Positions 1 through 26,564 of a stretch of 26,564 nucleotides of DNA are shown piece after piece (position 1 is the stretch's first letter; the number at the start of each line of letters is the position of its first letter). Below the pieces are notes generated by a model. The model was not told the DNA's origin. It saw only the letters and a list, made by a program, of their open reading frames with translations, and did no database searches. Source of the DNA: a virus; IMG/VR virus record IMGVR_UViG_3300005859_000008, positions 1 through 26,564 of that record; one strand, 5' to 3'. Position numbers and translations under genes: made by a program.

Positions 1-22
1 AATATGAATATTGTGGTCTAGG

Positions 23-145
23 AAATTCCTAAATTCCTAAATTCCTAATTTCCTAAATTCCTAAGTTCCTAAATTCCTAAATTCCTAATTTCCTAAATTC
101 CTAAATTAGGAAGTTCCTAAATTAGGAAATTCCTAAATTCCAATT
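23..145. repeat. Terminal tandem repeat array of rudivirus type
   Basis: Tandem copies of an 8-bp unit (AAATTCCT; AATTTAGG on the other strand) fill this stretch. There is a higher-order 40-bp period: 31-70 and 71-110 are identical over their first 34 bases. From 104 on, both orientations are mixed (TTAGGAAGTTCCTAA), giving short palindromes. SIRV-type rudivirus genomes carry the same AATTTAGG unit, repeated, in their inverted terminal repeats, as I recall. This suggests the window begins at or within a few bases of a linear genome end. The matching copy at the other end is not in the window. Confidence 0.8.
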
Positions 146-478
146 TTGCTCCTTTTTTGCAAAAATTAATTAAATTTCGCACTAAAATTAATAAATTGGA
201 AATTCCTATTTTCCAAAATTCCAAAATTCCAAATAATTGTACATCTTGGAATAATATTCCTAAATTGAGAAATATTGGAAATTGCTAACTTCCAATTAAT
301 CTGTCATTTTGCAATAAAAAGTTAAAAAATTGGAAATTCCAAAATTTGGAATAATTTATCATCTCCAAATTTAAATTGGAGAAGTTTATAATATTGGAAA
401 ATTGGAAATTTGGAATAATTTGTCATCTGGAGATATTAATAGTTAATAGCTTTTAATTTGAAAATTAATAACTTTCCA

Positions 479-530
479 GAACCAAAACTCCAATTAAAAG
501 CTGCAAAGTTACTAAACATATTTGAGAGTT
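479..530. repeat. 52-bp direct repeat, copy 1
   Basis: It starts GAACCAAAACT and ends ACTAAACATATTTGAGAGTT. It is repeated 97 bases downstream at 576-627 with the same length and about ten mismatches, mostly in the middle. Both copies are preceded by similar CTTTC-containing sequence. It may be a recombination or protein-binding repeat within the terminal region. Confidence 0.65.
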
Positions 531-575
531 CTTTAAATTAGAGAGTTATAAGTTATTAAATTTTATAGCTTTCGG

Positions 576-627
576 GAACCAAAACTACAGTTTAAAGTTA
601 TATAGTTACTAAACATATTTGGAAGTT
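576..627. repeat. 52-bp direct repeat, copy 2
   Basis: Second copy of the repeat at 479-530. It shares GAACCAAAACT at the start and AGTTACTAAACATATTTG near the end, and aligns without gaps. Confidence 0.65.
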
Positions 628-705
628 ATTATATTTCTCCAGTTAGGATTTTTTGCGTTTGGAGCTGGAGAAATTGGAAGTTTAGAAAGAAAGATTTAAA
701 TAGCA

Positions 706-747
706 GGAGAAAGCATTTTTTATATGTAGTGAGGAGTATCTTTCTCC
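706..747. other. Stem-loop GGAGAAAG / CTTTCTCC followed by T-rich tract
   Basis: GGAGAAAG at 706-713 pairs perfectly with CTTTCTCC at 740-747, leaving a 26-base loop. A TATA-like GATTTAAATA lies just upstream (693-702), and a long T-rich stretch (748-770) follows. No ORF follows. It may be a short structured transcript, a terminator hairpin or a protein-binding site. Confidence 0.4.
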
Positions 748-1576
748 TTTTTATTATTTTTTTATTTTTATTATTACCATTATAGAAAAAATATATTAAT
801 ATATTATTATAGTTTGTTAATTTATAAGTTTGTAAATTATGCAGCTATGTAATTTGCATATTATATAATTTGTTAATTATCATATTGCATAACTATGTAG
901 TTAGTAAATTATTATATTATAAGTTATAAGTTAATAGTTATAGTCAGATCCAAAATAGGTTATTTTACGCAATTTTACCGTTCGTAAACAATTTTTCTCT
1001 TCTAGAACGAGATAAATTGGAGGAATAAAAATAAGTTGTTTTTATGAACCATAATTTGCATATTTTAAAAATTTCAAGTTATGTAATTACAATTTTCAGT
1101 TTTATTTAGCAGGAGCTAAAGAAATTGGAGTAAAAGGATCAGAAATAAAAGTCACAAAACTACAAAGATAAAAAGACAAAGAAAACTTTAAATATAGGTT
1201 TTGACATACATTAATTTGAGAAAGAAAGAAAGCCCGCACTCTGGCTCGTTTTTCTCCTTTTCCAAATAAAAATACAAAGCTTAGCCAATTTGGAATTATC
1301 TCGTTTTTCTCATAAAAATGTAAAAAACAATAATTGCGAAAAAAATGTAATTTTTGAGAAATTTGAAATTTGTAAATTTTTCCAAAAAAACGAAATAATT
1401 CATATTTGTGAAAAAAATGAAAAAATGAAGAAAATTGGAATTTTCAGATTTTCTATGCAGGTTTGAGAGAAATTGGAAATGATGTCGAAAGTTTGAGATT
1501 TTTAAAAGTATAAAGATAAAAAGCTAAAGAAAACTTTATAAAGGAGGAGATGTACAAAGTATAATTGGGGAAAAAT

Positions 1577-1822
1577 ATGATAACACAAAGTTTAAAAATT
1601 TCACAAGAACAAGCTAAGTCAATAAAACAATTAGCCCAGTTTTTTGGTAATTGGGCCGAATTTGAATATGCAGGTATAATATTTGAGTTTTGGATAATGA
1701 AGATGCCGATAAACAATGATAATGAAAAAATTGGTGAAGAAAATGTTTATGGGATAATTTGTAAGAGTTCTTGTAACAATTCGTTATGGTTTGAAATACA
1801 ACATCAGAGTTACTTTGATTAA
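1577..1822 (+). CDS. Small protein of unknown function (81 aa)
   Basis: I do not recognise this protein. It starts with a polar helix-forming stretch (residues 1-25), followed by an aromatic and hydrophobic middle (AGIIFEFWIMKM) and a C-terminal half containing one Cys in KSSC and ending QHQSYFD. The ATG at 1577 is preferred over an in-frame TTG at 1565 because the TTG is part of ATTGGGGAAAAAT, a leader also seen before the genes at 2046 and 3064. A TATA element (ACTTTATAAAGG) lies near 1534, and a strong T-rich terminator follows at 1823. It is the outermost gene of the window, where rudiviruses keep variable host-interaction genes, so a host-takeover role is possible but inferred only from position. 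Confidence 0.65.
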   Translation: MITQSLKISQEQAKSIKQLAQFFGNWAEFEYAGIIFEFWIMKMPINNDNEKIGEENVYGIICKSSCNNSLWFEIQHQSYFD

Positions 1823-1854
1823 ACTATTTTTTTTATTTTTTCTTATTTTTCTCC
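1823..1854 (+). terminator. T-rich terminator after the first gene
   Basis: Runs of T interrupted by single A or C, ending TTTTTCTCC, start directly after the stop codon at 1822. Poly-T tracts of this kind serve as terminators in Sulfolobales. Similar T-rich tracts follow most genes of the left island (2364-2407, 3240-3252, 3746-3751). Confidence 0.6.
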
Positions 1855-1920
1855 ATACTATTTCTTATTTTACAATTTAGCCAAGATTATCGGTATTTTT
1901 TTTCAGTTTTATGATAAAAA

Positions 1921-2010
1921 TACAAAGCAGGTTAAAATTGTAAGATATTGTTAGTAACATTAAAGAAAATGAAAGATAGAGATGTAAAAAGCTAAAGAAA
2001 AATTTATATA
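1921..2010 (+). repeat. 90-bp upstream promoter cassette, copy 1
   Basis: It begins TACAAAGCAG and ends in the TATA box AATTTATATA. It aligns without gaps to 2939-3028 and 3361-3450, with roughly 75-80 % identity by eye. It lies just upstream of the gene at 2046. The best-conserved parts are the first ten bases, a GAAAGATAGAGATG-like core and the A-rich stretch leading into TATA. The core is probably a BRE/activator region for early transcription. Confidence 0.7.
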
Positions 2011-2045
2011 TGTGTTTTGACATAATGTATATTGGGGAAAACAAA

Positions 2046-2363
2046 ATGAACGTGCAAAACAAACAAGAAAAAGAATTAAATGAAAAGGTAAATCAAATAT
2101 TGGAAAAGGTAAAGGAGGAGGGTGAAATTTTTTTAGTTACCCTTACTCCTGAGCAGTTGAGAAGTACTGGATTTGAAGAAGATGAGGACTTCTGGAATTT
2201 CGAATATGTATTCATATATGTTCAATATGACGGAGTATACAAGATAAAGTACGAATTTAACGGTGACCCGTCAAATGTACTGTATGAAACTATAGACGAT
2301 ATAGGAAGTTTCAAAGATTTTGTAGAAGTTTTGAAGAAATATCTTAGTTTCAGAAAATATTGA
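2046..2363 (+). CDS. Small acidic protein, candidate host-takeover or anti-CRISPR factor (105 aa)
   Basis: I recognise no family. Residues 1-30 form a charged helix rich in K and E. A strand (EIFLVTLT) follows, then the acidic, aromatic segment EEDEDFWNFEYVFIYVQYDG, a strand pair and a C-terminal helix ending in KKYLSFRKY. The start at 2046 is chosen because an upstream in-frame ATG at 2010 lies inside the TATA box; the real start follows the leader ATTGGGGAAAACAAA. Size, acidity and location near the genome end resemble the AcrID1-type anti-CRISPR proteins of rudiviruses, and the FW-FEY aromatic cluster is vaguely similar. I cannot show homology, so this role is a hypothesis. It has its own cassette promoter and a T-rich terminator. 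Confidence 0.75.
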   Translation: MNVQNKQEKELNEKVNQILEKVKEEGEIFLVTLTPEQLRSTGFEEDEDFWNFEYVFIYVQYDGVYKIKYEFNGDPSNVLYETIDDIGSFKDFVEVLKKYLSFRKY

Positions 2364-2407
2364 TTTTTTTATTTTCTCCAATTTTTTTTAGCTTATTTTT
2401 TTCTTTT
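2364..2407 (+). terminator. T-rich terminator
   Basis: T-tracts with TTTTCTCC directly follow the stop at 2363, similar to 1823-1854. Confidence 0.5.
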
Positions 2408-2526
2408 TGAGTTTCTATTTCCCCAATTTCATTTTCCAAATTAGCCTAAACTCTGGAAAATTTTTCTCAGTTTCCAAATACTAATTGTAAATGTATAAAA
2501 ATTGTAGACACAAAGATAAAGATGTC

Positions 2527-2538
2527 TTTAAATTTGTC
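2527..2538 (+). promoter_or_regulatory. TATA-GTC promoter for the zinc-binding gene at 2570
   Basis: TTTAAATTT is followed directly by GTC, the rudivirus promoter signature. The ATG lies 34 bases after the G of GTC, leaving room for a short leader with a GTGA ribosome-binding site at 2560. Confidence 0.65.
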
Positions 2539-2569
2539 GTAAGATATATTTTGTTTTTAGTGATTTTAG

Positions 2570-2827
2570 ATGGTCTTAACTAAAAAGATAGAAAAAGTTG
2601 AGACATATTTTTGTGAAAAATGTGGTAAAAAATTATTAGAAAAATTGTCAAACAAAAATAATATAATTTATAACGGTTGTGACCATTACATTTGGTATAT
2701 TCTTCCATATGATTATTATCAACAACAATCGATTGTGGAAGGTAAGAAGTATGTGGAATGGCTGAAGAAAAATAAAGAGTTAATGGTCCAAAGTGGAAAA
2801 GAAGTATATTTTCTGATGAAAAAGTAA
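2570..2827 (+). CDS. C3H zinc-ribbon small protein, paralog 1 (85 aa)
   Basis: Residues 15-18 are CEKC, and residues 37-39 are CDH followed by Tyr. This gives a C-x2-C...C-x-H pattern expected to bind one zinc ion. The C-terminal half carries YVEWLKKN and a hydrophobic end, VYFLMKK. The genes at 3482 and 4791 encode relatives in which the second motif falls at exactly the same residues (37-40, C-[DE]-H-Y). The family is unknown to me. Small zinc proteins near rudivirus ends are plausible transcription regulators or inhibitors of host machinery, but that is inference. The start is set by the promoter at 2527 and a GTGA site seven bases upstream. Confidence 0.8.
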   Translation: MVLTKKIEKVETYFCEKCGKKLLEKLSNKNNIIYNGCDHYIWYILPYDYYQQQSIVEGKKYVEWLKKNKELMVQSGKEVYFLMKK

Positions 2828-2938
2828 TTATAGTTTTTTAATTTCTAATTTGTAAATTCAGAATTTGCATATTTGCAGTTGTTAATTTCCTAATTTTGGA
2901 AAAATTGTATAGAGTTTTTCTCAGTTTACAATTCGAAA

Positions 2939-3028
2939 TACAAAGCAGGTCAAAATTGTTCATTAACGTTAATGACGTTAAAAATAACGAAAGATAAAAA
3001 GGTGAAAAGATAGAGATAAATTTATAAA
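2939..3028 (+). repeat. 90-bp upstream promoter cassette, copy 2
   Basis: Starts TACAAAGCAGG and ends in TATA box AATTTATAAA, upstream of the HTH gene at 3064. It aligns without gaps to 1921-2010 and 3361-3450. It also contains the perfect palindrome at 2961-2974. Confidence 0.7.
2961..2974. promoter_or_regulatory. Perfect 14-bp palindrome CATTAACGTTAATG, candidate operator
   Basis: The sequence equals its own reverse complement. It sits about 50 bases upstream of the TATA box of the HTH gene at 3064, so it could be that regulator's own operator. The equivalent places in the other two cassettes keep only half-site traces (AACATTAA near 1957 and AATGTTAA near 3397). Confidence 0.4.
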
Positions 3029-3063
3029 GGGGCAATTACATATGTTATATTGGGGATAAAAAA

Positions 3064-3231
3064 ATGAAAACAATAAATGTGAATGGGACAAAATATTACA
3101 TACAAACAAAAGATGATTTAATAAGTTTAGTTCATCAGTTGGTAAAACAAGGCTATTCGGTACAACAGATTGCAAAATTATTAGATGTAACCGAAAGAAC
3201 CGTAAGAAAATATTTAAATGACTGCTGGTAA
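3064..3231 (+). CDS. Small helix-turn-helix DNA-binding protein (55 aa)
   Basis: Residues 1-14 form a beta-hairpin-like start (INVNGTKYYIQT). They are followed by a helix (DDLISLVHQLVKQG) and a clear HTH: YSVQQIAKLLDVTERTVRKYL, residues about 31-51, matching the pattern of homeodomain-like/MerR-type HTH folds. A DNA-binding regulator acting in the host cell is very likely. Rudiviruses carry small regulators of about this size (a 55-56 aa class), although the known SvtR is ribbon-helix-helix, so this is a different fold. The ATG follows the leader ATTGGGGATAAAAAA. The gene stands alone between its cassette promoter and a T-rich terminator near 3240. The palindrome at 2961 may be its target. 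Confidence 0.85.
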   Translation: MKTINVNGTKYYIQTKDDLISLVHQLVKQGYSVQQIAKLLDVTERTVRKYLNDCW

Positions 3232-3360
3232 GTTAGTTATTTTTTTATTTTCCAAATTTCAAGTTATCAATTTTTTATTTTCTAGTTCTACTTTTTCTCA
3301 TTTTTCAATTTACTATTTAGCCAAGATTATGGAGAATTTTTTTCAAGTTTGAGATAAAAT

Positions 3361-3450
3361 TACAAAGCAGTTAGAAAATACAAGATAACGACAGTAATGT
3401 TAAAGAAAACGAGAGATAGAGATGTAAAAAGACAAAGAAAAATTTAAATA
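3361..3450 (+). repeat. 90-bp upstream promoter cassette, copy 3
   Basis: Starts TACAAAGCAG and ends in TATA box AATTTAAATA, upstream of the zinc-binding gene at 3482. It is closest to copy 1: about 73 of 90 positions are identical by hand count, with no gaps. Confidence 0.7.
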
Positions 3451-3481
3451 TGAGAGAAGGGATAATATAAATTGAGGAGAA

Positions 3482-3745
3482 ATGATAGAAAGGGTAAGAA
3501 CAAAAGATTCAGTTATATATAAATGTGTAGGTTGTAATAAAGTTCTAGGAGAATTAACTGACGTTGGAGAGGTAATTGTAAAGCCAAGTTGTGAACATTA
3601 CAGATGGATAGAAAGTTCAAGCGAATGTTATTATTATATGCTTCCTGGATGTGGAAGAAGTTATATAAGATGGTTAAAGGAGAATTATGTTTTAAAGCTG
3701 GAGTCTCCAGGAACTGTTTTTCTTTTAATTCCAAGACAAAGTTAA
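3482..3745 (+). CDS. C3H zinc-ribbon small protein, paralog 2 (87 aa)
   Basis: CVGC at residues 15-18 and CEHY at 37-40 fall at exactly the same positions as in the 85-aa paralog at 2570. The C-terminal part repeats the family pattern: YIRWLKEN, then a Ser/Pro turn and the hydrophobic end TVFLLIPRQS. Additional Cys residues in SECYYYM and PGCGRS may give a second metal site or a disulfide. The ATG follows the good ribosome-binding site GAGGAG. The function is unknown; probable zinc binding is what the sequence supports. It is a single gene with its own cassette promoter. Confidence 0.8.
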   Translation: MIERVRTKDSVIYKCVGCNKVLGELTDVGEVIVKPSCEHYRWIESSSECYYYMLPGCGRSYIRWLKENYVLKLESPGTVFLLIPRQS

Positions 3746-4035
3746 TTTTTTTATTTCAAGTTTTCAATTTCTAGTTCTTAATTTTTAATTTATAAATTAG
3801 CTAAGATTATGGACAATTTTTCTCCTTCTCCAAATAAAAATACAAAGATGATAAAAACTAATTTACAATATGAGTAATATTGCATATTGGACGTTTGAAA
3901 ACTGTAAAACTGCAGTTTTTTGGGTCTTTTTGATAATTTTCTTCTAGATACAAGGAGGAGAGAAAGTGGAGATGAAGAGATAAAGAGAGTTTTATATTTG
4001 TCATAAAGAATATGTAATTTTAGGGGGATAAAAAG
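3746..4035. other. 290-bp intergenic region with partial cassette
   Basis: No ORF is seen. It contains a T-rich stretch after the stop at 3745, the phrases TTAGCTAAGATTATGGA and AAATACAAAG that recur in the other upstream cassettes, and at 3956-3985 a purine-rich stretch leading to the TATA-GTC promoter at 3991. Confidence 0.5.
3991..4002 (+). promoter_or_regulatory. TATA-GTC promoter of the four-gene operon 4036-5343
   Basis: TTTATATTT is followed directly by GTC. The ATG at 4036 is 34 bases beyond, preceded by GGGGG as a ribosome-binding site. The same TATATTTGTCATAAAG phrase recurs before the gene at 7204. Confidence 0.65.
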
Positions 4036-4599
4036 ATGGGAAATTTAAGAGTTCAAGTTCAATATAAAGATGGAAAATACCCTTACTTTTTCGATAAGGA
4101 ACTAAATATAACTGGAATAGGTTCTAGAAATAAAGGTAGAGCTATTTATACGAGTGGAAAATTGGTTAAAGAAGAAAATGGAAAAAGTTATATGGATTTT
4201 GAACAGATTAGTCCAATAACAGTAAAATTACAAAATGCTAAAATAACGGTTACACAGTCAGGAACTTTAGTAATAAAACCAGAAGAAAGTTCAACACTTT
4301 ATGTTGTAGAAATTCCAGGCGGATATAGGGGAAGTCCTACTACTGAAATTCTATATGGAGATTGCCAAAAGACTAGTATATTAATGTCTCCTGCTGGAAG
4401 TTTAGGCGTTATAGAACATCTTTGGTGTAATGGAAATGCAGAATTTTTGTACAGTATTTCTGGTAGAACTAGAACTGCTGGATTTGAAAATTTAATTGAA
4501 TTATTTGGAGAAAATTTGAATGGAAGAATAATGATAAAAGATGGAAATGTTAAAGTAATTTATGATGAGGAATTAGATAAATTACTAAACGATTCTTAG
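4036..4599 (+). CDS. Beta-rich protein of unknown function (187 aa)
   Basis: I do not recognise the family. The sequence alternates polar and hydrophobic residues (NLRVQVQYKDGKYPYFF, ITVKLQNAKITVTQSGTLVI), typical of an all-beta fold. A Gly/Pro-rich centre follows (EIPGGYRGSPTTEILYGDC), then two Cys (GDC, LWCNG) and a short C-terminal helix. No signal peptide or membrane segment is present. It is the first gene of an apparent operon: a GGAGGGG site follows its stop, and genes at 4612, 4791 and 5032 follow tightly. A soluble beta-sandwich binding protein fits; no specific role can be given. Confidence 0.8.
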   Translation: MGNLRVQVQYKDGKYPYFFDKELNITGIGSRNKGRAIYTSGKLVKEENGKSYMDFEQISPITVKLQNAKITVTQSGTLVIKPEESSTLYVVEIPGGYRGSPTTEILYGDCQKTSILMSPAGSLGVIEHLWCNGNAEFLYSISGRTRTAGFENLIELFGENLNGRIMIKDGNVKVIYDEELDKLLNDS

Positions 4600-4611
4600 G
4601 AGGGGAAGAAA

Positions 4612-4791
4612 ATGACATTAACAAAAGAACAAAAAGAAATTTTGGAAAGAATGTATAATAGGATAGATTATATTATTCAAAAGTATAAAGAGTATTTAGA
4701 TGCTTTATCTGAATTTGATAAAAATGGAGTATTGAAAATTCATGGGAAAGTTCTTTATGTAAGAAAATTCGATAAAAAGGTGAATAAATAA
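4612..4791 (+). CDS. Small basic helical protein (59 aa)
   Basis: Not recognised. Residues 1-35 form one amphipathic, charged helix (QKEILERMYNRIDYIIQKYKEYLDAL). A short beta-like tail follows (GVLKIHGKVLYVRKF) and the end is Lys-rich. The start follows a strong ribosome-binding site, GGAGGGG, 12 bases after the preceding stop codon. The stop overlaps the next start as TAATG, so translation of the next gene is probably coupled. It may be a nucleic-acid or partner-binding accessory protein; this is inference from charge and operon position only. Confidence 0.7.
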   Translation: MTLTKEQKEILERMYNRIDYIIQKYKEYLDALSEFDKNGVLKIHGKVLYVRKFDKKVNK

Positions 4792-5018
4792 TGAATGTAA
4801 AATTAGAAAATTACGGGAATATGATAATATATAAATGTCCAAGATGTTATAGAGAATTAATAATTAAAGAGAATGGATATTTTGCATTTACTAATAATTG
4901 TGAGCATTATAAAGTTTATATATTACGTTCTAACGATATTATTCCATGCCAAAAAGATAAAAAAGAAGCCGAATTTATAGATGATAATGGATGGATGTAT
5001 GTAATTTGTAAAAAGTAA
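4791..5018 (+). CDS. C3H zinc-ribbon small protein, paralog 3 (75 aa)
   Basis: CPRC at residues 16-19 and CEHY at 37-40 place it in the same family as the genes at 2570 and 3482. It is shorter: the WLK segment is replaced by AEFIDDNG, and it ends MYVICKK. Zinc binding by three Cys and one His is the reasonable expectation. The start overlaps the previous stop (TAATG). Unlike its two paralogs, which have their own promoters, it is part of an operon, so it may be expressed at a different time. Confidence 0.8.
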   Translation: MNVKLENYGNMIIYKCPRCYRELIIKENGYFAFTNNCEHYKVYILRSNDIIPCQKDKKEAEFIDDNGWMYVICKK

Positions 5019-5031
5019 TCATGGTGAGATA

Positions 5032-5343
5032 ATGTTTCTAGATAATGAGGATGATTTACTTGGAAATGTTACAATAGAAAAACATAATGATTATTTTGAA
5101 ATTGTCTTTACGAAAAGTTACAGATGTACAATTTCAAATTATAAGGAAGGATATTGTTTAGTAGAACATATAAATAACGGCTGGCTTTCTGATGTTTATT
5201 TTATATCTTATGAAAAACTTGGAGCCAAAAATCTTGGTGAATTATTTTGTTTGTTAATGAAAAAACCAAGAGAAATTGTAAAATTGCTTACAGAGAATGA
5301 TATACCAATAGACAAACTTATTGTGAAATATTTTGATAACTAG
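5032..5343 (+). CDS. Small protein of unknown function (103 aa)
   Basis: Not recognised. It begins acidic (LDNEDDLLGN), has a beta-rich middle (VTIEKHNDYFEIVFTKSYRCTI, then GYCLVEHINNGWLSDVYFISY), and ends in helices (LGELFCLLMKKPREIVKLL). The ATG follows an ideal GGTGA site at 5023-5027, 13 bases after the preceding stop, so it closes the operon starting at 4036. No membrane segment or known motif is visible. The strand-rich start with a helical end is common among small viral inhibitors, but no function is claimed. Confidence 0.75.
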   Translation: MFLDNEDDLLGNVTIEKHNDYFEIVFTKSYRCTISNYKEGYCLVEHINNGWLSDVYFISYEKLGAKNLGELFCLLMKKPREIVKLLTENDIPIDKLIVKYFDN

Positions 5344-5352
5344 TATTGATTA

Positions 5353-5366
5353 TTTTTTTAATTGTC
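5353..5366 (+). promoter_or_regulatory. TATA-GTC promoter of the membrane protein gene at 5385
   Basis: TTTTTTTAATT followed by GTC. The ATG is 21 bases after the G, implying a leaderless or nearly leaderless transcript. Confidence 0.5.
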
Positions 5367-5384
5367 ATTTTTTAACTTTAATTT

Positions 5385-5579
5385 ATGGAATGTGAAATAT
5401 GGAAATATTTTCTTCATGGAAAGACACATGACCTTTATGGACTAATAATTCTCTTTATTCTATCTTTTATTCTTTATTTTACAGTTCAAACTGAAATTCA
5501 AAAGATAATTACAATCTTTCAGCTTATAATTATAACTGGAATTTTTGTTGATTTATGGTCTCATTGCTTCCATCATTAA
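5385..5579 (+). CDS. Small two-helix membrane protein (64 aa)
   Basis: Two hydrophobic segments are visible: about residues 18-34 (LYGLIILFILSFILYF) and 39-58 (IQKIITIFQLIIITGIFVDL), separated by a short polar loop. The N terminus is short and polar, and the C terminus ends in a His-rich SHCFHH. It should sit in the host membrane as a hairpin. Candidate roles include lysis or egress and membrane remodelling. The rudivirus pyramid protein P98 has a single N-terminal helix and a longer soluble tail, so this is not an obvious homolog. It has its own TATA-GTC promoter and converges with the minus-strand gene ending at 5602. Confidence 0.65.
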   Translation: MECEIWKYFLHGKTHDLYGLIILFILSFILYFTVQTEIQKIITIFQLIIITGIFVDLWSHCFHH

Positions 5580-5601
5580 AAAATGAAAAAAATAGATTAG
5601 C

Positions 5602-6312
5602 TTAAAATATCTTTTTTAATCTATCTACAATTTTTTCTATATCTTTTACGAGCGATTTTACAGTACTTACATCACTTTCTGGAAGTTCTAATATTAGTCT
5701 TTGTGTAACAATTTGTCCTAAATTATCTATCAGAAATTGATAGCTTTGAACAATATATGGGTCTGGAGGATAATTCACATAAATTCCAGTCTGATATTCA
5801 TATTCCACAATCTCCGTAAAATCATAAACTACAGTAAATAGATTCTGATTTAATGGAGTTACTTCCAATAATTGTCCAGATAAACTTTGTAAATTATTAA
5901 ATCCGTACTCTGGAGCTATAATTACAGAGTTTGGTGGAATTTGGAAGACAAAAGCTATAGTTCTATTGCTCAATTTATTCCTTACAATTGCTAAAGAATA
6001 AAGTGGAATATTATTCAAATTAGTTATGAAGTTTGACAAATCATTAGCAAAGTAAACCTCAGCAAATGCATTACCAAATAGATATTGTGGAATTGTATAA
6101 GTCTGTCCATTTAATGTTATTTCTGCTCCTCTGAGGAGAGATACAAGTATTGAAGAATTTGTTTTGTTTTGCATTATCCAATCTACTCTTCCTTGTGATT
6201 GATTGTATGTATAATATAGAGTCAATTTTTCATTTTGCCATAGTAAATTGGCATTTTGTGGTATAGATGTATCGACTTTGATTTGTTTTATATCTGTATA
6301 TGTTTTCCTCAT
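5602..6312 (-). CDS. Beta-rich protein, possible virion or surface protein (236 aa)
   Basis: No family recognised. It has high Asn/Gln/Thr/Tyr content and alternating hydrophobic residues throughout, and Cys is absent, as in many Sulfolobales virion proteins. A Pro-rich segment (YVNYPPDPYIVQSYQ) precedes a helical, charged C terminus (VKSLVKDIEKIVDRLKKIF) that may form a coiled coil. The start is the ATG at 6312, not the TTG nine bases further out, because it lies 27 bases from the GTC of its promoter, as at other genes here. There is no signal peptide. A virion assembly or appendage role is suggested by composition only. Confidence 0.75.
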   Translation of the reverse strand: MRKTYTDIKQIKVDTSIPQNANLLWQNEKLTLYYTYNQSQGRVDWIMQNKTNSSILVSLLRGAEITLNGQTYTIPQYLFGNAFAEVYFANDLSNFITNLNNIPLYSLAIVRNKLSNRTIAFVFQIPPNSVIIAPEYGFNNLQSLSGQLLEVTPLNQNLFTVVYDFTEIVEYEYQTGIYVNYPPDPYIVQSYQFLIDNLGQIVTQRLILELPESDVSTVKSLVKDIEKIVDRLKKIF

Positions 6313-6338
6313 TTTTATCAAAATATAATTTTAATTAT

Positions 6339-6350
6339 GACATTAAAAAG
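6339..6350 (-). promoter_or_regulatory. TATA-GTC promoter of the 236-aa gene
   Basis: On the minus strand the sequence reads CTTTTTAATGTC. The ATG at 6312 lies 27 bases downstream of the GTC. Confidence 0.55.
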
Positions 6351-6530
6351 TTAATATACTCCTAAATCTTCAGAATTGTATATTCTTATTTTATTTTCTC
6401 TTATTTTTTCTGACAAAATTATTAGTCCGTTAGCTATTATTTCATTAATTTTCTCATTTCCATTTACATTTTCTATTTCAAAAATTACTTTAATAATTAT
6501 TTTATTCCCTTTCTTGGAATAAATTATCAT
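6351..6530 (-). CDS. Small protein of unknown function (59 aa)
   Basis: An ATG-to-TAA reading frame on the minus strand fills the gap between divergent genes. The peptide starts with a strand-forming part (MIIYSKKGNKIIIKVIFEIENV), then has an amphipathic helix (EKINEIIANGLIILSEKIRE) and ends IYNSEDLGVY. This hairpin-plus-helix pattern is typical of small archaeal viral proteins. An A/T-rich TATA-like element (ATATTTAAAAT) lies upstream on the minus strand, but no GTC and no ribosome-binding site is evident. Its stop touches the promoter of the next minus-strand gene (6339-6350). Confidence 0.5.
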   Translation of the reverse strand: MIIYSKKGNKIIIKVIFEIENVNGNEKINEIIANGLIILSEKIRENKIRIYNSEDLGVY

Positions 6531-6554
6531 AACTTAAAATAAGAATAAAAATGA

Positions 6555-6567
6555 TTTTAAATATGTC
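6555..6567 (+). promoter_or_regulatory. TATA-GTC promoter of the gene at 6595
   Basis: TTTTAAATATGTC, with the ATG 28 bases after the GTC. Probably a leaderless transcript. Confidence 0.6.
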
Positions 6568-6594
6568 ATATTTCTAAACAGAATATGATTAGAT

Positions 6595-7116
6595 ATGTAT
6601 ATAGTTTTACGGGAATTGGATAAAGAAAAATTTAGGAAAAATATCATTACATGGTTAGACGGTGATGATGTTATTGAAAGTTGTTTTACTGATTTTAAAT
6701 ATGTTGTTACAGAAACAGTAATCCAAATGATTTCTGAAGTTGTAGAAAAAGATGATTGGAATTTACAATATTTTAACGAAAAGGAATCAGAAAGATTATT
6801 TAAGGCATTTATGGAAAATTCTAAAATTACGATTAGATTAATTAAACAGATTGATGAAGTAAATTATGTATTTGATGAAATTATTGTTGAATTTGATTTT
6901 TCGGAAATTGAGAAAAAAGAAATTGTGGAAATATATCTAGATAATATACTTAATGAATGTCAATATTTAGAAAGATGTATATTTGATAGTTTAGAAGAAT
7001 TAAATATAGATTTAATAACAGAACTTCTTAGTGACCAAATTTATCAATTTTTAAGTCCTGAGGAAATAAAGAAGAAATTTAAAGATAAAATAGAGAAAAT
7101 TGTAAATAATAAATAA
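6595..7116 (+). CDS. Acidic protein, tandem paralog A (173 aa)
   Basis: It is mostly helical and strongly acidic, with no Gly-rich loops or catalytic motif that I recognise. It is clearly related to the next gene at 7204. Shared landmarks in order are ESCFTDFK/ESCYTNFK, a W-x-LQY/W-KLKY motif, F-AFM-NS, IVEFDFSE/VVKLDFAE, EIYLDNIL/ETYIDTLL, YLERCIFD/YLDICLFI and the near-identical end LSPEEIKKKFKDKIE. This indicates a local gene duplication. The strong negative charge would suit a DNA mimic, or a protein that sequesters host factors or CRISPR effectors; that is inference. It has its own promoter. Confidence 0.8.
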   Translation: MYIVLRELDKEKFRKNIITWLDGDDVIESCFTDFKYVVTETVIQMISEVVEKDDWNLQYFNEKESERLFKAFMENSKITIRLIKQIDEVNYVFDEIIVEFDFSEIEKKEIVEIYLDNILNECQYLERCIFDSLEELNIDLITELLSDQIYQFLSPEEIKKKFKDKIEKIVNNK

Positions 7117-7156
7117 TTTGTATTTTTAAAAATTTCTAAATCGAAATTCAAAGATA

Positions 7157-7170
7157 TTTTTATATTTGTC
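7157..7170 (+). promoter_or_regulatory. TATA-GTC promoter of the gene at 7204
   Basis: TTTTTATATTTGTC. It matches the promoter at 3991-4002, including the following ATAAAG. A leader with GGGG precedes the ATG. Confidence 0.6.
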
Positions 7171-7203
7171 ATAAAGGATAAATTGATTCGGGGAAACAAA
7201 AAA

Positions 7204-7773
7204 ATGTCAGGTCAAGTTGAAAAAATAGTTTTAAATAAATTAGATAAATTTGAACTAAGTGAAAATATTGAAGAAAGTTTAAGAGAGGATAACATATCGG
7301 AAAGTTGTTATACGAATTTCAAAGATGCTTTAGCCGATACAATAATTCAAAATGTTTCTGAAATGACAAAAAAAGATTTTTGGAAATTGAAATATTCTGT
7401 GAAAAATATTGAAGAAAAGATATTTGATGCATTTATGAAAAATTCAGAATTCAAGATTTCGATAAAAGAAAAAGATAATAAATTAAATGAAATTGTTGTT
7501 AAATTAGATTTCGCAGAAAATGAGAAAAAGCGAATTGCAGAAACATATATAGATACATTGTTAGAAGGTTATTATTACTTAGATATATGTCTTTTTATTG
7601 AGATAGAAGAAGAAGTAAATGTAGATACAATTTCTAAGATCTTAAGTAATGAGGTTTATGGTCTGTTAAGTCCTGAAGAAATAAAGAATGAATTTAAAGA
7701 TAAAATAGAGGAAGCTATTAAGATTGTTTTTGACTATGATACTGATTATGATGGTGATGATGAAGAAGAATGA
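7204..7773 (+). CDS. Acidic protein, tandem paralog B (189 aa)
   Basis: Paralog of the 173-aa protein at 6595, with the same block order and the same LSPEEIK-FKDKIE ending. It differs by a very acidic tail (DYDTDYDGDDEEE). The ATG at 7204 is chosen over an upstream TTG at 7183 because the TTG falls in the leader, and GGGG lies ten bases before the ATG, as in other early genes. Each copy has its own TATA-GTC promoter, so the two can be expressed independently. The DDEEE tail is reminiscent of DNA-mimic or chaperone-like tails. The function is unknown. Confidence 0.8.
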   Translation: MSGQVEKIVLNKLDKFELSENIEESLREDNISESCYTNFKDALADTIIQNVSEMTKKDFWKLKYSVKNIEEKIFDAFMKNSEFKISIKEKDNKLNEIVVKLDFAENEKKRIAETYIDTLLEGYYYLDICLFIEIEEEVNVDTISKILSNEVYGLLSPEEIKNEFKDKIEEAIKIVFDYDTDYDGDDEEE

Positions 7774-7790
7774 TGTGAAAATATGAATTT

Positions 7791-8726
7791 CTATATCTCA
7801 AGTTCTAATTCATCTTTTTCTTTCTTTATCTTTTTCTTTTCCTTTAAAATTTCATTTACAATTTTGTAATTTCTAATTAATTCAATTGTAAGGCTGTCAA
7901 GACCTATCTTTCTTAATTTGTTAGCATATCTTGTGTATTTATTGTCAATTTGCCATTTATTGTATACTAGAATATAAGCGTTCATAACTTCTAGAATTTT
8001 TCTGTTAGTCAAATCATATTCAAATGGAAAATGAATCTTGTCTAAAAATTCAAAAAGTTGTTCTTTTTCTTCTTCCGTAATTTTATACCTTTCTCTACTT
8101 GTTTTTTGATTTCCTACATATTTTCTTGTTCCATCAAACCAAAAAATCTCTCTATATGCCATAGTTTTGGAATATGTAGCTGTGTCCATACTATCCGCAA
8201 AATCGAAAGCTTGTAGAAAATATGGTGCAGACATTCCAAGGACATGTAGATAAGGGACTTTCCTTCTTACATAATAAACCCATGGAAATGTATAGATTAA
8301 AACTTTTAATTTGCTAGATGCTACAAGTCCTCCTATTGCAAAATAGTAAGTATATTGTTTGTAAAAATCTATAGCTTCATCTACATCTTGAATTGGATAG
8401 ATATGGATAACTGGAATAATTTTTTCTATCCATTCTATTTTTGTATACAAGTATTCAAAATATTGAAAATTTCGTTTGTCTAGAGGAGAAAACATACTTG
8501 CAATATCAAGAGAAAAAAAAGCATATGCATCTAATTTTTTGTATTTTTCTAGAATGTCTTTCACAGAAATATGTAGACCATATAATGCAATTTGGTAACC
8601 TCCGCTATCTATCCAAGTCTCATTTTTCCATGTCTTTTTTCTAAATCTTAACTGATTAATTAGAATCGGAAAGTCAGTCTTCAGAATATATGATGTTGTT
8701 GAACTTAGACCAAAGACAAGTTTCAT
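7791..8726 (-). CDS. TGT/DpdA-like base-exchange enzyme (311 aa)
   Basis: Motifs of the tRNA-guanine transglycosylase superfamily are present: DSGGYQ at residues 40-45 (catalytic DSGG[FY]Q), IGGLV at 131-135 (base-binding), HVLG at 161-164, and D-S-M-D-T-A-T-Y at 178-185, which matches the DSFDS-type segment holding the nucleophilic Asp. These enzymes swap guanine for a 7-deazaguanine base in tRNA, or in DNA for the DpdA branch. The C-x-C-x2-C...H zinc site of standard TGTs is not seen after residue 185; the C-terminal part is helical and charged. It is therefore either a divergent, zinc-free DpdA-like enzyme or one with an altered target. The start overlaps the permease stop (TAATG), indicating coupled translation. 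TGT-like genes have been annotated in some other archaeal filamentous viruses, as I recall. Confidence 0.8.
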   Translation of the reverse strand: MKLVFGLSSTTSYILKTDFPILINQLRFRKKTWKNETWIDSGGYQIALYGLHISVKDILEKYKKLDAYAFFSLDIASMFSPLDKRNFQYFEYLYTKIEWIEKIIPVIHIYPIQDVDEAIDFYKQYTYYFAIGGLVASSKLKVLIYTFPWVYYVRRKVPYLHVLGMSAPYFLQAFDFADSMDTATYSKTMAYREIFWFDGTRKYVGNQKTSRERYKITEEEKEQLFEFLDKIHFPFEYDLTNRKILEVMNAYILVYNKWQIDNKYTRYANKLRKIGLDSLTIELIRNYKIVNEILKEKKKIKKEKDELELEI

Positions 8727-9919
8727 TATTGTTCTCCATTAATCACCTTCTTTCTTAAGACGTATATAATTCCTCCAATTAAAGGCAATAGTAATATTCT
8801 TAATATTGTATATATTAGATTTCCTTCTATTACGAAATTATAGAATATTGGGTTTTGAAGTCCTAGATAAAAGAATATAAATATCTGTAGTGCTAAACTT
8901 ATTATTACACTTAAAAATAATAATTTATTATTTGTTAATTTTAAAAATGTTAAACTTACAATTAAGAAATTCCAGAAAATGAACAATATACCAGTAAATC
9001 CAAATGAAATTGAAAATCCTAAAAGATTTTCTAAAACGTTAGCGATTGTATCAACAGTAAAGATTAACAATAAAATGTTAGGCGTAAGTTTTGTAAATTT
9101 TTCTGGGAGAATTCTATCAAATGTAAAGTTTTGAATTAAACGACTTTGAATTATAGCATTCACAAAAAGATAGCTTAGATACCAGATTGGAAATAAAGCA
9201 AACAATATATTCAAATTAGAAAAGCTATCTAATATTGATAATATTGTAACTACTAAATAACTTCCAAAATATCCAATTTTTATTGCTTTATTTACGTTCT
9301 TTACTTCTCCAGCTATATAACTAATTGCATTTATGAATAGAAACATAGACAAGTCAAATAGTAAGGCTGAAAGTAAGGTATTCGATATTGTGAAGTTTTG
9401 TATCTGGAAATGAAAATTTGAGACTGGGAGAAATATTGATACAAGTATCTGTAGAATAGCTAATCCGTCTACTATATAAGCATAAATTGATTTTCTAATT
9501 ATACTAATTATAGTTATTATAAATAATAATTCTGAAATTAGAAATTTATCAATTAGTGAAATATTAAAATTCATAAGTACTAAATTTGTTAGGACTGGAG
9601 CTGAGAATATATACGTTAGCCATAACGAGATTCCGAAAATTGTGTAGAATTTCGGGGAAAATGTATTTCTAATGTAAGCATAATCCCCACCGTTTAATGG
9701 AATTTTCTTGGTTAGAATATAATACATTACTAATAATGGAATTTCAAATATTGCTCCTAATATTACAGCAATTAACAAGTTTACATTTTTCATCATTTGA
9801 GAGACAAAAATTGGATAACTTATTCCGCTCAAAATTCCCATGTAAAGAAGATTGATAGAAAAAATATCTAATGAATTGAAATTTTTTATAATTCCTGAAC
9901 TTTGTCTTTTGAATTCCAT
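8726..9919 (-). CDS. APC-superfamily amino-acid permease-like membrane protein (397 aa)
   Basis: About 11-12 hydrophobic segments span the whole length. Diagnostic APC features are visible: P-NGGDYAYIRN-FSP at residues 74-89 (the P-GG-Y-Y---P motif after TM2), INAISYIAGEVKNVNKAI at 196-213 (the GE-KNP--I motif near TM6), and SRLIQNFTFDRILPEKFTKLTP at 259-280 (the SR-----DR-LP--F motif). It would act in the host membrane, importing an amino acid or another small cation or base. Such a transporter is unusual for a 30-kb-class archaeal virus and was probably taken from a host. It is the first gene of a two-gene operon with the TGT-like enzyme, which suggests it might import that enzyme's substrate; this is speculative. 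Length is slightly below typical (430-500 aa). Confidence 0.85.
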   Translation of the reverse strand: MEFKRQSSGIIKNFNSLDIFSINLLYMGILSGISYPIFVSQMMKNVNLLIAVILGAIFEIPLLVMYYILTKKIPLNGGDYAYIRNTFSPKFYTIFGISLWLTYIFSAPVLTNLVLMNFNISLIDKFLISELLFIITIISIIRKSIYAYIVDGLAILQILVSIFLPVSNFHFQIQNFTISNTLLSALLFDLSMFLFINAISYIAGEVKNVNKAIKIGYFGSYLVVTILSILDSFSNLNILFALFPIWYLSYLFVNAIIQSRLIQNFTFDRILPEKFTKLTPNILLLIFTVDTIANVLENLLGFSISFGFTGILFIFWNFLIVSLTFLKLTNNKLLFLSVIISLALQIFIFFYLGLQNPIFYNFVIEGNLIYTILRILLLPLIGGIIYVLRKKVINGEQ

Positions 9920-9938
9920 ATCTCAGTTCAAGTTTTAT

Positions 9939-9952
9939 GACTAATTTAAGCC
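9939..9952 (-). promoter_or_regulatory. TATA-GTC promoter of the permease/TGT operon
   Basis: The minus strand reads GGCTTAAATTAGTC. The ATG at 9919 lies about 20 bases beyond the GTC. Confidence 0.6.
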
Positions 9953-10039
9953 TTTTCAAAAATTTAAAGAAATACATTAATTATGAATTTTTTATTATAA
10001 TGATAATGGATATTTAATATTTAAAGTTTATAATTTCAT

Positions 10040-10465
10040 TTAAGAAAGAAATTTTAAAATGTCATTTGTATCTTTTAACAATTCTATTTTTTGTCTGGAA
10101 TAATTTTTCAGATGATAAAGTGCATGTGGAAATTTCGCATTTCCCATTCTATTCATAAATATCATTATTAAAGAATTTTGTTCATATAACATTCTAAACC
10201 AGGAAGGAGTAGGGTCAAATGGTAGATATAATAAAACTTCACTTCCATTTTTATTACTTTCTATAGCTTTTATTATAAATGGTTTTTTAATAGAAAATGG
10301 TGGGTTACAATAAGAATGATTTGGCCATAATTTTTCTACTGCATTGAATTTAGTTTTATCTAAACAAACGTCTATAAATTTTAATTCATTTGTAATAATA
10401 TTATAAACTGCTTCAGGTGTTGGTTTATTGTCATGTATAGCCCTTTTCGGATATTTAAGTGTCAT
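10040..10465 (-). CDS. Phage-type Dam adenine-N6 DNA methyltransferase (141 aa)
   Basis: The order of motifs fits the phage Dam family: an FIDVCLDK start (SAM-binding strand), KLWPNHSYCNPPFS with the catalytic NPPF at about residues 55-58, KPFIIKAIE, then EVLLYLPFDPTPSWFRML and IMIFMNRMGNAKFPH. This is the usual --LLP----WF------I-F--GR--F end of the family. It transfers a methyl group from SAM to adenine in DNA, probably to protect viral DNA or time replication. A related N6-adenine methylase is known from SIRV. The protein is somewhat shorter than phage members (about 160-200 aa). It is monocistronic with its own TATA-GTC promoter, just upstream of the permease/TGT operon on the same strand. 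Confidence 0.85.
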   Translation of the reverse strand: MTLKYPKRAIHDNKPTPEAVYNIITNELKFIDVCLDKTKFNAVEKLWPNHSYCNPPFSIKKPFIIKAIESNKNGSEVLLYLPFDPTPSWFRMLYEQNSLIMIFMNRMGNAKFPHALYHLKNYSRQKIELLKDTNDILKFLS

Positions 10466-10490
10466 GGTTCTATTACATTTTTATTTTTAT

Positions 10491-10504
10491 GACAAATTAA
10501 AACG
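10491..10504 (-). promoter_or_regulatory. TATA-GTC promoter of the Dam-like gene
   Basis: The minus strand reads TTTTAATTTGTC. The ATG at 10465 is 26 bases downstream. Confidence 0.6.
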
Positions 10505-10515
10505 TTATTTAAAAT

Positions 10516-10534
10516 TTAAAGAAATAAAAATGTC
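10516..10534 (+). promoter_or_regulatory. Promoter of the gene pair 10555-11149
   Basis: The A/T-rich TTTAAAGAAATAAAAAT runs into GTC at 10532-10534. The ATG is 21 bases after the G. This forms a divergent promoter region with the methylase. Confidence 0.45.
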
Positions 10535-10554
10535 CTAAAACATATATAATATTC

Positions 10555-10923
10555 ATGATAAGGGAATATAAACTAAGGAATAATGTAATTGTGAAGATAA
10601 ACGATAATAAGGCTGAGATAAATGTTAAGAACGAATATAAACTTTTTTTAACTTTATACAAAAATAATGTTATTGCAAAATATAAAGATGTTTCTTTAAC
10701 AATAAATTATGATAAATTTGATAGTGAAAAATTAGCTAAAAAAATACATGTTATAGTTAAACAGTCTCATAAATTTTCGATATCTCTAATTAATGAAGTT
10801 TTGGACTTAATTGTAATTGATAATTTATATAGTGATATTATTGAAGAAATTAAGGAATTAAAAGAGAAAAAAGATATTAATAAATTAAGGAAAGTTTACG
10901 ATTATTTAAGAGAGATGGAGTGA
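10555..10923 (+). CDS. Protein of unknown function (122 aa)
   Basis: Not recognised. The N-terminal half is beta-rich with alternating Lys and hydrophobics (MIREYKLRNNVIVKIND, FLTLYKNNVIAKYKDVSLTIN). The C-terminal half is helical and highly charged (DIIEEIKELKEKKDINKLRKVYDYLREME), probably a coiled coil. There is no Cys. The stop is followed after four bases by the start of the 73-aa gene, preceded by GTGAGATT, so the two form an operon. The strand-then-coil layout would fit an oligomeric binding protein, but no role is claimed. Confidence 0.75.
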   Translation: MIREYKLRNNVIVKINDNKAEINVKNEYKLFLTLYKNNVIAKYKDVSLTINYDKFDSEKLAKKIHVIVKQSHKFSISLINEVLDLIVIDNLYSDIIEEIKELKEKKDINKLRKVYDYLREME

Positions 10924-10927
10924 GATT

Positions 10928-11149
10928 ATGACAAGTTTTCAGGAACAACATTTCTATATAATTGTCAAGGAAGAATTAGGGATAATTTTAGCAGAATGTG
11001 TTAGGCATAGTCCGCCAGATTATGCTATTGGTATCAGAAATACTGAATATATAGATATTGTAGAAAAATTTACAGACAAAAAAGAAGCTGAGAAATTGTA
11101 TAGGAAAATGGTCTTTGAAAAACAAAAGGATAGTTTAAGAAATACTTAA
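10928..11149 (+). CDS. Small protein of unknown function (73 aa)
   Basis: Not recognised. It begins MTSFQEQHFYIIVKEELGIIL, likely one strand-turn-strand. A centre with ECVRHSPPDYAIGIRN follows, and then a helix (DKKEAEKLYRKMVFEKQK). The ribosome-binding site is GAGTGA, overlapping the stop of the 122-aa gene. Its last four bases overlap the end of the convergent glycosyltransferase gene (11146), so there is no space for a terminator between them. Confidence 0.7.
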   Translation: MTSFQEQHFYIIVKEELGIILAECVRHSPPDYAIGIRNTEYIDIVEKFTDKKEAEKLYRKMVFEKQKDSLRNT

Positions 11150-12210
11150 AGTCCGTCTAACGATTTAAAAAGTTGTTTTTTTACAGCTTCATAACTGAAG
11201 TTTTCTATCCAAAAGTTATAATTTTCCTCAATTTTTGCTTTATAATCATCTAAGTTATCCAGAACGTTAAGTATTTTATCTACAGCTTTTTCAACACACA
11301 TTTCCACGCCTTTTCCAATATGAATGGAATTATCTGGAAAAATTATCGGAAATTTACAGGAATCTACAAGTAAGTCTTGTAATTGTGGAGGAAAATATTC
11401 TTGCCATGCCCCGCCTTTTGTAGCTACAACCGGGATTTTTGATACAAAAGCTTCCAGACCATTTAACTCGAAACTTCCACCTCTACTAGTTAGTAGATAC
11501 AAGTCAGATATTCTATACATCTTCACAATATTGTCAAAATCTGTATTTCCAGTTATGTTAAACATTCTGAGGTCTTGAAAATCTGTCCTAGTCCATCCTG
11601 ACTTTACAAGAAAATAGATGTCATTTCTTTCTTTCTGAAGTTGTTGAGCAATTTTATGGAATATATCAGCTCCTTTTCTAAAATCTGAATGCCAAAGCGA
11701 GATAAAGATTAGTTTTATTTTCTTCTCATTTTTGATTTTCTCGATATAACGTATTTGTTCATCCACTTTTAGTTCTTCATCTTTAGCTAAAAGTCTTTCG
11801 TTAAAATTATGGACAACTTTGTAGATTGGAATTTTTAATCCAGAGTTCTTGAAAGCATTTACAGACCATTTAGAATTCACAATTATTCTATCTGCATAAT
11901 TATTTGCATAATCTATAAATTTCTCCGAAATTCTATCACTATCAGCTACTTCAACTCCTACAATTGCACTTGTTTTAGCCCTATATTGTTCAAAAAATGA
12001 AAATTCTACTTTTGTCCATTTCCACATAGAATAGAAAAAGGGGTGAATTATAGAAATTGGATGACGGAAAGGGGTAAATTGATAGAATGATAACGCTGGA
12101 ATTTCGTAAACTATATACTTTTCTTTTAGCATTTTTACATGTTCTTTTGCTACAAATTTGAAAGAAACGTCGTGATGTTGTGGATAAACGTAATAAATTG
12201 GAACTGTCAA
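11146..12210 (-). CDS. GT-B glycosyltransferase, GT4-like (354 aa)
   Basis: The C-terminal domain shows the GT4 layout: PIYKVVHNFNERLL, then IKLIFISLWHSDFRKGADIF (residues about 165-184, the phosphate/donor loop region), then YRISDLYLLTSRGGSFELNG-LEAF (232-255) and PVVATKGGAWQEYF (260-273). The usual first Glu of the E-x7-E motif is replaced (SRGGSF), while Glu of LEAF is kept. It should transfer a sugar from a nucleotide-sugar donor, in the cytoplasm, to a virion protein or host glycan. Rudiviruses carry a GT of about this size. The start codon is TTG at 12210, since GGTGAGGA lies just upstream and no ATG fits. It is seven bases downstream of the 201-aa GT-A gene, in one operon. Confidence 0.85.
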   Translation of the reverse strand: MTVPIYYVYPQHHDVSFKFVAKEHVKMLKEKYIVYEIPALSFYQFTPFRHPISIIHPFFYSMWKWTKVEFSFFEQYRAKTSAIVGVEVADSDRISEKFIDYANNYADRIIVNSKWSVNAFKNSGLKIPIYKVVHNFNERLLAKDEELKVDEQIRYIEKIKNEKKIKLIFISLWHSDFRKGADIFHKIAQQLQKERNDIYFLVKSGWTRTDFQDLRMFNITGNTDFDNIVKMYRISDLYLLTSRGGSFELNGLEAFVSKIPVVATKGGAWQEYFPPQLQDLLVDSCKFPIIFPDNSIHIGKGVEMCVEKAVDKILNVLDNLDDYKAKIEENYNFWIENFSYEAVKKQLFKSLDGL

Positions 12211-12217
12211 TTTGTCC

Positions 12218-12823
12218 TCACCAAGCTATTAATACAAATTCTGGAATATGTTTGAAAATTTGTGGAATATCTTCAAGTGTAAATTCCATTCTTTTTTCTC
12301 CACATGGAGTTTTTACATAATGTATAGTCCCTAATTTCAGAACGTTAAGATGTAGAATATGATCATGGATAAATATATCAATTGGAAATTCTTTGTAATA
12401 TTCTTTATCAAGATATGTATTTAATATAATTTCTAATATTGGAATTTGATTTTTCCTAAATATGTAATTTGTTCCAGAGCAAAACGGTCTAATTTCGTTA
12501 GCCCAACTATAATAAAGCCAATAACATAAAGTTATTATTCTATTTCCGGGATCAATTTCTCTAATTTTTGGGACTATTAAATCGCTATCTATAATTGCAA
12601 GGACGTCATCATCTTGATTTTGTGCAATTTCTAGAATTTTTAATAATTGTTTAGCTATTCTAACCCATCTAATTTCACTATTTGTTTCATTCCAAATTAT
12701 CTTATCATGAAATTTTTGTTCTAATTGTGGAGTTAAATCGTTAGACGTTTTATCGACAATTACGTAATCAAAATCTAGCTCTGGTAAATGTTTTGTATAT
12801 CCAACAAATGTAAAGACTTTCAT
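12218..12823 (-). CDS. GT-A-type glycosyltransferase (201 aa)
   Basis: The sequence opens with a nucleotide-binding strand (MKVFTFVGYT), and has a D-x-D motif in VLAIIDSDLIV (Asp79-Ser-Asp81), which coordinates the metal and nucleotide sugar. PFCSGTNYIFRK at about 113-124 resembles the acceptor-side loop of GT-A enzymes, and FIHDHILHLNV (152-161) may carry catalytic or metal-binding residues. It should be a small cytoplasmic glycosyltransferase. It is first in an operon with the GT-B enzyme, so the two probably build one glycan in sequence, for example on a virion protein. Promoter TATTTAAAATTGTC lies 21 bases upstream. Confidence 0.75.
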   Translation of the reverse strand: MKVFTFVGYTKHLPELDFDYVIVDKTSNDLTPQLEQKFHDKIIWNETNSEIRWVRIAKQLLKILEIAQNQDDDVLAIIDSDLIVPKIREIDPGNRIITLCYWLYYSWANEIRPFCSGTNYIFRKNQIPILEIILNTYLDKEYYKEFPIDIFIHDHILHLNVLKLGTIHYVKTPCGEKRMEFTLEDIPQIFKHIPEFVLIAW

Positions 12824-12842
12824 AATTACTTCTCAGTTTCAT

Positions 12843-12856
12843 GACAATTTTAAATA
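12843..12856 (-). promoter_or_regulatory. TATA-GTC promoter of the glycosyltransferase operon
   Basis: The minus strand reads TATTTAAAATTGTC. The ATG at 12823 is about 20 bases beyond. Confidence 0.6.
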
Positions 12857-12877
12857 TTTTCAAACAAATGTGAAAGT

Positions 12878-12983
12878 GACAACAATATGCTATATTAATA
12901 ATATAAGGAATATTGTGTTGTTTACATGTTTCCATGGGAATTTAAGAACAATAAGGGCAATTAATATACATAATATGATATAT
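12878..12983 (+). repeat. 106-bp shared upstream element, copy A
   Basis: It aligns almost without gaps to the reverse complement of 17756-17862: only one single-base gap, near the outer edge. The two ends are strongly conserved: an outer box (AACAATATG...TAATATAAGG...ATATTGTGTTGTTT) and an inner box (TAATATACATAATATGATATA). The middle about 38 bases keep length but not sequence. The copy lies just upstream of the promoter of the 265-aa gene at 13027. The outer box is itself an imperfect inverted repeat (AACAATAT/ATATTGTGTT). It is best explained as an activator-binding or structural DNA element shared by two virion-type genes. Confidence 0.7.
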
Positions 12984-12994
12984 GAGATATATGG

Positions 12995-13007
12995 TTTTAT
13001 TTATGTC
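12995..13007 (+). promoter_or_regulatory. TATA-GTC promoter of the 265-aa gene
   Basis: TTTTATTTATGTC with the ATG at 13027, 22 bases after the G. It lies 12 bases downstream of element A. Confidence 0.65.
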
Positions 13008-13026
13008 ATTTTAGAAATTTACACTT

Positions 13027-13824
13027 ATGAGTGTAACATATACATCTATATCGGAATTATTAGCCTCACCATTTCAAAGACTTACATCATCTATGTGGAA
13101 CACGGCAACACTTCTTCTAATACAACTTTACGAAACAGGAGGAAATGCTGTGACATCAATTCTAAAAAACGGAAACTTGACAATTCCAGGGTCAATAATT
13201 GCTAGTTCTGGAAATTTCTACGAAGAAATTTATGTAGATGGACAGCCAGTTCTTACAGAACAAGACCCAATATACATTGCTGGATTTATAGCTACAGCTA
13301 ATGAACAAATAAATCAAATTGTCTATTCAAATCAACAACTTTATTATGCAATTTTGAAACTTCCTGAAGAAATTTATAATATAATTTCACAAAATTTTGA
13401 TAATATTTCTAATTCAATTTATTCTGCAATTAATTCAATTTCTGAAAAAATAAGTTTTCCATTTGAAGATGCAATTTATTCTGTAATTTATGCTTTAACT
13501 TATTTCTATTTAGCTACAGTTAGTTTAGCTAAAACATTTAACAAACTTTCATTATATTTATCCCCTCCAACAATAGAAGGACTACAATTAGATATAGATA
13601 CAATACCTTCTCCACTTTATTCAGGCCCAACAATTGAAACTGTAAGAATAATCTTACAAAATTTAAGTAATCAAATAGTTTATATTGGAAATCAATTGTA
13701 TAATAATTTCCCAATTTTTCCTAATGACAGTATAGAATTACATGTTAATAATCCAAGTAATATTTACGCTTGGGCAACTGGAAAATGTAAAGTTTACGCT
13801 CTATTCGAAGTAGTACAGAGTTAG
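13027..13824 (+). CDS. Putative virion-associated protein (265 aa)
   Basis: No family recognised. The protein is rich in Ile, Asn, Tyr and Ser and very poor in charge and Cys, matching the composition of the large virion proteins in this window. A beta-type segment with GNLTIPGSIIASSGNFYEEIYVDGQPVL (residues about 49-76) resembles the shaft-to-tip region of fibre proteins. It is followed by long helices (about 85-180, including a hydrophobic ALTYFYLATVSLAKTF) and a Pro-rich, beta-rich end. It carries the same 106-bp upstream element as the 560-aa fibre-like gene, which supports a joint late function. It ends with the GGTGA site of the next gene. Confidence 0.8.
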   Translation: MSVTYTSISELLASPFQRLTSSMWNTATLLLIQLYETGGNAVTSILKNGNLTIPGSIIASSGNFYEEIYVDGQPVLTEQDPIYIAGFIATANEQINQIVYSNQQLYYAILKLPEEIYNIISQNFDNISNSIYSAINSISEKISFPFEDAIYSVIYALTYFYLATVSLAKTFNKLSLYLSPPTIEGLQLDIDTIPSPLYSGPTIETVRIILQNLSNQIVYIGNQLYNNFPIFPNDSIELHVNNPSNIYAWATGKCKVYALFEVVQS

Positions 13825-13832
13825 GTGATATT

Positions 13833-14375
13833 ATGCCTATAAATTTCAAAGATTATTTCTGTAAGTTAGAATGTTGTTATTGGCATGAATTTGAACAAGC
13901 TTATGGAAAATTAAATGTAAAAGATAGAACAGTTACGATAATTGGTAATGATTGTGGAAGTACAGTGTTATACTTTTTACTAAAAGGTGCTAAAAGAATT
14001 GTTGGATTTGAAAAAGAAGAAAAACTAAATCAGCTGTTCAAAGAAAAAGTTTGTAAAGACTTCAATATCTGTGACAAAGTTGAGATTCATGGGGAATGGA
14101 CTGGAAATCTATACCCAGACACTGACGTTCTAGTTATGGATTGTGAGGGTTGTGAGGCCAAGTTACTTGAAGTTAAGGCCGAACGAAGTGATGAACAAAG
14201 TTCATCACGAAGTGAGTCAAAACTTGATATTTCACAACTTCAAAAGTATAAACAGTATTGCATAGCCGTACATGATTGGACAGAAAATAGATTCGAATTA
14301 ATGAGAAAACTTTACGGAACAACTTTAACTTTTATAAGTGAAGATAATAGGGAATTTGTATTTTGTAAATTATGA
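13833..14375 (+). CDS. FkbM-like SAM-dependent methyltransferase (180 aa)
   Basis: Motif I is TIIGNDCGSTVLYFLLKGAK (residues 35-54), followed by an acidic end of strand 2 (VGFEKEEKLN, Glu60). The DVLVMDCEGCEAKLLE segment (98-113) matches the [LV]KID-EG-E motif typical of FkbM enzymes, and AVHDW (145-149) follows. It is a Rossmann-type methyltransferase, perhaps acting on a sugar or protein. Residues about 115-130 (KAERSDEQSSSRSESK) form a Ser/Arg/Glu-rich, low-complexity insert encoded by a hairpin-repeat DNA segment (14184-14215). It follows the 265-aa gene after GGTGATATT, in an operon, and its 3' end overlaps the convergent 552-aa gene by six bases. Confidence 0.75.
   Translation: MPINFKDYFCKLECCYWHEFEQAYGKLNVKDRTVTIIGNDCGSTVLYFLLKGAKRIVGFEKEEKLNQLFKEKVCKDFNICDKVEIHGEWTGNLYPDTDVLVMDCEGCEAKLLEVKAERSDEQSSSRSESKLDISQLQKYKQYCIAVHDWTENRFELMRKLYGTTLTFISEDNREFVFCKL
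14184..14215. repeat. Hairpin plus 24-bp direct-repeat insert inside the methyltransferase gene
   Basis: GTGATGAAC (14188-14196) and GTTCATCAC (14200-14208) form a perfect 9-bp stem with a three-base loop. CGAAGTGA appears twice exactly 24 bases apart (14184 and 14208). The stretch is richer in G/C than its surroundings and codes for a low-complexity linker. The period of 24 equals two times 12; SIRV1 variants are known for 12-bp indels, as I recall. Confidence 0.65.
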
Positions 14376-16028
14376 AGAACAATAATTGTTTATAACTTTT
14401 GCATTTCCAGAAATATATATACCACCAGAATTCTTTTTACAAATTAAATTTTTAATTATTGCATAATCGTTAATTTTAATAATTCCAGAATTATTTTGAA
14501 TTTTTAATGTTATAATGTTTGAATTCCCATTTATATTAATAGTTCCAAGATTTTGATTAATTAATAAATTGTTTACATAAGAATTATTATTGATTTGAAT
14601 TGTTCCTAAATTATATTGTAAAATAAAAGAATTTACAGAACTAAAGTCTTGTAATTTTATAGTTCCATTATTAATATTCATTATAAGATTTGCAATTGTT
14701 CCATAAATAGTAATTGTTTGAAAATTATTATAAATTAGAAGATTTTTAACATAAACATTATTTTGAATTGGAATATCATCCATCAAATTTGCAATTAAGA
14801 CATTTAAAAATGTAGTTGTAGATTTTAATAAATTATTAAATTCATTACCATAACAACTTAACAAGAAATATTGATTATAATTAAAAGTTAAGAGTTGATT
14901 AACGTTATATACTATATTATCAAATTGTAAAGATTTTACGATTTCATTTGACTGGACATACGACATTCTTTTTTGTAATTGCATTATTGAAAAATTCGCT
15001 AATTCTATAATTGCATCAATTAGAGAATTGAAATAATCTGTAGTTAAAGGAAGTCCCTTTCTAGCTTTAATTAAAGGTGTAAATGCATATGGCTGAAAGT
15101 TTTCATAGAAATTATAGAAATCAAGAATTGCATTATATATATTTTGTGGGTATTGAAATTGAGACAAATAATTTATGTATTTATAAACACTGTATGCTAG
15201 ATAAAGGTCTTGTACAATTTCATTCCATAATTTTGATGAAATTAAAGAATATTTTTTTGGCGGAATTAATAATTTTGTAATTTGATAAAACGGTTTACAT
15301 AAAATAAATTTATAAGATATTTTACATTCATTTGGGAAAAGAATTGAATATGGCAAATGATTATTTTCTAAAAAATCTATAACTTGTTGATTTGCAAGAA
15401 ATTTTATATCTGTTGAAAAAAACGCACCGAAAAGGTGGCAATTACACGGTGTTATAAATTGTACAGACGTGTTATTCTGGATAAGAAATGCTTGACAAGT
15501 AGTAATTACTAAATAATTATTTAAATTGTCTAATGAAATAATTGAATAAATGGTATAATTACTACAACATGGTTGTGGTGTTGTAGATTGGATATTGTAA
15601 CCTTGACAAAACCCAGTTTTTTCTTGTTGATCATAATTACTTTGTATAGTCATATTTTGAACTGGGGAAATTGTAGTATTCTGAAAAGTCATAGTTAAAT
15701 TTGGAACAATTTGACAAGTTCCAACATTATAAAATTCAATTCCCTCAGGATAAATCAAAATTAACATATAATATCCTTGATAAAGTGATAAATCTACAAT
15801 AAAATTTTGTCCGACTTGAGCAAATCCAAATTCATCTGGATTTACACAAAAATAATGTCCATAACCAAAATTAAATGGATATTTTGAGAATAGAAATATA
15901 ACTAAAGAATTTACAGATAATGAAAATTGTAAAACATTAAAATTTACAGGATTCGATGTAAACATGGCTATTACTTCAAGAGATTGTACTGAAGGTAAAT
16001 TTAATTGTACACAATAATTTGAAGACAT
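14370..16028 (-). CDS. Large protein with C-terminal beta-helix repeat, probable virion fibre (552 aa)
   Basis: The N-terminal about 250 residues are beta-rich and Cys-containing (for example CCSNYTIYS). Residues about 260-420 are helical (LWNEIVQDLYLAYSVYKYINYLSQFQ). From about residue 427 to the end there is a regular repeat with a GTI-I-N pattern at 20-residue spacing (residues about 455, 475, 495, 515, 535), consistent with a beta-helix whose faces are Asn-rich. A stack of this kind suggests an extended, stable rod, as in phage tailspikes or bactofilin-type folds. It lies ten bases after the 560-aa gene with a GGTGA site, in one operon with it. It is probably an appendage or cell-recognition protein; exact homology is unknown. 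Confidence 0.8.
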   Translation of the reverse strand: MSSNYCVQLNLPSVQSLEVIAMFTSNPVNFNVLQFSLSVNSLVIFLFSKYPFNFGYGHYFCVNPDEFGFAQVGQNFIVDLSLYQGYYMLILIYPEGIEFYNVGTCQIVPNLTMTFQNTTISPVQNMTIQSNYDQQEKTGFCQGYNIQSTTPQPCCSNYTIYSIISLDNLNNYLVITTCQAFLIQNNTSVQFITPCNCHLFGAFFSTDIKFLANQQVIDFLENNHLPYSILFPNECKISYKFILCKPFYQITKLLIPPKKYSLISSKLWNEIVQDLYLAYSVYKYINYLSQFQYPQNIYNAILDFYNFYENFQPYAFTPLIKARKGLPLTTDYFNSLIDAIIELANFSIMQLQKRMSYVQSNEIVKSLQFDNIVYNVNQLLTFNYNQYFLLSCYGNEFNNLLKSTTTFLNVLIANLMDDIPIQNNVYVKNLLIYNNFQTITIYGTIANLIMNINNGTIKLQDFSSVNSFILQYNLGTIQINNNSYVNNLLINQNLGTININGNSNIITLKIQNNSGIIKINDYAIIKNLICKKNSGGIYISGNAKVINNYCSS

Positions 16029-16038
16029 TTTTTCACCA

Positions 16039-17721
16039 TTAGGTTAAAATTGTTATTTCTTGTGGTTGAGAATTTATAGGCATTAAATTATTTGGCGGAT
16101 AAGTCCTTACTCTCAACCAATAAACTATCATTCCATTTGGAGCATAAGATGCCTCATTATTTCCTACCATGATTTCAAAAGGCAGAGATGCTGTATTTGA
16201 CGCCTCAACGATATATCCAGTAGTAATTTGATAGTTTTGAAAAGTATAATATAATGTTGAAGTATAGATATGTGACCAAATTGAAACAGGAAATAAATTG
16301 TTAGAAGGTGTAGAAAGATTTCCGTAAAAAGAATTTCCACCTTGATTTGACCTTACTTCTGCATTATTTCCACCTTCAAAATCTAGAAGTGTATATGTCC
16401 CTCCTTGAGAAGGAAATCCGTAACTAGAAGATAAATAATTGCTAAATCCCACCATATTCCAGCCCCAAGAATCTCCTGATGGACTTGTTGATTGTGTTCC
16501 ATAATATTCAATTATAATTGGTGGAGAATACGAATTTACAGTAGCTATACCGTTTTCTCCTCCAGCTTCTGTAGTTCCGCCCTTTATTGTCACACCGTTA
16601 TTAAATGTTACAGTTCCGTTGCTCTGATATACATTTATTCCATTTGGAGATGAATTACCAACAAAATTCCAATAATCTACAAATACATTTTCACCATTAT
16701 CATATTGTGCATATACAGAAGTTAGTTGTGGTGCCATCCCAGTGTAAGGATATTGTATAGAATTTCTAACAAACATATATATAGTCAATGAACCATTAGC
16801 TGGAATTGAAATTGGTAAATTAATCCAAATATAAACATTTGTTAAATTAGAATTATAGCTTTCTATCCATGAATAAAGTGAAGTATTACAATTAATATCT
16901 AGACAAAATTGTAAATTTAAAAGTTGAGATGGATTGGATAAAATATTAGATAAATCTAGTTGTAATAATTGTTGAAATGGAGTTGGAGTTGGGTCTGATT
17001 GGTTGTTTGTTATAGTAATTGTATAAGCAGTTGTTGGACTTTGAATAAACCCAATCTCTAGACTTAATAAAGTTGGATCAGTAGCATTTAATTCAATTTC
17101 AGATGGAGAACTTGTTGTTATTTTTAAACAATTTTTAGGCATTAAATAAATCGCGTTATTTATCTGAACTGTAGAATTTCCTAAATTCTGAATTTGTATT
17201 TCTCTCCAAGTTTGTAGATAAGACGGGTCAAGATAATTCTTAATAAGTTCTTCAATAGTTGAAGTTCCAGAAAATGTAAATTGTGTTCCAGCAATTTGTG
17301 ACGGAGTTACAATTTTTGAAATTACTTTTGGAATCAAAAGTTGTATTTGTCTATATATTTTTGACAATTGTATTTGAAAATTTGGAATTTGTGTTATAAC
17401 ATTTTGTAATTCTATAGAAGGTTTAATAGACATATCTAGAAATGGTTGTTGTTTCCCCTGACCAAAAGTATAAGCTTGAGGTTGAGATAAATTATGTAAA
17501 ACGTTATATCCATTTACTTTTAAAGCTGAAACGTATAACATTTTTGCAATTATTTCATTTAGATTTTGTAAATTGTAATTTTGATAATATTGAAGAAGTT
17601 TTGCGGAACCATATTGATCCAAAAACAGAAGATTTTTGACAAAGTTATTCCAGTCCTGAAGTGTTAGATATTCTAATGGAAGTTTAAACTTGACTGGATA
17701 TGGTGTAGGCATTAAATACAT
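16039..17721 (-). CDS. DUF2341/lectin-like terminal fibre protein, similar in size to rudivirus 564-aa virion protein (560 aa)
   Basis: N-terminal residues 1-150 are mixed. About 160-240 is a beta domain, and residues about 245-325 (QQLLQLDLSNILS...LYSWIESY...VYIWINLPISIPANGSLTIYMFV) match the DUF2341 pattern. The C-terminal about 220 residues (DYWNFVGNSSPNG...NNGVTIKGG...MVGNNEASY...MIVYWLRVRTYPPNNLMP) look like a concanavalin/LamG-type lectin. SIRV ORF564, a minor virion protein assigned to the terminal fibres, has the same size, so attachment to the host surface is likely. The ATG at 17721 is chosen (five codons inside a TTG frame) because it lies 25 bases from the promoter GTC. Element B lies upstream. 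Confidence 0.85.
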   Translation of the reverse strand: MYLMPTPYPVKFKLPLEYLTLQDWNNFVKNLLFLDQYGSAKLLQYYQNYNLQNLNEIIAKMLYVSALKVNGYNVLHNLSQPQAYTFGQGKQQPFLDMSIKPSIELQNVITQIPNFQIQLSKIYRQIQLLIPKVISKIVTPSQIAGTQFTFSGTSTIEELIKNYLDPSYLQTWREIQIQNLGNSTVQINNAIYLMPKNCLKITTSSPSEIELNATDPTLLSLEIGFIQSPTTAYTITITNNQSDPTPTPFQQLLQLDLSNILSNPSQLLNLQFCLDINCNTSLYSWIESYNSNLTNVYIWINLPISIPANGSLTIYMFVRNSIQYPYTGMAPQLTSVYAQYDNGENVFVDYWNFVGNSSPNGINVYQSNGTVTFNNGVTIKGGTTEAGGENGIATVNSYSPPIIIEYYGTQSTSPSGDSWGWNMVGFSNYLSSSYGFPSQGGTYTLLDFEGGNNAEVRSNQGGNSFYGNLSTPSNNLFPVSIWSHIYTSTLYYTFQNYQITTGYIVEASNTASLPFEIMVGNNEASYAPNGMIVYWLRVRTYPPNNLMPINSQPQEITILT

Positions 17722-17745
17722 TTTATAAATTGACAAAAATAAAGT

Positions 17746-17760
17746 GACATAACTTATATA
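17746..17760 (-). promoter_or_regulatory. TATA-GTC promoter of the 560-aa/552-aa operon
   Basis: The minus strand reads TATATAAGTTATGTC. It starts inside the inner edge of element B, and the ATG at 17721 is 25 bases downstream. Confidence 0.65.
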
Positions 17761-17862
17761 TCATATTATGTATATTACTTGTCATTACTATTCTTAACTT
17801 TTTACGTTAAATTAGAAACAACACAATATACCTTATATTATATATATGGCATATTGTTAGTC
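17756..17862 (-). repeat. 107-bp shared upstream element, copy B
   Basis: Reverse-oriented copy of 12878-12983, so that both copies have the same orientation relative to the gene they precede. It fills the space between the stop of the ligase gene (17866) and the promoter of the 560-aa gene. Outer box (AACAATATGCC...TAATATAAGG...ATATTGTGTTG) and inner box (TAATATACATAATATGATATA) are retained; the middle differs. Confidence 0.7.
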
Positions 17863-17865
17863 TTT

Positions 17866-18681
17866 TCAAGTTTTGAAATTTTTCATATATTCTATAACTT
17901 TCATAATATCAAGATGTGTATCTTTTTGGATTTGTAATATGTAATTTTGGTCTTGTAAAATCTGTAATATTTTATCTTTGTTTTGTACAAAGAAATTATA
18001 AAGTTCTGGATGATTTTGATACCAATCATTTTTTCCATTTTTTAAATCATTATCAATTTCTCCAAGAAGAAACGCTAATTGTCTAACATCAATTTCTTTT
18101 CTAACTGATTTAAATATTACTCCTAGTACAGAGAAATAGGGTTTATACTTATAGAGACACATGTTAAAATTTCTTCCTTCTTTACAACTTACTTTCTTCG
18201 GATTATAAATTTTAGCTACTAAACCCTCAAGTCTTTCTTTAGTTATAATTTCAATTAAATCATCTATGTCAAGATAAAATTCTGGAAACCAATTCCAAAT
18301 TGTACTATCTAATCTTAAGGGATGTACATATTTTCCAAGCTCTTTGTCAAAGACATCATATATGATAAATTGTGGAATTTCATTTGTATGGATTTGTAAT
18401 GCTGACGTCTTTTTATGTACAAGTTCCCCATGAATTATATATTGTGAATGTTCTTTTAAATAATTTACAACTTCCTCAATTCCTGGAACTTTCATAAAGA
18501 GTTCTTGAAAAGATTTGTCATGAGGTATATCTTTTCTAGTATTTATTTCTAATATTCCTTGATATTTCAAACAAATATGTGTTCCGTCATATTTTATTTG
18601 ATAATATACATCTTCTTCTAGATTTTTTAAATCTTGATAACTTATATTTTCAGCTTCGTAATGACATAGATTTGTTTGCAT
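17866..18681 (-). CDS. ATP-dependent nucleic acid ligase, minimal nucleotidyltransferase domain (271 aa)
   Basis: All canonical motifs of the covalent nucleotidyltransferase superfamily are visible in order: motif I KYDG (Lys30, the adenylylated residue), an NTRK segment (47-50, possible Ia), motif III HGEL (84-87), IIIa FIIYDVFD (105-112), motif IV EGLVAK (152-157) and motif V KYK (178-180). The enzyme would seal 5'-phosphate/3'-OH ends using ATP. KYDGTH and the lack of an obvious OB fold or zinc domain after residue 180 (about 90 helical residues instead) point to an RNA-ligase-like or minimal ligase rather than a host DNA ligase. No ligase is among the genes I know from rudiviruses. It has its own TATA-GTC promoter just past the 1058-aa gene. 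Confidence 0.85.
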   Translation of the reverse strand: MQTNLCHYEAENISYQDLKNLEEDVYYQIKYDGTHICLKYQGILEINTRKDIPHDKSFQELFMKVPGIEEVVNYLKEHSQYIIHGELVHKKTSALQIHTNEIPQFIIYDVFDKELGKYVHPLRLDSTIWNWFPEFYLDIDDLIEIITKERLEGLVAKIYNPKKVSCKEGRNFNMCLYKYKPYFSVLGVIFKSVRKEIDVRQLAFLLGEIDNDLKNGKNDWYQNHPELYNFFVQNKDKILQILQDQNYILQIQKDTHLDIMKVIEYMKNFKT

Positions 18682-18701
18682 GGATAAGAATAAAAAATTA
18701 C

Positions 18702-18716
18702 GACAAATTTATTTAA
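18702..18716 (-). promoter_or_regulatory. TATA-GTC promoter of the ligase gene
   Basis: The minus strand reads TTAAATAAATTTGTC, overlapping the stop codon of the 1058-aa gene. The ATG at 18681 is 21 bases downstream. Confidence 0.6.
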
Positions 18717-21700
18717 TAATTACTTCTTAACTGCCAATTTAATAGAATTAATTGTATCTCCTCATCTGTAAGTCCATATTTTTTCAGTTGTTGTAGATAT
18801 GATTGAGCTGTATTTAGATCAATTTTATGTTTCTCAAACAACAAATTGATTGTTTCTATAATTTGACTTACATATCTACTAACTCTTCTATTTCTAGCAT
18901 ATTCCATATAAGTATTCTGTAAATCTGATGGAATTTGGAATTCTGAAAATACTTTTTGTAGAAGTTGATTCGGATTTGATATATATTCAGAAATTTCTAA
19001 AGCTTTGGAAGGTGTAATATAAAGTTCTTGGTAACCCATTATTATTTTCTTAATTTGGGCTGATAATTTCAAAACACCAAGAAATGTCTCAGTAAATCCA
19101 TATTGTTTCATTAGATTTTCTAATTGTGTATTCTGGATTCCATAAATTAGAGTATCTATATATTCCGTCTTTAAAGTATGTACATAAACGCCTATAAGTT
19201 CATGTTGATAAACATCTAGATATAGATTTATAAATTCTGAAGGAATAAATGATAATTCTACAAGTTTCTGAATTGGATAATTATACTTAAATGCCTTTTC
19301 TATTTCTTCAATTTTCGGGATATATCTTTTCCAAAGTTCTAGACCAAAACTAGTTACATATTGGTCTAACAAAATCTTTATTTGATTGTCTGGAATTCCT
19401 AATTTTTTCAATTCAGATTCTGCATTTCCTAAGTTTACGGGAATTTTCCCGACTCTGTAAAGTTGTCCTTCTATAATGTTTGAAATTATTGTATGTATAT
19501 TGTAGAATGTTGGAGTATAAGTTTGTACAAACAAATTAGCTACATTTTTTTCCATTCCTAATTTCTCAAGTTCTTTAACGGCATTATCTGGCTTAATTTC
19601 TAGATTTCTTAGTAATGATTTTATATACTCAAGTCCTATTTCAAGTTGGTAAATTTGAGTTTCTGGAATAATCTCATAATCTACAACTTCCTTCGGTAAT
19701 TTCTTGATATCTGTAACTATACCATGTCTTGCTAAAGTTCTATAATAATCCACAATTTTTGGAAAAACATATTCAAAGTAGAACTTTTTACTATACAAAT
19801 CAACAGCTGTATTATCCTTAAGAATCTTTGATAATTCTGTAGCTAATTGTTTCTCATCATAATACAAATTCTTAGCTAAAGTTTCTATATAAGATAAATG
19901 TAATTTAGTAATTGGAATATTATAATCATTTTGTATTATCTCATTTACAAGATAATCGTTAATTTTCAATTTTCTTAATTCAGAATCAACAACTTTTGAG
20001 TCAACTAAGAAGTTTCTCAATTGTTCTTTTATAACTGATAATGTTGTAGATATTGTAATTTCTTGATTTACATAATTGGAAAATATATCTTCAAATTCCT
20101 TAATTACGCCAATTGAATGTAATTGTTTTTTAATCTCATCAAATGACAGATATCCTTTCTTTCCAAGATTTTCTATCTGTGAAATCTGGTATTTTATTAA
20201 ACGTGATGTTTGATATTCAAAAATTACTTCAGAAATTATAGATGAATCAAATCCAATAGTTTTTAAATCTTTTTCAGCATTTCCAGGAGTAATAACAAAG
20301 TTTTCTAGTTTAAATTGAAATTCCTTTAGGAGATATTGTAATCTAATATATTCTAATTCAAAGTCAAGAACTTCTAGAGCTACCTTTTCGTTAAATTTAT
20401 TAGCTTTTAACGTTTCTTTTATTTTCTTTTCGTCAAAAATTCCTAATCTAGTAATTTGTTGTAATTGTCTAAGTAAAAGTTCATTAGCATATACAAGTTG
20501 TGATTGTTCTATCATTACGTCAAAAACGTCTTGGACTTCTTTAGGATAATTTAACTCCTTAAATAATTTCTTGATTGTGGATTCTAAATATTTTAAGTCT
20601 ACATATGGTCTTCCGAAATTTGATAAGGCACGTGATAATAGACTTCGTAAAAATTGTCTCACAATTCTTTGTACAGCATATTTATACTCAAGAGAGAAAA
20701 CTTTTAGAAATAAATCTCTACCAGCTAAATTAACATTCTGTATAATCTCGTTATAAGCGTCTTCTGGAGAAACTACAAATTGTCTTATTCCTTGTTCTAC
20801 AGCTCTTTGTAGAAGTTTAGCTGTCTGATTTTGATACATTAATTTAGCAGTTTTTGGAGTTATTAAGTTATTAAATGCATATTGAGAAACTGAAGAAATA
20901 TCTAAAATTCCATATTGAGAAGCTTGAATAACATCGCGGATATTTACAGATTTAAATAATGGATTTCTGGGTACAAAATCATCTATTGGAGATTCAAGAT
21001 AAGCGTTAGTAAACCATGCTGGATAACCTGTCAGAAGTATTGTTTCCCTAAGGTGGTCTTTAATCTCATCAAATGATCTTACAGCTACCCAATTCGCAAT
21101 TAATTGGAAAGGCGGGTCTGCAAACGGTAAATCCCCAAGTCCAATTTCGTTAAAAATTTCTCTAGCCGAAATCTTGAAATCCGAAACAAAAGGTTCCTTA
21201 ATAAATTCTCTAAGTGTTTTTTCAGCCTCTTCTCTAACTTCTTTTAAAAAATCAACAGCAGAATCAGCAAATGCCTCTACAATTTCTCCAAATTTTATCG
21301 GGACTTTCCCGCCCAATCCAACTGGAGATAAGTCAATTTCAATTTCTGGAAGAATTTTTGACAATTTTTCCGTAATTTTTGGTAAAAACTTTCCAATTAC
21401 AATTGGTGTAGCAAAAGGTGTAATAAATTGTGCAATTTGAGAAATTCCAGCTCCAATATGACTCATATTCTGTCCAAATCCAGTTAGAAAATCTACAGCA
21501 ATTCCAGCTAATATTCCTGAAAATGCATTAGCTATACCAGTGAAAAATCCGTAAGCGTCATTAACGAACTGAGACGCTATATTTGCCAGGTCTTGGAATA
21601 TGCCTACAATTTGTTGTTCTAGCCATGTTAGAAATCCAGTTATTGCGGGAATTGCGGTTTGTACAAAATTTTGTAGAACTTGTAAGAAATTGTTAGCAAT

Positions 21701-21889
21701 TTTTTGCATAAATGTTGGAATATCTGAAATTGCTTGACCTAAGAAACTTGCAATATTTTCAATATCTTTAACAATTGTATTAAAAAAGTTTATAAAGTCA
21801 GAAGCTAAAAAATTTGTAAAATTTTCGAGAGCTGACAATTCATCTGAAAAAAATGTTCCTAAATCTCCTAAATCCAATATGAAACTCAT
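18713..21889 (-). CDS. Giant helical-repeat virion protein, rudivirus 1059/1070-aa type (1058 aa)
   Basis: Residues 1-180 are hydrophobic and amphipathic (FITPFATPIVIGKFLP, ITGFLTWLEQQIVGIFQ), with a possible membrane-interacting character. Residues 180-320 are a charged linker. From about 326 to 1055 there is a tandem helical repeat with roughly 46-56-residue spacing; starts lie near 326, 372, 428, 482, 530, 579, 626, 675, 762, 812, 866, 915, 957 and 1019. The repeat pattern is [hydrophobic]-x-x-[D/P]-x-x-A-x-x-x-L-x-x-L-G, then a helix ending near Tyr. SIRV1/SIRV2 carry a minor virion protein of 1059/1070 aa, which this matches in size and genomic setting. The same tail-end role is likely. 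The promoter region is A/T rich but lacks the usual GTC. Confidence 0.85.
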   Translation of the reverse strand: MSFILDLGDLGTFFSDELSALENFTNFLASDFINFFNTIVKDIENIASFLGQAISDIPTFMQKIANNFLQVLQNFVQTAIPAITGFLTWLEQQIVGIFQDLANIASQFVNDAYGFFTGIANAFSGILAGIAVDFLTGFGQNMSHIGAGISQIAQFITPFATPIVIGKFLPKITEKLSKILPEIEIDLSPVGLGGKVPIKFGEIVEAFADSAVDFLKEVREEAEKTLREFIKEPFVSDFKISAREIFNEIGLGDLPFADPPFQLIANWVAVRSFDEIKDHLRETILLTGYPAWFTNAYLESPIDDFVPRNPLFKSVNIRDVIQASQYGILDISSVSQYAFNNLITPKTAKLMYQNQTAKLLQRAVEQGIRQFVVSPEDAYNEIIQNVNLAGRDLFLKVFSLEYKYAVQRIVRQFLRSLLSRALSNFGRPYVDLKYLESTIKKLFKELNYPKEVQDVFDVMIEQSQLVYANELLLRQLQQITRLGIFDEKKIKETLKANKFNEKVALEVLDFELEYIRLQYLLKEFQFKLENFVITPGNAEKDLKTIGFDSSIISEVIFEYQTSRLIKYQISQIENLGKKGYLSFDEIKKQLHSIGVIKEFEDIFSNYVNQEITISTTLSVIKEQLRNFLVDSKVVDSELRKLKINDYLVNEIIQNDYNIPITKLHLSYIETLAKNLYYDEKQLATELSKILKDNTAVDLYSKKFYFEYVFPKIVDYYRTLARHGIVTDIKKLPKEVVDYEIIPETQIYQLEIGLEYIKSLLRNLEIKPDNAVKELEKLGMEKNVANLFVQTYTPTFYNIHTIISNIIEGQLYRVGKIPVNLGNAESELKKLGIPDNQIKILLDQYVTSFGLELWKRYIPKIEEIEKAFKYNYPIQKLVELSFIPSEFINLYLDVYQHELIGVYVHTLKTEYIDTLIYGIQNTQLENLMKQYGFTETFLGVLKLSAQIKKIIMGYQELYITPSKALEISEYISNPNQLLQKVFSEFQIPSDLQNTYMEYARNRRVSRYVSQIIETINLLFEKHKIDLNTAQSYLQQLKKYGLTDEEIQLILLNWQLRSNY

Positions 21890-22411
21890 ATTATTATTAT
21901 ATTCGTTTTGTTAATATTAATTTTTTAATGTCAAAGTAAAAATTTGTAAATGTCAAAAAATACAAAATTGTCTTTTCTTTTAATTCTACATATGATATTT
22001 TTTCTTAGATTAGAGGTAAAAAATTGTAATGGTAAGTATATAAATCACCTTTTAAACTTTTACCAAAATATTTTTAAACCCTTATCTCTCGTTATTTTTG
22101 TTTTTGTAAACGTTAATTTACGTAAAATAACGGCGTAAAAAGGTTTTTAAAGAAAAAAATTTTAGTTCGAAAGGTATAACCCAAATTTGTTATCTCTTTA
22201 AACTGAAATTTTTCCAAAATATCTTATCATTTGAAAAATTAACCCAAAATTGAAAAAAATTGAAATTGTTTTTATTATCAATTAAAAATTGTAAGAAATT
22301 AAAACAAGTAAATTTTGTTGATTACCCATATAATAAACATTATGAATATGTCTTTTAGGTCAATATTTAACTTAAAAATTATAATGTTAAAAAAATGAAA
22401 AAAATTTAAAT
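21890..22411. other. 520-bp intergenic region, mostly non-coding
   Basis: It is extremely A/T rich and holds a possible small + strand gene (21950-22138). Beyond that it contains a GTAAACGTTAATTTAC inverted repeat (about 22107-22122), an AACGGCG spot, and several ATAACCC/TTAACCC/ATTACCC motifs (about 22177, 22240, 22322). I see no tRNA or clear RNA gene. It is the longest gap outside the terminal region and could hold regulatory DNA or a small RNA. Confidence 0.4.
21950..22138 (+). CDS. Doubtful small hydrophobic protein (62 aa)
   Basis: It is kept only because TTTTTTAATGTC at 21921-21932 looks like a TATA-GTC promoter and the ATG follows 20 bases after the GTC, as at several accepted genes. 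The peptide has two hydrophobic stretches (LSFLLILHMIFFLRL and PLSLVIFVFVNVNL) and might be a membrane protein. However, the composition is close to what translated A/T-rich DNA gives by chance, and the same bases are needed as the promoter of the divergent 1058-aa gene. Confidence 0.3.
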   Translation: MSKNTKLSFLLILHMIFFLRLEVKNCNGKYINHLLNFYQNIFKPLSLVIFVFVNVNLRKITA

Positions 22412-22621
22412 TTAGGATTTTTCTTCTTCCTCTACTTTCACTTGCATTTTTCTCATTTCTTTAACAATTTTTACAACTTCTAAAGCTTTTTGGAAAACTT
22501 CAGATTTTCTAACATTTTCATCATCACATGTCGCTAAAGCCATAGTCAAATCGTCAAGAGCTAGATATAGTTTAGCTATTGTCTCTGTATTCGAATTTGA
22601 CTTTCTTTTGTTTTCTGACAT
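22412..22621 (-). CDS. Small helical protein (69 aa)
   Basis: Not recognised by name. After a polar start (MSENKRKSNSNTET) it is one or two amphipathic helices (IAKLYLALDDLTMALATCDDENVRK; EVFQKALEVVKIVKEMRKMQVKVEEEEKS), probably a coiled-coil dimer. The start lies inside the 3' end of the resolvase gene: 50 bases overlap in another frame. A GTC-containing promoter (22644-22662) lies within the resolvase coding region, 23 bases before the ATG, so it can be transcribed independently. It could be a partner or regulator of the resolvase, but that is inferred from overlap only. Confidence 0.7.
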   Translation of the reverse strand: MSENKRKSNSNTETIAKLYLALDDLTMALATCDDENVRKSEVFQKALEVVKIVKEMRKMQVKVEEEEKS

Positions 22622-22937
22622 CTTGAGTCAGATTATAAATTATGACACTTTTATGTTTTTTATAATGTACAATTACTAACGGTCTACATGAACAAAAACT
22701 AAACATCTCACAAAATTCAAACAGTTTTTCTATTTGAAAAATATCTACAATAACGAAATCTTTAGATGTGGATTTTACTTCGATTGGAAAAATTGTATTA
22801 TCTTTCGTAGCTATGATATCTGGAATAGCCTGTTTTCCAGTTCCAGATACTGGTATTCTGATAGCGTTATAACCATTTTTATCTAAAAACTCTAATGTTT
22901 TATATTCATAATATTTTCCAGATTGTCTAATATTCAT
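22572..22937 (-). CDS. hjr: Archaeal-type Holliday junction resolvase (121 aa)
   Basis: The archaeal Hjc/Hjr nuclease pattern is complete: G-K-Y-Y-E near the start (Glu11), R-x-P-x-S-G-x-G (27-34), PDIIA (Asp40) and IEVKS (Glu53, Lys55). These are the metal-binding and catalytic residues of the family. The protein cuts four-way DNA junctions as a dimer. In rudiviruses it is thought to resolve replication intermediates or concatemers at the inverted terminal repeats. Starting at the ATG at 22937, not the TTG one codon earlier, gives 121 aa, the length of the SIRV enzyme as I recall. It lies divergent to the gene at 23010, and both promoters have GTC. Confidence 0.93.
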   Translation of the reverse strand: MNIRQSGKYYEYKTLEFLDKNGYNAIRIPVSGTGKQAIPDIIATKDNTIFPIEVKSTSKDFVIVDIFQIEKLFEFCEMFSFCSCRPLVIVHYKKHKSVIIYNLTQDVRKQKKVKFEYRDNS

Positions 22938-22958
22938 CAAAACAAATTTAGAAATTAT

Positions 22959-22974
22959 GACATATTTATGTTTA
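22959..22974 (-). promoter_or_regulatory. TATA-GTC promoter of the resolvase
   Basis: The minus strand reads TAAACATAAATATGTC. The ATG at 22937 is about 22 bases downstream. It partly overlaps the divergent promoter at 22971. Confidence 0.6.
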
Positions 22975-22982
22975 AATTTGTC
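22971..22982 (+). promoter_or_regulatory. TATA-GTC promoter of the gene at 23010
   Basis: TTTAAATTTGTC, the same word as at 2527-2538. It is back to back with the resolvase promoter. Confidence 0.65.
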
Positions 22983-23009
22983 ATAAAGAAATTTTTATAA
23001 TGATTGGAC

Positions 23010-23291
23010 ATGAATAAGGATTTGGAAAAAATTATAGAAACTTTTAAAGAAACATTTAGTTTAAGTGAGAAAGAAGTAGAAGAAATAAGAAAACAAGTCA
23101 GTTATCTTGACTATTCATTTTTTGATATATTGTCAAATTATAAAGAAGAAAGAATGAGATTATCATCTATAATTATTTATTTTGGATATGTTTTAGGTTC
23201 CCTTTTAGATGATGAGAAATCACTTGAAATATTTCTAGCAATTTTAGAGGCTGTATATACAGTTAAAAAAATTAGAGAAGAAATGAAATAA
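23010..23291 (+). CDS. Small helical protein (93 aa)
   Basis: Not recognised. The whole protein appears alpha-helical: a charged first half (DLEKIIETFKETFSLSEKEVEEIRKQVSYLD), a hydrophobic centre (SSIIIYFGYVLGSLLDD) and an ending KKIREEMK. The centre might lie at a membrane but is short and mixed. The ATG at 23010 is preferred to a TTG two codons upstream, since it lies 28 bases after the GTC of the promoter. It converges with the 92-aa minus-strand gene, and only four bases separate their stop codons. Confidence 0.75.
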   Translation: MNKDLEKIIETFKETFSLSEKEVEEIRKQVSYLDYSFFDILSNYKEERMRLSSIIIYFGYVLGSLLDDEKSLEIFLAILEAVYTVKKIREEMK

Positions 23292-23295
23292 TTTT

Positions 23296-23574
23296 TTATT
23301 TCTGTACACATAACTTATATTTTCCGTCTTTATAAACAAAAATATAAATTGCATTTTCTATGTAACGTTTAAAGTCTTCTTCATTTAAAGTTAATCTTTT
23401 TATATGTTCATCTTCTATTTCTTCCCATGTTTTATCATCTAAATTTATAGCAAACTCATCTACAATATCATCATCTGTTAGTACGCTTATGACATCTAGA
23501 TATAAATCATAATTTCCTTCCTTAAAACATTCTAAATTCTCAACTTCTTTATCTATAATTACTACAGATGTCAT
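23296..23574 (-). CDS. Small acidic protein (92 aa)
   Basis: Not recognised. The sequence is acidic with two strand-like ends (SVVIIDKEVENLECF; AIYIFVYKDGKYKLCVQK) and a central helix-rich, Asp/Glu-rich part (VLTDDDIVDEFAINLDDKTWEEIEDEHIKRL). The start at 23574 overlaps the GNAT stop as ATGA, the typical sign of coupled translation; an ATG three codons upstream (23583) is an alternative. It is the second gene of the operon with the GNAT protein and may modify or regulate its action. Confidence 0.75.
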   Translation of the reverse strand: MTSVVIIDKEVENLECFKEGNYDLYLDVISVLTDDDIVDEFAINLDDKTWEEIEDEHIKRLTLNEEDFKRYIENAIYIFVYKDGKYKLCVQK

Positions 23575-24032
23575 TTTAACCATTTCACGAAAATTGGATG
23601 TCCAGTCCTGTTTGTCTTTCCTACTTCTTGAAATCCAGCTTTCTTGTACAAAGCGTTAGAATGACCTGGAAATCCCAAAGTCCATAGGACTTCAAATCCG
23701 TCATTCTTAAGTTTTTGTGATAAGTCAATTAGAAAATTTACAGCATAATCTCCTGGAGCTGTTTTCGTAACTCTTCTAATAAAATATGATCTGTCAGATG
23801 GAATATTATGATGTTGAGCTATATAACGGAAAGGAGTGTTGTCATGAAGCCAAGCTACAGCTACAATAAAATCTTGTTCTCCGTCGTTAGCTATATACAT
23901 GAAATATCTAGAATTTTTTCCAGCTCCCCCTCCCATTGGCATTTTTTGAGAATGATAATAGTTTATTAACATTCTAACAAATTTTATAGTTTTTTTATCT
24001 TCTGCCTCTTCAATTCTAAACTTAAGTTCCAT
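23571..24032 (-). CDS. GNAT-family N-acetyltransferase-like protein (153 aa)
   Basis: The C-terminal GNAT signature is seen: NALYKKAGFQEVGKTNR at residues 126-142, matching the N-A---Y-K-GF---G motif. Earlier, VAVAWLHDNTPFRYIAQ and SYFIRRVTKTAPGDYAVNFLIDLSQKL (82-108) resemble the strand-helix that holds acetyl-CoA, with TAPGDYA as a poor form of the pyrophosphate loop. GGGAGKN at 34-40 is Gly-rich but not a full P-loop. It probably transfers an acyl group to a protein or small molecule in the cytoplasm. GNAT genes occur in other rudiviruses and lipothrixviruses, as I recall. It heads an operon with the 92-aa gene, with its own promoter. Confidence 0.75.
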   Translation of the reverse strand: MELKFRIEEAEDKKTIKFVRMLINYYHSQKMPMGGGAGKNSRYFMYIANDGEQDFIVAVAWLHDNTPFRYIAQHHNIPSDRSYFIRRVTKTAPGDYAVNFLIDLSQKLKNDGFEVLWTLGFPGHSNALYKKAGFQEVGKTNRTGHPIFVKWLK

Positions 24033-24052
24033 ATATTTTCAAAACAAATTAT

Positions 24053-24068
24053 GACAAATATATACTTA
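24053..24068 (-). promoter_or_regulatory. TATA-GTC promoter of the GNAT operon
   Basis: The minus strand reads TAAGTATATATTTGTC. The ATG at 24032 is about 21 bases downstream. Confidence 0.6.
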
Positions 24069-24142
24069 TTGTTGTGAATATAATTAGGACAAATTATGTT
24101 TTCTCTTTAAAATTTATGTAAGTTTTCAATAATATTTCAATT

Positions 24143-25555
24143 ATGGGAAAGAGAAGAGGTAATAGAAATATAGCATCTATGAAATATCATCTATACAATA
24201 AAGTGTTAAATAGAAAAAATTTCCCAGCTTTTTCTGTAATGTTTAACGCTGGAGTTGAATCTGTTCTTCCAACTCCGTTAGAGAATATTCAAGTTCCTCC
24301 TGGAATAAATACTAATTATGGAATTGCTTACGCTACAATTATTTCATCTTTACTTTCTGCATTAAACAATCTAGCAATTTCTACGTTTAACAAAAATACA
24401 AATGTGCAAAGTTTTCTAAAATTAGGACAAAGTTCAATATTCTATTCAAATTTTGGACAGATGTCTGGAATTGATTTCGTTAATAAATTCACACAGCTTT
24501 ATGATGATTATGTAGACCTTTGTCATGTCTTATATCAGCCAGCTGTATTTGATGAGACATATTTTGACCTCTCTGTCTTCCAGCCAGCTTTTGCTATTGA
24601 AAATAGAAATGAGGCATGTAAAAAGATAGAAAAATATTTTGATAGTTTAACACATTCAAATGTTTCTATAGATTTAACGACACTTGGTTTTGGATATACT
24701 AATATTCCAAATGTAGACAATTACTCATTTTCAAATATTCAAAATACTGGAATTTCAGATTTGTTAAATGCACTTAATTTAAATTTTAATCAACTTCCAG
24801 ATTTAGCTAAATTTATAGTCTCATTTATTCCAAATCTAAACGACATAATAAATAGTGGATTTGCTTTAGACGTCGGATGGTTAGACAGATGTGTTTTAGC
24901 TCCAGAAATCAAAGAAACTTCAAGTTACAAAGTACAACTTAGAAACGGCATGATTTTGCAAAACTTTGCTAATGTTTTCGGTATGGTTTTAGATTATGTT
25001 CCTCTTGACTTAGCAATTTTAATTCCAGAATTTAATCCAAATGATGTAACTCTTGACAATTTAATTTCTATATTAACAGCTGATAAAACTGTTATTTCTA
25101 TTTTCGGAAACCTATTCAAACTACATTTATATGACCCATCTCCTGGCGGAGTAAACATAACTTACAGTTCAGAAATTGAAAATTATGCTGTTTCATACCA
25201 ACAATATCTTCAAATACAAAAAGTTGTAAATAGAAAATATTCAAACGTTTGGTATGCTAAAATGATAGCCTCAGCAATTTTAGAAATTGCCAGATATCCG
25301 TATCAACAAAACTACAGTTATTCGACTGGAAAAAGGACACTTCCATATTCTGAGTTTTTGAATTATTGGAAAACAAAATGGAAATTCTACGGAGTTACAG
25401 ATGAAGATTTACAATTTGCTCAACAATATGGTGAGAAAATACAAGGACAAGCCAAAATAGAAAATTCCTTAAAATTAGCTCAAAAAAGTGCAAAAGCTAA
25501 AGAATATAAGCCAATCTTTTACTACAAAAACTTTAAAAATATAGCTCAGAGATAG
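24143..25555 (+). CDS. Putative minor virion protein, similar in size to rudivirus 488-aa protein (470 aa)
   Basis: The start is very basic (MGKRRGNRNIASMKYHLYNKVLNRKNF), as expected for a DNA- or coat-contacting end. It is followed by a largely helical, hydrophobic and Asn-rich protein with no enzymatic motif. The end is again basic (KLAQKSAKAKEYKPIFYYKNFKNIAQR). Size and position relative to the resolvase and the 1058-aa gene fit SIRV ORF488, the third minor virion protein. Assignment to that family rests on size, composition and position only. The ATG has TTTAAAATTTAT upstream (about 24109), but GTA instead of GTC. It is followed after 13 bases by a 37-aa gene. Confidence 0.8.
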   Translation: MGKRRGNRNIASMKYHLYNKVLNRKNFPAFSVMFNAGVESVLPTPLENIQVPPGINTNYGIAYATIISSLLSALNNLAISTFNKNTNVQSFLKLGQSSIFYSNFGQMSGIDFVNKFTQLYDDYVDLCHVLYQPAVFDETYFDLSVFQPAFAIENRNEACKKIEKYFDSLTHSNVSIDLTTLGFGYTNIPNVDNYSFSNIQNTGISDLLNALNLNFNQLPDLAKFIVSFIPNLNDIINSGFALDVGWLDRCVLAPEIKETSSYKVQLRNGMILQNFANVFGMVLDYVPLDLAILIPEFNPNDVTLDNLISILTADKTVISIFGNLFKLHLYDPSPGGVNITYSSEIENYAVSYQQYLQIQKVVNRKYSNVWYAKMIASAILEIARYPYQQNYSYSTGKRTLPYSEFLNYWKTKWKFYGVTDEDLQFAQQYGEKIQGQAKIENSLKLAQKSAKAKEYKPIFYYKNFKNIAQR

Positions 25556-25568
25556 AAAAAGTGAGATT

Positions 25569-25682
25569 ATGATAGTTAAAAAGAAAAAAGGTTGGAATTT
25601 TGACCCAAATACTTATAACAGAAAATTTTATATCCCTTACAAAATTAACAAGAAGAAGATTTTAGAAATATTAACTAGTTAG
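25569..25682 (+). CDS. Very small basic protein (37 aa)
   Basis: It opens with a run of Lys (MIVKKKKGW), then NFDPNTYNRKFYIPYKINKKKILEILTS. The net charge is strongly positive. A good GTGA ribosome-binding site lies five bases before the ATG, 13 bases after the stop of the 470-aa gene. It is therefore probably translated from the same message. The high positive charge suggests contact with DNA or with an acidic partner, perhaps as a virion accessory, but nothing more can be said. Confidence 0.55.
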   Translation: MIVKKKKGWNFDPNTYNRKFYIPYKINKKKILEILTS

Positions 25683-25691
25683 TTAAAAAAG

Positions 25692-25805
25692 ATGATAGTC
25701 ATGAGAATTATAAAAGATGGAGAATAATACTATTTAGAAATAGAAAATAAAGATGATTTTGAAAAGTTAAAAAAAGATTTACTTAAGAAAATTGAGGAAA
25801 AATAA
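25692..25805 (+). pseudogene. Small gene interrupted by an in-frame stop
   Basis: An ATG (25692, or 25701 in the same frame) opens MRIIKDGE and meets TAA at 25725-25727. In the same frame the sequence continues coherently as YYLEIENKDDFEKLKKDL and LKKIEEK to the next TAA at 25803-25805. Joined through the stop, it would be a natural 34-37-aa peptide: strand, turn, strand, then a charged helix. One base change (TAA from AAA, GAA or CAA) would explain it. Either this is a recently inactivated gene, a sequencing error, or two short ORFs. Confidence 0.45.
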
Positions 25806-25884
25806 AAAAGAAAAATAAGTTAAGATTTTTCAATTTTTATCATAAATAATTCACAAAGCAATATTCATTATATCATCAATATGA

Positions 25885-25898
25885 CATATTAGATTTGT
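25885..25898 (+). promoter_or_regulatory. TATA-GTC promoter of the pair at 25933
   Basis: ATATTAGATTTGTC, with the ATG 37 bases after the G. A longer leader than usual, T/A-rich. Confidence 0.4.
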
Positions 25899-25932
25899 CT
25901 CTTTTTATTACAGATTTTGCAAAAAAATAATT

Positions 25933-26301
25933 ATGTCTATGAAAGATGAATTTTCAAATATTTTCGGAGCCGTAAGAATTGCAATAGACAAAATTAGAGA
26001 ACTAGAAAATAGAGGTCAAATTTACGGTCTATCTCGTTATCTATCACATTCAATTATTGTCCTAAAAAATGCAGAAATTCCTATGATAGTCGATATGTAT
26101 ATCCCAGGATTTACTTTCTATTTCCAGTTTCTTATAGCAAAAGATAAAAAAACTAACACAATCTTTATAGCAGATTTTCGTGTAGTTTATCCACAACCTT
26201 ACGCTAAACAAGTAGAATCAACAAATCAAAAATTCAAGGAAGATGAAAATCTTGATTTAGATAGTTTGAGAGATGAGATGGAGGGATTAGGGGATGAATG
26301 A
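25933..26301 (+). CDS. Protein of unknown function (122 aa)
   Basis: Not recognised. The N terminus is helical (DEFSNIFGAVRIAIDKIRELENRG), followed by a beta-rich core (HSIIVLKNAEIPMIVDMYIPGFTFYFQFLIAKDKKTNTIFIADFRVVYP). The last 35 residues are acidic and helical (FKEDENLDLDSLRDEMEGLGDE). No Cys is present. Its last eight bases overlap the start of the 73-aa membrane protein in another frame, so the two probably form a coupled pair and may act together. The acidic tail may contact the Lys-rich coiled coil of the neighbour; this is inference. Confidence 0.75.
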   Translation: MSMKDEFSNIFGAVRIAIDKIRELENRGQIYGLSRYLSHSIIVLKNAEIPMIVDMYIPGFTFYFQFLIAKDKKTNTIFIADFRVVYPQPYAKQVESTNQKFKEDENLDLDSLRDEMEGLGDE

Positions 26302-26515
26302 GATAACTCTTATTCTCACAGTAATTTCTACATTTGTAACTACATTATTCGCAATTGTTCAACTTTATATAAAGATAAAACAAGCTTTAAAAGATGCTGT
26401 AAAAGAAATAGTAAATTCTGAATTACAAAACTTAAAAATCCAGATTGAGGAGTTAAAGATAAATCAGAATGAGTTAAAGAAACAAATAGAAGAAATTAAA
26501 AAGAAATTGGACTAA
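26294..26515 (+). CDS. Single-pass membrane protein with cytoplasmic coiled coil (73 aa)
   Basis: Residues about 4-26 (ITLILTVISTFVTTLFAIVQLYI) form one membrane helix. Residues 30-73 are a charged heptad-like coiled coil (LKDAVKEIVNSELQNLKIQIEEL...KKQIEEIKKKLD). A membrane anchor with an oligomerising helical tail is the general layout of the rudivirus pyramid-forming protein P98 (STIV C92) and also of phage spanin or holin-like proteins. I cannot show sequence homology to P98, and it is shorter. Overlap with the previous gene (ATG at 26294, previous stop ends at 26301) implies coupled expression. It has a T-rich 3' flank. Confidence 0.75.
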   Translation: MNEITLILTVISTFVTTLFAIVQLYIKIKQALKDAVKEIVNSELQNLKIQIEELKINQNELKKQIEEIKKKLD

Positions 26516-26527
26516 AATCTCAAAATA

Positions 26528-26540
26528 TTTTTTATTTGTC
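26528..26540 (+). promoter_or_regulatory. TATA-GTC promoter for a gene beyond the window
   Basis: TTTTTTATTTGTC lies in the last 40 bases. With the usual 20-28-base spacing, the start codon would fall at about 26560-26568, at or just past the end of the window. The T-rich stretch around it may also terminate the upstream pair. Confidence 0.45.
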
Positions 26541-26564
26541 CTATTTTATTTTTTTATTTAAGTG

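Follow-up and report, generated by a model that had tools for sequence, protein, structure and literature searches.

A transglycosylase-like gene paired with a permease gene in SIRV-like rudiviruses: a possible DNA-marking enzyme with relatives beside a HerA-NurA operon in Sulfolobaceae

Locus and gene pair

The window analyzed here is a virus record of 26,564 bases from a SIRV-like rudivirus, a virus of hot-spring archaea. The 5 kb around a permease/TGT-like gene pair aligned at 77 to 80% to SIRV4-11 and at approximately 71 to 72% to SIRV1-3. The features of the locus are as follows.

10040-10465, minus strand: Dam-like methyltransferase gene, 141 amino acids (aa) (PF05869; E value, 1.9e-8)
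9935-9950, minus strand: promoter-like element CTTAAATTAGTCATAA, upstream of the permease start ((C/A)TTAAATT(G/A)GTCATAA in most SIRV-like loci)
8726-9919, minus strand: APC-family permease gene, 397 aa, first of the pair (PF13520; E value, 7.9e-6, below the gathering threshold; phrog_8289; E value, 1e-187)
8724-8728, minus strand: TAATG stop/start overlap with shared base 8726 (from the sequence; junction compared over SIRV-like loci)
7791-8726, minus strand: TGT-like (base-exchange) gene, 311 aa (phrog_887; E value, 1e-63; modelled fold)
8607-8609, minus strand: codon of putative catalytic Asp40 (aligned with ArcTGT D95)
8505-8507, minus strand: codon of putative catalytic Asp74 (invariant residue)
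8184-8186, minus strand: codon of putative catalytic Asp181 (aligned with ArcTGT D249)

An earlier note on this DNA had described the two genes as joined by the TAATG overlap behind one promoter; the overlap and a promoter-like element were both confirmed. Permease and TGT-like genes were adjacent in 20/20 SIRV-like loci (window counted; gap, −4 to +8 nucleotides), so their adjacency is not chance; the exact one-base overlap is itself not conserved, being confined to five of these loci (the window, L025, L014, L040, and L042). The element TTAAATT(G/A)GTCATAA lies directly 5′ of the permease start in most SIRV-like loci compared and is missing at that of SIRV1-3. A single permease-TGT transcript is likely from the sequence, because the upstream element is shared and the junction is too short in SIRV-like loci to hold a second promoter.

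The earlier note had also taken the transporter partner to be undescribed, which was not borne out. The pair is not new, since RefSeq already names both genes in SIRV1-11 ("aminoacid permease" and "queuine tRNA-ribosyltransferase") and a 2019 survey of viral 7-deazaguanine genes counted 12 Ligamenvirales and 2 Bicaudaviridae (PMC6884629). ORF294 of SRV is annotated "putative tRNA-guanine transglycosylase". The SIRV2 genes (gp13-14) were spontaneously lost in SIRV2MII, which propagated like the wild type in a CRISPR-null host, and were stated to be missing from SRV (PMC6315595); contrary to that statement, SRV does encode homologues of both. The SIRV2 TGT-like gene lies within terminal accessory genes, 0.6 kb from the acrID1-family gene gp10.

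Two tandem phrog_12570 paralogues of the window (6595-7116 and 7183-7773, both plus strand) converge on the TGT-like gene. The Dam-like gene, which the earlier note had placed next to the pair as a second protective function, is real (PF05869) and lies upstream on the same strand, but tblastn found no match to it in the related viral loci examined or in the whole SIRV2 genome. The side-by-side layout is therefore local to the window virus; a conserved Dam-TGT pair was rejected, and the Dam-like gene is probably not part of the permease-TGT unit.

The TGT-like protein

The 311-aa protein, a phrog_887 member, matched no Pfam or NCBIfam family (PF01702 and TIGR00432 cutoffs included). A structure model built from an alignment of 21 sequences (pLDDT, 86; pTM, 0.85) has the TIM-barrel fold of the TGT superfamily; its best PDB structural matches were ArcTGT (1J2B/1IQ8; Z, 21.4; 256 residues; RMSD, 3.3), and the remaining best matches were other TGTs. 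DpdA 7UI4 (titled "DNA-guanine transglycosylase" in the PDB) was not among the 50 structural matches listed for the model, which bears neither way on DpdA. A viral-plus-cellular profile retrieved only two sequences from the PDB, ArcTGT (E value, 0.055) and, second, 7UI4 (E value, 0.38, not significant); hhalign against canonical host ArcTGT gave 95% (E value, 3.7e-8).

Two catalytic aspartates typical of the superfamily are present. In the profile alignment, D40 aligns with D95 and D181 with D249 of Pyrococcus horikoshii ArcTGT, the established base and nucleophile of that enzyme, and D40, D74, G132, G133, and D181 are invariant over 24 viral and cellular sequences. The CXCXXC zinc motif after the barrel, found in 29/29 canonical host ArcTGTs, is missing from the window protein and the viral and cellular sequences aligned with it; by this motif and by PF01702/TIGR00432 score, the protein falls outside tRNA-type ArcTGT/TgtA. 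The DpdA model PF23859 did not match the window protein and gave an E value of 0.25 for a cellular homologue, and direct DpdA membership was rejected. Of the TGT/DpdA-like identity first proposed, the TGT part thus stands, with its fold and aspartates, and a base-exchange role on nucleic acid fits it; the DpdA part fails by the Pfam model. Across the class (229 genomes), only one protein matched PF23859, at L150 (genome G157, contig C42).

Pairwise dN/dS values of 0.07 to 0.12 indicate strong purifying selection on the gene. On the modelled fold and the alignments, the protein is best explained as a transglycosylase of the TGT superfamily that has kept its active site and belongs to a Sulfolobales-type lineage separate from canonical tRNA ArcTGT, and the viral enzyme is probably active.

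Cellular relatives and the linked operon

Searching 31 Sulfolobaceae genomes (some of them MAGs) with the viral profile identified a single-copy TGT-like homologue in 18, versus only one cellular homologue in a previous peptide-pattern scan of the genome collection. Canonical ArcTGT, a separate gene, was found in 29/31 genomes and the preQ0 enzyme QueC in 31/31 (30 strong matches in a 463- to 511-codon frame). All 18 genomes with the TGT-like gene also carry a DUF5591 gene, as does G011, in which it lies beside a 70-aa TGT-like stump (L086) and the KAP gene is absent. No DUF5591 match was obtained for S. acidocaldarius. DUF5591 is a stand-alone protein with the motif PCX3KPYX2SX2H in every copy and an E value of 1e-21 to NCBIfam ArcS.

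Nine genomes encode, in the same direction, the TGT-like protein, DUF5591, a HerA (PF01935; here HerA2), a 1012-aa KAP/BrxC-like NTPase, a 229-aa coiled-coil protein, and a NurA (PF09376; here NurA2). The HerA2-KAP-coiled coil-NurA2 operon is present in 18/18 genomes with the TGT-like gene, adjoining TGT-DUF5591 in nine and intact at a different site in the other nine; in G020 and G021, a small protein without a match to the coiled-coil model occupies that position. The KAP NTPase occurs in exactly these 18 genomes, in 0 of the other 13 Sulfolobaceae, and nowhere else among the 229 genomes of the class. A TGT homologue, translocase, and nuclease, the gene content of a Dpd-type or BRC-type modification-restriction system, are therefore present together in 18/18 host genomes and form one cluster in nine. 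HerA2 scored 99 bits against a cutoff of 800 for canonical HerA. PADLOC offered no model for TGT-like, DUF5591, or NurA2, and the open-access literature yielded no paper joining HerA, NurA, and a transglycosylase, although a description elsewhere is possible.

The presence pattern in Sulfolobaceae needs only four changes on the canonical-TGT gene tree, and because these, with two independent pairs on well-supported branches, suffice, the phylogeny-corrected co-occurrence is weak. The weight of the host association lies in the linkage and in the intact separate operons. The LacS of G016 was 100% identical to Saccharolobus solfataricus LacS, and those of G014, G015, and G018 were 94 to 95% identical; since all four carry the complete cluster, the genus of the natural hosts has it, and S. 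islandicus is probably among these genomes.

Lone TGT-like homologues with conserved neighborhoods occur in other crenarchaeal orders (L120 to L139). No HerA, KAP, NurA, or DUF5591 gene was found near them, so defense is not a fixed trait of the family, which also has another role.

In a tree of 47 rows drawn with a midpoint root, rudiviral TGT-like proteins grouped with Sulfolobaceae proteins (100/99), apart from the lone homologues of other orders. Those of STSV1 and STSV2 fell inside the Sulfolobaceae clade (~70% identity); rudiviral and cellular proteins share only ~35% identity. A long rudiviral branch, above all that of SRV, and the midpoint root leave the exact rudiviral placement unsure. 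STSV1, STSV2, and STSV4 carry the TGT-like gene directly followed by DUF5591, a marker pair without the nuclease. Rudiviruses had no DUF5591 in the loci searched and would therefore need the host to carry out any second step.

A possible DNA-marking role

We propose, at a probability just above 0.4, that the viral TGT-like protein is an anti-restriction DNA-marking enzyme, giving viral DNA the self mark of the host. Tentatively, and at less than even odds, HerA2-KAP-coiled coil-NurA2 and TGT-like/ArcS-type writers of 7-deazaguanine (possibly archaeosine) would make up an undescribed self-marking/restriction system of Sulfolobales, with viral writer genes as counter-defense. Host TGT-like protein and ArcS-like DUF5591 would introduce a 7-deazaguanine-type mark into DNA, first as preQ0 and then as a derivative. 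HerA2, the KAP NTPase, the coiled-coil protein, and NurA2 would find and degrade DNA that lacks it. The virus-encoded enzyme would put the same mark on viral DNA during infection, with host-made preQ0 and possibly host DUF5591 supplying the remaining steps; the permease would be a separate accessory gene on the shared transcript.

This proposal builds on the fold, the aspartates, purifying selection, and the existence of cellular homologues that co-occur and are linked with DUF5591 and HerA2-KAP-coiled coil-NurA2. From these we infer catalytic activity, DNA as the substrate, the nature of the mark, HerA2-NurA2 as the restricting part, and a viral anti-restriction function. The DNA protection suggested by the earlier note gains from this host neighborhood, with DNA as the presumed substrate and RNA a possible one. 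Dpd is a bacterial precedent for base-modification restriction, and phages carry methyltransferases for self-protection. By analogy, the combination of a base exchanger, an ArcS-type protein, and an adjacent translocase-NTPase-nuclease operon looks like a base-modification restriction system, and viruses with writer genes and no nuclease resemble methyltransferase-carrying phages.

Counted against the marking proposal are the missing DUF5591 in the rudiviral loci searched, the lone relatives, the few tree changes, the lack of a PADLOC model, the tolerated loss of gp13-14, and the ~35% identity. Dispensability of gp13-14 is no refutation, because a marking host would mark viral DNA anyway.

Alternative explanations

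The strongest alternative is that RNA is the substrate: the viral enzyme would exchange guanine in host tRNA or D-arm-like RNA, tuning translation or evading RNA-targeting defense, and the Sulfolobaceae TGT-like protein and DUF5591 would be a second archaeosine route for RNA. All close fold relatives among the matches listed act on tRNA, the cellular TGT-like protein weakly matches TgtA (E value, 5e-4), lone relatives in other orders sit in nondefense contexts, and ArcS is a tRNA enzyme that may act on other RNAs (PMC11298593). The TGT-like protein, however, has neither the zinc motif nor space for a PUA part, the hosts already have canonical ArcTGT and QueC, which leaves no obvious need for another enzyme at tRNA G15, and the linked and co-occurring HerA2/KAP/NurA2 genes suggest DNA. 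We consider this explanation rather unlikely.

That the host cluster is instead a recombination/repair unit using a modified base for housekeeping, from which the virus borrowed one enzyme to replicate or process its genome, seems improbable. HerA and NurA work in end resection with Mre11/Rad50 in the literature, and the distribution looks vertical, with few gains and losses; against this, HerA2 is not canonical HerA by its bit score, no Mre11 or Rad50 was found in the operon, and 13/31 genomes lack the KAP gene. Little probability, likewise, is left for a noncatalytic mimic that would bind DUF5591 or the HerA2-KAP complex and block it instead of marking DNA: the lack of a rudiviral DUF5591 gene in the loci searched and the strong divergence from cellular proteins would suit such a mimic, but the catalytic aspartates and base-pocket glycines are the same in every viral and cellular row.

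The earlier note had proposed that the virus imports a modified base or precursor, and the permease does not bear this out. It scored 25.5 bits against the PF13520 gathering threshold of 27, homologous but under the cutoff, and had a weak NCBIfam match to ethanolamine permease. A profile of six rudiviral permeases best matched the amino-acid transporters, mostly cationic, GkApcT, CAT4, and AdiC in the PDB (GkApcT/CAT4 E values, 3e-6 to 7e-6); none of the nucleobase/preQ0 transporter families YhhQ, NCS1, and NCS2 was matched, Pfam reporting AA_permease_2 only. The two genes are also separable: ARV2 and SSRV1 have the permease and no phrog_887 gene among the TGT matches, STSV1/2/4 have the TGT-like gene and no permease match, those of SRV are convergent and not one operon, and those of SBRV1 lie ~5 kb apart on opposite strands. 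Import of a modified base or precursor by the permease for insertion by the TGT-like enzyme is therefore highly improbable despite the conserved adjacency and probable cotranscription in all SIRV-like viruses, and was rejected because of the transporter class, QueC in the hosts, and the separate occurrence and units.

In SSRV1 and ARV2, a phrog_17844 gene (207 aa; L022 5475-6098 and L023 6264-6887) lies 9 nucleotides after the permease. A diverged TGT, suggested by resemblance to the eye, is a possible identity for it; hhalign gave no match, and the single-sequence model reached a pLDDT of only 35.

Significance

SIRV2 and Saccharolobus are among the best-studied archaeal virus-host models, and the TGT-like gene is conserved in the virus. 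If the marking proposal is true, Sulfolobales would use DNA base modification as a restriction barrier, archaeosine chemistry would serve a second purpose beyond tRNA, and a model virus would have one of its counter-defense genes accounted for. The proposal can be tested with existing SIRV2 deletion mutants.

Comparison with known systems

The SIRV1-11 pair (SIRV2 gp14-gp13) is the same two genes in the same order, with TGT-like proteins 66 to 89% identical, and a search of other rudivirus genomes found the pair in all SIRV-like loci compared; differences from the window are confined to junction details and neighbors. ArcTGT/TgtA (1IQ8, 1J2B) shares the TIM barrel over residues 1 to 281, with the DSGxxQ aspartate and the nucleophilic aspartate in register; the window protein differs in its ~14% identity (structural alignment), its length (311 aa versus ~500), its lack of the zinc site, and its scores under the Pfam and NCBIfam cutoffs. 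DpdA (7UI4, PF23859), a bacterial/phage DNA-guanine transglycosylase, has in common with it the TGT superfamily and a proposed DNA role, but the PF23859 match is lacking, as are DpdB/DpdC partners in the host cluster scanned.

The host and STSV DUF5591 protein shows the ArcS motif and a match to positions 261 to 409 of ArcS (NF040592), yet stands alone (180 to 200 aa) and is not a domain of a fused ArcS, and its TGT-like partner, also unlike that case, retains the catalytic Asp residues.

The nearest published architecture is that of BREX-related capture (BRC) systems, which contain HerA and TGT (PMC12839542) and share with the Sulfolobaceae locus a HerA/FtsK translocase, an NTPase, and a TGT in one defense locus. 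The Pfam scan of the L070 cluster proteins found none of PglZ, DUF6079, and DUF4007, and the cluster falls outside BRC; whereas BRC carries PglZ, DUF6079, DUF4007, and GNAT, the Sulfolobaceae locus carries NurA, DUF5591, the KAP-like 1012-aa NTPase, and the coiled-coil protein.
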